A DNA stretch of 64,000 bases from Synergistaceae bacterium (GTDB lineage: Bacteria; Synergistota; Synergistia; Synergistales; Aminobacteriaceae), in NCBI GenBank assembly GCA_017451025.1, contig JAFSSM010000021.1, forward strand, positions 62,001-126,000, given 5' to 3'. Under the pieces are notes generated by a model that ran no database searches, was not told the origin of the DNA, and saw nothing but the letters and a program-made list of their open reading frames with translations. Of this stretch, positions 1-64,000 are shown piece by piece; within the stretch, counting starts at the first letter, position 1; every line of letters starts with the position of its first letter. Position numbers and translations under genes: made by a program.

Positions 1-1755
1 CTCAACTTCAAGGCCGGTCGCAAAACTCTCCATTCTGACCTCATGAAGATTGTCCAGTTCACGGCCGTGATACACTCCCATCGTTTCGAGCATCTCCCTG
101 TTCTCCGGCTTCAGCAACAAGTCAATTCTGTCGGGCATACTCTCCGCCTCAACAAGTCCGCGCCTCTTCGCTTCCGCGTGCCATTCCGGACTGTATGCAT
201 CACCCTCAAACATAATTGCGCTTCCTGTCCTGAATGCCTCACGTGCCGCATCGAGTGCCGCATCCATCGCTTCCATTCCGCTGGCACATCTGGCCTCAAC
301 CATTCCGATTAACTGCTCAAGGCCGCTCGCCCACATACTCGCAAACATCGTTATCGGAAGTGCTATGCTCTGGCTGGAACCTGGAGCACGGAACTCGAAT
401 TTGTCTCCGGTGAATGCTACGGGGCTGGTCCTGTTTCTGTCGCTGGCGAACGGAATAATTTCCGGCAGTTTCGCCAAACCCAAGTCCATAGCCTCGCGTT
501 CAGGCAGCGACACATCAGAATTTCCCAGACGCTCGATTAATCCGGTCAAAGCACTTCCCAGATAAATGCTCATGATTGACGGCGGTGCTTCATGTCCTCC
601 GAGCCTGAACAAGTTTCCGTAGGTAGCTACTGCGGCCTGAAGCAGGCTGTGATGTTTAGACACTCCGAGCACGAGTGCAGACAGAAACGCCAGGAATATC
701 ACATTTCTTCTCGGCGAATTTGACGGCTTGAGCAAATTTCTGCCCTCGCTGTCCATAAGTGATATATTCGTGTGCTTTCCTGAACCGTTCATCCCGTAAA
801 ACGGCTTCTCGTGGAACAATAACCTCAATTCATGCTGGCGCGCTAACTTCCTCATCGTCTCCATGAGTATCTGGTTTTGGTCACATGCCCTGTTCGCATC
901 GCTGAATAAATGCGCAAATTCGAACTGGCATCTTGCGACTTCGTTGTGCCTGGCCAGAACAGAAACACCGAGTCTCGCTAAATCCCGTTCAACGTCCTCC
1001 ATGTAGGTCAATACTCTTGTGGGAATTGCTCCCATGTAATGATGATCCAGCTTCTGGTCTTTTGCTGGCTGTGCTCCGATTAAAGTCCTGCCGCAGAAAC
1101 GAATATCCGGCCTCAGCTGTGCTCGTGGCCTGTCCAGCAGGAAGAACTCCTGTTCTGCTCCTGCTGTGAGCTTGACGCTTCTGACTCCGCGCTGTCCCAA
1201 AGTTTTGAGCAGCCTCAACGCCCGGCTTTCAACAGCATCGATTGCACGAAGCATATGCGTCTTGAGGTCAAGGGGGGTACCGTCATACGACAGGAAGACC
1301 GACGGGATGCACAGGGTTCCGCCCTTTGGTGATTTGACGATGAACGCGGGGCTGGACGTGTCCCAGATGCTATAGCCTCTGGCCTCGAAAGTTGAGCGTG
1401 TGCCTCCTGACGGGAAACTTGATGCATCGGGTTCACCCTGCATAAGGTTATGTCCTCTGAAGACTTCCAGAGGCTGGCCGTCGGAATTGGGCTGAGTGAA
1501 GGCTTGATGTTTTTCGGCGGTTGCTTCGGTTAATGGCTGGAACCAGTGCGCCCAGTGAGTTGCGCCGTTAGCGACAGCCCAGTCCTTCATGGCAGAAGCT
1601 ATTATGTCGGCGGTATCGGGCGAGAGTTTTTCGCGTCCTTCCATTGCACTGACGAGCTGGGCGTAAGTGTCGGGGTTAAGCCTGGCTTTCATTGCAGAGT
1701 GGTCAAATGTCAGCGTGCCGAATATTTCGCGCATAGTCTGGTATTTTGTGGTCAT
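1..1755 (-). CDS. glnN: Glutamine synthetase type III, 5' part (runs off window)
   Basis: Cytosolic ATP-dependent ligation of ammonia to glutamate. The open frame starts at ATG 1755 (MTTKYQTMREIFG) behind an AGGACG ribosome site and is open for 585 codons to the window edge. The protein has the features of class III enzymes: an N-terminal region with FEARGY and the run AGAEQEFFLLD, then ARHNEVARCQFEF, and GMNGSGKHTN near the catalytic core. Full GlnN proteins are about 700 residues, so roughly the last 110-140 residues lie outside. It is a single gene behind its own promoter (see 1819-1847). Identity is clear from sequence; regulation by nitrogen is inferred only. Confidence 0.93.
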   Translation of the reverse strand, partial: MTTKYQTMREIFGTLTFDHSAMKARLNPDTYAQLVSAMEGREKLSPDTADIIASAMKDWAVANGATHWAHWFQPLTEATAEKHQAFTQPNSDGQPLEVFRGHNLMQGEPDASSFPSGGTRSTFEARGYSIWDTSSPAFIVKSPKGGTLCIPSVFLSYDGTPLDLKTHMLRAIDAVESRALRLLKTLGQRGVRSVKLTAGAEQEFFLLDRPRAQLRPDIRFCGRTLIGAQPAKDQKLDHHYMGAIPTRVLTYMEDVERDLARLGVSVLARHNEVARCQFEFAHLFSDANRACDQNQILMETMRKLARQHELRLLFHEKPFYGMNGSGKHTNISLMDSEGRNLLKPSNSPRRNVIFLAFLSALVLGVSKHHSLLQAAVATYGNLFRLGGHEAPPSIMSIYLGSALTGLIERLGNSDVSLPEREAMDLGLAKLPEIIPFASDRNRTSPVAFTGDKFEFRAPGSSQSIALPITMFASMWASGLEQLIGMVEARCASGMEAMDAALDAAREAFRTGSAIMFEGDAYSPEWHAEAKRRGLVEAESMPDRIDLLLKPENREMLETMGVYHGRELDNLHEVRMESFATGLEVE

Positions 1756-1818
1756 AATGCATCACGTCCTTATTAGCTAAGCATAAATTTTGCAGAAAAC
1801 TATGCTAAATATTGCGGT

Positions 1819-1847
1819 ATTGTATGCTTAATCATAAAACATGTCAA
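1819..1847 (-). promoter_or_regulatory. Sigma70-type promoter of glnN
   Basis: On the minus strand TTGACA (1842-1847) is followed after 17 bases by TACAAT (1819-1824). Perfect -35, optimal spacer and near-consensus -10, about 65 bases upstream of the glnN start. No NtrC or GlnR box was recognised. Confidence 0.8.
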
Positions 1848-1886
1848 GATTGGGGGGTATGTTATGCGGGTGATATAATGGTGCAC

Positions 1887-1918
1887 AAAAAAAATCCCCC
1901 CGGCTGATTCCGGGAGGA
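1887..1918 (-). terminator. Rho-independent terminator after the DUF1659/DUF2922 pair
   Basis: On the minus strand an 8-bp stem (CCTCCCGG with CCGGGGGG, one G-T pair), loop AATCAG, is followed by eight T. It begins about 18 bases past the DUF2922 stop. Confidence 0.85.
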
Positions 1919-1935
1919 TACTTACTTCCTAAGTT

Positions 1936-2154
1936 CTAAGCGTCAAGGTCGAAAGGAGTCTCCGTAGTAGTTACGATTTTGGCGCTTTTTGTTGCCGTAG
2001 GAACTTTCGCAAAAATGCTTCCGTTTGCGATTATCCCAGATGCTAATGCTCTGACGGACTGCTCGCTAGCGTTGACTTTAGCGTAGTTGTAGCTGAGTGT
2101 TGCGGTTTCGCCGTACGCTGTCGCAAATTCCATTACCAGTTTTGAGACTGACAT
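1936..2154 (-). CDS. Small DUF2922-like protein
   Basis: 72-residue protein of unknown function. Start chosen at ATG 2154 (MSVSKLVMEFATAYG), because GGAGGTGAGATC lies directly before it; a longer frame starting at 2181 would contain this ribosome site. The sequence resembles the DUF2922 family, small proteins usually encoded beside a DUF1659 gene, as here (38-base gap). No signal peptide or catalytic motif is visible. The pair has its own promoter and terminator and so forms a two-gene unit. Function unknown. Confidence 0.75.
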   Translation of the reverse strand: MSVSKLVMEFATAYGETATLSYNYAKVNASEQSVRALASGIIANGSIFAKVPTATKSAKIVTTTETPFDLDA

Positions 2155-2192
2155 GATCTCACCTCCTTTCGTGTTTTGCACATGCTGCCGTC

Positions 2193-2423
2193 CTATTCGT
2201 CGTCAGTGAGAATGCTGACTTCGGACTTCTCCGTTCTGACAAGGGCCTTGTCGAGGCAGGGTTCAAGCAGTTCTACGATTGCCATAGCCTTGTCTGCGTT
2301 GAACGTGTCCTTGTTCAGAGATCCCAGCGATATGCTGATGGTCTTTGTTGTTCCCTGTGCGCTTGTACCGTTGTTCAGTTTCAGGCTGACCGATACTTTG
2401 TTCAGCGTTGTGGTGATTGCCAT
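2193..2423 (-). CDS. Small DUF1659-like protein
   Basis: 76-residue protein, MAITTTLNKVSVSLKLNNG at its start, with an acidic tail. Resembles DUF1659, the usual neighbour of DUF2922. GAAAGGAG lies 8-10 bases before the ATG. Alternating polar and hydrophobic residues suggest a beta-rich fold. The two small proteins probably act together, but neither has a known role. First gene of the pair, transcribed from the promoter at 2464-2491. Confidence 0.75.
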   Translation of the reverse strand: MAITTTLNKVSVSLKLNNGTSAQGTTKTISISLGSLNKDTFNADKAMAIVELLEPCLDKALVRTEKSEVSILTDDE

Positions 2424-2463
2424 TTTCTACATCTCCTTTCTTGTTTTATTTATTACGTGAGAT

Positions 2464-2491
2464 ATTATAAAGCATTTTTGATATGTGTCAA
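2464..2491 (-). promoter_or_regulatory. Sigma70-type promoter of the DUF1659/DUF2922 pair
   Basis: Minus strand TTGACA (2486-2491), 16-base spacer, TATAAT (2464-2469): perfect hexamers 41 bases upstream of the DUF1659 start. Suggests strong, constitutive expression. Confidence 0.82.
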
Positions 2492-2598
2492 GCATAAATG
2501 AAAATTTATTGATAATTTTGCTATGATGAATGTCCTGGTAGCGTGTCATGAATAGTGTAAAAACTGGCAGTTACCCGGCTTAGCTGGAACGATTGACC

Positions 2599-2640
2599 AA
2601 AAAAACAGCCTCCCGCTTTTTCAGGAGGCCGGCTGTGTTT
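2599..2640 (-). terminator. Terminator of the ftsH-glmU-prs-permease operon, possibly bidirectional
   Basis: Minus strand: ACAG (bulge CCGG) CCTCC, loop, GGAGG CTGT followed by seven T. It lies 14 bases beyond the stop of the permease gene at 2654. The plus strand also ends in a T run, so it may work both ways. Confidence 0.75.
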
Positions 2641-2653
2641 TTATGGCTGGCTG

Positions 2654-3958
2654 TCAGGCCAGAAATTCCTTCGCGATAAATAACGCGGAAAGTACCACCA
2701 TTAAGAACGATATATCCCTGAATTTTCCCGTTAATAGCTTTATCGCAGTATACGAGACTATCGCAAACTCTATTCCTACCGCTATGCTGTACGCAAACGG
2801 CATCATGAAAAATCCCAGCAATGACGGGATTAAATCAGTCCAGTCCTCATAATTTATGTCTCGCAGACTCATCATCATGTATATTCCTACTATTATTAAT
2901 GCAGGGGCCGTAGCATAACCCGGTACCATGCCGACCAGAGGCGTGAAGAATATTGCTCCGACAAACAGCAGGGCCGTAACTATCGCCGTAAGTCCTGTCC
3001 GTCCTCCCTGTGCTACTCCCGATGAACTCTCTACGTAGCTCGTTACTGTCGATGTACCCATCGCCGCACCCGCCATCGTCGCAACTGCATCCGCCATCAA
3101 TGCACCCTTCGATCGCGGAAGATTGCCGTTCTCGTCGAGAAGTCCCGACCTGTTGCACACGCCGACCAGAGTACCCAGCGTGTCGAAGAAGTCCACAAAG
3201 AAAAACGTGAATACTACTACCCAGAACTGCGGCTCCTTAATCAGCGAAAAGTCCAGCTGTCCCAATAACGGCATTATTGACGGAGGCTCGGAAACATATT
3301 TTGCGGGAAGCTCTACAAGTCCAAGTCCCGCCGAAATTGCTGTTATCGCGATTATCCCGATTAATAACGCTCCCTTGACGTTTAAGGCAGTCAGCACCGC
3401 CATAATGAACAAGCCCAGCATCGACATCATCATCGGGACATTATTGCGAATACTGCCCAGTCCCAGAAGAGTCGCGTCGTTGTTCACCACTATTCCCGCA
3501 CTCTGCAATCCGATAAACGCTATGAATAACCCGATGCCCGCAGATATTCCGATTTTGAGGGACTTCGGGATCGAGTTCATTATCGCTTCACGAATACTCG
3601 TCAATGTCAGCACCGCAAAGATTGCTCCCTCAATAAATACTGCGGCAAGTGCCATCTGCCAGGTTACCGGTGCTCCGTTTATCTTCATTGTCATTACGAC
3701 ACCAAAGGCAAAAAATGCATTAAGCCCCATTCCTGGCGCAAGTGCTATAGGGTAATTCGCAAATATTGCCATCATGAATGTTCCGAGTGCAGAAGCAAGA
3801 CACGTTACTACTACCAGGGCGTTGAAGTCCATTCCGGTCTGGCTGAGAATATTCGGGTTCACGAAAATAATATACGACATTGTTACGAAAGTGGTGATGC
3901 CTGCGAGAACTTCCGTCATAAATGAACTGCCGGTCTCGCGTATCCTGAATAACGACAT
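2654..3958 (-). CDS. NCS2/AzgA-type purine (adenine/guanine/hypoxanthine) permease
   Basis: Inner-membrane nucleobase transporter, 434 residues, with many hydrophobic helices. AzgA-family signatures are visible: TFVTMSYIIFVNP near residue 30, ANYPIALAPGMGLNAFFAF near residue 70, and FFFVDFFDTLGTLVGV near residue 255. It follows prs with a 17-base gap and is probably co-transcribed, linking purine uptake with PRPP supply for salvage. Exact substrate cannot be set from sequence. Ends just before a good terminator. Confidence 0.88.
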   Translation of the reverse strand: MSLFRIRETGSSFMTEVLAGITTFVTMSYIIFVNPNILSQTGMDFNALVVVTCLASALGTFMMAIFANYPIALAPGMGLNAFFAFGVVMTMKINGAPVTWQMALAAVFIEGAIFAVLTLTSIREAIMNSIPKSLKIGISAGIGLFIAFIGLQSAGIVVNNDATLLGLGSIRNNVPMMMSMLGLFIMAVLTALNVKGALLIGIIAITAISAGLGLVELPAKYVSEPPSIMPLLGQLDFSLIKEPQFWVVVFTFFFVDFFDTLGTLVGVCNRSGLLDENGNLPRSKGALMADAVATMAGAAMGTSTVTSYVESSSGVAQGGRTGLTAIVTALLFVGAIFFTPLVGMVPGYATAPALIIVGIYMMMSLRDINYEDWTDLIPSLLGFFMMPFAYSIAVGIEFAIVSYTAIKLLTGKFRDISFLMVVLSALFIAKEFLA

Positions 3959-3975
3959 GATTAATAAATACCTCC

Positions 3976-4941
3976 TTAATCGCTCATACTGCTTATAGAA
4001 ATTTCGTTATGCACCCGCCGTATAGCCTCAGCAAACAGCGGAGCAATGGATAACTGCATAATTTTTCCGGAGTGCTTATCCTCAGGAATAGGGATTGTGT
4101 CAGAGAAAACTAATTTCTCAATTGCAGAAGCCTCGATGCGTTCGGTTGCGGGGTGCGAGAGCACAGCGTGAGTAGCACAAGCAAATACCCGTGCACATCC
4201 GCGTTCCTTGAGGCCGTCAGCCGCGTGGCAGATAGTGCCTGCCGTGTCGATGATGTCGTCAACTAGAATCGCAGTCCTGCCCTTGATGTTGCCCACTATG
4301 TCCATCACCTCAGAGACGTTCTGCTTGTCGTAGCTCCGCCTCTTGTCCACAATGGCAATATCCGTGTTCAGCATCACGGCAAATTTCCGTGCACGCGCAA
4401 CTCCCCCCACATCAGGAGACACTACAACAACTTCACCTCTGGACAATTCATCGTAGAGGGCAGTCTTGAAGTGTTCAGCGAGGAGCTTCATTCCGGTCAA
4501 GTGGTCTACAGGAATATCGAAGAACCCCTGAATCTGTCCGGCGTGCAGGTCTGCGGTAATCACCCTGTCGATACCGCCGTGCATGAGCAGGTTAGCCACA
4601 AGTTTAGCAGTAATCGGCTCGCGGGGCTTGGCCTTTCTGTCCTGGCGGGCATAGCCGAAATAGGGGATTACTGCGTTGACGTAGTGGGCTGAAGCTCTGC
4701 GCATTGCATCCGCCATGACCAGCAGCTGCATTATGCTCTCGTTGACCGGCGAGCACGTCGGCTGAATGATGAACACGTCCGCACCCCTGACGCTCTCGTC
4801 GAGGGATACGCCTATCTCTCCGTCGGCAAACCGGAAGTGTCTCAAATTAGCTAGCGGTGTGTGAAGTTCGTCGCTGATTCTCTGCGCAAATTCGGGATGT
4901 GCTGTGCCCGAAAATATTTTGAGGCCGTTTCCTCTGGACAA
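3976..4941 (-). CDS. prs: Ribose-phosphate pyrophosphokinase (PRPP synthase)
   Basis: Makes PRPP from ribose-5-phosphate and ATP for purine, pyrimidine, histidine and tryptophan synthesis. 321 residues, normal for the family. Motifs: FADGE near residue 40, YFGYARQDRK near 98, TADLHAGQIQGFFDIP near 132, and the PRPP-binding loop VDDIIDTAGT near 225. Start is TTG at 4941; the ribosome site GGGAG lies in the last codons of glmU, whose stop is only 5 bases upstream, so translation is probably coupled. The glmU-prs order is common in bacteria. Confidence 0.96.
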   Translation of the reverse strand: MSRGNGLKIFSGTAHPEFAQRISDELHTPLANLRHFRFADGEIGVSLDESVRGADVFIIQPTCSPVNESIMQLLVMADAMRRASAHYVNAVIPYFGYARQDRKAKPREPITAKLVANLLMHGGIDRVITADLHAGQIQGFFDIPVDHLTGMKLLAEHFKTALYDELSRGEVVVVSPDVGGVARARKFAVMLNTDIAIVDKRRSYDKQNVSEVMDIVGNIKGRTAILVDDIIDTAGTICHAADGLKERGCARVFACATHAVLSHPATERIEASAIEKLVFSDTIPIPEDKHSGKIMQLSIAPLFAEAIRRVHNEISISSMSD

Positions 4942-4946
4942 GATTA

Positions 4947-6332
4947 TTACTCCCTTTCAGATTTTGGCTTGTGGTGCCTTGATGACCAGCCCGAAATATT
5001 TTTCTGTCTTGCCCTGCCGACTCCTAACGAGTCTTCGGGTACACGGAAGGTTATTACGGAGCCTGCCGCAGTAGCAGATCCGTCCTCGACTTCAACGGGT
5101 GCTACGAACATTGTGTTAGAGCCTATGAAACAGTTGCTGCCGATGTGGGTCTGGTGTTTGTGCTGTCCGTCGTAATTGCAGGTTATGCTTCCAGCACCGA
5201 TATTCACGTCGTGCCCGAGTTCAGCGTCGCCCATGTAGGACAGGTGAGGGACTTTGCTTCTCTCGCCGATGTGGGACTTCTTGAGCTCAACGAATTTTCC
5301 CGCGAAGGCGTTTTCTTCGAGGCATGAGCCGTCCCTGATGTAGCAGAACGGCCCGGCCTTCGAGTTGTCCTTGAGTTCGCTGTTCTCGATGACCGCATAA
5401 GCGATGACTTGAACGTTGCGGCCAAGTGTCGCGTTAGTGAGGATTGAGCCGGAACCGATATAGCATCCTTCGCCGATTGTGCTGTTGCCCCAAATCTGGA
5501 CGTTAGGCATGATTACGACATCACGGGCAAGTTTTGCGTCCGCACTGATGTACGTATTGGCGGGGTCAACGATTCTCACGCCCTCACTCATCCAGTGAAG
5601 AATTATGCGTTCGCGCATTACGCCGGTAACTTTCGCCAGTTCTGCCTGATTATTCACGCCCTGCATTTCTTCCTCAGGGAGGGGGAACGCTCCGGTGTTC
5701 ATGCCGTGTTCGTTCATGATCTTCAAGGCATCAGGCAGGTAGTACTCGTGCTGAACGTTATTGTTGGTGATTAAGCCGATTACAGCATCGAGTGATTTCA
5801 CGCGGAAAGCGTAGCATCCTGCGTTGACCTCGTGAATTTTGCGCTGTTCAGCCGTAGCGTCCTTGTACTCGACTATGCTGACAGAATCGGGCCTGCGAAT
5901 TATCCTGCCGTACTCGTTGTGATAATCTGCCAGGAAAGTTATCACGGTGCAGTCGTATTCTTCGCACGATGAAGCAAGTTCGCTGATACTTTCGGGCAGA
6001 AGCAGAGGCACATCACCGTTGAGGACGAGCATAGATTTATACCTTCCCCACCATTGACGGGCGGATTTTACGGCATGGCCTGTACCTAACTGTTCACGCT
6101 GCCATAGTATATTTACTTCCGGGAATTTTTGTGAGATGTGTGCTTCTACGAGTTCGCCTCCTGAGCCTACAAGCACGCCAATATTTTGCGGAGCTGTTCC
6201 GGCTTTGAGGACACTGCTGATAACATAATCGATAATCGGACGGTCAAGAATCGGCTGTAAAACTTTGGGTGTTGCGCTCTTCATGCGAGTGCCTTTGCCG
6301 GCGGCCATGATGAGAACGCAAAGATTATCCAT
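4947..6332 (-). CDS. glmU: Bifunctional UDP-GlcNAc pyrophosphorylase / GlcN-1-P acetyltransferase
   Basis: Makes UDP-GlcNAc for peptidoglycan and lipopolysaccharide. 461 residues. N-terminal nucleotidyltransferase with MAAGKGTRM at residues 8-16 and LNGDVPLL near 105; C-terminal left-handed beta-helix with hexapeptide repeats from about residue 255 and the acetyltransferase stretch NIGAGSITCNYDG. The start at 6332 (MDNLCVLIMAAG) has GAGGTGA upstream. A longer open frame to 6443 runs through the tRNA-Gln gene and is not coding. Lies between tRNA-Gln and prs. Confidence 0.96.
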   Translation of the reverse strand: MDNLCVLIMAAGKGTRMKSATPKVLQPILDRPIIDYVISSVLKAGTAPQNIGVLVGSGGELVEAHISQKFPEVNILWQREQLGTGHAVKSARQWWGRYKSMLVLNGDVPLLLPESISELASSCEEYDCTVITFLADYHNEYGRIIRRPDSVSIVEYKDATAEQRKIHEVNAGCYAFRVKSLDAVIGLITNNNVQHEYYLPDALKIMNEHGMNTGAFPLPEEEMQGVNNQAELAKVTGVMRERIILHWMSEGVRIVDPANTYISADAKLARDVVIMPNVQIWGNSTIGEGCYIGSGSILTNATLGRNVQVIAYAVIENSELKDNSKAGPFCYIRDGSCLEENAFAGKFVELKKSHIGERSKVPHLSYMGDAELGHDVNIGAGSITCNYDGQHKHQTHIGSNCFIGSNTMFVAPVEVEDGSATAAGSVITFRVPEDSLGVGRARQKNISGWSSRHHKPKSERE

Positions 6333-6362
6333 TGCCTGAATCACCTCTAAGTGCGTGTTATG

Positions 6363-6436
6363 TGGCTGGGATGGATGGATTCGAACCATCATTACAGGAT
6401 CCAAAGTCCCGCGTCCTGCCTTTGGACGACATCCCA
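6363..6436 (-). tRNA. tRNA-Gln (anticodon TTG)
   Basis: 74 bases including an encoded CCA. Acceptor stem TGGGATG pairs with CATCCCA; the anticodon loop CTTTGGA carries TTG, reading CAA; the T arm is GATGG TTCGAAT CCATC. It sits 36 bases after ftsH and 30 bases before glmU on the same strand, so it is probably processed out of a common transcript. Confidence 0.95.
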
Positions 6437-6472
6437 ACTGCAAAAATCTTTTCTGGAAACGCGATAATTATA

Positions 6473-8383
6473 TCACGCCAAAAAATCCCGGCCCGTATTT
6501 GGCAAAATATCTATGCGTTCATCCGTCAAGTCCGGAATTTCCGAGTCTTTGCTCAGTATATCTTCGTCCATCAATTTGGCGAACTCCTCCGCGTCGAGCA
6601 TTTCACGTTCAAGCAGTGTATCAGCAATTTTGTCCATGAGTGCCCTGCGTTCCGTCAGGATAGCTTTGGCTTTATCGTAGCAGGAGTCGATTATTGCCTT
6701 AACCTCCTGGTCAATTTTGAAGGCTACTTCCTCGCTGTAGTTCCTGTCCTCCGAAATATCCCGGCCAAGAAAAATTTCCTCGCGCTTGTTGCCAAGTTTC
6801 ACGAGTCCTATCTTGTCGCTCATCCCTAACTGCGTAACCATCTGGCGGGCTGTCTGCGTTGCCCGTTCAAGGTCATTGGCCGCACCGCTGGTTACGTCGT
6901 TGAAGACTATTTCCTCGCTGACCCTGCCGCTCAACAGCACCGCTATCCTGTTCATGAGTTCGGACTTCGACATCAGGAATCTATCTTCTTCAGGAAGCTG
7001 CAGGGTGTAACCTAGTGCCGCGTGTCCTCTGGGGATAATGCTGATTTTGTGCACAGGGTCAGAACCGGGAAGGACTTTCGCGACTATCGCATGGCCGGTC
7101 TCGTGGTAAGCGATAATGCGCTTCTCGTGGTCGCTGATTATCCTGCTCTTGCGTTCCGGGCCGGCCATTACGCGCTCGATGCCCTCTTCAAGTTCATCCA
7201 TACCTATTTTGTCCTTGTTGTGCCTCGCCGCAAGAAGTGCACCCTCATTCACGAGATTCTCGAGGTCAGCACCGACAAGTCCGGGTGTTCTTCTCGCGAG
7301 AATGCCCACGTCAACATCGTCCGCGAACTGCTTATCCTTCATGTGGACCTTCAGGATTTCCTCGCGCCCCTTAACGTCCGGCCTGTCAACTGTGATGTGC
7401 CGGTCGAAGCGTCCGGGCCTCAGCAGTGCAGGGTCGAGAATGTCCGGCCTGTTAGTCGCGGCTATCACTATTGTGCTGGTATTATCGTCGAAGCCGTCAA
7501 GCTCAACGAGGAATTGATTCAGGGTCTGCTCTCTCTCGTCGTGGCCGCCCCCGAGTCCCGCGCCCCTGTGCCTGCCCACAGCGTCCATCTCGTCAATGAA
7601 GATTATGCAGGGCTGGTATTTCTTGGCCTGCTCGAAGAGGTCTCTCACCCTCGCCGCTCCAACTCCGACGAACATTTCCACGAAGTCAGAGCCCGAAGCA
7701 CTGAAGAACGGAACGTCAGCTTCACCCGCCGCCGCACGAGCAAGAAGTGTTTTTCCTGTGCCGGGAGGCCCTACGAGCAATACGCCCTTAGGTACACGCG
7801 CTCCAAGTTTCTTGAATTTTTCGGGGTCCTTCAGGAAATGAATTACCTCCTGCAGTTCCTCTTTAGACTCGTCGCATCCTGCAACATCGTTGAACGTAAC
7901 TTTGGGCTTGTTGTCCAGGAATAATTTTGCCTTGCTCCGGCCGAAGGACATTATGCGGCCGCCGCCTCCCTGCATGTTGTACAGGAAGTACACCCACACG
8001 CCGATTAATAGCAGCGTCGGGAATAGTGAGGTCATCAGCGATGTTAGCCACGTGTTTTTTTGCGGTGCCTCGAAGGTTACGGTTATTCCCATTGCTACGG
8101 CCTTCTCCGCGATTGCCGAGACATCCACGCCGTAAGTCAGGAACCTCTGGCCGCTGACCAGCTCTCCCTGAAGAGTCGCTGAACTTGATTCGCCGGGAAT
8201 AGTGTTGTTGCGTATCTGGAGTATTCTGACGTGTCCTGCATCAAGCTCCGATACGAATTGCGTGTAACTTATTTCGTCATATTGTTTCTGGACTTCTTCG
8301 GGTGTCAGGAACATATTGACCATAGACACCACGACCAGAACGAGCACGAGGTACAGTCCGAGATTTTTCACTACTTTGTTCAA
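6473..8383 (-). CDS. ftsH: ATP-dependent zinc metalloprotease FtsH
   Basis: Membrane-anchored AAA+ protease for quality control. 636 residues from TTG 8383 (reads [14 protein letters not shown]), which has GGGGG about 11 bases upstream; a longer frame to 8431 has no ribosome site. Two membrane segments (about 7-27 and 110-130) flank a periplasmic domain. Then Walker A GPPGTGKT, Walker [11 protein letters not shown], the second region of homology [20 protein letters not shown], and the zinc site HETGH at about 427-431. First gene of the operon that continues into tRNA-Gln, glmU and prs. Confidence 0.95.
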
Positions 8384-8458
8384 GATAAATAATTCCCCCA
8401 ATCGGTGAGATATAATTTCACAAGATAACAAGCATTATAACAGAGGGGGATTTATTCT

Positions 8459-9490
8459 ATGAATGACAATTATTACGACGCGCTTGAGCTGTCATTGAAT
8501 GACTGGCAATTGCTTTTTGCGGAATGGGGAGAGCCAAAATTCAGGGCAGGCCAAGTGAGCCAGTGGATATATGCCAAAAAAGTATTCGGCTATCATGAGA
8601 TGAGCAACTTATCGAAAGCCCTGCGCGAGAAGCTGACAGGAAATGTGCTGATGACGCTACCGATTCTGATAAAGCAGCAGACCTCGAGGGATGGCACGAA
8701 AAAATATTTATGGCAGCTTCAGGACGGAGCGCGTATAGAGAGTGTTCTGCTGAATCACGGAGACCATAGGACGGCGTGCATTTCGAGTCAGGCGGGATGT
8801 CCGCTAGGGTGTATGTTCTGCGAGACCGGAGCAAACGGGTTTAAGCGAAATCTCACGCGCGGTGAAATTCTTGGCCAGTTCTTAATGATGGAGAAGTTCA
8901 ACGGTTCGGACATCAACAACATTGTGTTTATGGGAATGGGCGAGCCGTTTTTGAATGAGGATGCTGTATTTTCGGCGATACGTTCACTGAACGACAAGAA
9001 TATGCGTAATTTGGGAGCGAGGCACATCACGATTTCGACATCAGGAATTGTGCCAGGAATTGAGGACTTGGCGGATTTCGAGGTACCTCTGAGGCTGTCG
9101 GTGTCCCTTCACGCGCCGAACGATGCATTGCGCTCAAAGCTGATGCCGGTGAACCGGCAGTACTCGCTGCGGAAGCTGATTGCGGCATTGAGGCGTTATC
9201 GTGAACGCACAGGAGAGAGGATAACGTTTGAGTATGCATTGATTGACCGTGTGAACGATGAGCCGGAACAGGCGTATGAACTAGGTGCACTGTTGGACGG
9301 ACTTGCGCCATACATCAACATTATTCCGTTTAACGCGATACCATCAAGGCCTGATTTCAGGCGTTCGGACGCGGTGAGGGTGAAGGAATTTTGCGGAGTG
9401 CTTTCGGAGCTGAAGATAGAGTTTGAGGTGAGGCGAGAGCGCGGCGGGGATATTATGGCAGCGTGCGGGCAGTTAGCGGGGAGTAAGTGA
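8459..9490 (+). CDS. rlmN: Dual-specificity RNA methyltransferase RlmN
   Basis: Radical-SAM enzyme that methylates C2 of A2503 in 23S rRNA and A37 in some tRNAs. 343 residues. The SAM-cluster motif CPLGCMFC has cysteines at 114, 118 and 121; GMGEP follows near residue 160. A cysteine near the C terminus (AACGQ) fits the catalytic Cys. Start ATG 8459 with an AGAGGGGGA ribosome site. Divergent from ftsH; the 75-base gap must hold both promoters. Confidence 0.95.
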   Translation: MNDNYYDALELSLNDWQLLFAEWGEPKFRAGQVSQWIYAKKVFGYHEMSNLSKALREKLTGNVLMTLPILIKQQTSRDGTKKYLWQLQDGARIESVLLNHGDHRTACISSQAGCPLGCMFCETGANGFKRNLTRGEILGQFLMMEKFNGSDINNIVFMGMGEPFLNEDAVFSAIRSLNDKNMRNLGARHITISTSGIVPGIEDLADFEVPLRLSVSLHAPNDALRSKLMPVNRQYSLRKLIAALRRYRERTGERITFEYALIDRVNDEPEQAYELGALLDGLAPYINIIPFNAIPSRPDFRRSDAVRVKEFCGVLSELKIEFEVRRERGGDIMAACGQLAGSK

Positions 9491-9507
9491 GGGGGCGGGC
9501 GGGCGGG
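9491..9507 (+). repeat. G-quadruplex-prone tract
   Basis: GGGGGCGGGCGGGCGGG starts on the first base after the rlmN stop: four G runs of at least three separated by single C. It lies in the 3' UTR between convergent genes rlmN and fcl. Folding is inferred, not shown. Confidence 0.7.
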
Positions 9508-9542
9508 TTGTTGACCGCGACGGCATGCCGAGCGGGCAACAA
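9508..9542. repeat. Imperfect 35-bp palindrome, REP-like
   Basis: TTGTTG / CCGC / CGGCAT on the left are matched by ATGCCG / GCGG / CAACAA on the right, centred on the perfect CGGCATGCCG. No T run follows, so it is not a standard terminator. It could act as a transcript-end stabiliser between the convergent genes, or be a REP-type element. Confidence 0.6.
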
Positions 9543-9570
9543 GAACTGTGTGTTGTCGACCCCCCTAAAT

Positions 9571-9590
9571 CCCCCCTTGTCGCAGGGGGG
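9571..9590 (-). terminator. C6/G6 hairpin at the 3' end of fcl
   Basis: Six C and six G separated by an 8-base loop, just after the fcl stop codon, preceded by CCCCCC TAAAT. A strong stem but without a T tract, so terminator activity is uncertain. Confidence 0.4.
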
Positions 9591-9593
9591 ACT

Positions 9594-10520
9594 TTACGTC
9601 CGGGACAAGTAGTCCTCGTACGCAAGCCTTATCCCCTCGCGCAAACTAGTCCTTGCCTTCCAGCCCATACTTTCGGCCTTGCTGGTGTCCATAACTTTGC
9701 GGGGCGTTCCGTTGGGCTTGCTGGTGTCCCACCCAATCGCTCCGGTGTACCCCACAACCTCCGCCACAAGTTCCGTCAATCCCTTAATCGTAATTTCCTT
9801 CCCGCTCCCGGCATTAACTGTCTCATTCCCCGAGTAATTGTTCATCAGGAAAACACACAGCTCCGCCAGATCATCAACGTACAGAAATTCACGCAGCGGA
9901 CTTCCATCTCCCCAGCAGGTTACGCTTTTTGCACCGGACACTTTAGCTTCGTGGAAACGTCGTATAAGCGCAGGCAGAACGTGTGAGTGCTCCGGGTGAT
10001 AATTATCGTTCGGGCCGTAGAGGTTGCAGGGCATCACCGAAATATAGTCCGTGCCGTACTGAGTGTTCAGGTATTCGCAGTACTTGAGTCCGGAAATTTT
10101 CGCCAGAGCATAAGCCTCGTTCGTCTTCTCGAGATACCCTGAAAGAAGGTATTCCTCTTTAATTGGCTGAGGGCACATTCTGGGGTAAATGCACGATGAC
10201 CCGAGAAACTCCAACTTTTTGCAGTTGTTCACGAAGGCCGAATGAATAACATTCATCTCAATCATCATGTTGAAGTACATGAAATCCGCAAGTGCTGCTG
10301 AATTTGCGCCGATCCCTCCGACTTTAGCCGCCGCAACAAAAACATATTCCGGCTTTTCCTGCGCAAAGAACTCCTCAACTTCTGCCTGGCGTGTCAAATC
10401 CACTTCAGAGTGGGTGCGGGTGATTATGTTGGTGTAGCCTTGACGGTTAAGCTCCCTTACTATTGCAGAACCGACCATTCCGCGATGACCGGCTACGTAA
10501 ATTTTTGCTTCCTTGTTCAT
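9594..10520 (-). CDS. fcl: GDP-L-fucose synthase
   Basis: Converts GDP-4-keto-6-deoxy-mannose to GDP-L-fucose for surface glycans. 308 residues. Short-chain dehydrogenase fold with GHRGMVGSAI near residue 10 and the catalytic YALAK motif near residue 130 (S and Y also present in GSSCIYP); the family stretch NLYGPNDNYHPEHSHVLPAL follows. Start ATG 10520 has AAGGAG upstream; a frame to 10538 would absorb this site. No gmd partner lies in the window, so GDP-mannose dehydratase must be elsewhere. Confidence 0.93.
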   Translation of the reverse strand: MNKEAKIYVAGHRGMVGSAIVRELNRQGYTNIITRTHSEVDLTRQAEVEEFFAQEKPEYVFVAAAKVGGIGANSAALADFMYFNMMIEMNVIHSAFVNNCKKLEFLGSSCIYPRMCPQPIKEEYLLSGYLEKTNEAYALAKISGLKYCEYLNTQYGTDYISVMPCNLYGPNDNYHPEHSHVLPALIRRFHEAKVSGAKSVTCWGDGSPLREFLYVDDLAELCVFLMNNYSGNETVNAGSGKEITIKGLTELVAEVVGYTGAIGWDTSKPNGTPRKVMDTSKAESMGWKARTSLREGIRLAYEDYLSRT

Positions 10521-10554
10521 GGTATCGCTCTCCTTCATAACGTATAATTATCCC

Positions 10555-11085
10555 ATGAAATCAATACTCTTACACATTTGCTGCGCACCAGACGGTTCAA
10601 TCCCAATACCAGACCTTCAGGCCGAAGGCTGGAACGTTACGGGCTTCTTCTACGGGAGCAACATTCACCCGCAAGAGGAGTATGTTCGTCGTCTTGAAGC
10701 CCTGAACATTCTCGCTTCGCACTGCGGAATTTCGTGTGTCGTGGGGAATTACGAGCCTGAAGAGTGGCTTGACGGAGTCAGAGGACTTGAGGCCGAACCA
10801 GAGGGCGGAAAACGCTGTGAACGATGCTTTACGCTCCAGCTCGAGGCATCTGCGCGTGAAGCAGTACGTCTCGGGTGCGAGTGGCTGTGCACGACTCTCA
10901 CCATCAGCCCCCACAAGAACGCAGCACTCATAAACGCGATCGGCCAAGACATAGCGCAGAGGTTCGGGCTTCAGTGGGAAAATAGAATATGGAGGAAGAA
11001 AGACGGTTTTCTTCGGAGTGTAAAGGCATCGCGGGAACTTGGCCTGTACCGTCAGAATTATTGCGGGTGCATTTTCAGCGCATAG
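10555..11085 (+). CDS. queH: Epoxyqueuosine reductase QueH
   Basis: Last step of queuosine synthesis in tRNA, the non-cobalamin alternative to QueG. 176 residues. Family cysteine motifs are visible: HICCAPD near residue 7, RCERCF near 85, and a C-terminal NYCGCIF. The start at 10555 (MKSILLHICCAPDG) fits the family; the longer frame to 10513 overlaps divergent fcl. Stop codon TAG is the first arm of the hairpin at 11084-11128. Confidence 0.9.
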   Translation: MKSILLHICCAPDGSIPIPDLQAEGWNVTGFFYGSNIHPQEEYVRRLEALNILASHCGISCVVGNYEPEEWLDGVRGLEAEPEGGKRCERCFTLQLEASAREAVRLGCEWLCTTLTISPHKNAALINAIGQDIAQRFGLQWENRIWRKKDGFLRSVKASRELGLYRQNYCGCIFSA

Positions 11086-11128
11086 GCTATAATTCTCCTA
11101 TCCCATTATTGACAGGAGGTTATAGCCT
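11084..11128 (+). promoter_or_regulatory. Hairpin covering the ribosome site of the downstream acetyltransferase
   Basis: AGGCTATAA (11084-11092) pairs perfectly with TTATAGCCT (11120-11128), and TCTCCT (11094-11099) pairs with the ribosome site AGGAGG (11114-11119, one wobble) after a single bulged T. The stem starts in the queH stop codon and ends in the TTG start codon of the next gene. It would hide the ribosome site unless ribosomes finishing queH open it. No T run, so not a terminator. Confidence 0.6.
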
Positions 11129-11748
11129 TGTTTCGTCTCAGAGAACTTGAACGCAGGGACATTCCCTCGATAAATTCCTGGCGCAATGACCCTGAACTTA
11201 TCGCTAATCTCGGTGCACCCTTCCGCTACATCAATCCCGACGTAGATTCAGCGTGGTATGACGGCTACATGAAGTCCCGCAGCAATTCCGTGCGCTGTGC
11301 AATCGTTGCGGAAAACTCCGACGAAATTATTGGTCTGGTCAGCCTCATGAACATTGACTACATGAATCAGTGCGCAGAGTTTCACATTATGATTGGCAGT
11401 CCCCAGAACCAGAACAGGGGCGCAGGAACTTTTGCCGTCAACGCTATGCTGGAGCACGCCTTCATGAATCTCAACCTTCAGCGTGTGGAACTTTGCTGCA
11501 ACCTCAGCAACGCCAGAGCACAGCATGTTTACGAGAAGGCCGGGTTTATTCGTGAGGGGCTGAAACGCAAGGCCCGCTTCAAGCACGGAGAATTTATCGA
11601 CGTGATTCAGTACGCAGTACTTCGCGAGGACTACCTGTCTCTACGCAGAAATAACAGGGGGGGGGGGGGACAAAGATTTAGGGTCGTTCTGGCTGTATCA
11701 GGCAGTCGGCCTCTCAGAGATAAGCTATATTGTAGAAGCCTGCGATGA
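11128..11748 (+). CDS. GNAT acetyltransferase, first domain of a split two-domain gene
   Basis: RimJ/RimL-like N-acetyltransferase of unknown substrate. Start TTG 11128 (MFRLRELERRDIPSINSWRN) with AGGAGG nine bases upstream. Typical motifs: GLVSLMNIDY, the acetyl-CoA loop QNQNRGAGTFA, and NARAQHVYEKAGF. The domain proper ends near residue 172; then a run of 13 G (11657-11669) throws the frame into a tail of low complexity (GGGGQRFRVV...) that matches nothing expected. One G fewer would fuse it in frame with the next acetyltransferase domain. Confidence 0.78.
   Translation: MFRLRELERRDIPSINSWRNDPELIANLGAPFRYINPDVDSAWYDGYMKSRSNSVRCAIVAENSDEIIGLVSLMNIDYMNQCAEFHIMIGSPQNQNRGAGTFAVNAMLEHAFMNLNLQRVELCCNLSNARAQHVYEKAGFIREGLKRKARFKHGEFIDVIQYAVLREDYLSLRRNNRGGGGQRFRVVLAVSGSRPLRDKLYCRSLR
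11657..11669 (+). repeat. G13 homopolymer inside acetyltransferase gene
   Basis: Thirteen consecutive G. Codons after it in frame 1 give an unconserved tail, while frame 2 is a sensible acetyltransferase sequence starting DKDLGSFWLYQ. A length of 12 or 15 would join both domains. Could be a phase-variation tract or a sequencing error. Confidence 0.85.
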
Positions 11749-11764
11749 TGCTTTCGCTTCCAGA

Positions 11765-12115
11765 GTGTCCGAACGAGAGGATTATTCCACCCTGCTCAAC
11801 AAGTGGAACACATCAGCGGTAACATTCTGCGTCAGGACGGAAAGCATCAAGGGGTATGTTGTGCTTTATGCCAATAATTCGGGAAACAGGCGTGCATTCG
11901 TGCCAATGCTTGGAGTACGTCCGGAATATCAGCGTCAGAATTTAGGGCGATACCTTCTGAATGTCTGCGAGGAGTTTTCACGGTGGAAGAGTATGGAGGC
12001 AATTTCCCTTGAGGTGCACAAGACTAACATCAATGCTATTGGGTTTTACCGGCACTTGGGCTTCAGCGAGGAGACCGAACTAGAGAACAGCTACATTTAC
12101 GGCAAGAAACTATGA
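11765..12115 (+). CDS. GNAT acetyltransferase, second domain (frame open back to 11669)
   Basis: GNAT fold with the acetyl-CoA motif VRPEYQRQNLGRYLL and HKTNINAIGFYRHLGF. The only usable start in frame is GTG 11765, which has no ribosome site and cuts off part of the domain: the same frame reads sensibly from the poly-G run at 11669 (DKDLGSFWLYQAVGLSE). It is therefore more likely the C-terminal half of a fused protein begun at 11128 than a separate gene. Its stop overlaps the GAAGGAGG that serves the HIT gene. Confidence 0.65.
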   Translation: MSEREDYSTLLNKWNTSAVTFCVRTESIKGYVVLYANNSGNRRAFVPMLGVRPEYQRQNLGRYLLNVCEEFSRWKSMEAISLEVHKTNINAIGFYRHLGFSEETELENSYIYGKKL

Positions 12116-12132
12116 AGGAGGAATTTTTACTA

Positions 12133-12618
12133 ATGCAGCAGCTATACGCGACATGGAGAATGTCATACATTGAGGCACCCAAACACGAGGGGTGCATATT
12201 CTGCGATTTCCCGGCAGAACATAAGGACGACGAACACTTTATTGTGCACAGGGGCAAAACCTGCTTCGTCATCATGAACCTTTACCCCTACAATCCAGGC
12301 CACATGATGGTAATTCCCTTCAGGCACACGAACGTCTACGAATCTCTCACTGATGAGGAAGCCCTCGAACTTCACAGCCTAACGTCGAAAGCAATAACTG
12401 TCCTGAAGAAAGTTATGCGTCCTGACGGCTTCAACATGGGGATAAATTTAGGACTGACCGCCGGAGCAGGAGTAGCCGGGCATTTGCACAGGCACATAGT
12501 CCCGCGCTGGAACGGGGATAACAACTTTATGCCCGTGCTATCTGAGACACGGGTACTGTCTGACGCAATCGCCAACTCCTGGCGCAAAATCAAGGATGCC
12601 TGGAACGATAGCCTATAG
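12133..12618 (+). CDS. HIT-family nucleotide hydrolase/phosphorylase-like protein
   Basis: Histidine-triad protein acting on nucleotides such as Ap4A or AMP derivatives. 161 residues from ATG 12133 (MQQLYATWRMSYIEAP), chosen because GGAGG at 12117-12121 lies 11 bases upstream; a start at 12112 would overlap that site. Triad HLHRHIVPRW has histidines at about 117, 119 and 121. A CIFCDF motif near residue 22 is typical of the AP4A phosphorylase-like branch and may bind zinc. Translationally linked to the preceding and following genes. Confidence 0.88.
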   Translation: MQQLYATWRMSYIEAPKHEGCIFCDFPAEHKDDEHFIVHRGKTCFVIMNLYPYNPGHMMVIPFRHTNVYESLTDEEALELHSLTSKAITVLKKVMRPDGFNMGINLGLTAGAGVAGHLHRHIVPRWNGDNNFMPVLSETRVLSDAIANSWRKIKDAWNDSL

Positions 12619-13228
12619 AGAGCCTGCACAGCCAGCAACATATTCTGAGAAGATAAAACGCTCGGAGTTTATTGCGAACGTCTCAGTGTGCCACAGCGAC
12701 GAAGAAGCCCGTGAATTTATCGCGCAAATTTCTTCGCAGTACAGGGACGCAACGCACAACTGCCGGGCGTTTATTCTTGCTGACGGAACAGAATACAGCT
12801 CCGACGACGGCGAACCTTCAGGTACAGCAGGCAAACCCATACTCAACGCCATAAAGCACTGCGGCCTGGTGAATACTGTTGTGGTGGTAACGAGATATTT
12901 CGGCGGCGTGAAACTTGGGGTAAGGGGTTTAATCGATGCATACGGCGAAACTGCGCAGAAGGCACTTGAGATTGCGGGAAGTGTAGAACGAATCATGACG
13001 AGGAGAGTTTCTGTGTCGATGGGCTATGCCGCAATGGGAACAGTTACCCGTCTTCTTGACGTTGCTGGAGCATCCGGGCTTGAGTGGGATTTTGGCGGCG
13101 GCGAGAGTGTTAGAGTTATTTGTGATGTGCCGGAGAGTGAGAGCGAGAGGGTTTCGGGAGAACTTGAGGAGCTGACGGTACGCGGGTTAATCTCCGGCTG
13201 GGAATATCATGCCAAGTCGAACAATTAG
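12596..13228 (+). CDS. YigZ/IMPACT family protein
   Basis: 210 residues. N-terminal UPF0029/IMPACT domain with the conserved stretches ATHNCRAFI, SSDDGEPSGTAGKPIL and VVVTRYFGGVKLGVRGL; C-terminal DUF1949-like domain from about residue 135. Cellular role is unclear; eukaryotic IMPACT acts in translation control. It overlaps the HIT gene by 23 bases, so translation is coupled. Confidence 0.9.
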   Translation: MPGTIAYREPAQPATYSEKIKRSEFIANVSVCHSDEEAREFIAQISSQYRDATHNCRAFILADGTEYSSDDGEPSGTAGKPILNAIKHCGLVNTVVVVTRYFGGVKLGVRGLIDAYGETAQKALEIAGSVERIMTRRVSVSMGYAAMGTVTRLLDVAGASGLEWDFGGGESVRVICDVPESESERVSGELEELTVRGLISGWEYHAKSNN

Positions 13229-13280
13229 TGTTATGCTAATCACACGCTCATAGAAAATTTTCAGGAAGGCAGATATAGTT

Positions 13281-15635
13281 ATGGAGAACTTAACGCTGAA
13301 ACAGCTCAAAGTGGACGAGAGCGCAATTGTTGATTCTGTCGGGGACAATGACTCAGCGAAAGGATTGCGGCAGCATTTGCTCGATATGGGCATAATACCA
13401 GGTGCACGCGTCAAAATGATTCGCACCGCCCCAATGGGAGATCCCATCGAGATTCGCATTCACGACTACGAACTCACACTCCGTGCCGACGATGCAGGAC
13501 GAATTACGGTCAGGCCCGCACGCGACACGGAGACAGCCGAACGCTTCATCAGTGCACTTCACAGCATCGAGCACCCAGGACTCGGTGAAGAGGGCAAGTA
13601 TCACCTTCAGGACGAAGGCGAACCGCTCCCGGAAGGTACCACATTGACATTTGCGCTTGCAGGCAACCAGAACTCCGGCAAGACCACTCTCTTCAACCAG
13701 CTCACCGGAGCAAACCAGAGAATCGGAAATTTTCCAGGAGTAACTGTTGACCGCAAGGACGGGGTCATCAAGGGACATCCCGACACACTCATTACAGACC
13801 TGCCCGGCATTTACTCGATGTCCCCCTACAGCGGCGAAGAAATAGTTTCGCGCAACTTTATCCTCAACGAAAAACCCAAAGCCATCATCAACATAATTGA
13901 CGCAACTAACATTGAACGCAACCTGTATCTCACCGTTCAGCTGATGGAGATGCAGATTCCTATGGTCGCGGCGTTGAACATGATGGACGAACTCAGCGGC
14001 AACGGCGGCACGATCGACATAAACAGGATGGAGTCGTTGCTGGGAGTGCCGGTTATCCCGATTTCTGCCCTTAAGAACGAGGGAGTTGATGAGCTGGTCA
14101 ATCACGCTGTACACATTGCCAAGTATCAGGAAAAACCCAAGCGTTATGATTTTTGCGGGGAAGAGGACCACGACGGAGCAGTTCACCGTGCAATTCACGC
14201 AATATCGCACCTGATTCAGGATCACGCAGAAAGAGCAGCTCTTCCTCTGCGTTTCGCGGCCAGCAAGGTAATCGAGAACGACCAGCTGGTGATAAAGCAG
14301 CTTGGCCTTGAGCAGAATGAACAAGAAATGCTCGAACACATAATCCTTCAGATGGAACATGAACGTGGCCTCGACAGAAATGCGGCAATGGCGGATATGC
14401 GCTTTACGTTCATCCAGAAGGTATGTGCGCAGAGCGTAGTCAAGCCGCGCGAGAGCAAAGAACATCTCCGGAGCCAGAAACTTGACGGAATTTTGACGGG
14501 CAAATACACGGCAATTCCGGTGTTCTTGGCCGTAATGGTGTCGATATTCTTCCTGACGTTCAACGTAATCGGCGCATACCTTCAGGAAGTTCTGGAGGGC
14601 TTTATCGAATCTTTCACGCAATATGCGGACGCATTAATGACCAGTGCAGGGGTGAATGATGTGCTTCACGGTCTGGTCATCGACGGAATTTTTGCGGGAA
14701 TAGGAAGCGTGCTATCCTTCCTGCCCATAATCGTAACGCTGTTCTTCTTCCTGTCGATACTTGAGGATACCGGCTACACAGCACGAGTTGCTTTCTTCAT
14801 GGATAAGTTATTGAGGAAAATCGGGCTGTCCGGGCGGAGCATTGTCCCGATGTTAATCGGCTTCGGCTGTACCGTTCCCGCAGTAATGTCCACACGAACA
14901 CTTCCCAGCGAGCGCGACCGCAGAATGACGATATTATTGACACCGTTCATGAGCTGTACGGCCAAGCTGCCGATATATGCGTTCTTCGTCAATGCGTTTT
15001 TCCCGGAACACGGAGGACTAATCATGACTGGACTCTACCTGCTGGGAATAGTCGTTGGGATTCTGGTTGCTCTGCTCTACAAAAATACGCTGTTTAGGGG
15101 AGAGGCTGTACCGTTCGTGATGGAGCTTCCGAATTACAGGATGCCAGGAGCAAGAAATGTGTTGATGCTTATGTGGGAGAAGGCTAAAGATTTCATTCAG
15201 CGCGCGTTCTCCGTGATATTCGTTGCAACAGTAGTTGTATGGTTCCTGCAGAGTTTTGACCTGCACTTCGGCCTTGCGGAAAACCCTGACGTTAGCATTC
15301 TGGCCTATGTTTCGGGACTGCTTGTGCCTCTGCTTGCGCCAATAGGGTTAGGCGACTGGAGAATATGCACCTCACTAATCAGCGGCTTCATGGCGAAAGA
15401 GTCCGTAGTCTCTACGCTTGAAGTCCTCTTCGGCGACAACGTAAGCTCCGCAATTTCGTCCGTGTCTGCCGCGTCATTGCCGGTGTTCAGCCTGCTCTAT
15501 GCTCCGTGCGTTGCGGCGATTGCGTCGATACGGCGAGAACTGGGCGGAAAATGGGCAGCAGGTGTAGTGCTCTGGCAGTGTGCAGTTGCGTGGATTGCGG
15601 CGTTAATCACCCGAATGATTATGCTGATGTTCTAG
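13281..15635 (+). CDS. feoB: Ferrous iron transporter, FeoA-FeoB fusion
   Basis: Inner-membrane Fe(II) importer. 784 residues. An FeoA-like SH3 domain fills residues 1-80 (LRQHLLDMGIIPGARVKMIR); after a linker, the FeoB G domain has GNQNSGKTTLFNQLTG near residue 130, the switch-I region NFPGVTVDR, DLPGIYS and a guanine-specificity motif NMMD. Gate domains with IGFGCTVPAVMSTRTL and the related C-terminal repeat follow from about residue 410. Start ATG 13281 with AGGAAGG upstream. Such fusions exist but are less common than separate genes. No feoC seen. Confidence 0.94.
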   Translation: MENLTLKQLKVDESAIVDSVGDNDSAKGLRQHLLDMGIIPGARVKMIRTAPMGDPIEIRIHDYELTLRADDAGRITVRPARDTETAERFISALHSIEHPGLGEEGKYHLQDEGEPLPEGTTLTFALAGNQNSGKTTLFNQLTGANQRIGNFPGVTVDRKDGVIKGHPDTLITDLPGIYSMSPYSGEEIVSRNFILNEKPKAIINIIDATNIERNLYLTVQLMEMQIPMVAALNMMDELSGNGGTIDINRMESLLGVPVIPISALKNEGVDELVNHAVHIAKYQEKPKRYDFCGEEDHDGAVHRAIHAISHLIQDHAERAALPLRFAASKVIENDQLVIKQLGLEQNEQEMLEHIILQMEHERGLDRNAAMADMRFTFIQKVCAQSVVKPRESKEHLRSQKLDGILTGKYTAIPVFLAVMVSIFFLTFNVIGAYLQEVLEGFIESFTQYADALMTSAGVNDVLHGLVIDGIFAGIGSVLSFLPIIVTLFFFLSILEDTGYTARVAFFMDKLLRKIGLSGRSIVPMLIGFGCTVPAVMSTRTLPSERDRRMTILLTPFMSCTAKLPIYAFFVNAFFPEHGGLIMTGLYLLGIVVGILVALLYKNTLFRGEAVPFVMELPNYRMPGARNVLMLMWEKAKDFIQRAFSVIFVATVVVWFLQSFDLHFGLAENPDVSILAYVSGLLVPLLAPIGLGDWRICTSLISGFMAKESVVSTLEVLFGDNVSSAISSVSAASLPVFSLLYAPCVAAIASIRRELGGKWAAGVVLWQCAVAWIAALITRMIMLMF

Positions 15636-15637
15636 CA

Positions 15638-16432
15638 ATGAATATAACTATGCTCGGAACAGGCAACGCCCTAGTTACTGAGTGCTACAACACGTGCTTC
15701 GTTCTTGGTGAAGGCTTCCTTGTTGACACAGGAGGCGGCAGCGGAATCCTTCACCAGCTCAGGCACGCAGGCTTTACCCTTCAAGACATTCACGACGTGT
15801 TCATCACCCACAGCCACATCGACCATATTCTGGGTGCAGTCTGGCTCATCCGGATTACTGCCCAGATGATGCACAGGGACAATTACTCCGGCGACCTGGC
15901 CATCTACTCACACAATGAGGTTATCCCGCTCCTGAATGACCTTGCACAAAAATTACTGCTCCCATATCAGGCAGAGTATCTTGGCCCGCGCATTCACCTT
16001 CACACCGTCAGAAATGGCGAGGCCCGCACAATTTCCGGCCAAGAGTTCACGTTTTTCGACATTCATTCCGAGCGCACAAAGCAGTACGGATTCGTGATGA
16101 GCTATGACGGCGGTAAAAGACTGGTGTGTTACGGGGACGAGCCGTGCCACGCTTCATGTGAACATTACGCCGAAAATGCGGACTGGGTGCTTCACGAGTC
16201 GTTCTGCCTGCATTCTGACGCTGAAACCCTCAAGCCCTACGAGAAACACCACAGCACCGTCAAAGATGCCGCCTCGCTAGCGCAAAGGCTGGGCGTGAAA
16301 AATCTCCTGCTCTACCACACCGAAGACTCAGACCTTCAGCACAGAAAAGAACGTTACACATCTGAAGCCAGGCAGTATTTCAGCGGAAATGTGTATGTGC
16401 CTGATGATTTGGAGACACTCGCGCTTTTGTGA
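15638..16432 (+). CDS. Metallo-beta-lactamase-fold hydrolase, RNase Z-like
   Basis: 264 residues from ATG 15638 (MNITMLGTGNALVTECYN), two bases past the feoB stop, so probably read by coupled translation; no strong ribosome site. The metal motif HSHIDH lies near residue 65, a further DE near 165 and a late histidine in LLLYHTED. The GTG and tRNase-Z-like pattern suggests a phosphodiesterase, but the length and lack of an exosite arm leave the substrate open. A frame to 15506 inside feoB is not used. Confidence 0.85.
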   Translation: MNITMLGTGNALVTECYNTCFVLGEGFLVDTGGGSGILHQLRHAGFTLQDIHDVFITHSHIDHILGAVWLIRITAQMMHRDNYSGDLAIYSHNEVIPLLNDLAQKLLLPYQAEYLGPRIHLHTVRNGEARTISGQEFTFFDIHSERTKQYGFVMSYDGGKRLVCYGDEPCHASCEHYAENADWVLHESFCLHSDAETLKPYEKHHSTVKDAASLAQRLGVKNLLLYHTEDSDLQHRKERYTSEARQYFSGNVYVPDDLETLALL

Positions 16433-16499
16433 GAGTTGATTTTGCAGGAATGAGGGGTTAATCTTTCACGCGAAATTTTTTCAGGAGAGATAATCAATT

Positions 16500-18068
16500 A
16501 TGCTCATCAAGATTCTATTAGTGGTGATATTTTTCGGGGTAATGCTCGGTATTGGCTTCTGGTGCCGCAAACATTCTACTGACGTTAGCGGCTTTGTGCT
16601 GGGCGGTCGTTCGGTCGGACCGTGGCTCACTGCGTTTGCGTACGGCACAAGCTACTTCTCGGCGGTCGTGTTCGTGGGATATGCCGGACAATTCGGATGG
16701 CGTTACGGCATTGCGGCAACATGGGCAGGACTCGGCAACGCGTTTATCGGTTCGCTGATGGCGTGGGCAGTTCTCGGCAGAAGAACCCGCATAATGAGTC
16801 AGTACTTATCCAGCGCAACGATGCCCGACTTCTTCGGAAAGAGGTTTAACAGCGACGCGCTAAAGATTGTGGCCTCGCTAATCTGCTTCGTGTTCCTGAT
16901 TCCCTACACCGCTTCACTCTATAACGGATTGAGCCGCTTATTCGGAATGGCCTTCAGCGTGGATTACTCCGTGTGCGTGGTCTTTATGGCGGTGCTTACG
17001 GGAATTTACGTTGTGGCTGGTGGTTATATGGCTACGGCAATCAACGATTTCATTCAAGGAATAATAATGCTTGTGGGAATTGTGGCGGTGATTATAGCGG
17101 TACTCGAGAGCAAGGGAGGTTTCACGACGGCACTTGCTGGCATCTCGAAAATCTCTGACCCTCACGCTTCGAGCGAGCTTGCGCAGTCGCCGGGAATCTT
17201 CGCGTCATTCTTCGGACCTGACCCCGAGAACTTGCTGGGCGTTGTGATTTTGACCAGTCTGGGAACGTGGGGACTGCCTCAGATGGTGCAGAAGTTCTAC
17301 GCAATCAAGAACGAGGGCGACATCAACAAGGGCACGGTAATTTCGACGCTGTTTGCGCTGGTTGTTGCCGGAGGGTGCTACTTCTTAGGAGGATTCGGAA
17401 GGTTATTCACCGCACAGCTTGACCCGACAGGCGCGGGAGTTCCTGCGGGCGGCTACGACTCGGTTATTCCCGTAATGCTCTCGGGACTGCCTGATATTCT
17501 GCTGGGAGTTGTGGTGATTTTGGTGCTCTCCGCGTCAATGTCTACCCTGTCGTCGCTGGTTCTGGCCTCAAGCTCAACGCTGACCCTTGACCTGCTGAAA
17601 GGGCACATCATCAAGGACATGGACGAGAAACGCCAGGTGAAGATTATGCGCATTCTAATCGTGGTGTTCATCGCAATATCCGTAGTGCTCGCGCTGATAC
17701 AGTACCGCTCAAATGTAACGTTCATTGCGCAGTTGATGGGTGTATCTTGGGGTGCACTGGCCGGAGCATTCCTCGCACCGTTCATGTACAGCCTGTATTG
17801 GAAGGGAGTCACGAAATTATCATGCTGGGTGAACTTCCTGTTCTCCAGCGTCGTGATGGTCGCAAATATTTTCGTGAGGCCGGACTTCCCTGAAATTTTG
17901 CGCTCGCCGATTAACGCCGGAGCCTTCTGTATGCTGGCAGGGTTCGTGATTGTGCCGGTTGTGAGCCTCGTAACTCCGAAGCCCGACAAGAAATTTGTGG
18001 ACGATGCGTTCTCGTGCTACACCAAGACCGTAACGGTCAGGCAGTCAAGCGCACTGGCAGATGACTAG
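16500..18068 (+). CDS. Sodium:solute symporter (SSS family)
   Basis: 522-residue inner-membrane transporter with about 13 hydrophobic helices. SSS signatures include GFVLGGRSVGPWLTAFAYG near residue 30, AGGYMATAINDFIQG near 175 and the LSASMSTLSSLVLASSS stretch near 345 typical of the sodium site. Substrate not predictable; the overlapping amidohydrolase gene suggests uptake of a compound it hydrolyses. Preceded by TCAGGAGAGAT. Confidence 0.9.
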   Translation: MLIKILLVVIFFGVMLGIGFWCRKHSTDVSGFVLGGRSVGPWLTAFAYGTSYFSAVVFVGYAGQFGWRYGIAATWAGLGNAFIGSLMAWAVLGRRTRIMSQYLSSATMPDFFGKRFNSDALKIVASLICFVFLIPYTASLYNGLSRLFGMAFSVDYSVCVVFMAVLTGIYVVAGGYMATAINDFIQGIIMLVGIVAVIIAVLESKGGFTTALAGISKISDPHASSELAQSPGIFASFFGPDPENLLGVVILTSLGTWGLPQMVQKFYAIKNEGDINKGTVISTLFALVVAGGCYFLGGFGRLFTAQLDPTGAGVPAGGYDSVIPVMLSGLPDILLGVVVILVLSASMSTLSSLVLASSSTLTLDLLKGHIIKDMDEKRQVKIMRILIVVFIAISVVLALIQYRSNVTFIAQLMGVSWGALAGAFLAPFMYSLYWKGVTKLSCWVNFLFSSVVMVANIFVRPDFPEILRSPINAGAFCMLAGFVIVPVVSLVTPKPDKKFVDDAFSCYTKTVTVRQSSALADD

Positions 18069-18918
18069 AGTCATAGACATTCACACCCACACGTTCCCGG
18101 CCAAGATAGCGGCCCGTGCAATTGAGACCCTCAAGGGCAACAGCCACACCGTGAATTTCTCTGACGGTACGATAGAGGGCCTTGAGCGTTCAATGTCAGA
18201 GGCCGGGATAACGTGTTCAGTGATTCAGCCGGTGGCCACGAACCCGAAGCAGGTAGTTCACGTGAACGACTCCTCAATCGCCATCAACGATAGATTTTCG
18301 GAGACGGGGATAATGTCGTTCGGAGCAATGCACCCGGATTTTGAGGGGTATGCTGATGAAATGACGAGGCTGTTGCGTGCTGGCGTTAAGGGTATCAAAC
18401 TGCACCCGGTGTATCAGGGCGTGAACATTGACGATGAACGTTACGTGAGGATACTGCGCAAAGCGGGTGAACTTGGCCTGATTGTGCTTATACATGCGGG
18501 CTGGGATATAGGTTTTCCGGGAGGAGATCAGGCACTTCCTGAGAGAATGGCCCGTGCATTGCGTGAGACCGGAGGAGATGTCCGCGTGATACTTGCGCAT
18601 ATGGGAGGGTGGCGTTGCTGGAATGAAGCCGAAGAAGTCTTCGCCCATGGCAATGTGTATATCGATACGGCGTTTTCGCTCGGAGAGTTTATCCCGAACG
18701 GCGACGGGCACTATTCCAGCCGCGAGGAATGCTTGATGCTCAGTGATGAAGAGTTCGTGAGGATAATTCATGCTTTCGGGGCTGAGAGGGTGCTATTCGG
18801 GACGGATTCCCCCTGGGCATCGCAGGCTGATACATTGCGAGCTGTGAGTGCACTGCTTAATGAGAAGGAGAAATCGCAGATACTTTACCTCAACGCACAA
18901 AGACTCCTCAACATATAA
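18061..18918 (+). CDS. Amidohydrolase family 2 (TIM-barrel metal hydrolase)
   Basis: 285 residues. N-terminal metal ligands DIHTHTFPAK, then GIKLHPVYQG near residue 118, ILAHMGG near 180 and FGTDSPW near 242, all classical for COG2159-type amidohydrolases/decarboxylases. Overlaps the symporter gene by 8 bases, so the two form a transporter-enzyme pair. Substrate unknown. Confidence 0.87.
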   Translation: MTRVIDIHTHTFPAKIAARAIETLKGNSHTVNFSDGTIEGLERSMSEAGITCSVIQPVATNPKQVVHVNDSSIAINDRFSETGIMSFGAMHPDFEGYADEMTRLLRAGVKGIKLHPVYQGVNIDDERYVRILRKAGELGLIVLIHAGWDIGFPGGDQALPERMARALRETGGDVRVILAHMGGWRCWNEAEEVFAHGNVYIDTAFSLGEFIPNGDGHYSSREECLMLSDEEFVRIIHAFGAERVLFGTDSPWASQADTLRAVSALLNEKEKSQILYLNAQRLLNI

Positions 18919-18924
18919 GTCAAT

Positions 18925-18957
18925 GCCTCCCTTGAAGAATCAGGGGGGGCTTTATTA
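18925..18957 (+). terminator. Rho-independent terminator after the amidohydrolase gene
   Basis: GCCTCCC (18925-18931) pairs with GGGGGGC (18944-18950), followed by TTTATTA. It ends the feoB-to-amidohydrolase run. Confidence 0.8.
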
Positions 18958-19003
18958 TAATTAATTCCTAAATATCCCCAAACAATAAATTCGGAGACAA
19001 TTA

Positions 19004-19630
19004 ATGACTGCATATAACTTTACGATTCGTCCTGAGCGTGAAGATGAGCGCAGGGAAGTCGAGAACCTCATCAGAGAATCTTTCTGGAACGTTTACCGTC
19101 CCGGATGCTCTGAGCATTACGTTATTCATGTCCTGAGAAATGATCCTGCATTTGTGCCAGAGCTTGACTTCGTAATGGAACAGGACGGTAAGCTCATAGG
19201 GCAGAATATGTTCATGAAGGCAATCATCAAGTCAGACAACGGCAGAGATATTCCCGTTCTTGCAATGGGGCCGATATGCATTACCCCCAATCTCAAACGC
19301 AAAGGTTACGGAAAAATCCTGCTGGACTACTCGCTTGACAAGGCATCAGCATTAGGTTTTGGTGCTGTACTTTTCGAGGGCAGCATAGCATTCTACGGCA
19401 AGAGCGGCTTCGATTATGCCAGCAAGTTCGGCATCAGGTATCACGGTCTGCCGGAAGGAGCGGATGCCTCATTCTTCCTCTGCAAGGAATTAATCACCGG
19501 CTACCTTGACGGAATTACGGGAACTTATTACACGCCGCAGGGATATTATGTTGATGATGCTGACGTTGAGGAGTTCGATAAGGGATTTCCGCACAAAGAG
19601 AAACTGAAGCTGCCGGGACAAATATTCTGA
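19004..19630 (+). CDS. GNAT family N-acetyltransferase
   Basis: 208 residues, COG3153-like. Conserved LAMGPICITPNLKRKGYGKILL carries the acetyl-CoA loop, followed by FYGKSGFDYASKFGI. Start ATG 19004 has TCGGAGA upstream. 27 bases before the GH1 gene, so probably the first gene of the beta-glucoside locus; its role there is unknown. Confidence 0.85.
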   Translation: MTAYNFTIRPEREDERREVENLIRESFWNVYRPGCSEHYVIHVLRNDPAFVPELDFVMEQDGKLIGQNMFMKAIIKSDNGRDIPVLAMGPICITPNLKRKGYGKILLDYSLDKASALGFGAVLFEGSIAFYGKSGFDYASKFGIRYHGLPEGADASFFLCKELITGYLDGITGTYYTPQGYYVDDADVEEFDKGFPHKEKLKLPGQIF

Positions 19631-21593
<1,963 letters not shown>

Positions 21594-21624
21594 CAGCACA
21601 AATTGTTATACAGGAGGTAACACA

Positions 21625-21756
21625 ATGGACTACAGAGAATTAGCCGCGAAACTCGTTGAGTTTGTCGGCGGAAAGTTCAACGTCAAAAGCGTAGTGCACT
21701 GTGCAACACGCCTGCGCTTCACCCTAGGCGGAAGCCTCGACGAAGGGAGCGTTTAA
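21625..21756 (+). pseudogene. 5' remnant of a second PTS EIIB gene
   Basis: 43 codons starting MDYRELAAKLVEF, nearly identical in pattern to the first 34 codons of the intact gene at 23333 (MDYKELAEKLLEH), then leaving it abruptly and stopping. It has AGGAGG upstream and keeps the phosphocysteine motif VVHCATRLRF (Cys26), so a short EIIB-like peptide might still be made. Best read as the surviving start of a duplicated EIIBCA gene. Confidence 0.8.
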
Positions 21757-21757
21757 T

Positions 21758-22583
21758 TTGCCAGCAGATCAAATTAAGGATAAAGAACTTGCGTCGGCAC
21801 TCATCAAGTATTTTGAGGGAGATCATGAAGGAGCAGAGGAGGCCCTCGAAAACATAAACGAGACGAGACCTAATCCTGTAGCTCTTCGCGTGTTACTTTA
21901 CCTGAACACGGCCAAGAATTTGCACAAATCAGAGTCCCTCAACACCATATTCTGGAATTTGCGGGGAAAAGACAAGGATGCGTTTTATGCGGCATTCATC
22001 GATGCCAGGCCGTTGATTGAGTTTTACGCGGAAAAGAATGTACCGTCAGCTCAGACGATTGACGATTTTAGGAGACATTTACTACGACCACTTGGACGTA
22101 TCGGAAGATGACGTACAAGCCTTCAAGTATTACCGGATGGCCGCAGAAAATGGATTCTCTGAGGCACAATTCTCGCTCGGATTGATGTACGTTACTGGCG
22201 ACGGTATCGAGCGGGATGATGAGGAAGCGGCGAAATGGTATCGCAAGGCGGCAGAACAGGGACATCCCCCGGCACAGTTCGCAATTGGGTGTTTTTACTT
22301 CAAGGGTAAAGGAGGATTCAAACATGATTTTGCGGAGGCGCGCAAATGGTGGACAAAATCTGCTGAAAGCGGAGAAGTCCTGTCGCAGTTCAATCTTGGC
22401 AATATGTACAGGATTGGTGCCGGGTTTGAGCCTGATTATGCAGAAGCCTGCAGATGGTGGATAAAGGCCGCTGAAAACGGAAGAGGAGTCCCCAAAAATC
22501 TCGATGAAGCACGCAAATGGTACGAACAGGCGGCCGCGCAAGGAAACGAGGAGGCAAAAGAAGCCCTCGAACACCTGAAGTAA
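21758..22583 (+). pseudogene. Sel1-repeat protein, frameshifted by a 7-bp duplication
   Basis: Two overlapping frames (21758-22111 and 22017-22583) encode one Sel1/TPR-like protein. The break lies at GACGATT GACGATT (22054-22067), a tandem 7-bp repeat; with one copy the reading becomes AQTILGDIYYD, an ideal Sel1 repeat, and the frame is open for 273 codons. The start is TTG 21758 with GGGAG eight bases upstream. The second frame holds four repeats (AEAQFSLGLMY- and AEQGHPPAQFAIG-like) and a shortened fifth. Could be inactive or switchable. Confidence 0.75.
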
Positions 22584-22606
22584 AGCACAACAAATTCACC
22601 CTCGCT

Positions 22607-22637
22607 GAGCGCGTCGGGCGGAGAGGTGAAGAAACGC
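22607..22637 (+). pseudogene. 3' scrap of a second GH1 gene
   Basis: 27 of 31 bases match 20954-20984 or so of the intact GH1 gene, in the same codon frame (SASGGEVKKR against [10 protein letters not shown]). It breaks off right after this motif. Supports a former second GH1-PTS unit. Confidence 0.55.
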
Positions 22638-22661
22638 CAGTTAAGAATGGAGGTTATTAGT

Positions 22662-22985
22662 ATGACCGCTATATTAGGTATAACCAGCAAGACAGTACCG
22701 TTTTCCGCGTTCAACGAGGGAAAAGCCGGAGAGATATTCGCAGAAGTCAGACGTTCCGGCCCGCGCATCGTCATGAACGGGAACGAAGCAGAGGGGGTGA
22801 TTGTACCAATGGATGAGTACGAACTGATGACGATGGACCGCGATGACGTGAGACTTATTGCGATTGCCGACGAACGGATGAGCCATTTTGACATGTCCAG
22901 AACGATAACTCAGGAGGAGATGGACCGAATGCTCGGCATCACGGAAGCAGACCTCGAAGGATGGGAGGATATTGAATTAGAATGA
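22662..22985 (+). CDS. Phd/YefM-type antitoxin
   Basis: 107 residues from ATG 22662 (MTAILGITSKTVPFSAFNEGKAGEIF), with GGAGG nine bases upstream; the longer frame from 22626 runs into the GH1 scrap. The N-terminal half has the Phd/YefM fold pattern with VIVPMDEYELM; the C-terminal half (TITQEEMDRMLGIT) is the likely toxin-neutralising tail. Overlaps the toxin gene by four bases, usual for type II modules, which repress their own promoter. Confidence 0.85.
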   Translation: MTAILGITSKTVPFSAFNEGKAGEIFAEVRRSGPRIVMNGNEAEGVIVPMDEYELMTMDRDDVRLIAIADERMSHFDMSRTITQEEMDRMLGITEADLEGWEDIELE

Positions 22986-23311
22986 GCTGGAATATAAGAT
23001 ACCTTGACGAGGTAGACGGCGACTTCAAGAAACTTGACGGAAGCCAGAAAATCAAAGTCCGCAAAGCCATCAAACGCACACTGACAAACCCTCTTCCTCA
23101 CAGTGAGGGCGGTTACGGAATCGAGCTCAGCCACAAAGGCGGAATCAACCTCGCGAACTGCCTCGAAATCAAGCTGCGCGGTGAAGGTCTCCGTGTAATC
23201 TACAAGCTCATGCGCACAGAAACTGAGATGCTCGTTATCATTGTAGGGGTGCGTGAGGACGAGGAAGTCTATAACAGCGCACAGGAACGTATTACCCGGC
23301 ACGGTCTTTAA
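22982..23311 (+). CDS. RelE/ParE-superfamily toxin
   Basis: 109 residues, MSWNIRYLDEVDGDFKKLDGS at the start, then a basic core and LRVIYKLMRTETEMLVIIVGVR, the usual RelE strand pattern; basic residues (K, R) and a tyrosine in the core fit an mRNA interferase. ATGA overlap with the antitoxin. It lies 21 bases before the intact PTS gene, an unusual place that suggests insertion into the duplicated locus. Confidence 0.85.
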   Translation: MSWNIRYLDEVDGDFKKLDGSQKIKVRKAIKRTLTNPLPHSEGGYGIELSHKGGINLANCLEIKLRGEGLRVIYKLMRTETEMLVIIVGVREDEEVYNSAQERITRHGL

Positions 23312-23332
23312 CATTCAGAAAGGAGCAGCACA

Positions 23333-25222
23333 ATGGACTACAAGGAATTAGCAGAAAAATTACTCGAACACGTCGGCGGAAAGTTCAACGTCAAAGGCGT
23401 GGTGCACTGCGCAACCCGTCTCCGCTTCACCCTCAACGACGACGCAAAAGCCAACACCGACGCAATCACCAAACTGAAGGGTGTTCTTCAGGTAGTCAAC
23501 GCCGGAGGCCAGTACCAGATAGTCATCGGCCCGGACGTTCCGCAGGTCTACCAGGAAGTTGTGGCAATCGGAGGCTTCGAGTCCTCTGCCCAGATCGACG
23601 ACCCCAACGCCGAGAAAGAGGACAACCGCTCAAAGTTGAGCAAGCTCCTCGAGAGCATCGCCAGCATCTTCCAGCCAATAATCCCCGCAATCACCGGCGC
23701 AGGACTCTTGAAGGCATTGATGGCACTGTTCGTGTGGCTCGGGTGGCTCCAGTCCGGAACACAGACCTACACTATCCTAAACGCAATGGCCGATGCCGCG
23801 TTCTACTTCATGCCAATACTCTTGGCCGCGTCGTGTGCCAGAAAGTTCAAGTGCAATCAGGGAAATGCACTTGCCCTCGCCGGAGTTTTAGTGTACCCGT
23901 CATTCATGGCTCTAATGTCCGGAAAAGAGGCCGTAACATTTTTAGGCTTCCTGCCTGTAACACGCGCACCGTATGCTTCGTCAGTAATCCCGATAATTCT
24001 CGGCGTGTGGTTCATGTCCATCGTAGAGCATTGGGCGCAGAAAGTTTCACCCAGAGCAATAAAGTTCTTCTCCGTTCCTCTTGCGAGTCTCCTTATTGGC
24101 GGAACAGTAACGATAACTCTTCTCGGGCCTATCGGTTCGTGGGCATCCGGGCTGATTAACTCGCTGTTCACATGGATGAACGCATCAATCCCCTGGCTCG
24201 TCCCGACAATCGTGGGCTTCTTCTCGCCGTTACTCGTAATGACCGGCACGCACTACGGGTTAATCCCAATCGGCACGAACAACCTCGCGACCGTCAAGTG
24301 GGACTCCGTCGTAATCGGAATGCTTCCATCGAATATTGCGCAGGGTGCGGCAGGACTTGCTGTTGCCGTTCGCTCAAAGAACCCCGACACAAAACAGCAG
24401 GCAGCTTCCGCCGGACTAACCGGTGTTCTCGGAATCACAGAACCTGTGCTGTACGGTGTAAACATGCGCTTCACGTTCCCGCTGTATGCCGCAATGATTG
24501 GCGGAGGACTCGGCGGGCTGTATCTTGGACTTACGAGAGTTGCGAGATTTGCGGGCGGTTCTCCGGGACTCTTAGTTCTGCCGGGCTACATCCCTCACGC
24601 TGAAGCTCTGGCGATGGGTTACACCATGACCAACTTCATGCACGCAGTGATCGGCGGAGTAGTTATTGCGTTTGTCGGTTCGTGGGTGGCGTGCAATATT
24701 ATGTGGGACATCTGGAAGAAGCAGGGCAAGTTAGCTCCCGAAGAACTCGGCCAAGTACTGCCGGACATACCTGATGATGCAATCGTAGCTGTGGCTAACG
24801 GTAAATTCATCGGCCCCGACGAAATTAAGGACGAGGCATTTGCGGGCCAGGCAATGGGCCAGACAATCGCGGTTGACCCTGCGGACGGGATAATCTCCTC
24901 GCCGGCGAACGGAGTTATCGAGATGATTTTCCCGACCGCCCACGCTTTCGGCCTCAGAATGAAGGACGGTACGGGGCTTCTCGTTCACATCGGAATAGAC
25001 ACGGTGAAGCTGAACGGCAAGGGATTTACTCTGCTCAAGAAGCAGGGAGATACTGTGAAGGCAGGAGAACCTGTAGTGAGGGTTGATCTTGATGCGGTGA
25101 AGGGAGCTGGATATTCTCCGCAGACCATCGTGGTGATAACTGAGCCGGTGCGCGAAGATGAATTGATGTCGTTCGTGGAGTTCGGGAGATCAGTAACCAG
25201 AGGAGATATTCTCAGCAAGTAG
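23333..25222 (+). CDS. PTS beta-glucoside transporter, EIIBCA
   Basis: Imports and phosphorylates beta-glucosides. 629 residues, complete, in BglF/BglP order. EIIB at 1-80 with phosphocysteine Cys26 (VVHCATRLRF); EIIC with about ten membrane segments at 100-455 and the GITEPVLYGVN signature near 360; EIIA at 490-625 with phosphohistidine His552 in LLVHIGIDTVKL. AAAGGAG precedes the ATG. It partners the GH1 enzyme at 19658. No LicT-type antiterminator gene or RAT site was found nearby. Confidence 0.95.
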   Translation: MDYKELAEKLLEHVGGKFNVKGVVHCATRLRFTLNDDAKANTDAITKLKGVLQVVNAGGQYQIVIGPDVPQVYQEVVAIGGFESSAQIDDPNAEKEDNRSKLSKLLESIASIFQPIIPAITGAGLLKALMALFVWLGWLQSGTQTYTILNAMADAAFYFMPILLAASCARKFKCNQGNALALAGVLVYPSFMALMSGKEAVTFLGFLPVTRAPYASSVIPIILGVWFMSIVEHWAQKVSPRAIKFFSVPLASLLIGGTVTITLLGPIGSWASGLINSLFTWMNASIPWLVPTIVGFFSPLLVMTGTHYGLIPIGTNNLATVKWDSVVIGMLPSNIAQGAAGLAVAVRSKNPDTKQQAASAGLTGVLGITEPVLYGVNMRFTFPLYAAMIGGGLGGLYLGLTRVARFAGGSPGLLVLPGYIPHAEALAMGYTMTNFMHAVIGGVVIAFVGSWVACNIMWDIWKKQGKLAPEELGQVLPDIPDDAIVAVANGKFIGPDEIKDEAFAGQAMGQTIAVDPADGIISSPANGVIEMIFPTAHAFGLRMKDGTGLLVHIGIDTVKLNGKGFTLLKKQGDTVKAGEPVVRVDLDAVKGAGYSPQTIVVITEPVREDELMSFVEFGRSVTRGDILSK

Positions 25223-25241
25223 TTTAATGTAGAGCAAACGG

Positions 25242-25276
25242 TCAGGGCGGCCTTTATTGGCTGTCCTGATTTTTTT
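25242..25276 (+). terminator. Terminator of the bgl-PTS locus
   Basis: TCAGGGCGGCC pairs with GGCTGTCCTGA (two G-U pairs), short loop, then seven T. Ends at the stop codon of the convergent ACT gene. Confidence 0.85.
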
Positions 25277-25706
25277 AGAGCGAGGATAATTCGTTTTGCC
25301 CTATTGTCCTTATTCCGGCGGCTTCCAGAGCAGAAACTGCGGCTTCATTGTCCTCAAGGCTCATTACCGCAATGTGTACGTGGAATTTCGTGCTGTTAAT
25401 CATGTACATGTATTTTATGCTGTTCCCTGTTTTCTCGAGGACATCAAGCACCTTGCTCATGCCGTCTGGCTCATTTGTTAGGGCAATAGCCACAGCATCG
25501 CTAGGATTTGCCGTGAAACCGACTTCCCACAAAGCCGAAGAAGTCCACAGAATATTATTCGCCAATAATCTCACAATGGTGAAGTCATTGGACTTGTGGA
25601 CAGTCATTCCCATAATTTCGATGCTGCGGTCTGCGAGGGTCTTCATCATTTTCGCGAGTGAATAGGTCTGCTCATCAATTACTACCGAAACCTGCTTTAT
25701 GATCAT
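25275..25706 (-). CDS. Tandem ACT-domain protein
   Basis: 143 residues with two ACT domains (about 1-68 and 70-140), of the COG4747 kind: MIIKQVSVVIDEQTYSLAKMM is the first strand-helix unit. Stand-alone ACT proteins bind small ligands, often amino acids; the effector and target are unknown. AAGGAG lies before the ATG. 25 bases downstream of the DUF2232 gene, so probably last in the rpsF operon. Confidence 0.82.
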   Translation of the reverse strand: MIIKQVSVVIDEQTYSLAKMMKTLADRSIEIMGMTVHKSNDFTIVRLLANNILWTSSALWEVGFTANPSDAVAIALTNEPDGMSKVLDVLEKTGNSIKYMYMINSTKFHVHIAVMSLEDNEAAVSALEAAGIRTIGQNELSSL

Positions 25707-25731
25707 GGAATTTCTCCTTTATGTATTAGCC

Positions 25732-26661
25732 TTACGCGTCATTGTTTCCGCCGAACTTGATTCTTTCCCGCAAGTTCAAGACCATATCGCACATTCCTAT
25801 TACGACGAGCCACGGCCAGAAGAACGGAAATCCCAGCACAACAAACACCACAGCCTTCAATGCCCTTCTGAGCTTGAAGCCGTCCATTATCCAGAACACA
25901 ACAGCCAGACCCTCAACGAACATAAACACGTTCAGGATTATCTGCAGGTTCATCACGAAGACCGCTCCGTCAAACCAGTCCTCAGATTTGATGAAGTATC
26001 CCGCAATCAGCGACAGAACGGATACTCCCAGCAGCGACACAGGGAATCTCCACATTCTGAACTCCGGAAGGGCGGGCGGAGAGTTCTTGAGCTTTCTGGT
26101 CAGCGAGCAGCACAGGGCATAGTTCATGAAGACTTCGGCACAGCTCCACAGCACCAGCATTGTCGGCACGAGATGAGGCAGCAGCGCAAGAACACGCACC
26201 ATCGCCGCGCGAAGTTCCGGCTGTTCTCCATATAACTGGACTATCACTGAATCTGCCTGCGTTAAATCCGGAAGCATGATGTTTCTGTCCGTCAGAAGCC
26301 AGAAAACAACCAGCAATGCCAGCTTGCTCACAATTGATGCACCTGCACAGATTAACAGGCTCTCAGGCCCGGAATATTTCTTTACGGACTTGACATCCTC
26401 GCGCGAAACTCCGAACAGCATTGCGGAGAGCGGGGCACATCCTACCAGAAAATATAACGCCATTGACGGGGAAAACACGAAGAAGAGTGTCGCCTCAACC
26501 AGAAGCTCGGCTATGCTCATGGGCTTGTGTCCCTCCGCGCACCCAAGAACTGCGAGCGGCAGGGGGGACAGCATCAGCCCGATAAACCCAAAAACAGGAA
26601 AGTAACTCCCTGCGAGCACAAGCGCAAGGGTTATGATCACGCAGGGAATTATACGCTTCAT
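25732..26661 (-). CDS. DUF2232 (YybS-like) membrane protein
   Basis: 309 residues, about eight hydrophobic helices, usual partner of the rpsF-ssb-rpsR operon in several phyla. Start ATG 26661 ([18 protein letters not shown]) overlaps the rpsR stop by one base (TAATG). A longer frame to 26742 lies within rpsR. Function unknown. Confidence 0.82.
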   Translation of the reverse strand: MKRIIPCVIITLALVLAGSYFPVFGFIGLMLSPLPLAVLGCAEGHKPMSIAELLVEATLFFVFSPSMALYFLVGCAPLSAMLFGVSREDVKSVKKYSGPESLLICAGASIVSKLALLVVFWLLTDRNIMLPDLTQADSVIVQLYGEQPELRAAMVRVLALLPHLVPTMLVLWSCAEVFMNYALCCSLTRKLKNSPPALPEFRMWRFPVSLLGVSVLSLIAGYFIKSEDWFDGAVFVMNLQIILNVFMFVEGLAVVFWIMDGFKLRRALKAVVFVVLGFPFFWPWLVVIGMCDMVLNLRERIKFGGNNDA

Positions 26662-26960
26662 TAGTCGAGCGAATAGGGGAGAAGTGCCATGTACCTGGCC
26701 CTCTTGATTGCTTCGGTGAGGAGCCTCTGGTGTTTGGCACAATTGCCGGTTACGCGGCGGGGAATAATCTTTCCGCGCTCGCTGATGTATTTCTTGAGCT
26801 TCTCGACATCCTTATAGTCTACATGCTCCTGCTTCTCTACACAGTAATAGCAGAACTTCGGCCTGCGTCTTGACGAGCCTCTGCGGAGTCCCATTCCGCC
26901 GGCTGAACGGGCGGGTGCTCCTGGTCTGCCCTCACGTGATACGTTTTCACGTTCTTCCAT
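26661..26960 (-). CDS. rpsR: 30S ribosomal protein S18
   Basis: 99 residues. Core [24 protein letters not shown] and [14 protein letters not shown], with a Cys pattern (CYYC ... C) found in zinc-type S18. An Arg/Gly-rich N-terminal extension of about 30 residues precedes it. Third gene of rpsF-ssb-rpsR, 18 bases after ssb. Confidence 0.97.
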
Positions 26961-26978
26961 AGATTACATTTCCTCCTA

Positions 26979-27500
26979 CTAGAATGGTATACCCGCGTCG
27001 TCTGAGCCGGGCATACTGTTATTGTCGTTTGTGAAGTCCTGAGTGAAACTTCCTGAGCCGAAGCCTTCTTCGCCTATGCTTTTGCCGAAGCTGGAATTGT
27101 CCGGCATATCTGCCCCAAATGACGGAGCTGAAGCCTGTCCGGAAGAATAGCCGCCGGAATCTCCCTGACGCGACCCTAGCATCACCATGTTGGTCATATT
27201 AATTTCTGTAACATACCGTTTGCCAGAACCATCTTTAGCGTCATAGCTTCTTGTGCGTATGCTCCCCTCGATAAGCACAGGGCTTCCCTTCTTCAGGTAC
27301 TTTCCGCACGTTTCGGCTTGGGGTCCCCAAGCTACTACATTAATATAGTCAGTAGTCTCCTGGTATTCGCCGTTAGCATCCTTCCAACGGTTATTTACAG
27401 CTACAGTAAAGTTAGCATAGGCTTTTTTGTTGACGGTATATCTGACTTCCGGATCCCTGGTCAGATTTCCGGCAATAATTGCACGGTTAAAACCTCTCAT
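26979..27500 (-). CDS. ssb: Single-stranded DNA-binding protein
   Basis: 173 residues. OB fold at about 1-108 (NRAIIAGNLTRDPEVRYT; INVVAWGPQAETCGKYLKKG), glycine/serine-rich linker, and acidic tip DDAGIPF, the partner-docking tail. 15-base gap to rpsF. Confidence 0.97.
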   Translation of the reverse strand: MRGFNRAIIAGNLTRDPEVRYTVNKKAYANFTVAVNNRWKDANGEYQETTDYINVVAWGPQAETCGKYLKKGSPVLIEGSIRTRSYDAKDGSGKRYVTEINMTNMVMLGSRQGDSGGYSSGQASAPSFGADMPDNSSFGKSIGEEGFGSGSFTQDFTNDNNSMPGSDDAGIPF

Positions 27501-27515
27501 TACTGCACCGCCTCC

Positions 27516-27800
27516 CTAGTCGTCAAGAACTATCACTAACTGACGGTACACGTTCGCCCTAAGGCCAAGCACACGGCGAAGCTCGAACGTCTGCGCAGGC
27601 TCAAGCTCAAAGTTGAACAGTACATAATAGCCTTCGGATTTCTTGCGGATGGGATATGCCAGGGTTCTCTTGCCCCAAGCATCAGTTTTCGACACACTGC
27701 CTCCAAGCCTCTTGATCAGCTCCTCAATCTGGGTGATCTCTCCAGCCTGGTCTGATTCGGCAGCTGCATCGAGAATTACAAGCATTTCATACTTACGCAC
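27516..27800 (-). CDS. rpsF: 30S ribosomal protein S6
   Basis: 94 residues, MRKYEMLVILDAAAESDQ at the start, with GKRTLAYPIRKKSEGYYVLFNFE. GTG start at 27800 with AAGGAGGAGG upstream. First gene of the operon, which lies behind a -10 and a folded leader. Confidence 0.97.
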   Translation of the reverse strand: MRKYEMLVILDAAAESDQAGEITQIEELIKRLGGSVSKTDAWGKRTLAYPIRKKSEGYYVLFNFELEPAQTFELRRVLGLRANVYRQLVIVLDD

Positions 27801-27826
27801 TCTCTACACCTCCTCCTTATGGACTA

Positions 27827-27858
27827 TTCGGCCTCCGGCTTTGTGCGTTTACACCGAA
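27827..27858 (-). promoter_or_regulatory. Possible S6:S18-binding leader of rpsF operon
   Basis: In the short rpsF leader TTCGG pairs with CCGAA around an inner GTG/CAC stem, leaving a one-sided bulge that contains CCG. This resembles the S6:S18 autoregulatory motif known upstream of rpsF. Fit judged by eye only. Confidence 0.35.
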
Positions 27859-27873
27859 GGCAAGGACCCAGTG

Positions 27874-27879
27874 ATTATA
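27874..27879 (-). promoter_or_regulatory. -10 element of the rpsF operon
   Basis: TATAAT on the minus strand, 74 bases before the rpsF start and directly after the upstream terminator. No convincing -35 is visible. Confidence 0.45.
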
Positions 27880-27883
27880 GCAC

Positions 27884-27915
27884 AAAAAAAATTCCCTCCC
27901 GCATAAACGAGAGGG
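27884..27915 (-). terminator. Terminator after Ig-repeat gene 1
   Basis: CCCTCTCG pairs with CGGGAGGG around a 6-base loop, followed by AATTTTTTTT on the minus strand, 13 bases past the stop. Confidence 0.88.
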
Positions 27916-27928
27916 TGAAAATTCGCCG

Positions 27929-30900
27929 TTACTTGGCCGCAATCACCGGCTTATAGGTTACTCCTCCTTCAAGCCACGCAGATGCTATTATTTTCCTGTT
28001 TCGCGGAACTTCATTTATTTCCTCGCCGCCAGCATCAAAGAACTCTGCAATAGCGTCATCCTCCGAAGGGTCTCTATCCTGTGCGCGTGCAAGCCAGAAT
28101 AGTTTTCGGCCGGGCTTCGCGTTTCCCTCAAGCTCTATCCTCATGTCGTACATACCGCTTTCGTCAACCTTAATCTCCCCAAGTTCGAAAACTATCTCGT
28201 AACCTTCAGGAAGTGAGAGACCCGAAACCGGCTCTATCAGTGCCGAATTATTGCCGGTCTCGAAAAATCCGCCGGCCACCGCCGCAACAGGAGATGCTTC
28301 AATCTTCAGCTTCAGCGTCTTGCTCACGCTCTTGACCTCATTCGTCGCCGTAACCTTTACCCTGTAGGTCCCGGAACTAAGCGGTGTACCGGAGATTTTC
28401 CCTGTCTCTGCGTCCAGCTCAAGACCTGCAGGCATCGTTGACCTGTCGCACTTCCAGGTGATTTCGCCCGTACCCGTCGCGGAAAGCGTTGCGCTGTAAT
28501 CCTGCCACTGGTTGCCGTCAGGCAGACTCTTGGTCGTAATCGTTGGCTTGAGTGCATTAATTTCCAGCTTGTAGGACGTATTGGCATCACCGCCTGCGTT
28601 TTGCGCGTGAACACGAACCGTCCCGCTGAACGCAGCTTCTGATGTTCCGCTAAATACTCCGTCCTCAAACGTAATACCGTCCGGCAATTCGCCGTCGAGC
28701 GTCCAGGTTATCGGCTGAGTTCCGCTTGCTTTGAGCGTAACGTTATAGGCCTTGCCAGCTGTCCCGGCCTTGAGGTTCTTGGTCTTGATCTGCGGAGCTA
28801 CTGCGTTAATCTTCACCGTTACTTCCTTCGTGTCCTCGCCGTATTTGTTCTCGGCCTTAACGATGAACGTGTAACTGCCTGACCCTGTCGGTTTGCCCTT
28901 GAGCTGTCCGGATTTTGCGTTGATAGTGAGTCCTTCAGGAAGAGTGTCCGTATCCTCAACAGACCACGTTATCGGCGTTGTGCCTGTGGCCGTGAACTTC
29001 TTGCTGTAAGATTTTCCCGTAGTGCCGTCCTCAAGAGTTACGTCGTTAATCACAGGCTCAGAATCGATTACCAGCTTCAGAGTCTTGCTGAGTTTTCCTC
29101 CGGCGTTTTCGGCCTGAATCTTTACGTTGAACTTCCCCGATTCCTCAGGAGCACCCGTAATCGTGAGCACACCTTCATCAACTTCATAGCTGAGTCCCTT
29201 AGGCAGGCCGTCAACTTTCACCGTATTAACCTTTGACCCGGTAAGCTCAATAGGCATCTCGTAAATTTCGCCGGCCATTCCCGAGTTCAGGGACTTAGCC
29301 GTTATTGTCGGCCTTGTTACGCTGATTTTGAGGGTGCATGTCTTGGTGGCATCTCCGCCGGTGTTGTGCGCTGAAACATCAAACTTGAATGTGCCTCCCT
29401 CAGTGGGAGTTCCGCTTATTTTTGCTGTCCCGTCCTCCATGTCCTCAAACACGAGGCCGTCAGGGAGTTTATCCTCTTCGCACTCCCAATCTACAGTGCC
29501 TGTACCTGCACTGAGCGAGAACACTGTGCTGTAAGGTACATCAACAGTTCCCGCACGAATAGTTGCCTTGATTTTTGGCGCAACGTCTACCACGTTAAGC
29601 GTTATCTCGGTTGAAGCACTGCCTCCGCTGTTCGTCGCCGTAAGTGTGAATGTGTAATCACCGGCTGTTGTCGCTTTTCCGGTGAGCTTGCCGGTTGAGC
29701 TGTTGAGGGTCAGGCCGACGGGAAGAGTCCCCTCAGTTACCGACCATGTTACCGGATTGTTGGCGTGCACCTTGAACTTGTGATTGAAGGACTTGTTGAC
29801 GACAGCGTGCTCGTTTTCCTCCAGAAGTGCTTCCTTGTCTATCATCGGAGGTTCAACGTACTCTACACCGTCAACATAGAGCTTGTAGCCCATCGTTACG
29901 ACAATACAGGTCTCCTCAACATTGAGTGATGATACATAAGAATTTCCGCTCAATTCCCACTTGCTATAAGGTGCGAGCGAAACATCAACCGTACCGCTTG
30001 CGCCTGAGGGGTTGATTGTGCCATAAAAAGCGGCTTCGTTCGAGAGGTTCAATTCCAGCGAAGAAGAACTGTCCACGAGAATATTCCTGTAGATTGCTGA
30101 GTTGTCCGTAACATTGAGGGTAACTTTTCCGGATTCGGCCTTCATGAAATAGTCGTCCGCACCGTTGGGCTTGATATATACACCATTGGAAATGTTAATT
30201 TCTGCGGCAGCCCTGCTAACCTGGAAGACGGTACCCTTGCTGAATGTGAGACTTCCGCCCGTCATCGAGAAGGTGTTTACTGCGTCCGAATTATCACCGC
30301 GTATTAATACTGCCTGGCGGTTTGTGTCTGTCCCGTTCGACTTGCCGGTGAACGCAGAAATGTTGACGTTGTTGACCTCTACAGTACCGCCGCCCTCAAT
30401 TATCACAGTATTGGAGGCCGCAGTGCTAATTGTAGAGTCTTTCACAGTGATAGTACCGCCGCCCTTGCCGGAATATATCGCCGGTGATGAAGCCCCTGTT
30501 GTATCGAGAAGGATGGAATCTGCCTCGATAATGCCTCCGCCCGTAGCCATCAGGCCGCTTGAGTTATTGCTCTGGGTGTTGATTGCCGTGTTTGAGAGTG
30601 TAATTTTGGTGTCATCGCCGGAATTTTCGCCGTCCAGCTCCCCGCCGTAAGAGAAGACTGCATGACCGTATGCCGCACTCGACCGGATTTCCGAAGCCCC
30701 CTCTATCGTCAGCTCCGCACCCTCGTCCGCGTAAACTGCCGCGTTAGTTCCCAGTTCGTCATAGTTGCTGTTCTGGCCTGATGCATCACCCGTCTTAGTG
30801 ATTATTGCGTCGCTGAACTCTTCCGATTCGCCGGAAAGAGATAGTGCGTGAGTATTTGGTGTTGTCGATGTATATTCTTTTGCATGTCCAGTCCCGGCAC

Positions 30901-30952
30901 AAACCAGCATGATAACCGCCGCTAAAACAGACAAATATTTATTGCATTTCAT
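27929..30952 (-). CDS. Secreted protein: beta-helix passenger, six Ig-like (He_PIG) repeats, shared C-terminal module
   Basis: 1007 residues, exported by a signal peptide (MKCNKYLSVLAAVIMLVCAG, cut after AHA-like GHA near 24). Residues 40-360 are a Gly/Ser/Thr/Asn-rich repeat region like autotransporter passengers (AVYADEGAELTIEG). Then six Ig-like putative domains of about 85 residues, each with the LP.GL..... SGTP...G.Y.F.V.A.N pattern. The last 100 residues are a module also found in the other two Ig-repeat proteins of the window. No autotransporter barrel, LPXTG or Synergist-CTERM tail. Probably a surface or matrix protein; ligand unknown. Confidence 0.82.
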   Translation of the reverse strand: MKCNKYLSVLAAVIMLVCAGTGHAKEYTSTTPNTHALSLSGESEEFSDAIITKTGDASGQNSNYDELGTNAAVYADEGAELTIEGASEIRSSAAYGHAVFSYGGELDGENSGDDTKITLSNTAINTQSNNSSGLMATGGGIIEADSILLDTTGASSPAIYSGKGGGTITVKDSTISTAASNTVIIEGGGTVEVNNVNISAFTGKSNGTDTNRQAVLIRGDNSDAVNTFSMTGGSLTFSKGTVFQVSRAAAEINISNGVYIKPNGADDYFMKAESGKVTLNVTDNSAIYRNILVDSSSSLELNLSNEAAFYGTINPSGASGTVDVSLAPYSKWELSGNSYVSSLNVEETCIVVTMGYKLYVDGVEYVEPPMIDKEALLEENEHAVVNKSFNHKFKVHANNPVTWSVTEGTLPVGLTLNSSTGKLTGKATTAGDYTFTLTATNSGGSASTEITLNVVDVAPKIKATIRAGTVDVPYSTVFSLSAGTGTVDWECEEDKLPDGLVFEDMEDGTAKISGTPTEGGTFKFDVSAHNTGGDATKTCTLKISVTRPTITAKSLNSGMAGEIYEMPIELTGSKVNTVKVDGLPKGLSYEVDEGVLTITGAPEESGKFNVKIQAENAGGKLSKTLKLVIDSEPVINDVTLEDGTTGKSYSKKFTATGTTPITWSVEDTDTLPEGLTINAKSGQLKGKPTGSGSYTFIVKAENKYGEDTKEVTVKINAVAPQIKTKNLKAGTAGKAYNVTLKASGTQPITWTLDGELPDGITFEDGVFSGTSEAAFSGTVRVHAQNAGGDANTSYKLEINALKPTITTKSLPDGNQWQDYSATLSATGTGEITWKCDRSTMPAGLELDAETGKISGTPLSSGTYRVKVTATNEVKSVSKTLKLKIEASPVAAVAGGFFETGNNSALIEPVSGLSLPEGYEIVFELGEIKVDESGMYDMRIELEGNAKPGRKLFWLARAQDRDPSEDDAIAEFFDAGGEEINEVPRNRKIIASAWLEGGVTYKPVIAAK

Positions 30953-31042
30953 GGGGAACGCCTCCTTAGAATTTGCTGTAATTTGCTGGAAGTATTGATA
31001 ATTTATTAGTCGGATATATTCTGCGATAACTTAAATTTGCGC

Positions 31043-31080
31043 AAAAAATGAGACCCTCACGTTTTGTGTGAAGGCCTCAT
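31043..31080 (-). terminator. Terminator after tRNA-Pro
   Basis: Minus strand ATGAGGCCTTCAC pairs with GTGAGGGTCTCAT (few mismatches), loop ACAAAA, then six T. Separates the tRNA-Pro transcript from Ig-repeat gene 1. Confidence 0.82.
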
Positions 31081-31099
31081 CATTATTGTCTGGATTTTA

Positions 31100-31178
31100 T
31101 GGTCGGGACGAGAGGATTCGAACCTCCGACCCCCTGCACCCCATGCAGATGCGCTAAGCCAGACTGCGCTACGTCCCG
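31100..31178 (-). tRNA. tRNA-Pro (anticodon GGG)
   Basis: 79 bases with encoded CCA. Acceptor stem CGGGACG pairs with CGTCCCG; D arm GCGC/GCGC; anticodon loop ATGGGGT carries GGG, reading CCC; T loop TTCGAAT. It starts 10 bases after the stop of Ig-repeat gene 2 on the same strand and is followed by a terminator, so it may depend on that gene's transcript. Confidence 0.95.
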
Positions 31179-31188
31179 AAAACACAAG

Positions 31189-33912
31189 TTATTTTAGCGC
31201 AATTTCCCCATTCGTCAAGTTTTTCACGGCTATCACAGGATTATACACTCTGCCCTCGTTGAGCCAAACCGACACCGTAATTTTTCTGCTCTCCGGCACG
31301 CACGAAATCTCTCTGCCTTCCTCGTCGAAGAACTCCGCAATATTATCGTCGTCCGAAGGATCAGAGCTGTTAGCCAGCCAGATTAATGCGGCCCCTGCCG
31401 GAATATCCCCGCTGAGAGTTACGCTGAAGTCATGCATCCCGGAAATATCCGTGCTGACTGTCCCAAGTTCTGCCGCTATCACGTAATCATCAGGTGAAAT
31501 TATTCCGCCAAGTTCCGGCAATTCCTGCGGAGTGCTATTCACATCGTCAGGCACAAGGTTTTCACCGCTAGACCTGCTATTGTATGGAGCAGGATCCACC
31601 GTCAAGTCAAAACTCTTCGTGTCAGTGCCGTATGGGTTTGTCGCTATCACAACCAGAGTAAGATTCGAGAATGCATATTGAGGCTTGCCGGTTATTTGTC
31701 CGGACTTGGCATTGATGGAAATTCCTGTGTAGTAGTTGTTGCGTAATTCCCAAGTTATCGGCTTTGAACCGCTGGCAGTAATTTTTGCCTTGTAGTTTTT
31801 CCCTCTTGTGCCGTGGGGAAGAGTGGCTGCATTAATTGACGGCGGAGTCTCAACAGTGAGCGTGAGATTCTTTTTGGCCTTTCCGCCTGCGTTGGACGCT
31901 TCGAGTATCGCCTTATACTTGCCGCCGCTTGTCGGGGTTCCGGATATATTTATCGTACCGTCCGCCGAAACATAGTCATAGCTCAATCCTGGAGGAAGAT
32001 TAGTTACCTGCACGTTAATGGGCTGACTGCCTGTCAGCGTTGCCGCAAATGAAAACGCTCTGCCTACTGCTGGCACAGATGCCTTCGGGATTTTTGGAGT
32101 TACCAGTTTGGGCTTTTCTGCCTGAATGTTTACCTTGAGCTTCTTTGAGGATTCACCCTCTGAGTTTTTGGCGGTAGCTGTTACTGATTCCTTCCAGCCT
32201 TCGGTAGGAATACCGCTAAGGACTCCTGTTGCTGCGTCAAACGACAGTCCTGCGGGGAGATCTCCCTCCAGCGACCAGGTTATGCCTGTGCCTGTCTTGG
32301 AGGAGAAGACTGCTTCGTAGTAATAGCCGATCCTTTTGAACTTGCTCGTTATCTTGACGGCGGCTTTGGGTTTGTCGTTGTCCACAGTCAGAGTCATTGT
32401 GCGCTTGGTGCTACCTTTTGGGTTAGTGGCTATCAGTCCGATTTTGTATGTACCTAAGGCTGAAGGAGCACCCTTGAACTTGCCCTTTGAGGTCAGTTCA
32501 AGGCCGTCGGGCAAATTCTGGGCAGTCCAAGTGATGGGTTTATCGCCAGTTGCTTTTAGGGAGATGGTGTAGGATTTGTTCACCTTAGCATTTTTGAGGC
32601 TGTCAGTTTTGAAGTCGGGGCCTCCGTCGTAAGAGTCAGGTTCTGGTTCGGGGTCAGGCTCCGGGTCCGGGTCCGGGTCCGTATCTGAGTCTGCATATCC
32701 GATGACCATAGAAAACTCTTTATCAGAAGCTCCTCCGGCGTTACTGACGATAAGATGGAATCGCCAAGTCCCTTTTTGTTCAGGAATGCCAGAAATAACA
32801 CCCTCTGAATTTATAGACAAGCCAGCCGGAAGTGACGTCGACCTGAAACTTATGGGAGCTGTACCGGTTGCGGAAACGGTGAAGTTATACGGCTTATTTA
32901 CTTTGCCGGCCGGAAGGGAAGTAGTCGTAATTACAGGTGCTACATACACAGGCTGATCGGCCCCCTTAGCAACGTTAATGGTAAATTGCTTCTGCGAACT
33001 GTTGAAGCCGTTGGTTACATCTACGGTGAACGTGAAATTTCCTGTCGCGGTAGGTGTGCCATAGATTAAGCCATTGCTGCTCAATGTCAGGCCGCCGGGA
33101 AGAGAACCGCTCTTGACTATCCAGTCTACAGGATCGTTCCCTTCTACGGAGAGTTGAACTCTGTATAGTTCGTTGGTCTTGGCCTGAGACAGTGATTGCG
33201 TCGAAATCTTTGGAGCAGCAGGTATGTTATTAGCATCCTTGACTACGGCAATCGGGTAAAACCATGTATAGCCTATTACGTTGCCGCACGTCATGCTCAT
33301 TGAGAATGTTCCTGTTTGGGTAGGTGTTCCTTGAAGTGCTCCGACTGGATATGTTACACCATCTACTTCCTCGTAATACGGAAAAGTCATTCCTGCTGGA
33401 GCAGGGGCATAGTTCGGGTTTACTATTGACCAAGTTGCGCGCATGTGATCCGCCGTATCAAACCTGAAGTCGTATTTTTTACCCTTTATGAAGCCTATAA
33501 CGCTTCTTGTTTCTATGACAGGTTCAGTAGTCATCGCATACGGAGCAATTGTTATGCAGAAAGTTCTGGAGTCTCTTTCGCCAGACCCGGTAGCAGTAAC
33601 TGTAAACACATATTTTCCTGCCTTTGTCGGGGTGCCCTCTATATCGAAGAATGCCATCGCATTTGTACTCTTGGAGTTTGGGTAAAAACTTAAACTTAAT
33701 CCTGGAGGAAGTGAGCCGGATGTAACGTTCATTTTTAAAGTTTTACCGTCAGCGTTTCCTCCGAATGTGTTGGCATCTATGCTGAATTTATATTGCGTGT
33801 TTAGATACCCGTCAAATGGAGGAATGGGGTCTACTGTAATGGCAAGGCATGGTGAAACTGTCGCCAGCACAGCAAACACGCAGCACATAAGAACAAGTAA
33901 TTTCCTGAACAT
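31189..33912 (-). CDS. Secreted protein: eight Ig-like repeats, Asp-Pro linker, shared C-terminal module
   Basis: 907 residues with a signal peptide (MFRKLLVLMCCVFAVLAT, cut near residue 24). Eight Ig-like domains; between the fourth and fifth is an acidic proline linker of alternating DP/EP residues (encoded about 32640-32690) that should stand stiff. The final 100 residues match the C-terminal module of Ig-repeat protein 1 (IAEFFDEEGREI..VPESRKITVSVWL). AGGAGG lies 7-8 bases upstream of the ATG. No enzyme motif. Likely surface adhesin or matrix component. Confidence 0.82.
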   Translation of the reverse strand: MFRKLLVLMCCVFAVLATVSPCLAITVDPIPPFDGYLNTQYKFSIDANTFGGNADGKTLKMNVTSGSLPPGLSLSFYPNSKSTNAMAFFDIEGTPTKAGKYVFTVTATGSGERDSRTFCITIAPYAMTTEPVIETRSVIGFIKGKKYDFRFDTADHMRATWSIVNPNYAPAPAGMTFPYYEEVDGVTYPVGALQGTPTQTGTFSMSMTCGNVIGYTWFYPIAVVKDANNIPAAPKISTQSLSQAKTNELYRVQLSVEGNDPVDWIVKSGSLPGGLTLSSNGLIYGTPTATGNFTFTVDVTNGFNSSQKQFTINVAKGADQPVYVAPVITTTSLPAGKVNKPYNFTVSATGTAPISFRSTSLPAGLSINSEGVISGIPEQKGTWRFHLIVSNAGGASDKEFSMVIGYADSDTDPDPDPEPDPEPEPDSYDGGPDFKTDSLKNAKVNKSYTISLKATGDKPITWTAQNLPDGLELTSKGKFKGAPSALGTYKIGLIATNPKGSTKRTMTLTVDNDKPKAAVKITSKFKRIGYYYEAVFSSKTGTGITWSLEGDLPAGLSFDAATGVLSGIPTEGWKESVTATAKNSEGESSKKLKVNIQAEKPKLVTPKIPKASVPAVGRAFSFAATLTGSQPINVQVTNLPPGLSYDYVSADGTINISGTPTSGGKYKAILEASNAGGKAKKNLTLTVETPPSINAATLPHGTRGKNYKAKITASGSKPITWELRNNYYTGISINAKSGQITGKPQYAFSNLTLVVIATNPYGTDTKSFDLTVDPAPYNSRSSGENLVPDDVNSTPQELPELGGIISPDDYVIAAELGTVSTDISGMHDFSVTLSGDIPAGAALIWLANSSDPSDDDNIAEFFDEEGREISCVPESRKITVSVWLNEGRVYNPVIAVKNLTNGEIALK

Positions 33913-33980
33913 AGTAATTACCTCCTGAAATAAATTGTGAATTGAGCATGATTATAACAATTTTCGGAATCGCAGGCCCA

Positions 33981-34012
33981 AAAAATAAGACCCCTGCTTG
34001 TTCAGCAAGGGC
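33981..34012 (-). terminator. Terminator after the DUF4177 gene
   Basis: Minus strand GGCCCTTGCT pairs with AGCAGGGGTC (one mismatch), followed by TTATTTTTT. Eight bases past the stop at 34020. Confidence 0.75.
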
Positions 34013-34019
34013 CTTCGCC

Positions 34020-34283
34020 TTAAATCTCGCGCTTCATGATCACAAAGAAAACGTTCGGGTCAAATGTCGTCCTCACCGCAAATATCTCCGACACTTCCCA
34101 TCCATCAGCTCCCCACTTGTTCAGAAGCTCTTCAACCTGTTCCGTCTTGCCTGCGGCCTCCTTTGCCTTCTGAAGCGAGGTCAGAGACCCGAGAGGCACA
34201 ACCTTGTATTCGTACTTGGCCTTCGCACAGGCACCGCACGCAAAGCACAAAACCATCAATGCCGACAGCAATAATTTCCTCAC
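34020..34283 (-). CDS. Small exported DUF4177-like protein
   Basis: 87 residues. Signal-like start MRKLLLSALMVLCFACGAC; the cysteines could form a lipobox, but the spacing is not ideal. The rest (KYEYKVVPLGSL ... EELLNKWGADGWEVSEIF) follows the DUF4177 pattern, a small domain of unknown role. 14 bases after the polysaccharide-export gene; probably its last operon partner. Confidence 0.75.
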   Translation of the reverse strand: MRKLLLSALMVLCFACGACAKAKYEYKVVPLGSLTSLQKAKEAAGKTEQVEELLNKWGADGWEVSEIFAVRTTFDPNVFFVIMKREI

Positions 34284-34297
34284 ATCAAAAACCTCCT

Positions 34298-36637
34298 CTA
34301 GTCGTTTATCTGGTCGAGAATTACTCCGGCCGCAACCGCTACCTTGTAGATTATGTCGATCGTGTCCTTGAACGTCTCGATGGATTCCCTGTTCATGTAC
34401 TTCACCGGCACAACTATAGTATCTCCAGGCTCAACCTTCGCACTGAACCCGCGAGGAGCTGTCCACTGCTTGCTGGAGAGCATCGCCGTACTCCTGGTGA
34501 GTCTAACTGTGCTTCCGTCGCTCTTCAGCAGGTAGACCATTCTCTTGTGCGCAGTCTTGATCGCTCCGCCCGCCGCACTGATATAGCCGTTTATGCCCAT
34601 GTCCGGCCTGTAGACCTGAGACGATGACGTGTACACAGCACCCATCACGTGAACTACGAGCGGGGTATCCGGAATCGTGAGTGTATCGCCGTCCTGAAGC
34701 TCATAGTCATACGGAGTGCCTTTGATGTTCGCGGGGGTATCTACCTTCGTGATTACCCGCCCCATTATGTCGAGCTCGCGCAGGTTGTTGATGAGCTGCA
34801 TTCTGCGCTGGTACTCCGCACCGAACGCCGCGCTGTTGCTGAGTCCCGCACTGGCTGTGTTCTGCATCGCCTCCAGAAGCTCCTGCTGCATCCTGTCGGC
34901 AACCTGATTCAGTGCCTTCTTCTGTTCTTCCGCAACGCTAAGCCTCGTGAAAATTGCTCCCCTCAAGAATGCCCTGCGGGTGAATCCTCCGACACGTTCC
35001 AGCAAATCAGAGAGCTTTTCCCCTGCGAACATTGAGTACACTCCCGGCCTCTTGACCTCGCCCTCAACAGTTACGCGTATCTGCTGTTTCCAGTCGGGTA
35101 TCACCAAAACCGTGAGCTGATCTCCGTTCTCGAGGGTCATGTTCTGCATGGGGTCTCCGCGCAATGCCTGCAGTATGTCTATGTTGAAGCGTTCCTGCAC
35201 CGGGCCGTCAAGAGAAGGCGTTACTCGTGTAAGCTCTGCCTTTTCGCTGGCGGTACTGCTCAAGCCTCCTGCACGGTTTATCAGGTCCGAAATTCTGGTG
35301 TAGCCCGGAACTATCACGAACGATCCCTCGCGCATAACCTGGCCGTTTACGCTCGCGGTCGCCGCAAAATTGTAGATAGGGTACATCCTGATGATGTCGC
35401 CGTCCTGAAGCTCGGTGTTCTCGATCTCCTCGAAACTGCCCTCCGTTGCTCCGGCATATTCATTGTTGTAGACCCTGTAGAACTGAATGCGGCCTCGAGA
35501 AGTCTGCGCTCTGAGTCCTCCTGCAATGTAGAGCAGATCCTTCAAGCGTGTTGCACCGTTAAGCTCATAAACTCCCGGAGTCTGAACTTCACCTGCAACT
35601 CCGACCAGAGGCCCGACCGGCGGAATGTATATCACGTCGCCATTTTGGAGCCTTGCGTCCTGAGTCTTGTCGCCCTGAAGCAGCATTGCGTACATGTCAA
35701 AAATTGTGATGGTCTTGTTGCCGCGTTTAAGCTCAATTTTGCGCAGTGAGCCGTTCTGACTCGGGCCGCCCGAAGCCAATAATGCGTTCATCAGTGTTGC
35801 GAATGACGAGACAGAGTACGCACCGGGACGCTGGGCATTGCCGGTAACGTAGACGGTGATCGAGCGGAGCCTTCCCATCGACAAATTCATCTGGTAGCCG
35901 GTGTAATACTGGTTAAGGCGTGAAGCGATAATGCGCTCGCCCTCTGCCAGAGTGTAGCCCGCGAGCCTGACTGCCCCGATGTGCGGAATAGTTGCCATTC
36001 CGTCGCGGTTCACCATCACACGGAAACTGCCCTCCTCCGGGATGCCCCAGAGGGTCAGCGTAATTTCGTCGCCTGTACCTATCCTGTAGTCCTGAGTTAC
36101 CGGTACGTTGTCGATCGGGTCGTAATTCGTGATGACGCTGCTGTTCCATGCCTCATTAGTGTTTTGCGAGGAAGTCTGCCGTGTCTGTGAAGTAGTTGAG
36201 GTAGTTGTTGTGCGTCCTGTTGTGCTGAGTGAGGCCGAAGGAGGATTTAGCGGCTGGAAGAACGACATTCCGTAGCGCGGAAGTCTGCGCAAGAGAGACC
36301 CCATCGGATTCTTGGCCGTCTTCGAAAAAAGTATCTGGTCAAAATAAGTGTTTATCTCGTCTTCTGTGGGAGTGTCGCCTATCAGTTCCAGCCTCTTGAG
36401 ATCCTTAGAGGTCAACGTCCCTGCAGTAGTCTCTTCGTCCGGATGATAGCGCAGAGAGTCCGGCATAGCATATCCGTCCATGATGGTCTGGCCTGTGCCC
36501 TGCATTCCAGTAGCCAGACCCGACGAAGGCACAGCGATATTGCCGTAATTTGCGCCGTAAACACAGGAATACATAGACAGCACGAGTAATCCTGCCAAGA
36601 ATAATTTTTTGCCTTTTTTGCCCGAGAATTTCACCAT
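34298..36637 (-). CDS. Outer-membrane polysaccharide export protein with SLBB repeats (Wza/GfcE-like)
   Basis: 779 residues, signal peptide at 1-28. A low-complexity Ser/Thr stretch near 140-160 precedes the Poly_export domain (YRIGTGDEITLTLWGIPEEGSFRVMVNRDG, about 180-260). At least four SLBB repeats follow (V.G.VQ.PGVY.L..., VEGEVKRPGVYSM...), and a last hydrophobic helix (VAVAAGVIL). Longer than Wza (about 380), in the range of multi-SLBB export proteins. Start ATG 36637 with GAGGTGA upstream. Lies 18 bases after the YjbH-like gene. Confidence 0.88.
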   Translation of the reverse strand: MVKFSGKKGKKLFLAGLLVLSMYSCVYGANYGNIAVPSSGLATGMQGTGQTIMDGYAMPDSLRYHPDEETTAGTLTSKDLKRLELIGDTPTEDEINTYFDQILFSKTAKNPMGSLLRRLPRYGMSFFQPLNPPSASLSTTGRTTTTSTTSQTRQTSSQNTNEAWNSSVITNYDPIDNVPVTQDYRIGTGDEITLTLWGIPEEGSFRVMVNRDGMATIPHIGAVRLAGYTLAEGERIIASRLNQYYTGYQMNLSMGRLRSITVYVTGNAQRPGAYSVSSFATLMNALLASGGPSQNGSLRKIELKRGNKTITIFDMYAMLLQGDKTQDARLQNGDVIYIPPVGPLVGVAGEVQTPGVYELNGATRLKDLLYIAGGLRAQTSRGRIQFYRVYNNEYAGATEGSFEEIENTELQDGDIIRMYPIYNFAATASVNGQVMREGSFVIVPGYTRISDLINRAGGLSSTASEKAELTRVTPSLDGPVQERFNIDILQALRGDPMQNMTLENGDQLTVLVIPDWKQQIRVTVEGEVKRPGVYSMFAGEKLSDLLERVGGFTRRAFLRGAIFTRLSVAEEQKKALNQVADRMQQELLEAMQNTASAGLSNSAAFGAEYQRRMQLINNLRELDIMGRVITKVDTPANIKGTPYDYELQDGDTLTIPDTPLVVHVMGAVYTSSSQVYRPDMGINGYISAAGGAIKTAHKRMVYLLKSDGSTVRLTRSTAMLSSKQWTAPRGFSAKVEPGDTIVVPVKYMNRESIETFKDTIDIIYKVAVAAGVILDQIND

Positions 36638-36655
36638 TAATCACCTCAGAAAAAT

Positions 36656-38803
36656 TTAATGCACTATATACTCAAGAAGACTCTGCGTCTTGAGTGCGTC
36701 CTCTTCAAGTTTTGACTGGTTTTCGTCGTCGCTGTAGGAACAGTATGTGTTGAGCAGACGTTCCACGTTGCGCTTCATAGCTATCGGCCTGAGCTGGCTC
36801 ATCATGCGTTCAGGTGTTCGGATTACTCCTAAGTCTCGTCCTGCTTCGCTCTCCCACGTCGATTGAAGTATCGTGTTCTGTTCCCAGATATATGCGCTCG
36901 AATTGCCGAACCATGAACCGAACCAGCGTTCCGCAGGTATCTCCATGTGAACCCCTGCCCTCGTGAAATCTTTCCCCGATGTGTGAACGTCGGTATCTAT
37001 GTACCAGAAGCCCAGAGCAAGATCGTCCCAATGCCTGACGACCGAGTACTTAAATCCCTTGTCGCCGTCAGCAAACTTTCCGTAGTCCACCTGAACGTCA
37101 ACATCCAAGTCCGTGAAGTGATAGCCTCCCTGCACAAATGCAAGAGTCCTCCACTCTTCTTCGTCCGGCACTTCCGCTGTGCCGCCGGTGAAATACCTGT
37201 AGCGTCCGTCAACAAGCCCTCCGAATGAGTAAGGGTCCCTGTCGCGAAATTCGCTTAACCTTGTGCCGAGCCACCATTTACCATTACGGCCGTAATACCT
37301 GCTCCATAAATTCAGGCCGAACCATTCTTCATCGAGATAGCCTCCCTCGCCGATAAGCCAGAACCGGCCCTCTGAGCCGAAATGATTTGCGTACATCATG
37401 GCCGCGTTCTGAATGCGTATCTTGTCGTTGAAGTCCTTTTCCCACCACAGACCTAAACCGTCGCCGGTGTCTGCATGAACATAGAACGGAAAGCGTATAT
37501 CGATTATGCCGTCCCAGCCGTGAGAGTACCTGCCGTTGTAGAGTAAATCGATGCTCCATCTGTCCATATACTCCTCTGTGAGCGTCTGGTCTATTCGCGG
37601 CTCATACACCAGCATTGCCTTGACTTCGTTCTGTGCCTTTCCGCGCAGGATATGCTCCTCGTCTGCGTCCTCAAGTTCTTTTGCCGCCCAAGTGAACACA
37701 GCACTGTGAAGCGAGTCCTCTTCCCTGAGGCATCGTGCACGAATATCGAACAGCAATTCGCCCGGAAAACTTGCCTTAACTATCGGGATGCCTGCGTTTT
37801 TCTGGATCAGCACAAGCTCAGTAGTCTCCGGCATAACTTCGGAGAGCAGAATCAGAAGCCTCACCATCGCTTCGGCATGAGAAGAATAGCCGTAATTTTC
37901 GTAAGCAACGGATAATTTATGACCTTCCTCTGTTTCTTCGAGCTTCAGGTCAACATCACGTACACGGGTATATTTTTCGAGCCCGGACTTTAACTTCGCA
38001 AGAATTTCCTCATTGGTTGTGCTGTCCCAGCATGGAATACGGGTCTCATCCGGAGTGTTTATGTGCTTGCGTGATGCTCCCAGCAATGTACCGTCGAAGT
38101 TGAGACGCTGTGAAATCGTGAAAGCCCATTCGTCTCCTCGCTGATAACTCACTGAGCCTTCAAGCCCGAACGGTGTCTTCAGGACAATACCGACGTTGTA
38201 TTTCTGAGAGGGGCCTTCCTTGAGGACTCTCTGGCCGCTCCCGACATCACGGGTATAATCCAGCGGACTATATTCTGCCTTCACCGTCAGCCAGTTGTTC
38301 ACGTCCCACTCGAGGCCCCCGAAAACTCCGTTGAGCCTGTCAGTTCCCCAGCCTACAGTTGCGGCCAAGTCCCCCCATCTCCAAGTCGCGACCCAGTACC
38401 ATGACTTCATCAGCTCAGTGCCCATTATGTCGGCAACCCCTCCGGCAATTGACGGAAGGTACCATAATTTGGGGTTCTTGTTGCGCCAGAGCATAGCCTT
38501 CAGGTCAAGAGCTTTGTCTATATATCTGCGGCCTTCTCCTGCCCCGCCGCCTATCGAGTCGAACAGGGTGAAACGCGCATTAATCTCCAGCCACGGAAGA
38601 TATGCCATGTCCAGAAAATAGTATGCGTAAGGTGTGTCGTAAGTGTACCCGAATCTGCCAACTCCATCGTCAGGCATCTCTGCAGAAGGATATTCCCACA
38701 AGCCAGTTACGCCGTTGTTGGAGGCCGTAGAAGCAAGTGCAACACCTCCTGAAGCACCAGCCAGCAAAGCAACACCCAGCAGAATCTTGACTGCCTTCTG
38801 CAA
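36656..38803 (-). CDS. YjbH-like outer-membrane protein
   Basis: 715 residues from TTG 38803, with GAGGAG about 11 bases upstream. Signal peptide MQKAVKILLGVALLAGASG..ALA. The N-terminal part (NNGVTGLWEYPSAEMPDDGVGRFGYTY) and the beta-rich body with repeated Y/W-x-G strands resemble YjbH, a predicted beta-barrel of exopolysaccharide operons. With the SLBB protein it probably makes an outer-membrane exit for a polysaccharide; synthesis genes are not next to it. Confidence 0.8.
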   Translation of the reverse strand: MQKAVKILLGVALLAGASGGVALASTASNNGVTGLWEYPSAEMPDDGVGRFGYTYDTPYAYYFLDMAYLPWLEINARFTLFDSIGGGAGEGRRYIDKALDLKAMLWRNKNPKLWYLPSIAGGVADIMGTELMKSWYWVATWRWGDLAATVGWGTDRLNGVFGGLEWDVNNWLTVKAEYSPLDYTRDVGSGQRVLKEGPSQKYNVGIVLKTPFGLEGSVSYQRGDEWAFTISQRLNFDGTLLGASRKHINTPDETRIPCWDSTTNEEILAKLKSGLEKYTRVRDVDLKLEETEEGHKLSVAYENYGYSSHAEAMVRLLILLSEVMPETTELVLIQKNAGIPIVKASFPGELLFDIRARCLREEDSLHSAVFTWAAKELEDADEEHILRGKAQNEVKAMLVYEPRIDQTLTEEYMDRWSIDLLYNGRYSHGWDGIIDIRFPFYVHADTGDGLGLWWEKDFNDKIRIQNAAMMYANHFGSEGRFWLIGEGGYLDEEWFGLNLWSRYYGRNGKWWLGTRLSEFRDRDPYSFGGLVDGRYRYFTGGTAEVPDEEEWRTLAFVQGGYHFTDLDVDVQVDYGKFADGDKGFKYSVVRHWDDLALGFWYIDTDVHTSGKDFTRAGVHMEIPAERWFGSWFGNSSAYIWEQNTILQSTWESEAGRDLGVIRTPERMMSQLRPIAMKRNVERLLNTYCSYSDDENQSKLEEDALKTQSLLEYIVH

Positions 38804-38873
38804 AATGAATCGCTCCTCTTCAAGTTAATGAATGGGCATATTTTACACTAAAAATCGCAGAAATTGCGTATGC

Positions 38874-38902
38874 TTGACGCGGAATCGGCGGGCAATTACA
38901 AT
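38874..38902 (+). promoter_or_regulatory. Sigma70-type promoter of purB
   Basis: TTGACG (38874-38879), 17-base spacer, TACAAT (38897-38902), 38 bases before the purB start. Confidence 0.75.
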
Positions 38903-38940
38903 TTCAGGCATCCATCAATAAACAGGAGGAACAGATATTA

Positions 38941-40239
38941 ATGATAGATAGATATTCGGAACGGGATATTGCCGCTCTGTGGGACGAGTACAACCGCCTA
39001 AAAGTTATGCTCGATGTTGAGCTTGCGGTGTGTCAGGCGTGGTGCGAGCAGGGCAGAATCCCGGAAGAGGCACTCGAGGACATTATGGCTAATGCACACT
39101 TCACGGTTGAGAGGGTGCAGGAGATCGAGAAGCGCACCCAGCACGACGTTGTAGCGTTTGTGTCGGCAGTTGCGGAGAACATCGGCGCGAACGGCAGGTA
39201 CCTTCACTTGGGAATGACCAGCAGCGACATTTTGGACACTGCCAGCTCGGTGATGCTCAGGGACTCGCTGAACATAATTATCACCGCGCTCGATGAGCTT
39301 GACGCTGTTGTGGCGGAGCTTGCCCTCAAGTACAAATACCTTCCGGCAATCGGCAGGACGCACGGCATTCACGCAGAGCCTATATCGCTTGGTCTGCGCT
39401 TCCTGAACTGGCACGCTGAGTTATTGCGCGACAGAGGCAGGCTCGAATACGCGAAGAAAGACGTATCCGCCGGGAAAATTTCGGGAGCAGTAGGGACTTA
39501 CGCGATGTGCAACCCCGAACTCGAAGCAAGGGTATGTGAAATTCTCGGACTTGAACCCGCAAAAGTCTCGAACCAGATTCTCCAGAGGGACAGGCACGCC
39601 GGAGTCTTGAACGCGCTGGCAATTATGGGCGGGACTCTCGAGAGAATGGCCCTAGAGGTCAGGAATCTTCAGAGGACGGAAGTACGCGAGGCATTCGAGC
39701 CGTTCGGTCAGGGACAGAAGGGATCTTCGGCGATGCCCCACAAGCGCAACCCCATCAAGTGCGAACGTATCTGCGGAATGTCGAGGCTGTTGCGCGGCTA
39801 CGCTTTGACGGGAATGGAGAATATCGCCCTGTGGCACGAACGCGACATTTCCCACTCAAGCACCGAGCGCGTAATCTGGCCGGATGCGTTCAACATTGCG
39901 GCGTTTATGCTCCGGAGCATGACGAAGATACTCAAGGGATTGACGGTAGATGAGTCCAGAGTCAGGCACAACGTCAACCAGACCAACGGCCTGGTGTATT
40001 CGCAGAGGGTCTTAACTTTCCTGCTGGATGAGCTGAAACTCTCAAGGGAGGACGCGTACGCAATCGTTCAGGAAAACGCAATGAAGACAGCCTCAAGCGG
40101 AGTATCTTTCCTTGATTTGCTGTTGAGCGACGAAAGATTGAAGGATGTGGTTGACCCTGAGAACCTGAAGAAGTTATTTGAGAATGACTTTTACCTCAGG
40201 TATGTTGACGAAATTTTTGCGAGGTTCTTTGAAGAATGA
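38941..40239 (+). CDS. purB: Adenylosuccinate lyase
   Basis: Two steps in purine synthesis (SAICAR and adenylosuccinate cleavage). 432 residues. Motifs RTHGIHAEPISLG near residue 139, and the signature SSAMPHKRNPIKCERI near 263 with the catalytic serine. GGAGG before the ATG. First gene of a run with a hypothetical gene, miaB and a glycosyltransferase. Confidence 0.96.
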   Translation: MIDRYSERDIAALWDEYNRLKVMLDVELAVCQAWCEQGRIPEEALEDIMANAHFTVERVQEIEKRTQHDVVAFVSAVAENIGANGRYLHLGMTSSDILDTASSVMLRDSLNIIITALDELDAVVAELALKYKYLPAIGRTHGIHAEPISLGLRFLNWHAELLRDRGRLEYAKKDVSAGKISGAVGTYAMCNPELEARVCEILGLEPAKVSNQILQRDRHAGVLNALAIMGGTLERMALEVRNLQRTEVREAFEPFGQGQKGSSAMPHKRNPIKCERICGMSRLLRGYALTGMENIALWHERDISHSSTERVIWPDAFNIAAFMLRSMTKILKGLTVDESRVRHNVNQTNGLVYSQRVLTFLLDELKLSREDAYAIVQENAMKTASSGVSFLDLLLSDERLKDVVDPENLKKLFENDFYLRYVDEIFARFFEE

Positions 40240-40895
40240 GTTTGAATACGGCAGAAGTCGCTAAAAGACTGTGCCGATTTCTCGCCTTCGTGCATTCAAA
40301 GGACAGCGGACGCAAATTAAGTTTCGTCGACAAGAATACATTTCTGGGACGCACTGAGAATTACAAGTCAGAAATAGCTGAACGGGCACGTAATGAACTC
40401 AAGTATGAGGACTGGCAGGAATCCATGATAGGCAGCGGTGAGATTCTGGCTTGCTGCCGGAAAGCTATGGCCTGTGCCGGAAATCTAGTATATATTAACC
40501 AGCAATACACATTCGACAATATAACCAACAGGGAGCATACGGCCTATAGTCCCAACGCAGAAAGAGTTCTGTACGACATCTACAAGGCTGTTGACGAGAA
40601 GGCAGCGTTCACGCAGGCATTAGACGTATTCGGCAGACATTATGACATCATAGCCTACCTGTTCTTCATCAAGGACAGCTCACGCTTTCTGCCTGTTAGT
40701 CCCGGCGGATTTGAGGCCGGCCTTGCATCAATAGGCGTTGAGTACAAAATTTCCCACAAGTGCAGCTGGGAAAATTACACCGGCTTTATAGACATAGTAA
40801 GATCTGTGCAGAGAATTATGCAGGATATTCTGCCTGATATTGACGTGAGATTGATTGACGCTCATTCATTTTTGTGGATCATCAATTACATGTGA
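40236..40895 (+). CDS. Hypothetical protein
   Basis: 219 residues, not firmly recognised. Soluble, no signal peptide. The C-terminal half has a pattern (RFLPVSPGGFEAGL, CSWENY, LIDAHSFLWI) that recurs in bacterial proteins sometimes annotated next to nuclease or defence domains, but no nuclease motif is present here. ATG overlaps the purB stop by four bases (ATGA), so it is translated with purB. Confidence 0.75.
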   Translation: MSLNTAEVAKRLCRFLAFVHSKDSGRKLSFVDKNTFLGRTENYKSEIAERARNELKYEDWQESMIGSGEILACCRKAMACAGNLVYINQQYTFDNITNREHTAYSPNAERVLYDIYKAVDEKAAFTQALDVFGRHYDIIAYLFFIKDSSRFLPVSPGGFEAGLASIGVEYKISHKCSWENYTGFIDIVRSVQRIMQDILPDIDVRLIDAHSFLWIINYM

Positions 40896-40921
40896 TATTC
40901 AGAATTTACTCGGGAGGATAA

Positions 40922-42253
40922 ATGTCAGCTAAAAGATTTTGCGTTAAAGTTTACGGCTGCCAGATGAACGTTTACGATGCCGACAGGGTAAGGACGGTAC
41001 TGTGTTCACGGGGCTGGCAGGAAGTCAGCGAAGACGAGGCTGATGTTGTGATGATTACGGGCTGTTCGGTGAGGGCTAAGGCCGAACAAAAAGTGTGGAG
41101 CGAGCTGGGACTCTACGAGCATTCCTGGCAGAAGGACCAGCGTCCCGTTGTTGCGCTGACCGGCTGTATTGCACAGAGGCTCGGGGAAAAAGCATTAGCC
41201 CGTTTCCCCTACGTCAGGCTTGTAGCCGGGCCAAGACACATAGGACTTCTCCCTGACGCAATCGAACAAGTGGCCGCTCACCCCAAGAGCCGCATCAACC
41301 TGCTGGACACCGACCCGCGAGAATTTCACGCGCTGGACTTCGACGCTGGGGACGTTACCATCAAGCGCGAGAACAGGTACAAGGCTTACGTAACGATTGC
41401 ACACGGGTGCGACAATTTCTGCACGTACTGCATAGTGCCTTACGTCAGGGGAAGGTTCATCTCGCGGAAACCTGATGACATTTTTGATGAGTGCCGAATG
41501 CTTATTGATGACGGCGTGAAGGAGATTACACTTCTCGGCCAGAACGTGAACTCCTACGGAAAAGATTTAGGGCTGAGTTTTGCGTGGCTGTTGCGTGAAG
41601 TGAGTCATCTTGACGGGCTGAAGAGACTCCGGTTCGTTACGTCTTTGCCGCAGGATTTTACGCAGGAAATCGTTGACGTGATGGCCGAAGAGGAGACAGT
41701 GTGCCCGTCGCTTAATCTTCCTGTGCAGTCTGGAAGCACCAGAGTGTTGCGCCTGATGAACCGCAAGTACACCCGCGAAGAGTATTTCGACAAGGTGAGA
41801 ATGCTCCGCGAGCGGGTGCCTGATGTCGGACTGACCACTGACTTAATCGTGGGTTTTCCCGGCGAAACTGAGGAGGATTTTGAGGAGTCGATGAGCGCAC
41901 TGCGGGAAATTCGGTTTGACCTGGTTCACAGCGCGGCCTACTCCGAACGTGAAGGGACTCCTGCGGCAACGATGGAGGGAGCACTTCCGGTTGAACTTCG
42001 GCTTGAACGCTTGAACAGGCTTAATGAACTTCAGGACAGTATCACTCTGGAAATTAACAGGCAGCTTGAGGGCCAAGTGTTCGAGGTATTTGCGGATGAT
42101 GCCGCCCCTCGCGGAAACGGATTTCTGCAGGGCCGTACACCGCAGGATAAAGTGGTAATCTTCGAGGGCGGCCGGCAATTGCTGGGAAAATTCGTGAAGG
42201 TAAGGATAACGAGAGCAGAGGCTTGGTGTCTGCACGGGGAGGTCATAGAATGA
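40922..42253 (+). CDS. miaB: tRNA-2-methylthio-N6-dimethylallyladenosine synthase
   Basis: Radical-SAM methylthiotransferase that modifies A37 of tRNA. 443 residues. N-terminal UPF0004 domain with YGCQMNVYD, ITGCSVR and LTGCIAQ cysteines; radical-SAM motif CDNFCTYC near residue 163; LLGQNVNSYG near 201; TRAM domain at the C terminus. The closely related MtaB/RimO are less likely because QMN and NVNSYG are MiaB-like. CGGGAGG precedes the ATG. Confidence 0.94.
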   Translation: MSAKRFCVKVYGCQMNVYDADRVRTVLCSRGWQEVSEDEADVVMITGCSVRAKAEQKVWSELGLYEHSWQKDQRPVVALTGCIAQRLGEKALARFPYVRLVAGPRHIGLLPDAIEQVAAHPKSRINLLDTDPREFHALDFDAGDVTIKRENRYKAYVTIAHGCDNFCTYCIVPYVRGRFISRKPDDIFDECRMLIDDGVKEITLLGQNVNSYGKDLGLSFAWLLREVSHLDGLKRLRFVTSLPQDFTQEIVDVMAEEETVCPSLNLPVQSGSTRVLRLMNRKYTREEYFDKVRMLRERVPDVGLTTDLIVGFPGETEEDFEESMSALREIRFDLVHSAAYSEREGTPAATMEGALPVELRLERLNRLNELQDSITLEINRQLEGQVFEVFADDAAPRGNGFLQGRTPQDKVVIFEGGRQLLGKFVKVRITRAEAWCLHGEVIE

Positions 42254-43248
42254 AGATAGGGATAACGAGCGCAAGTGTTGAGCTGGTGAGGCGCAACGGA
42301 GTGAAGCTGCAGGGGATAATGTGGCGCAATGCTCTGGCGGCTCGCGGGCATGACGCGGAATTGCTGAATTACTGGGACGACCGGGATTACTCGGAGTTCG
42401 ACGCGGTGATAATCCTGCGTTCAGTGATAGGCTTCCGCAACATCGTAAACGACCTCAGAAATTACGGAACGCGGATAATTTCTGCGCCGATATTCACTCC
42501 GCATAGAACTATGAAGATGAGGGAGCTGGAGTCGCGCTGGGGGCATGAAGGAAGTCTGCGAATGGATAAGCAGGCGAGTGAATTTCTGGATACAACCAAA
42601 GATGTGAACATGTTTCTTGTGCGCTCGGAGTACGAGAAGGAGAACCTGTGTGAACTGTACAGAGTGCCTACGGAAAAAGTCAGGATAGTACCTTTGTCGT
42701 TCAGAATCGAGCCGGCGGAAACTATGCCGCAGAAGGAAAAATTCTGTCTTCACGTCAGCAGTCTCAACGCCAAGAACAAGAACGTCGAGCGGTTAATTAA
42801 TGCGGCTAAGAGGTTCGGATTTGACCTGGTTCTTGGCGGAGCGGTCAGGGGCGGGGACGGAATGAATCAGCTCAAGGAATGGATCGGAGACAGCAAGAAC
42901 ATAAAGTACATCGGTGTGTTGAGCGACGAAGAACTTCGTGAATGGTACATGAGGGCGAAAGTTTTTGCGCTGCCGAGTCTGTGGGAAGGCGTTGGTACTG
43001 CCGCACTGGAAGCAGCGTCTTGCGGGTGCGAGGTAGTGCTTACGGATTTCGGTGCACCCAAAGAGTATTACGCAGGTCTTGCCCGTCTGGTGAATCCCAA
43101 ATCGATTGACAGCATAGGGCAGGGAATAATTGAGCGTCTGAACTGCGAGAGCGACGGCGAACTTATGCGCCACATCAAGAAGAATTACTCACACGAACAG
43201 TGCTCTAAACTTCTGGAGTCTGCTGTGGCTGAATGCGTGAGAGGCTGA
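42250..43248 (+). CDS. Glycosyltransferase, GT4-like
   Basis: 332 residues from ATG 42250 (MKIGITSASVELVRRNGVKLQG), overlapping the miaB stop (ATGA). GT-B fold: N-terminal domain to about 165, then the GT4 C-terminal domain with FALPSLWEGVGTAALEAASCG near 240, containing the usual E-x7-E pattern. Acceptor and donor unknown; may serve surface glycans. Its 3' end overlaps the convergent cobQ by 44 bases. Confidence 0.85.
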   Translation: MKIGITSASVELVRRNGVKLQGIMWRNALAARGHDAELLNYWDDRDYSEFDAVIILRSVIGFRNIVNDLRNYGTRIISAPIFTPHRTMKMRELESRWGHEGSLRMDKQASEFLDTTKDVNMFLVRSEYEKENLCELYRVPTEKVRIVPLSFRIEPAETMPQKEKFCLHVSSLNAKNKNVERLINAAKRFGFDLVLGGAVRGGDGMNQLKEWIGDSKNIKYIGVLSDEELREWYMRAKVFALPSLWEGVGTAALEAASCGCEVVLTDFGAPKEYYAGLARLVNPKSIDSIGQGIIERLNCESDGELMRHIKKNYSHEQCSKLLESAVAECVRG

Positions 43249-44044
43249 GAATTTCTGTGATGTCGAGATGCTCGCGCAGGGTGCCAGCAATTGCGTTGAG
43301 GGCATAATCGGGCGGAGTGGTGCAGGTCTGTAGGCTTAGGCTGTCCTCTGGCGGAAGTGATACATCTTCAAGATAGGGGACAACTCCCAGAACTTTCACG
43401 CCCGTGTAATTTTCAGTCCATGTTACTGCGTCCTGAAACAGTGCAATATCCCCGCGAAACATGTTGTAGATTATGCCCTTGACCCGTTCTCTGTCAGAAC
43501 CTAGCAGCTCCAGAGTCCCGGCGACTGCGGCAAGACTTCCTCCTCTGTCCACGTCGGCGACCAGAACTACCGGAACGTCAGCCTCGCGCGCAATTCTCAT
43601 GTTGACGATTTCCCACGCATTGAGGTTAATTTCTGCGGGACTGCCTGCTCCCTCGATGATTACTGCCTCGAAATTTTCCCTGATGTGCGCGAGCGACTCC
43701 CTCACTGTCTGAATGCCGATAGTCTGCGTGAAATTCCGGTAGCCTTCTGTTGTGGGAGCGTAGAGCCTGCCGTTCAGGAAGACCTGCGACGAAGAATTGT
43801 GCTGAGGCTTGAGGAGAATCGGGTTCATGAAGACTTCGGGGGTGAGTCTTGTGGCGGCGGCCTGGAGAGCTTGTGCGGAGGCTATTTCGAGGCCATCATG
43901 AGTCGTGAAGGAGAAGCCCGACATGTTCTGAGACTTGAAGGGGCAGACACGAACACCCATATCCGCGAAAATCCTGCATAGTCCTGCAACAACAAAGCTC
44001 TTGCCGGAATTGCTGGAAGTGCCCTGAATCATTATGCCGTTCAT
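43205..44044 (-). CDS. Cobyric acid synthase-like protein lacking the GATase domain
   Basis: 279 residues against about 490-510 for CobQ. The ATP-dependent half is intact: GTSSNSGKS at 8-16, FKSQNMSGF at 36-44, EGAGSPAEINL near 130, VADVDRGGS near 163 and PPEDSL near 230. The glutamine amidotransferase domain that should follow is absent, and the sequence goes straight to YALNAIAGTLREHLDITEIL, which looks like the extreme C-terminal helix of full CobQ. Reads as an in-frame internal deletion. Overlaps the upstream small gene by one base. Confidence 0.85.
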   Translation of the reverse strand: MNGIMIQGTSSNSGKSFVVAGLCRIFADMGVRVCPFKSQNMSGFSFTTHDGLEIASAQALQAAATRLTPEVFMNPILLKPQHNSSSQVFLNGRLYAPTTEGYRNFTQTIGIQTVRESLAHIRENFEAVIIEGAGSPAEINLNAWEIVNMRIAREADVPVVLVADVDRGGSLAAVAGTLELLGSDRERVKGIIYNMFRGDIALFQDAVTWTENYTGVKVLGVVPYLEDVSLPPEDSLSLQTCTTPPDYALNAIAGTLREHLDITEILSLSRIQPQQTPEV

Positions 44045-44226
44045 TATCTCTTGTCCTCCGTCTTAAACATAGTAACCTTCCTTATTCGAAGTAACATATT
44101 GTCAGCCAGCCATGAATACCGTTCTCTGTAATCACGCATACCCATCTTTCTGCCGTCGCACCGGTAGACTCCCGTCCGCTCTATCAGCTCGAAAATTTCT
44201 TCTGGCTGTATCGTCCAAAGTATCAT
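44044..44226 (-). CDS. Short DUF3841-like fragment
   Basis: 60 residues beginning MILWTIQPEEIFELIERTGV, YRCDG, then YSWLADNM, matching the start of DUF3841 proteins, which are about three times longer. After residue 50 the likeness stops. Overlaps its neighbours by four and one bases, so it is still read within the operon. Probably a truncated gene. Confidence 0.6.
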   Translation of the reverse strand: MILWTIQPEEIFELIERTGVYRCDGRKMGMRDYRERYSWLADNMLLRIRKVTMFKTEDKR

Positions 44227-45059
44227 CTGTTGTCGAGATTATCCCCAGCACGCATAATCGTCTGATCCATCACTCTCTGCCTCTGCCTGACGCTCAAATC
44301 AGATATGGCCGCGTTAAATTCTGCCAAAAGCTCCTTGTCTCTCTTCCTGACACCTGCACACAAACCAGTAAAGCCCAGATCAAAACCGTCCTCCTTCGAG
44401 AAATAAAGCACCTTGAGCTGGCGTTTATGCTGACGCTCGTAGGACAGGCCCGTATCGTAATTCACAACTGTACCGTCTGCACGGAAGTTCAGCACTTCGT
44501 TGAGGATTGCTGTCTGATTATCCAGCGGAGGAAGATGTTTTACGTTGGGTATCTGGTCTATCACCGTGTCGAAACGGGAATTACTCTGCGCGATTATCCG
44601 TGCACCTTCAAGCTCCTTGATGGAACCTGCACCGGTATATTCGCTATTCCTGTTGACAACTACTGCATATTCAACTTTCCGGAACTCATAGGGTATCGTG
44701 AAGTCTATAACTTCCTTGCGTTCGTCGGTGTCAACCATTCCGGAAAATATTGCGTCAATTTCCCCTCTGTTCAGTGCGCCAATCAGGTCATCAAAATTTA
44801 CTTTGCGGAACTCTATTTCTGCGCCGATTTCTTTTGCAATGAGGGCGGCAATCTGGACATCATATCCTTCTGCGTAGAAGCCTGGGTGATTCACCAAAGG
44901 AAAATTGCTCTCACTGGGGGAATTTTCTTCCCAGTTGTAGGGGACGTGATCGCACTCAACGCCTACACGGATAGTGATAGCTCTTTTTGGCGGGCGGGAC
45001 ATAATGTTAAAGAATATCGCAAGCGCAATTAGAAGAAACAGCAGGGTATATTTTCTCAT
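44223..45059 (-). CDS. Solute-binding protein (SBP_bac_3 type)
   Basis: 278 residues. N-terminal membrane anchor or uncleaved signal (MRKYTLLFLLIALAIFF). Periplasmic binding fold with EGYDVQIAALIAKEIGAEIEF and the FDDLIGALNRGEIDAIFSGM signature, FTIPYEF, and a C-terminal amphipathic helix. Binds amino acids or similar in ABC systems; no permease or ATPase gene is adjacent. Sits between cobD-like and cobQ-like genes. Confidence 0.85.
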   Translation of the reverse strand: MRKYTLLFLLIALAIFFNIMSRPPKRAITIRVGVECDHVPYNWEENSPSESNFPLVNHPGFYAEGYDVQIAALIAKEIGAEIEFRKVNFDDLIGALNRGEIDAIFSGMVDTDERKEVIDFTIPYEFRKVEYAVVVNRNSEYTGAGSIKELEGARIIAQSNSRFDTVIDQIPNVKHLPPLDNQTAILNEVLNFRADGTVVNYDTGLSYERQHKRQLKVLYFSKEDGFDLGFTGLCAGVRKRDKELLAEFNAAISDLSVRQRQRVMDQTIMRAGDNLDNR

Positions 45060-45109
45060 GGGATTATAACGTTCACGGCTTTCATCTCAATCTGGATGCA
45101 GGAATTATA

Positions 45110-46090
45110 CTATACCCGTACAAGGTTCTTCACCGTGTCCGCAAATTTCCTGTTATCGTCAGGCAACCTAGCCGCAATCCTGATATATTTTCCGCCAAGC
45201 CCCGCGAAATTCCGTGTGTGCCGGACAGCAATCCCATTCGTCAATAAGTGCCTGATTACCGCTTCATCATCTCTGACCCTCACAAGGAAGAAGTGTACAT
45301 CGCTGTCAATGACCTCACACCCGGCCTCGCGAAGCATATTCATGAACGCCGGAGTTTCCCTGCTGTAGAAATCTCTGGTCCTCCGCAAAAATCCTTCATC
45401 TCCCAAAAATTCAGCGGCCAGTTCCTGCGCAAAGGCATTGACGCTCCAGGAAGGCTGGCGTTTTTTGAGAGCAGAGATAATCTCGTCGCCGGCAATGACA
45501 TAGCCGATTCGTGCTCCGCTTAGGTGAAATATTTTCGTGAGGGAACGCAGAATTATCACGTTCGGGAAATCGCAGAGCCTTTCGGGCTTTTTCCTAAGCA
45601 AAAAGTCTATGTATGCCTCGTCAACGATGAAGATGTTTTGCGGGTGTGCCCTGATAAATTCCGCAAGGTGCAGGTATTTTCCAGTCGGGTTATTGGGATT
45701 GACGATGATAATTTGGGAAAAAGAGAGGGCTTCTTCGAGCGAAAAAACTCTGTGAAGATTCGTGAAGGCTCTGGCGTATTCAGGATAAGCAGGCTCGAGG
45801 ATTGCGGTGTTTTCCGGAAAAAGTCCGGCCAGCAGGAAAATTGCCTCGTTGGTGCCGTTGGTGAAGAGTATGCGCGAAGGAGGCACGTGTTCGCGTTCAG
45901 CAATGAGTTCACGCAGGCGCGAGCATTCAGGGTCAGGATAATGCGAGGCCAGATGCTGCATGTTCAGGCTGACATCCGGCCAAGTGAGTATGTTTGTGTT
46001 GGTGCTGAAGTCCAGGATTTCGGGGGGAATGGGTATGTTGAAGGCCCTGAAGAGATTTTCGGGGTTGGCACCGTGAATTATGTTAAGCAT
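45110..46090 (-). CDS. Threonine-phosphate decarboxylase / HisC-like aminotransferase
   Basis: PLP fold-type I enzyme, 326 residues from ATG 46090 (MLNIIHGANPENLFRAF), overlapping cbiB by 13 bases. IHGANP..... DFSTNTN at the N terminus, NPNNPTG near 135, the PLP lysine in RSLTKIFHLSGARIGY near 200, and a final RIAARLPDDN. The HG.N start and the cbiB neighbour favour CobD (makes aminopropanol phosphate for the cobalamin nucleotide loop) over histidinol-phosphate aminotransferase. Confidence 0.85.
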   Translation of the reverse strand: MLNIIHGANPENLFRAFNIPIPPEILDFSTNTNILTWPDVSLNMQHLASHYPDPECSRLRELIAEREHVPPSRILFTNGTNEAIFLLAGLFPENTAILEPAYPEYARAFTNLHRVFSLEEALSFSQIIIVNPNNPTGKYLHLAEFIRAHPQNIFIVDEAYIDFLLRKKPERLCDFPNVIILRSLTKIFHLSGARIGYVIAGDEIISALKKRQPSWSVNAFAQELAAEFLGDEGFLRRTRDFYSRETPAFMNMLREAGCEVIDSDVHFFLVRVRDDEAVIRHLLTNGIAVRHTRNFAGLGGKYIRIAARLPDDNRKFADTVKNLVRV

Positions 46091-47010
46091 AGGGACAATA
46101 TTACCAGAAACGCAAAGAGTGAGCACGAAGTATCCAGCAGTCTCCACGCACCAACAATATCTCCGGCTTCGGGGTCTCTGCCGTCAGGATTGAGCCATTC
46201 GCGAGGCTCGAACTTTCCGCCGTAAAACGCTCCTCCTCCCAATTTCACGCCGAGCACTCCCGCAAACGCGGACTCTCCGTGTGCGCTGTTGGGGCTTTTG
46301 TGCTTGAGCCTGTCTCTCAGAAAAACCCTAAGCCCTCTCCTTCCCGCAAAAACTATCACTAATCCGCCGAGCCGTGCAGGAATAAAGTTCAAGATGTCGT
46401 CGAGTTTTGCGCTTGGCCAGCCGAAAGCACCCAGACTCTCATAGCCTGCCATGCTGTCGAGAGTGCTGGCCGCCTTGAACAGCCACACAAACATGCACGC
46501 TCCGTAATCAGCGTCAATCACTTGGCCGATACACGCCCAGAACATCACACTTATCACTCCGTCGATTGAGTTTTCCGCAATGGTTTCGATTGCCGCGCGG
46601 GAAATTTCGGCCTCGCTGAGATTCCCGGTGTCCCTGCCGACAACACGCGACAAGTACAAGCGTGCGTTGGTGATGTCGTGCTTCAGCAAGCACATCAACA
46701 CCGGGAATGTCTCGTCCTTGAGGTCCCGCCACGCCAGCGCAGAATACAGCAGGTACACCTTCACGATGATGCTTCCATTGGTGAGCCATAACATCAGCCC
46801 GACAATCCCTGCCGTCAGCGCAAGAGTACTCACGCAAAGAAGAAGCCCCCGCATAAATGAGCGGGAGCTAGTTTTCGTCCAGAGGGCTATGTACCTGCCG
46901 ATTAGGACTACGGGATGCGGAAAACCGTGCGGGTCTCCCAGAACAGTATCGAGCAGGACTGCGAGGCAGAAGATTACTCCGAAGCTGAAAGCACCGCCGT
47001 CAACAGGCAT
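46078..47010 (-). CDS. cbiB: Adenosylcobinamide-phosphate synthase
   Basis: Attaches aminopropanol (phosphate) to adenosylcobyric acid. 310-residue membrane protein. Motifs LLDTVLGDPHGFPHPVVLIG at 17-36, RDLKDETF near 95, and AAIETIAENSIDGVISVMFW near 140, all typical of CbiB. Starts within the last 37 bases of the lipoprotein gene, so translation is coupled; a shorter start is not obvious. Confidence 0.92.
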   Translation of the reverse strand: MPVDGGAFSFGVIFCLAVLLDTVLGDPHGFPHPVVLIGRYIALWTKTSSRSFMRGLLLCVSTLALTAGIVGLMLWLTNGSIIVKVYLLYSALAWRDLKDETFPVLMCLLKHDITNARLYLSRVVGRDTGNLSEAEISRAAIETIAENSIDGVISVMFWACIGQVIDADYGACMFVWLFKAASTLDSMAGYESLGAFGWPSAKLDDILNFIPARLGGLVIVFAGRRGLRVFLRDRLKHKSPNSAHGESAFAGVLGVKLGGGAFYGGKFEPREWLNPDGRDPEAGDIVGAWRLLDTSCSLFAFLVILSLCLT

Positions 47011-48296
47011 TGTTCCGCACCGTCATAGACTATGTCCGCGATGACCATTGCCTCGCTTTCGGACAGCATTGACACGTAGAACTGGCTGCCCTTCTCCGTA
47101 ACAGCACGCCATAAGTTTATGCCAAGCTCCTCAAGAGTGATTGCCAGACCCTCATAATTGAGATTGACCGTTCTGGCCGGCGAGGAAAACGTCCCGGTTA
47201 CGTCAATCTTCGCAGTGCCCCGGCCGTTGGAGGCCTGGACTTCCGAGAAGGTCATATCGCAGCTCACAAGCTGGAGGTTCACCCGCATAGACGTATCCGC
47301 AGAAGGAGTCATGACTCCTCCGCCCCTTGTGGCTGACCATTTGCGCGAAAGAACCTCCGCAATATTATTGTCCTGGCTCTCTTGAACTTTTGTAAGAGGA
47401 AGGAGAATGCATATCTGCCCGTCAGGCTGAAGCCAGCTCATCAGCATATATATCTGCGTCTCCGACTGAATGAATATCAGCGAACTTATGCCTGCCCTGT
47501 TCGAGGCATTGGACATTTTGTAGATGCTGCCGTAGAAATTGTCGAGCCTGCACGAACTTTCCGTGTCGATGAACTGCATGAACATGTTGTTTCCAGTTCC
47601 AGCGTCGCCGGACTCGAGAACGGGCATCTCAATATACCCTGCTGTAGTCGCAACGGTGCTTGAAGCATCCGTGTCGTTGAAGCACACAGTGATGTAGCGC
47701 GGAAGGAGTGCTGCCATTTCGCCGTTCGCGTACCTGTAGCCTCCTGCTCTGGCTTCGTTGTACTTCCATGTTCCGTCAAGCATGTTCTCCGGCTTCAGAG
47801 CAGAGGAAATTCCTTCGGCCTTGCTCACTGACGCAGAGAACTCACACTCATAATCAAAGTAGGTGATTGCGCCGGAGAACTGAGCCTTGCCCTCGTCCGT
47901 CATGGTGATTGAGAGCGTTCCGTGAGGAGTCTGCGCAGTCCACGAAGCCGCGCCTGTCCTGTCGGTCGAGAGCGTCAGGTTCTCGAAGAACACGGGCAGG
48001 TACAAAGCCCCGTCAAGGATAATCAGCGCGGTCATATGAGCTGTACCCTGTTCGTCCTCAACATCGCATGAATCGAACACTGCCGCAATGTTCCTTATGG
48101 TGAGTGAGTAGTCGGAGCTTTCTGCTCTGACGGTTGCACTTCCGCTCGAGGCAACCCATGCCCCGGTCCATGAAGCATTTGCGTTTTCTGTGGTGTAGTC
48201 GTCGACGAACGATGAGGAGCTGCTTCCTCCGCACCCGCCGGACATGAACACGCACGTGCACACAAGGAGAAACGCGAGATACGCGCTTCTAGTCAT
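46974..48296 (-). CDS. Lipoprotein of unknown function
   Basis: 440 residues. Lipobox at the end of the signal peptide (FMSGGCGGSSSSS, Cys about 22) followed by a serine-rich spacer. The mature part is rich in beta strands with no recognised domain. Starts in the last 8 bases of the Synergist-CTERM gene and its end overlaps cbiB by 37 bases. Confidence 0.78.
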   Translation of the reverse strand: MTRSAYLAFLLVCTCVFMSGGCGGSSSSSFVDDYTTENANASWTGAWVASSGSATVRAESSDYSLTIRNIAAVFDSCDVEDEQGTAHMTALIILDGALYLPVFFENLTLSTDRTGAASWTAQTPHGTLSITMTDEGKAQFSGAITYFDYECEFSASVSKAEGISSALKPENMLDGTWKYNEARAGGYRYANGEMAALLPRYITVCFNDTDASSTVATTAGYIEMPVLESGDAGTGNNMFMQFIDTESSCRLDNFYGSIYKMSNASNRAGISSLIFIQSETQIYMLMSWLQPDGQICILLPLTKVQESQDNNIAEVLSRKWSATRGGGVMTPSADTSMRVNLQLVSCDMTFSEVQASNGRGTAKIDVTGTFSSPARTVNLNYEGLAITLEELGINLWRAVTEKGSQFYVSMLSESEAMVIADIVYDGAEQCLLTAVLSASE

Positions 48297-49143
48297 GATG
48301 CTTTCTCCAGATGAGCACAGCCGCTAACGCAAGCCCCAAGCCTGACGCAGAGCACCCTCCGCCGGAAGATTCCTGCTCCCGCTCCTGCTCCTGAGCTTCT
48401 GCGGAAGAGGCCTGACCGCTCACAGTCAGATTGCCGCTCACATCATCTGGAGTGTTGCCGGAAATATTGCAGTTGACGGCAGACGCAGACGCACTGCCCT
48501 CGATACATATTCCTCCGCTCCCAAAGCGGGCAGAGTTGCCGGTGATGGTGCAGTTAATCAGCTCGATATTGCCTTTTTCCGCGTAAATGCCTCCGCCCTG
48601 GAGCGAAACATAATTGCCGGAAATATCGCAGCTTATGAACCGTGCCTTGCTTTCTCCGCCCTGCATAGCAAAACTTACTCCGCCTCCCACGAAGCTCGCA
48701 TTGTTGCCGGTTATCCTGCAGTTGATGATGTCAATGCTGCTTGCGTCAATATTGATGCCTCCGCCCTCAAAGACGTATCCGCCGCCGCCGCCGCCGGTTA
48801 TGGTGAGGTTCTCGATAACGATGCCCTGACCTTGAAGCCGGAGAACTCTGCTTTTGCCCTGAGCGTCGAGCACTGAGCCTCTGGGACTGCGTATAGTGAT
48901 GGCCTTCTTGACGTTAATCTGGCTGTCGAGCTTGAAGTTCCCGTTGAGAATAATAATTCCTCCTGCGGGAATAATGTTGACGGCGTTCTCTATGGTCTTT
49001 CCCTGAGAGCCGGTGATGTTGATAACTTTATCCCCGACGGAAGTGTAGTTGCCTTCGCCGAGATCGACCATGCTGATTGTCTCAGCGTAAGCCGCCGACG
49101 CAGCAGCGAGGACTGCCAGTGCAAAAATTTTCGTGAGCTTCAT
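48289..49143 (-). CDS. Exported right-handed beta-helix protein with Synergist-CTERM tail
   Basis: 284 residues, cleavable signal (MKLTKIFALAVLAAASAAYA). Residues 45-235 carry parallel beta-helix coils (I.NCTITGNSARFGSGGI-type turns) of the kind in polymorphic outer-membrane and pectate-lyase-like proteins. After an E/Q-rich spacer, the C terminus is SSGGGC, a hydrophobic helix and WRKHHD: the Synergist-CTERM pattern, thought to be a sorting and processing signal. Best taxonomic marker in the window. Confidence 0.85.
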   Translation of the reverse strand: MKLTKIFALAVLAAASAAYAETISMVDLGEGNYTSVGDKVINITGSQGKTIENAVNIIPAGGIIILNGNFKLDSQINVKKAITIRSPRGSVLDAQGKSRVLRLQGQGIVIENLTITGGGGGGYVFEGGGINIDASSIDIINCRITGNNASFVGGGVSFAMQGGESKARFISCDISGNYVSLQGGGIYAEKGNIELINCTITGNSARFGSGGICIEGSASASAVNCNISGNTPDDVSGNLTVSGQASSAEAQEQEREQESSGGGCSASGLGLALAAVLIWRKHHD

Positions 49144-49146
49144 GTG

Positions 49147-49773
49147 TTATTCCGTCCTGCCCTCGTAAAACGCGACGGAAATTACCCGGCCTTCAGGGTT
49201 GCGTCCCGAACGCTTCTCTGTGATTGCGAGGGTCATGTTCCTGTCGGACAGCTCGTAGGACAGAATGTTAGTGTCCTTGTCGTCCGCTGGAGACTCTCTG
49301 TAGGTGGGAGTCCCGAGCTTCTTGCGGACTTCGGGCTGATACTTGCCGATGAGGTCGACACCGAGAAGGGTTTTGCACTCTTGTGCGTCACTGGTCTCGA
49401 AGGTGTCGTCGTTGCGGTACTCGGTCTTTCTGCGGGCCTTGAGGTAATGCTTGTAGAGATTGGCGGCAGATTTGCTCTTGGGCCCCATCTTGAGGCGGAC
49501 TCCGTTCTGCGGGAGCCAGCCGGAGTCTTTGCCGACTTTGGCCTTGTACCACAGGTAATTTTCGTCATCGCGGACTGCACTGGGAATGCTGATCCATTTA
49601 CCGGGCGCGTCAATCTCAGTGTAGCCTGTATCTATGTCGGCTTCGTCGTAGAGGCGGATAGTGTCCTCGAGAATCCAAGCCCATTGTCCTTTTGCGGGAG
49701 GTGTGGGCGCGGCGAGGGCGGCCGAGGCCACGAGCAGAAGGCCAAGCGCAGAGAGTAAGAGTTTCTTCAACAT
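49147..49773 (-). CDS. Exported protein of unknown function
   Basis: 208 residues, signal peptide MLKKLLLSALGLLLVASAALA. The first mature part (WAWILEDTIRLYDEAD ... YKAKVGKDSGWLPQNGVRL) looks like a bacterial SH3-like domain; the second half is not recognised. First gene of the run to cobQ; TATAAT at 49816-49821 could be its -10. AAAGGAGTG is 10 bases before the ATG. Confidence 0.72.
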   Translation of the reverse strand: MLKKLLLSALGLLLVASAALAAPTPPAKGQWAWILEDTIRLYDEADIDTGYTEIDAPGKWISIPSAVRDDENYLWYKAKVGKDSGWLPQNGVRLKMGPKSKSAANLYKHYLKARRKTEYRNDDTFETSDAQECKTLLGVDLIGKYQPEVRKKLGTPTYRESPADDKDTNILSYELSDRNMTLAITEKRSGRNPEGRVISVAFYEGRTE

Positions 49774-49859
49774 GATAATGCACTCCTTTGTGAAATGGGA
49801 TTGATTGATGGAAATTATAGCAGGTTACGGGTCAATTCCTATGAGTATTACGGGCACTG

Positions 49860-50260
49860 ACGGATTGGAACGTCCTCAATTGCTGCTCCGCCTTCACAAA
49901 ATCTATCTGTTCATACGTCCTGTATGGGGTGAATCCGTGCTCAAGGATTATTCTCCTCTATTTTTCCTTGTCCTGAATGTGTGCAACTTCACGTGCAGTG
50001 CTAAGGTCTTCGTTCACGTAGTAGTCGTGCCTGACTTCCTGCCAGCCCATAGCTGACAGTTCCGCCTTGAATAACTTGTTGAGCTTCGCAGGAGAGAGCA
50101 GGATTTTTCCCCTCATGGTCTTTTCGGGGCTGACTTTCTCAAACGCTGATGAAGCATCTACATTCTGAATTGCCGCCAGAATTTCCTGCCACAGGTCAGG
50201 CTTCCGCACAAGCATAAACTCCAAGACGTTCAAGTGGCTGTACATGTTCGCTATTCTCAT
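49860..50260 (-). pseudogene. BglII-like restriction endonuclease, broken
   Basis: The first 100 codons (MRIANMYSHLNVLEFML, VSPEKTMRGKILLSPAKLN, MGWQEVRHDYYV) match the N-terminal half of BglII-family endonucleases. A TAG at 49958-49960 stops it, but the same frame goes on with IILEHGFTPYRTYEQIDFVK, a family-like stretch, and then loses likeness near 49870. Full proteins are about 200-230 residues. So a premature stop plus a 3' deletion. ATG overlaps the stop of the methyltransferase remnant (ATGA). Confidence 0.68.
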
Positions 50261-50710
50261 TTCTTCACCGGCTCGTAAATCTCTCTGTATATCGGCCTCG
50301 TAATTAACGTCCCGGCCTTCAGTTTATCTATCCTCTCAAGCCCCACATCAACATATTGTTGGGTAGGGCAAGTACACACCGTTCCGCAAGCTCGACCGGA
50401 AACTGACAGGGATCCTACAGCTTCCCGGGGTGATTGTTCTTGACGTTGGGGATGTTCCAGACTTCAGTGTCCAAGTCATCAAGATTGAACGTGTAACTAT
50501 CCGATTTCATGAACCACAATATCACCTCGCAGCAACCGCTGAACCTCAGTGAACAGTGCAGGCCGTGCACGAAAATCCCTACCTGCCAGCAAATTGAGCC
50601 GTCATTCTTGAGCACCCTTACCAGCTCAGAGATTAACGGCTCAAAATCTGCTATGTAGTCCTAAATGGTCGCTAAATCAGGAAGCTCCTCAAGCTCAAGC
50701 AGAAGCTGAT
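50257..50710 (-). pseudogene. DNA methyltransferase of the BglII-type system, broken by several deletions
   Basis: Ordered fragments of an N4/N6 DNA methyltransferase: LLLELEELPDLATI, stop, DYIADFEPLISELVRVLK, DGSICWQVG, RFSGCCEVILWFMKSDSYTFNLD, VWNIPNVKNNHPGK, stop, DPCQFPVELAERCVLALPN, and in another frame YVDVGLERIDKLKAGTL to EPVKK. The SPPY catalytic motif and the DPF.G SAM motif fall in the gaps. At least two stops and one frame change: not functional. Confidence 0.72.
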
Positions 50711-50716
50711 TCACGG

Positions 50717-51631
50717 CTACTTCGTGAGGAAAAGTACCTTCTCCCACCTGTAATAAGGCTCCGACAGAATTACTCCCTCTGTTGTGTCGGCGAGCACCCC
50801 GCTCATAGGGTCTTCCTTCACTTCAAGTTCCTCAGGGAGTTTCACACCTTCGGTCGTCCTGTACCAGAAAATAACGTCAGCTCTCCCCGAAGTCAGAGCC
50901 GCAGACCGTGCTCCCGACTCTATGCTCAACAATTCGATGTTCTTCTTGAGACGCTTGCCTATCTCAGAGATTACCGCAGTGTTGTACCCCGCCGCCATAC
51001 CTTCCTCGTCAACATAATCCACAGGAGGCATATCGCCGGTAACTGCTACTTTGATTGTGTCCGCGTCCACAAAATTGGCGAAGTCTACAGGTGTCGACAG
51101 AAACTCGCTTCCATTGCCGATGTACTTCTGCTCAAGCTCGCGAAGAGTCCCGTCTTCCTTCATGCCAGCAATCGCAGTGTTGAACTCATCACGAAGGGCT
51201 GTGCTGTCAGACCTGAACCCGAAAGCTATTGCGCTGGGCATACTCAGGGCAAAGAGTATCTTGTACTCGGGGTCATTCTTCATGACGTACCTTGCCGTGC
51301 TCTCAGGAAGGGAGAAGCTGTCAATTCTGCCGGCGTTCTTGGCCATCAGCATTGCCGTCAAGGAGTCGAAGAATGTTACGACCCTGCGGTTATCATTAAA
51401 GGCCTTCAGCATATCCAGAACTTCAGCCGCATGATTCCTCGAGGCTACACCTATCATAGACATGCGCATAACCCTCGTTAATTCGTCTACGCCCTTCTGG
51501 AACGCTTCCTCAGTAGTCCCGAGATAGCGGAGCACTCCGTCTCTTTGTTCGGGGGGAACTGGAGCGGAAAAAGCTGCCGGAGCAAACACGAGCACAAGTG
51601 CCAGTGCACACAAAAATTTTTGGGTTCTCAT
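50717..51631 (-). CDS. Solute-binding protein with two partial SBP_bac_3 modules
   Basis: 304 residues with signal peptide (MRTQKFLCALALVLVFAPAA). The first half looks like the second lobe of an SBP (AKNAGRIDSFSLPESTARYV ... LRELEQKYIG); the second begins a new SBP (TIKVAVTGDMPPVDYVDEEGM, ARSAALTSGRADVIFW) and ends after SEPYYRWEKVLFL. This arrangement seems natural to the family, not a truncation. No transporter genes adjacent; methyltransferase wreckage follows immediately. Confidence 0.8.
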   Translation of the reverse strand: MRTQKFLCALALVLVFAPAAFSAPVPPEQRDGVLRYLGTTEEAFQKGVDELTRVMRMSMIGVASRNHAAEVLDMLKAFNDNRRVVTFFDSLTAMLMAKNAGRIDSFSLPESTARYVMKNDPEYKILFALSMPSAIAFGFRSDSTALRDEFNTAIAGMKEDGTLRELEQKYIGNGSEFLSTPVDFANFVDADTIKVAVTGDMPPVDYVDEEGMAAGYNTAVISEIGKRLKKNIELLSIESGARSAALTSGRADVIFWYRTTEGVKLPEELEVKEDPMSGVLADTTEGVILSEPYYRWEKVLFLTK

Positions 51632-51674
51632 TGTGGAAAATTCCTCATGTGAAAAAAATTTGCACTATTATAGC

Positions 51675-53354
51675 TTATACGTCGAGGCAGCTTCCGCCGA
51701 TGAACTCCCTTATCACCGAGTTGTTGGGTATTCCGTCGTTATTCAGGGCCGGCACAAACCGCAGAATGTTCAACAGTCTCAACGCCTCGCTGAAGACGGA
51801 GGAGTTCTCGTCGACAGTGTGAAGCAGCGGCTCAACATAGGGCTTCAGGACTCCCAGTTCATACGGCAGAGAAGAGTTGAATATCGCGTCCGCCCTGCTC
51901 CTGTACGGGAAAATATACTTTCTCGCTCCGCGCATGACCTTCGGATACACCTCAAGCGTAACCTGCGCGTTCTTCCCCCTTGTCCTGTAATCGCGGATAA
52001 TTCTGCGCAGAAGCCTGTTGTCGCTCGTGCTCGTCCGGTTGTGCGGGTCAATGCATATTCCCGTCAATGGCGACACAAACACCCCGTAGCGTCCGGACGC
52101 AGGTATCATTCCCAAAATCTGGTCGTTAAGGCCGTGAATACCCTCCATTATCAGCACATCAGACGGCTTCAGCTTAATCACTTTGCCCGGCTCTTTCTTG
52201 CCCGTAATGAAATTGTAAACAGGGGTAGTAACTTCTTCGCCCGCAAGTATTCTCGTCAGATTATCCTCCAGAAGCTCAAGGTCTAACGCATCAAGCCTCT
52301 CGTAATCATATTCGCCAGTCTCATCCTTCGGGGAATCCTCGCGTTCCTTGAAGTAGTTATCCAGAGGAAGAGTTACGGGGGTCTTTCCGCAAACCATGAG
52401 CTGAACCTTCAGACGTTCGGAGAACGTGGTTTTTCCGGAACCCGACGGTCCCGCAATCGTTACTACTTTGACCGGACGTTCGGCTATGTGTTCGGCGATA
52501 TTGCCCAAGCTCTGCGAATGGAACGCCTCTGCGATAAGCACCAGCTCCTGAATTTTTCCTTCTGTTACTCTGTGGTGTAACTTGTTCAGGTAGTTCAAGT
52601 CGAGGACCTGCAGCCAGTGCGCATAGTCGAAGAATACTTTTCCCATTGACGGGTCGAGTTTCAGTTCCGGAATATGCTCGGGGTCTTCCGGGTCCGGGAA
52701 TCTGAGTATCATTCCGTGTTCGTACAGGACCAGGTCAAAAGTTCTGAGCATTCCTGTTGACGGAGCAAGCGGTCCTCCGCAGAAATACCCGTATCTGTCT
52801 CCGCACCTGTAGACTTCAACCGGATCGAGGTTAGCCCTCACGAAAAGCTCGGCAATTTCCGGTTCGCCCTGCCTCTGAAAAACTCTTCTGGCCTTATCAA
52901 TCGTGAGTATCTCGCGCGTTATAGTTGTGTCATGGCGGATAATTTCTGCCATTTCTGCCTTTATCTTGTCCACATCAGCCTGAGTTACCGGGCCTTCCTC
53001 AAACTCCCAATAATGTCCGTCAGCGATTGAGTGCCTGAGAATTGCTTTGCGGCCTAGCACTCTTGCACACGCGATAATCAGAACGAATCCGAGAGTGCGC
53101 TTGTAGATTCTCTGGCCCATCGGGGAAATTGACGTGATGAACTCTACCGTAGCGTCTTCGTCGACTACCCAGTCAAGCGGGCGGGTATAGTTATTCACGA
53201 ACCATGCTATTACTCTGCGCTGGGGCATGTCGTGCTTGGTGATCATTTCGGTCATAACTTCGTGGCCTGTAACCGGAGCTTCACCTGCTATGTAGCTGGC
53301 GATGTATGTATCTCGTTTCGTTGCTGCAGTGAGTACGCAAACTGTGAAAGCCAT
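51675..53354 (-). CDS. Nucleoside (uridine) kinase with ThrRS-like N-terminal region
   Basis: 559 residues from ATG 53354 (MAFTVCVLTAATKRDTYIAS), AGGTG upstream; the GTG at 53366 is too close to that site. The N-terminal half is like the TGS/second additional domain of threonyl-tRNA synthetase (LRHSIADGHYWEFEEGPV); the C-terminal half is a P-loop kinase with GPSGSGKTTF near 285, PLDNYF near 312 and LIMEGIHGLND near 380. This fusion is a known nucleoside-kinase type. Likely pyrimidine salvage. Confidence 0.88.
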   Translation of the reverse strand: MAFTVCVLTAATKRDTYIASYIAGEAPVTGHEVMTEMITKHDMPQRRVIAWFVNNYTRPLDWVVDEDATVEFITSISPMGQRIYKRTLGFVLIIACARVLGRKAILRHSIADGHYWEFEEGPVTQADVDKIKAEMAEIIRHDTTITREILTIDKARRVFQRQGEPEIAELFVRANLDPVEVYRCGDRYGYFCGGPLAPSTGMLRTFDLVLYEHGMILRFPDPEDPEHIPELKLDPSMGKVFFDYAHWLQVLDLNYLNKLHHRVTEGKIQELVLIAEAFHSQSLGNIAEHIAERPVKVVTIAGPSGSGKTTFSERLKVQLMVCGKTPVTLPLDNYFKEREDSPKDETGEYDYERLDALDLELLEDNLTRILAGEEVTTPVYNFITGKKEPGKVIKLKPSDVLIMEGIHGLNDQILGMIPASGRYGVFVSPLTGICIDPHNRTSTSDNRLLRRIIRDYRTRGKNAQVTLEVYPKVMRGARKYIFPYRSRADAIFNSSLPYELGVLKPYVEPLLHTVDENSSVFSEALRLLNILRFVPALNNDGIPNNSVIREFIGGSCLDV

Positions 53355-53527
53355 AATAATTAACACCTCTCCTGAAAATTTCTGCTAATTATAGCCTACA
53401 GGTTCAGACTCGCGGCCTCTGAAAAAGCGGGCGGCACATTCATAAAAGTTTAGTGTTATACTTACCGAAAATTAATCAGTGATAATAATTCCAGCAGAAA
53501 AAATCATGAATAAGGAGGTAGTCAAAA

Positions 53528-53584
53528 GTGTTAATTGACGTTAAACTATCGAACCACGAACCACGAACCACGAACCACGCCTAG
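53528..53584 (+). CDS. Tiny ORF with strong ribosome site, leader peptide or gene remnant
   Basis: GTG start eight bases after AAGGAGGTAG, 18 codons (begins MLIDVKLS), ending TAG. Its second half is the translated heptamer repeat (NHEPRTTNHA). Either a short leader or the stub of a gene cut by the repeat. Confidence 0.3.
   Translation: MLIDVKLSNHEPRTTNHA
53551..53578. repeat. Four tandem copies of GAACCAC
   Basis: Perfect 7-bp direct repeat, four units, flanked by TATC and GCC. Too short and without spacers, so not CRISPR. Confidence 0.9.
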
Positions 53585-53695
53585 CATTTTGTCTTAAATC
53601 CTCCGAACACATAAAGATAATAGAGAGAATAAAGCCTTGTTGTCTGTTTATGGCAGATGACGGGCTAATTTTTTGTGCTTACAGGAGGCAGAATA

Positions 53696-56341
53696 ATGAA
53701 GAGATTCAGAAGTAAAGTGTTAATGCTGGCGGTTATGATGCTGGCAATATGTGCAGAGGCATGGGCTGACGTGGAAATCAACGAGACGAATTTTCCTGAT
53801 GATTTGTTTCGTAACTATGTCAGCGGTACTTTCGACAAGGACAGTAATGGAACTCTGAGTAATGCGGAAATTGCCACAGTAACACGTATGGATGCATTAC
53901 ATTCTTCGCGTATATCATCGTTGAAGGGCATAGAACATTTTACTGCTTTAATGATATTAAACTGCTACAAGGATGAGTTGACATCACTAAATGTGAGAAA
54001 AAACGCCGCTTTGGAAACTCTACGTTGCAGCTATAACCAGTTAAAGACTCTTGACGTGAGCAGAAATACCGCTTTGCGAATTCTGTATTGCGACAATAAC
54101 CAGTTCTCGGCTATTGATGTGAGCGGGTGTTCTGTGTTGAGTGAGCTGTCCTGCAGTTTTCCAATAAAGGATTCAGGCGAAGGGTTCGAGTTCAATTTGA
54201 TAGACTTCAAAAGAGCATATAACCTTGACGGAGATTATGACTCTAGCAAGAGTTTTTACGCCTATAGTGAACTTGGTTGGATTTTTTCTTCATCAACATC
54301 CCAAACTGCTAGAGCAACTTTCGATGTAGCGTCAAGCATTATGTATTTTCCAAAGTATAAGTCAGAAAAGTTATCGTACATTAACTTTTATTTCAAGCCT
54401 ACAGCAGTAGATAGACCAACAATGAGAGTAATGGTGTATCCTTCTTCATCAGAGACAGAAGACCCCGCAGATTTCATCACAATTTCTTCACTGCCTGACT
54501 GCTCGACAGATATTCCCTACACTTACAGCCTCACAGAATCCGAATCATCTTCCGCGGTCTGGACTCTCATCAGCGGAGACCTTCCCGACGGCCTCACTCT
54601 CTCATCTGACGGCACAATCTCAGGCACTCCGTCAACTGCAGGGACTTTCTCGTTCACCGTTCAGGCACAATCAGGTTCAGCGACAGAGTCAAAGCTATTC
54701 ACAATCAATGTAACCTTTTCGCCGGTACGCGCACCGAAAATCAAGACCGACTCACTTCCTGACGGCTTCATTAACTCACCTTACGGCCAAAAACTTACAG
54801 CTTCAGGAACGTCAACAGGCTTAACGACTCTAACATGGTCGGCTGATAATCTCCCTGACGGTTTCACTCTCAGCAAATCAGGCTATCTATCTGGCACTCC
54901 GAAAATTGAAGGCACATTCACTTTCACAGTTCAGGCCGCAAATTCGGTGAACTATGACAGAAAAACTCTCACGCTGAAAATCTCTGCTGCTCCGTCACAC
55001 TCTAAGCCTTCAATCACAACAAGCTCGCCCCATACTGCCGGAACAGGAGAGCAATATACTTGTCAGCTTATGGCTTCAGGGACTCCGCCGTTCACGTGGG
55101 CAGTCAAGGGAAAATTGCCGGACGGACTCAGCATAAATGACTCAGGACTGATTACCGCCACTCCGTCAAAGAAGGGGAAGAAGAAAATTACTGTTACAGC
55201 CAGCAACGATTTCGGCAAGGACACGAAGAAAATAACCCTGAATGTTTATGATCTGCCTGTAATCGTAACAGAGACTCTCAAGAATGCGACTGTGGCCAAG
55301 AAGTATAATGCTTCCTTCAAGGCTAAGGGGACTGCTCCGTTGACGTGGGAATTTGAGGGCTATCTTCCTGACGGCCTCAAGATTGACGAAAAGAGGCACA
55401 AAATCTCAGGCACTCCGACAAAGAACACTGCCGGCGAGATACGTTTGACTGTGAGCAATTCTGCAGGCGAGCTGTCAAGAGTTTTTACTATGAAAGCTGA
55501 TGCTATAGTGCCAGTCATCAAGACAAAGAAACTCAAGGACGGAACTTACGGCAAGAGCTACAACTCTGCAGTCAAGGTTAAAGGCACTGCACCGATAACA
55601 TTATCACTCTCCGGAAGTCTGCCTGAAGGTCTCTCATTTAACAACAAATCAGGAAGTATTACAGGGACTCCGATTGAGGTATGCACTGACCGTAAAATAG
55701 TCATCACAGCGTCAAACATGGGAGTCAGTGCGGATAAAGAATACTCACTCACAATCAAGGCCGTTGCTCCGAAGATTACGACTAAATCACTGGCCAATGC
55801 CACACAGGGAACTGCTTACTCTGCACAGCTTGAGGCAACAGGAACTCCGGCTATAACTTGGAGTGCGTCGGGACTTCCGGCGGGCTTGAGCATTAGTCAG
55901 AGCGGAGAGATTTCCGGGACTCCGACAGAATCAGGCAAGTTTACGGTGAAAATTACGGCGGCAAATTCGGCCAAGTCAGCAAAGAAAAGCTACAAGCTGA
56001 ATGTTACAGCAAACAGCACCAGCGCAAGCAATAAATCTCCGTCATCTATCACGGTGAATAACTCACAGACTCATAATATCTCAGTGAATGAGAATGATGG
56101 TGTGAGCACTATGCTTCCGGGAAATTATGCCGCTAAAGATTCTTTGCCGGTTAATGACGGGCTAATTGTGGTGTATGAGTTCCCGGAAATCAGTTCAATA
56201 GTGGAGTTCTTTGACGAGAATGGAGCAGAAATTGATTCAGTTCCGGAGAGCAGGAATGTAGTAGTGTCCGTTTGGTTCAATGCAAAGACAATCTATAACC
56301 CGGCATTAGCTGTAAAACCGGCAGCATATCCCGCAGAATAA
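53696..56341 (+). CDS. Secreted protein: EF-hand-like/LRR start, six Ig-like repeats, shortened C-terminal module
   Basis: 881 residues from ATG 53696 with AGGAGG upstream. Signal peptide (VLMLAVMMLAICAEAWA). Residues 25-70 give INETNFPDDLFRNYV and a calcium-loop-like DKDSNGTLSNAE; residues 75-150 are leucine-rich repeats (L..LDVSRNTALRILYCDNNQ). Six Ig-like domains follow from about 265. The final 65 residues match only the second half of the module in the other two proteins (VEFFDENGAEIDSVPESR...VSVWF). Single gene, likely surface exposed. Confidence 0.82.
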   Translation: MKRFRSKVLMLAVMMLAICAEAWADVEINETNFPDDLFRNYVSGTFDKDSNGTLSNAEIATVTRMDALHSSRISSLKGIEHFTALMILNCYKDELTSLNVRKNAALETLRCSYNQLKTLDVSRNTALRILYCDNNQFSAIDVSGCSVLSELSCSFPIKDSGEGFEFNLIDFKRAYNLDGDYDSSKSFYAYSELGWIFSSSTSQTARATFDVASSIMYFPKYKSEKLSYINFYFKPTAVDRPTMRVMVYPSSSETEDPADFITISSLPDCSTDIPYTYSLTESESSSAVWTLISGDLPDGLTLSSDGTISGTPSTAGTFSFTVQAQSGSATESKLFTINVTFSPVRAPKIKTDSLPDGFINSPYGQKLTASGTSTGLTTLTWSADNLPDGFTLSKSGYLSGTPKIEGTFTFTVQAANSVNYDRKTLTLKISAAPSHSKPSITTSSPHTAGTGEQYTCQLMASGTPPFTWAVKGKLPDGLSINDSGLITATPSKKGKKKITVTASNDFGKDTKKITLNVYDLPVIVTETLKNATVAKKYNASFKAKGTAPLTWEFEGYLPDGLKIDEKRHKISGTPTKNTAGEIRLTVSNSAGELSRVFTMKADAIVPVIKTKKLKDGTYGKSYNSAVKVKGTAPITLSLSGSLPEGLSFNNKSGSITGTPIEVCTDRKIVITASNMGVSADKEYSLTIKAVAPKITTKSLANATQGTAYSAQLEATGTPAITWSASGLPAGLSISQSGEISGTPTESGKFTVKITAANSAKSAKKSYKLNVTANSTSASNKSPSSITVNNSQTHNISVNENDGVSTMLPGNYAAKDSLPVNDGLIVVYEFPEISSIVEFFDENGAEIDSVPESRNVVVSVWFNAKTIYNPALAVKPAAYPAE

Positions 56342-56357
56342 CAGCCGCAAAATACCG

Positions 56358-56388
56358 CACCCCTCACCATATTTTGATGAAGGGTGCA
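56358..56388. terminator. Stem-loop between convergent Ig-repeat gene 3 and murJ
   Basis: GCACCCCTCA pairs with TGAAGGGTGC (one wobble), 11-base loop. T-rich but no clear T run on either side; likely a shared weak terminator. Confidence 0.45.
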
Positions 56389-56393
56389 CATCT

Positions 56394-57941
56394 TCACTTC
56401 TTCTTGATGAATGCCTGGCGCAATAACCCCCATTCCTCGAACTTCAGCTTGACAGTCGCAATACCGTACATTGATGCGGCCGCACCGATAACTCCCAGCA
56501 TCCACAAAGCACGAACCCCTAATCTCCATTCAGGATTATACGGCAGAACGAATCTATAGAGCATTATCGCCACGTCCAGCACCGCCAGCACAATCAGGTA
56601 ATCCCCCAGAACTTTGCGTGTGATTATTCCAAGAGGACGACCGAGCTTCTTGCGGACATACCTCAAGCCCAGCATTCCCGACAACGTAAACGCAATTCCC
56701 GGTGCCAGCGCAAGACCGTTATACCCCATCGGCCACACCAGAACCACCGACAGCACAGCAGTAGCTCCCACGCTGAACAGCGTAACCCTGAACGCCTCGC
56801 GCGGCATCGACAGCGCATACAGTGCCCTCATCACGACAGTCGAGCACGCCATTCCGGGAAGACCGAGCATACTGAACGCCAGCGTCGAAGTTGTTGCGTC
56901 CCAAGCCCACGCCCCGAACTGCCCCCTCACGAACACAATGTGCACGAACTCACGCGAAATTTCCATCATTCCAAGCGACGCAGGAAGCACCACAAACAGC
57001 GCAAACCTTACTGCCTGCCGCAAGGTATCCACAAATTCATCATCATTCTTGGCCCGCGCTAACTGTGGCAACACTGCCTGCGAAATCGCTATAACGAACA
57101 ATCCCAACGGCAATTGCAATATCCTGTTCGAGTAGTTCAGTACGGAAATGCTCCCTGCCTGCAAAAATGATCCCAGCATTCTGCTGATTACCGGGTTTAC
57201 CTGATTCAACGAGAGGCCCGCCGCATACGGCAGAAACAGCTTCATTATTTTCTTCAGGTCTGGGTCTTTCAGGTCGGGACGTGCAGGATAAAGCACAGCC
57301 TTCATCTTGAAGCCGTAAAGCCATTGCGTCATGAAGTGCGCAAAACCTCCGCACAGAACTGACAGCGCAAGACCGTACACCCCAAAGCGAGCGGCGAAGA
57401 ACGGTGCGGTAATTATGAATGTCAAGTTGCTCAAAGCAGGCGAGAGTGCCGGGACGAAGAATGACCCCAGCGAATTTAGAGCACCCATCGTGAGGGCTTC
57501 GAGGGAAATGAATATCAGGAATGGAAACATCCACCTCGTCAGGCCGACCGCCAAAACGGAATTAGCCTCATCGAAACCAGGAGCCATTATTTTCACGAGA
57601 GCAGGTGCTCCGGCGATGCCAAGACCCACCACAAAAAGAGTCGCACACATCAGCACCGTCATCGTTCCGCGCGCGAGTGCAAGTGCCTTCTCTCTGCTTC
57701 TGGTGAGTGCCTGCGAGAACACAGGGACGAACGCCGCAGAAAGTGCTCCTTCAGCGAGGAGCTGGCGCGCTAAATTCGAGAGGGTGTAGGCGACGTTGAA
57801 GGCATCCATTGCGCGGGTTGCACCGAATAGTGCCGCAACTATAACCTCACGTGCCAGGCCAAGTATGCGGCTGATTAACGTTCCGGCCATCATGAACACT
57901 GCATGACGGAACATTGAAGGATTTGACGAATTACTCTGCAA
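56394..57941 (-). CDS. murJ: Lipid II flippase MurJ
   Basis: Moves lipid II across the inner membrane for peptidoglycan synthesis. 515 residues, about 14 membrane helices. N-terminal GTLISRILGLAREVIVAALFG with the conserved arginines, LLAEGALSAAFVPVFSQAL near 60 and later FFAARFGVYGLALS. Member of the MviN group. 21 bases after the comF gene, probably co-transcribed. Confidence 0.94.
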   Translation of the reverse strand: MQSNSSNPSMFRHAVFMMAGTLISRILGLAREVIVAALFGATRAMDAFNVAYTLSNLARQLLAEGALSAAFVPVFSQALTRSREKALALARGTMTVLMCATLFVVGLGIAGAPALVKIMAPGFDEANSVLAVGLTRWMFPFLIFISLEALTMGALNSLGSFFVPALSPALSNLTFIITAPFFAARFGVYGLALSVLCGGFAHFMTQWLYGFKMKAVLYPARPDLKDPDLKKIMKLFLPYAAGLSLNQVNPVISRMLGSFLQAGSISVLNYSNRILQLPLGLFVIAISQAVLPQLARAKNDDEFVDTLRQAVRFALFVVLPASLGMMEISREFVHIVFVRGQFGAWAWDATTSTLAFSMLGLPGMACSTVVMRALYALSMPREAFRVTLFSVGATAVLSVVLVWPMGYNGLALAPGIAFTLSGMLGLRYVRKKLGRPLGIITRKVLGDYLIVLAVLDVAIMLYRFVLPYNPEWRLGVRALWMLGVIGAAASMYGIATVKLKFEEWGLLRQAFIKKK

Positions 57942-57962
57942 GAATTATCACCTCAATAGAGA

Positions 57963-59219
57963 TTATACAGAAGCGAGGGTGTACGCACACACAACTATTG
58001 CTCCTGCATTGCGGCAGGACTCGGCAAGACAGGAGAGCGTCATTCCGGAAGTGCACACGTCATCAACGAGAGCAATGCGTTTTCCCCTGATGTCCTGAGT
58101 GATTCTGAAGTCTGAGGGCGATATGTCGGCTCTGCTTTCGCTGACGGCTCTTCTGGGTACGTCGCGCGTCCACACCGCCGCATCGAGAATCTTTACGTTC
58201 CACAATTCGCACATTCCTTCTGCGAGTTTCAGAGATTGGTTGTAGCCTCGTTCGCTGTCGATGTGTAACGGTACAGGCAGAAGGTAATCCGCCATGCACT
58301 CCCCGAATTTTTCCGCCATGTGCCGGCCCATAGGGGAGCAGAGTCCAATTCCGCCGGTGTACTTGAGCTTGTGGATCTCCTCCCTGATGCCGCTTTCGTG
58401 GTAGTTCGCGGCGGAATAGACCGTGAGATTCTGAAGCTGTCTCACTATCACTTCTCCGGTGAAGAATCTGTAGAGGGAAGCGTAGCGTTTCTCGGCGTAT
58501 GAGCTGTCCTCAATCGCAGCAATGTCTGAGGTTTGAGGCTGTGCTTTCACCTCACTGCAAGCAAGGGTATACGCACAGACAACTTCTGCTCCGTCGCGCT
58601 TGCAAGTTTCAGCAAAGCACCCAAGCGTTCTTCCAGAAATACACGCATCATCCACCAGCACAACCCGTTTTCCGTAAATATCGCGCGTCAGCCTGAAATC
58701 CTCGTAGGTTATCCCGTCGGTGTGGTGCACATCTCGGGTCCACAATGCCGCATCGATAATCTCAATCCCCCATACCTCACGCATCCCTTCAGCGATTTCA
58801 CGAGCCTGATTGTAGCCGCGTTTGCTGAACAGGTGCAGCGGAACAGGAATCAAGTAATCCGCGCTGCACTTGCCGAATTTTTCCGCTAAGTGCCTGCCAA
58901 GCGGACGACACAGCTCACGCGTAATTTTCAGCCTCCTCACCGCCTCACGCGCAAGCTCATCTTTCAGGTCAGCGGCGGCGTACACCGTCAAACCCCTTGC
59001 CTCGCGCACAACCCCCTCACCCTCAAACAGCAAGGGTATTAGTCTTTCGGGGGGAATGTCCCTTACCGGCGGCTTGCAGTCCGGACAAATTTTCACGCCC
59101 GGCCTTCCGCAGACCTCACAGCTAACCGGAAAAAGAAAATGCAGGAGAATTTCAACGATATTCCTCGCGTGCTCGGTGAACAAGCTCATCACATCTGTTA
59201 TTGCGCTCATCGTATGCAT
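57963..59219 (-). CDS. Tandem-duplicated ComF-like phosphoribosyltransferase
   Basis: 418 residues, about twice the size of ComF. N-terminal zinc-ribbon-like CEVCG...CPDC (about 34-50), then two copies of the same domain. Copy 1 (about 77-220): PVPLHLFSKRGYNQA and VVLVDDACISGRT. Copy 2 (about 265-418): PVPLHIDSERGYNQS and IALVDDVCTSGMT. Both keep the PRPP loop. The zinc motif is not repeated. ComF takes part in DNA uptake, fitting comEA/comEC nearby. The start is uncertain: ATG 59219, 59210 or a later one; it overlaps rnhA by 68 bases at most. Confidence 0.85.
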   Translation of the reverse strand: MHTMSAITDVMSLFTEHARNIVEILLHFLFPVSCEVCGRPGVKICPDCKPPVRDIPPERLIPLLFEGEGVVREARGLTVYAAADLKDELAREAVRRLKITRELCRPLGRHLAEKFGKCSADYLIPVPLHLFSKRGYNQAREIAEGMREVWGIEIIDAALWTRDVHHTDGITYEDFRLTRDIYGKRVVLVDDACISGRTLGCFAETCKRDGAEVVCAYTLACSEVKAQPQTSDIAAIEDSSYAEKRYASLYRFFTGEVIVRQLQNLTVYSAANYHESGIREEIHKLKYTGGIGLCSPMGRHMAEKFGECMADYLLPVPLHIDSERGYNQSLKLAEGMCELWNVKILDAAVWTRDVPRRAVSESRADISPSDFRITQDIRGKRIALVDDVCTSGMTLSCLAESCRNAGAIVVCAYTLASV

Positions 59220-59595
59220 GTCCCTTCACCCAGTGCCATTTGACCCTGTGAAGGCGTGTCAGCTCCTCCAGCCTCTCCCACAAGTCCCGGTTCAGAACGT
59301 CGCCTCCCGCTGAAGTCTTCCAGCCTTTGCGCTTCCAGTTGGACAGCCAGCGTTTCACGAAGGCATTTTGCAGGTACGAAGAATCAGTGTGTAAATCTAC
59401 CTCGCAAGGAACTTTCAGTGCCTCCAGCGCACGAATTGCCGCCGTAAGTTCCATCCTGTTGTTCGTGGTGTTAGCTTCTGCACCCCAAATTTCGCGCTCC
59501 CTGTTGTGTTCGGGGGAATAAAGGATTGCCGCCCAGCCGCCAAGACCGGGATTCGGAGAAGCTCCGCCGTCTGTATAGATAATCACGTGTGGCAT
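59152..59595 (-). CDS. rnhA: Ribonuclease HI
   Basis: 147 residues from ATG 59595 (MPHVIIYTDGGASPNPG), with GAGGAA eight bases upstream; a start at 59610 would overlap that site. Catalytic residues are in place: D in IYTDGG, E in RMELTA, D in HTDSSY and D near NNRCDEL. Cuts RNA in RNA-DNA hybrids. Confidence 0.94.
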   Translation of the reverse strand: MPHVIIYTDGGASPNPGLGGWAAILYSPEHNREREIWGAEANTTNNRMELTAAIRALEALKVPCEVDLHTDSSYLQNAFVKRWLSNWKRKGWKTSAGGDVLNRDLWERLEELTRLHRVKWHWVKGHAYDERNNRCDELVHRAREEYR

Positions 59596-59599
59596 AGGC

Positions 59600-60709
59600 T
59601 TATTCCTCAAAAATTATGTCTATCACTACCGGGCCTTCAGTGTAAATATCGCCGGAAGCAATTGCGCTGATTATCACAGGCCCTCCAATCCGGCCAAGCT
59701 CATCAACTGCACTGAAGAATGCCTCACCCTCAAGAGTCCCGACGTTGTTCGTCGCAGGGTCAGGCAGTATTCCGTCATTGAGTGCCTTGTTCCTCAGCTC
59801 ACGCAGAAAAATGTGAAGCACCTCTTCGGGCTTGGCCGTATCGCTCCCCGCAAAGAACTTACGGTAGACCGGCGTTCCGTCGCGGTAAGTGAGAATGCTC
59901 GTGCCGTTCTCGAGCCGGACGTTTATGCGCAGATTTTCACCGAAAACGTAATTTTCGCCGGACAGTGCCCGTACATACTGCCTCATGTCTGCCCCTGCAA
60001 GCTCCTCGATAAGTGCCGCCTCTGTCTCCTGGTCAAACTCCACAGGCACATCACGCATTCTCGTTAATGACCTGTTCGAGATAAGTGTTAAGACGTTCAG
60101 CCTTACCTGCTGTTTCAGGACGTTAATCCTCTGCGAAATTTCCTCGCGGCTCATTCCAGGCTCAAATGCTGACTGCCCAAGCAAGACATTAGCACTCAAA
60201 GCTATTGCGTCGCTCCGCAAAGCCTTAATCTGGTCGCGAAGCTGACGGGACTCCTCCCGCATCAGCGACAAAGAAGCCTGCAGTTCATCCCTCTGAAGCT
60301 CAAGAATAAGCTGGTCGTTCCTCATCGAGTCCAGCTCAAAACTCGTAAGGTCTAAGCTCGCTGACGCTTCGGCCAAGCTCACACGTGCCTGCTGTGCGTT
60401 CTCCTCGCTCCGTGTCAGCTGAAATTGCAGGTCATACATCTGCTGCTGGAGCATCTTCATTCCGAAAAGCGCGGTCCTCACGTCCTGAGAGAACACCGAC
60501 ATCACCGCAAGCACTCCCACAGCAATTAACGCTCCGGTGAACGCTGTGATGAGTCGGCTGGTGTGCTTGGGCCTGAGGCCGAAGAGGGACATTCGCTTTT
60601 TGCCGTACTTTGAGCCTAGAGAGTCTCCCAGAACTGCGAGGGCCGCACTCCCGAATACCAGCGAGAGAATTAACAGCCAGTTAGTATCCTCGAGGAAACG
60701 CACAAACAA
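59600..60709 (-). CDS. DUF3084 membrane-anchored coiled-coil protein
   Basis: 369 residues from TTG 60709 with AAGGAG about 10 bases upstream. Two membrane helices (about 10-30 and 52-75) flank a KYGKKRMSLFGLRPKHTS cytoplasmic loop, followed by a coiled coil at about 85-200 and a globular C terminus. Matches DUF3084, known mainly from cyanobacteria and some diderms; function unknown. Confidence 0.82.
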   Translation of the reverse strand: MFVRFLEDTNWLLILSLVFGSAALAVLGDSLGSKYGKKRMSLFGLRPKHTSRLITAFTGALIAVGVLAVMSVFSQDVRTALFGMKMLQQQMYDLQFQLTRSEENAQQARVSLAEASASLDLTSFELDSMRNDQLILELQRDELQASLSLMREESRQLRDQIKALRSDAIALSANVLLGQSAFEPGMSREEISQRINVLKQQVRLNVLTLISNRSLTRMRDVPVEFDQETEAALIEELAGADMRQYVRALSGENYVFGENLRINVRLENGTSILTYRDGTPVYRKFFAGSDTAKPEEVLHIFLRELRNKALNDGILPDPATNNVGTLEGEAFFSAVDELGRIGGPVIISAIASGDIYTEGPVVIDIIFEE

Positions 60710-60715
60710 GATTAA

Positions 60716-61573
60716 TCAGCTCCTTGCGTGAAGATAAGGTTCAAGCTCGGAAAACAGCACCGACACAAAAATTAGCGCACAGCCTATCCCCGCCCGGAAG
60801 CTGAGGCTCTCTCCAAGAAATATTATTCCGCCGGCGAGGCCGAAGACGGATTCGAGGCTCATTATTATTGTCGCGTGAGAAGGTTCGGCGTATTTTTGGG
60901 CGCATATCTGCATTACGTAGCACCCGAACGTCGCAAAGATTATCGTGAACGCCAGTTCCCAGATACTACCCATATCCAGAAGCACCGGACGATTCTCGAA
61001 CAGCAACGACGAAATCAGCGCAAAGGCCGCGAAGCTCACGAACTCGACGAAACTTAAAGCTATAGGGTCGCTGTTCTGCGTCAGCCTGCTTATCGCTATA
61101 ACCTGAACCGCAAACGTCAGTGCACATATCACCGTCAGGCTGTCCCCGATTAACGACGCTTCGGAGATGTCCTCGCCGGTCAGCAGGTACATTCCGCCGA
61201 CGCACAGCACAGCCGCAAAAAGTTTTACGCGGCCCGGAAACTTCTTGTTCATTGCCCAGAGCATAAGCGGCACCATCAGGACATAAGTTGCCGAGATAAA
61301 CGCAGAACGTCCTCCGCCAATGTAGTTAAGCCCGACAGTTTGGGACGCTATAGCCAGAAAAAGCAGGAAGCCTATTATCACGCCGCCCTTCAGTTCATGA
61401 CGGAAGGATTTATGTATACGCCTGAAGAAACACGCGTAGAGCATAACTGACCCCGCAGAAAATCTCAGGAACAACAGCCAGCTCGCAGGGTATACCCCCA
61501 CGAGAATCTTCATAGTTACGAAGCTGATTCCCCAGAAGAAAGCGCAGTAGAGCAGGCCAAGATCCGCGAGCAT
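60716..61573 (-). CDS. EamA/DMT-superfamily transporter
   Basis: 285 residues, ten predicted helices in two EamA repeats (about 5-135 and 145-280). The first repeat starts FFWGISFVTMKILVGVYPASWLLFLRF, the second has the SLESVFGLAGGIIFLGE stretch. Substrate unknown. ATG overlaps the DUF1015 stop by one base (TAATG). Confidence 0.87.
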   Translation of the reverse strand: MLADLGLLYCAFFWGISFVTMKILVGVYPASWLLFLRFSAGSVMLYACFFRRIHKSFRHELKGGVIIGFLLFLAIASQTVGLNYIGGGRSAFISATYVLMVPLMLWAMNKKFPGRVKLFAAVLCVGGMYLLTGEDISEASLIGDSLTVICALTFAVQVIAISRLTQNSDPIALSFVEFVSFAAFALISSLLFENRPVLLDMGSIWELAFTIIFATFGCYVMQICAQKYAEPSHATIIMSLESVFGLAGGIIFLGESLSFRAGIGCALIFVSVLFSELEPYLHARS

Positions 61574-62778
61574 TATCGTATTTTCCTCGCCTCAAGGTAA
61601 TATCGCTTCTCTTGTGCATGTCCCATTGAGAAAGTCTTTCGCGGCAGGACTCCAGAATCGGAAATTACCCTGAAGAAGTCGCTTTTTGCTTTTGCGTCGA
61701 ACGGCGGCATCTCAAGTCCCACACATCCATCCTCTGCCGAAAGTTTCACCAGTGCGTCGGTGTCGTGAATGTAGTCAATCGCATATTCTTTCTCGTCAAG
61801 ATATTTCTGGAGGACGATTAGTGCCGAAGCTCCCTTGCTCCTGTCTATGTGAAGAGTACCCTTTTTCCCCTGAGCGTAATACGTAATCGGCCAGGAGGAC
61901 CCGAAAATTCCTGCGCATATATCGTTCTTGACGGCAGCGATAAACTCGTCGGGATTAACTCCCTTAACGATTCGGTGAATAGGCTCGAATTTCAGCGAAG
62001 GATCGTGAATATTCTCCAGCTCAACCATTGCGTAACGAGCGAGCTGGTTAGTCTCGCGCTGTTCATTCCAGCAGGCTTTGGCCGCCGCAAGAGAGTGATT
62101 ACCGTCGCCGACAGCGAACACTAACGACAATTCCCGGCTCTTGCGCTTGATGTAACTGGCCAGCCTGGTGTTGAAGGCCCGTGCGTGGTCGCCCTGAACC
62201 AGCCACCCCTGAATCCTTCCGCCACCGAGCATAAGCTCGAAGTCGTAGAGCTTCTTCATGCTGTGCTTCGAGAGCTTGAAGGCCTCGATTAGTTCTCTGC
62301 GTTCGTCGTCGCACAGAAGTATCACGTGAGAAAGTTCAAGCTCTGCGTTGTCGCGGATTGCTTTGCGGGGAGGAATGCGTTCAGTTACCGTGAGTTCCGT
62401 TGCGCGTATTTGCGGCGAAGTCCCGGGCTGGTAATCATATTCCTCAAGGTCAATCACTCCAACTAAGCCGGGACGTATCGAGCCGTCAAGAAGTGTGCGC
62501 TCAACATAAATATATGCGTCCTTGTACTCGGTGAAGATATTCTGTTCCAGATAGTCATGCATCATGGAATTTATGTGCGCAAAATCTTCTCTGCCCTTGC
62601 CTTGCAGGAGAGCTTCAGGAAGTATCAGGCTGTATGCTGACGGCAAATTTTTCGCGAGTGCAATTTCACGTGCCTGTTCCCAGTATTCGGGCTGTGAGGT
62701 GAACTGATCACAGGCAATCACTGCCCACGAAGACAAGTCCTGCATTTTGGGCAGGAGAAGGTTAGCTGCTCTGAAAAT
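61573..62778 (-). CDS. DUF1015 protein, probable ATT start
   Basis: 401 residues. The body (WAVIACDQFTSQPEYWEQ, VFAVGDGNHSLAAAKACW) is typical DUF1015; members of this family include serine kinases. The first ATG, 62745, lacks a ribosome site and leaves out the conserved start. The same frame goes back 11 codons to ATT 62778 (IFRAANLLLPK), and AAGGAA lies 9 bases before that ATT. Either a rare ATT start or a one-base error in TATTTTC; with one T fewer an ATG at 62787 would be in frame. Confidence 0.75.
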   Translation of the reverse strand: MFRAANLLLPKMQDLSSWAVIACDQFTSQPEYWEQAREIALAKNLPSAYSLILPEALLQGKGREDFAHINSMMHDYLEQNIFTEYKDAYIYVERTLLDGSIRPGLVGVIDLEEYDYQPGTSPQIRATELTVTERIPPRKAIRDNAELELSHVILLCDDERRELIEAFKLSKHSMKKLYDFELMLGGGRIQGWLVQGDHARAFNTRLASYIKRKSRELSLVFAVGDGNHSLAAAKACWNEQRETNQLARYAMVELENIHDPSLKFEPIHRIVKGVNPDEFIAAVKNDICAGIFGSSWPITYYAQGKKGTLHIDRSKGASALIVLQKYLDEKEYAIDYIHDTDALVKLSAEDGCVGLEMPPFDAKAKSDFFRVISDSGVLPRKTFSMGHAQEKRYYLEARKIR

Positions 62779-62815
62779 AGCTGTTCATTCCTTTCGTGTG
62801 GATATAATGTAAATA

Positions 62816-62844
62816 ATTTTAGGCTTGGGTCAAATATGCGTCAA
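62816..62844 (-). promoter_or_regulatory. Sigma70-type promoter of the DUF1015-murJ operon
   Basis: Minus strand TTGACG (62839-62844), 17-base spacer, TAAAAT (62816-62821), 38 bases before the ATT. A plus-strand TATAAT (62862-62867) for comEA lies close by, so the divergent promoters overlap. Confidence 0.65.
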
Positions 62845-62899
62845 TTCGTGCACCTGCGTTATATAATCAGCGTAAAAATCCATATTCAGGAGAAAAGCC

Positions 62900-63514
62900 A
62901 TGCAGTCCCGAAAAATCATAATCTCTGTTGCAGGAGCGGCATTGTTCCTCTTGGCCGGAGTGTTCGCAATGTTTTTCCTGCCGCAAGAGCGTACGAGTGA
63001 GAAACAGCCCGCGAAAACGTCAGCCCCTCCAGCTCTACAGCTTCAGGCCGAACCGGAAAAGCCTTCTGCTCCCGAAATGCTTTACGTGTACGTTACCGGC
63101 GAAGTGAAGAAGCAGGGAGTGTACAAATTTCCTGCAGGATCGCGGATATACCAGGCAATCGATGCGGCGGGAGGTTTTACCAGGAAGGCGGACAGTGCCG
63201 CGCTGAATCTCGCTGAGTTTCTGGCGGACAAGATGCACATTCACGTGGAGACGCTAGGCTCAGTTCCTGCGCAGAGAGGAGGCAGAGTTCCGGGAATGCA
63301 GGAGCCCCGGCAGAACAGCGGCCTCATCAACATAAACACAGCGAGTGCTCAAGAATTGCAGGCACTAAAGGGAATCGGTCCTGCCCTCTCGAAGCGCATA
63401 GTTGAGTACCGGCAGAAACACGGAGCATTTTCGAGTCCCGAAGACCTGATTAACGTAAAGGGCATAGGCGCGGCAACGCTAAGCAAGTTTCGTTCGCAGA
63501 TAACCGTACGCTGA
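62900..63514 (+). CDS. comEA: Competence protein ComEA (SLBB + helix-hairpin-helix)
   Basis: DNA receptor for uptake. 204 residues. N-terminal membrane anchor (about 8-27), Pro/Ala-rich spacer, SLBB domain (about 60-118: VYVTGEVKKQGVYKFPAGSRIY), then two helix-hairpin-helix motifs (ININTASAQELQALKGIGPALSKRI; INVKGIGAATLSKF). CAGGAG precedes the ATG. Stop overlaps the next start (TGATG). Confidence 0.93.
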   Translation: MQSRKIIISVAGAALFLLAGVFAMFFLPQERTSEKQPAKTSAPPALQLQAEPEKPSAPEMLYVYVTGEVKKQGVYKFPAGSRIYQAIDAAGGFTRKADSAALNLAEFLADKMHIHVETLGSVPAQRGGRVPGMQEPRQNSGLININTASAQELQALKGIGPALSKRIVEYRQKHGAFSSPEDLINVKGIGAATLSKFRSQITVR

Positions 63515-64000
63515 TGGAGATACTGAGACGTGCCCCAATGTTGGGAGTGCTCGCGGGCATAATTTCAGGATTAGCGATGTATGACCGCGCAGGAATTTGG
63601 GCGTTTGTTGTGATGGTGCCGATGGTGTATTCGGGCGTGATGTTGTGTTCGTATGAATGGGAGCTGCCCGGACAATGGCGGGTGTTCGGTGCCGGAGTGG
63701 TGCTGTGTGCTCTGTGTTCGGTGAGGTGCTTTGCTGTGCTGACTAAGCCTCCTGCAGAAAATATCACGCTCACTCAGGCAGCAGGGACAGTTACGGGTGT
63801 TCGGGCTTGGGGCAGGCAGTACGTGCTGACGATCGACGTTGACGGAGGAGGAAGGTATGCGGCGCGAATGCGTTTTCCTGAAATTATGCAGGGCACGCGG
63901 ATAAAGTTCGACGGAGTTACGCGGAGCTTCAGGCAGAACGAAAAATTTGATGAGGCGAGATATTGGGGGGCAAGAGGCATAAGTTCATGGATAAGCATTC
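63514..64000 (+). CDS. comEC: ComEC/Rec2 DNA-uptake channel, 5' part (runs off window)
   Basis: First 162 codons. Starts MEILRRAPMLGVLAGIISG with hydrophobic helices, then an OB-like DUF4131 segment (TVTGVRAWGRQYVLTI) and FDEARYWGARGI, a hallmark of ComEC N-termini. ATG overlaps the comEA stop (TGATG). Channel and metallo-beta-lactamase domains must lie beyond the window. Confidence 0.9.
   Translation, partial: MEILRRAPMLGVLAGIISGLAMYDRAGIWAFVVMVPMVYSGVMLCSYEWELPGQWRVFGAGVVLCALCSVRCFAVLTKPPAENITLTQAAGTVTGVRAWGRQYVLTIDVDGGGRYAARMRFPEIMQGTRIKFDGVTRSFRQNEKFDEARYWGARGISSWISI

Follow-up and report, generated by a model that had tools for sequence, protein, structure and literature searches.

A C-terminal module of about 90–100 residues, carried by proteins with otherwise different bodies, was found to be an undescribed separate folded domain which, judging from profile comparison and a tree of its copies, would descend from a domain standing before the Synergist-CTERM sorting tag, with the tag lost afterwards. 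The module is encoded in a stretch of 64,000 bp of a Synergistaceae genome, here called the window, for which the initial annotation had pointed out the shared tail of two ORFs on the minus strand and taken it for an export, anchoring or assembly tag unrelated to Synergist-CTERM. The observation was confirmed and is larger than first claimed, as the module forms a genus-wide family with a third, half copy in the window; the supposed unrelatedness had to be corrected.

Module-bearing proteins of the window

A search of the window's own genome revealed that the tails of the two ORFs (carriers 1 and 2) had 53% identity across 85 residues (E 1.6e-21), bearing out the alignment proposed initially. 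The features of these ORFs, of a third carrier and of the secretion genes considered below are as follows.

27929..30952, minus strand: carrier 1, 1007 aa (ORF list and Pfam search)
30881..30952, minus strand: Sec-type signal peptide of carrier 1, MKCNKYLSVLAAVIMLVCAGTGHA (by eye and heuristic)
27932..28201, minus strand: C-terminal module of carrier 1, 90 residues (own-genome and profile searches, AlphaFold2)
28040..28060, minus strand: DDAIAEF in the carrier 1 module, short helix and strand (AlphaFold2 models, residue comparison)
31189..33912, minus strand: carrier 2, 907 aa (ORF list and Pfam search)
33841..33912, minus strand: Sec-type signal peptide of carrier 2, MFRKLLVLMCCVFAVLATVSPCLA (by eye and heuristic)
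31219..31485, minus strand: C-terminal module of carrier 2 (own-genome and profile searches)
53675..56341, plus strand: carrier 3 (ORF and Pfam search)
56186..56317, plus strand: C-terminal half of the module in carrier 3 (genome search and ORF reading)
L266:2709-3245 and L267, contigs of the window's genome lying outside the window: MrtS and type II secretion operon

Carrier 1 begins with a signal peptide and a repetitive N-terminal half that matched no Pfam family, continues with six or more He_PIG Ig repeats and ends in the module, the final residue of which directly precedes the stop codon (0 residues between). In carrier 2 a signal peptide is followed by seven or more He_PIG Ig repeats, and the module lies close to the C-terminal end, with 11 residues after it (KNLTNGEIALK) and the stop codon, with a longer profile still including the first K. 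The N-terminal Sec signal peptides of both were clear by eye and by the heuristic, and the C-terminal GGC motif, membrane helix and basic end were absent from both, in line with the initial statement that neither has the GGGC tail seen at 48289. Carrier 3 combines a signal peptide, LRR-like repeats and He_PIG repeats with a terminal half module, whose N-terminal half is short of about 38 residues, with the frame kept; it is possibly a decaying copy. A tRNA-Pro (ggg) was located between carriers 1 and 2 at 31100-31178 (minus strand), overlapped in antisense by an ORF at 31064-31486 (plus strand) that is probably no gene.

All He_PIG matches in carriers 1 and 2 lay upstream of the module, and the module itself matched neither He_PIG or another Ig family profile nor any recurrent Pfam family, in agreement with the initial view that the Ig repeats and the shared end are different things. 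No NCBIfam model and no sequence in the PDB gave a significant match to it either. In the window's genome (2.35 Mb), 17 module matches were obtained by single-sequence search and 25–27 by profiles; nine ORFs end in the module, three of them being those of the window (27929-30952, 31189-33912 and 53675-56341), and in other ORFs it is found shortly before a Synergist-CTERM tail, or internally. The bodies preceding it were 1) Ig repeats with a repetitive, beta-helix-like N-terminal half, 2) LRR-like and Ig repeats, 3) a papain-like peptidase with a lectin-like domain and Ig repeats, and 4) in three cases, sequences with no Pfam match at all. The claim of a fixed end on different bodies is thus upheld over a wider range of proteins, and the module provides a means of recognizing many in which nothing but Ig repeats, or no known domain at all, can be seen otherwise.

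The module and the Synergist-CTERM tag

The position of the module relative to the stop codon was determined for 176 distinct copies from the window's genome and related genomes. In 96 of them the module ended 0–7 residues from the stop codon, and in 18 it was followed by an acidic tail of 19–86 residues; the end of a GGC, hydrophobic and basic tail lay 31–110 residues downstream of 51 copies (49 assigned by rule, plus L150 and L203 by eye), five copies lay further upstream in tagged proteins, and six were cut or unclassified. The acidic tail was conserved, with an SLDxAEEGDTVTxxALEEA-like sequence, in L062, L067, L072, L078, L081 and L082, which constitute a separate paralog group. Within the tag-less lineage the module was always at the C-terminal end, and signal-peptide-like N termini were present in 45 of 49 complete carriers versus 106 of 251 control ORFs by a permissive heuristic. 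A strictly C-terminal place is thus a property of the tag-less lineage, whereas other copies precede a tag or are internal.

Profile-profile comparison of the modules of the tagged class with those of the tag-less class gave an hhalign probability of 99.2% (E 2e-19), by which homology of the two layouts is well supported, and the proposed independence from Synergist-CTERM is not supported. Some Synergist-CTERM proteins have no module (e.g., L147 and the product of 48289-49143 in the window), so the module is not required for the tagged route. The latter gene, on the minus strand, encodes a small beta-helix protein of NosD-like type, whose GGGC tail resembles Synergist-CTERM.

Among 188 genomes of the phylum searched with a module profile of 44 rows, one of which (left out for structure prediction) deviated from its true sequence at a few residues, all 43 of the window's genus had a match at E 0.01 or better; beyond the genus, the module was also present in g25 (same family, 4 genomes) and g55 (another family). 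The matches in g12 and g17 were both marginal and were discarded, that of g12 appearing by eye to be RNA polymerase alpha. In g25 and g55, all 22 module copies preceded a GGC tail, two of these tails being cut by a contig end. In named genomes, 55 module loci, collected with a search pattern that favors the tag-less class, were all labelled Synergistaceae, Synergistales or Fretibacterium and came mostly from goat or deer.

In a maximum-likelihood tree of 135 modules (107 columns), in which many forks are open, 80 of the 81 tag-less rows fell into one cluster (support 99/85), and the remaining one joined three tagged rows in the next cluster (100/92). The tag state required two changes on this tree versus a minimum of one, and a single clade of all tag-less rows was not rejected (p-AU 0.256). 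These results suggest that the tag-less class nests, essentially as one cluster, inside the tagged class, that the tagged layout would be the older one and that the tag was lost in the module lineage, the last point being well supported on these phylogenetic grounds. Since other genera hold tagged copies only, the simplest reading is that the tag was lost once, or perhaps twice, after which the module was duplicated onto many bodies of unrelated kinds within a single genus of the ruminant gut. It was also noted that Synergist-CTERM proteins numbered 1–10 per genome in the window's genus, apparently a lower number than many of the other tagged genera have, which might mean that tag-less proteins took the place of some; detection bias may also be at work.

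Predicted fold and secretion machinery

For the tag-less module, AlphaFold2 predicted with confidence an all-beta fold resembling a sandwich (pLDDT 95.1, pTM 0.84), and the model of the tagged module (pLDDT 86.1) had the same strand order. No significant fold match to either was found among solved structures (PDB), and none to the tag-less model among viral models. Where the tagged module was modelled with a low-confidence loop, the tag-less one has a short, confident helix, which is the site of the DD-x-I motif; in carrier 1 this is the DDAIAEF segment, both Asp and the Ile being markers of the tag-less lineage. Positions conserved specifically in that lineage include Y8, A12, D55, D56, I58, S81, W83, L84, A95 and V96 (97-residue numbering). 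In the three tagged rows near the base of the tag-less lineage, the Trp and a basic last residue were already present, as were both Asp in two of them.

The pairing of Synergist-CTERM with MrtS, its predicted protease, was already known, as the NCBIfam name shows. The window's genome had 10 matches to TIGR04564 (Synergist-CTERM), an MrtS scoring 254 bits (NF040589, cut-off 130) and, at G000:C35, an operon for type II secretion that includes GspC, D, E, F, G, K, L and N, in which the Synergistota-type GspC and GspL were above their cut-offs; a GspM-like gene was also present. Over 147 Synergistota genomes, with presence defined as a best E below 1e-60, the tag and a GspD-type secretin occurred together in 101, the tag only in 9 (mostly fragmented assemblies), the secretin only in 4 and neither in 33 (13 discordant; Fisher p 3e-20, uncorrected for kinship of the genomes). 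Similarly, the tag and a CPBP protease, which was usually single-copy, were both present in 104 genomes, with 6 having the tag only, 4 the protease only and 33 neither (10 discordant; p 2e-22, likewise uncorrected for kinship). GspD and MrtS track the Synergist-CTERM tag and not the module specifically, and the association of tag and secretin agrees with what has been published for GlyGly-CTERM and MYXO-CTERM.

The initial annotation had proposed looking for a processing gene that co-occurs with the module. No gene family recurred in more than 8 of 69 stretches around carriers, the commonest neighbors being housekeeping genes beside apparently orthologous carriers; MrtS and the type II system are in the genome, but they belong to the tagged system.

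Possible function and comparison with known systems

In Vibrio cholerae VesB, an Ig fold precedes a linker and a GlyGly-CTERM; display of beta-lactamase on the cell surface is epsD-dependent and requires the Ig fold as well as the GlyGly-CTERM, and the Ig fold alone exported no reporter (PMC13393428). By analogy, it is possible that the module, in the older layout the last folded domain of surface proteins before the Synergist-CTERM sorting tag, is a type II-facing export domain that makes folded cargo acceptable to type II secretion. The tag-less lineage would dispense with the anchor and take the same type II route with MrtS not used, and its carriers might then be set free or kept at the cell surface through non-covalent contacts. 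Export, release and a role of the DDxI/Trp patch are all inferences here. Our confidence in this secretion reading stays a little under even because the VesB Ig fold alone was insufficient for export, for which reason the tag-less module might be insufficient as well. Of the three functions named by the initial annotation, export is the likeliest, and anchoring is less probable, since it is precisely the anchor that these proteins lack. A stronger form, in which the module would be a portable, self-sufficient type II secretion signal that, after about one tag loss, acquired a patch for recognition (DDxI helix and Trp) with which many unrelated proteins per genome now cross the outer membrane free of anchoring, appears rather unlikely to us.

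The basis of cargo choice in type II secretion is a long-standing open question because its cargoes have no obvious shared signal. A single domain borne by unrelated bodies, alongside a membrane tag in one lineage and free of it in the sister lineage, would amount to a test of this choice set up by nature, and would also explain how part of a genus's surface proteome shifted from anchored to tag-free.

We consider it doubtful that the module is a passive end-cap or membrane-proximal spacer which stabilizes long repeat proteins with no recognition role, and which would have been kept after tag loss since an Ig array with an exposed end tends to aggregate or to be degraded by proteases. In favor of a cap, most residues conserved in both module classes have a core-like character (L, G, F, Y, P), the acidic extension of the 18 copies described above implies that a free end is not needed, and VesB's Ig fold by itself increased reporter activity in the periplasm, possibly via stability, with no export (PMC13393428). 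However, a passive cap would not need the near-invariant DD-x-I, W, S and terminal AV, which are specific to the tag-less lineage, absent from the tagged class and kept on unrelated bodies, and the module is also found on bodies with no Ig repeats.

Less probable is a surface-retention domain that binds an envelope sugar, the S-layer or an outer-membrane protein in place of the lipid anchor. Tagged relatives are predicted to be surface-anchored, such that loss of the anchor would call for a substitute, and the tag-less lineage has a new conserved patch (DDxI, W, basic end), in part shared by the three tagged copies near its base. Carriers 1 and 2 also adjoin genes at 34298-38803 (minus strand) for an SLBB/Wza-like polysaccharide export protein and a YjbH-like protein, but this neighborhood did not recur at other carriers, making the exopolysaccharide link a local one, and no carbohydrate-binding family or fold was matched. 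It is very improbable that the module marks substrates for a dedicated, as yet undescribed route akin to type IX secretion, whose C-terminal domains it resembles in length, beta-sandwich fold, strict C-terminal place and variety of bodies: none of 46 relatives had a SprA_N match (a weak point, the control genomes being silent too), no type IX C-terminal domain model of Pfam or NCBIfam matched, and the tagged layout with the type II system already supplies a sufficient known route.

Of the known systems, the type IX C-terminal domain is a similar-sized beta-sandwich at the end of diverse secreted proteins, whereas the module has no family match and would descend from a tagged layout tied to type II secretion. 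The PPC domain (PF04151) is likewise a C-terminal beta domain on secreted enzymes; the module models had weak, non-significant fold similarity (TM 0.4-0.5) to the subtilase Tk-SP, which we take to bear a C-terminal beta domain of this kind. As a PPC domain the module was rejected, with no PF04151 match over the cut-off in 61 relatives and none at all in the window's genome. The Synergist-CTERM/MrtS system (TIGR04564/NF040589) overlaps with the present case in that 51 module copies precede such a tag and MrtS is in the genome, but carriers 1 and 2 have no tag and the module is a separate folded domain.

The MYXO-CTERM/myxosortase system shares with this one a Cys-containing tag, a CPBP-family protease and type II secretion, and Myxococcus xanthus TraA deprived of its MYXO-CTERM was released through type II secretion (PMC11980579), the state predicted for tag-less carriers. 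It differs in that the available part of that source describes no equivalent upstream domain, and in that the tag loss considered here would be natural and followed by paralog expansion. VesB is likened to the module by place and fold class, not by homology; its glycine motif is cut by the rhomboid protease rhombosortase, whereas Synergist-CTERM combines a Cys motif with a CPBP protease, and most module copies collected from the window's genus have no tag. Nevertheless, both systems have a small beta-sandwich immediately followed by a linker and a tripartite sorting tag, and in both an intramembrane protease and type II secretion are found in the same organism.
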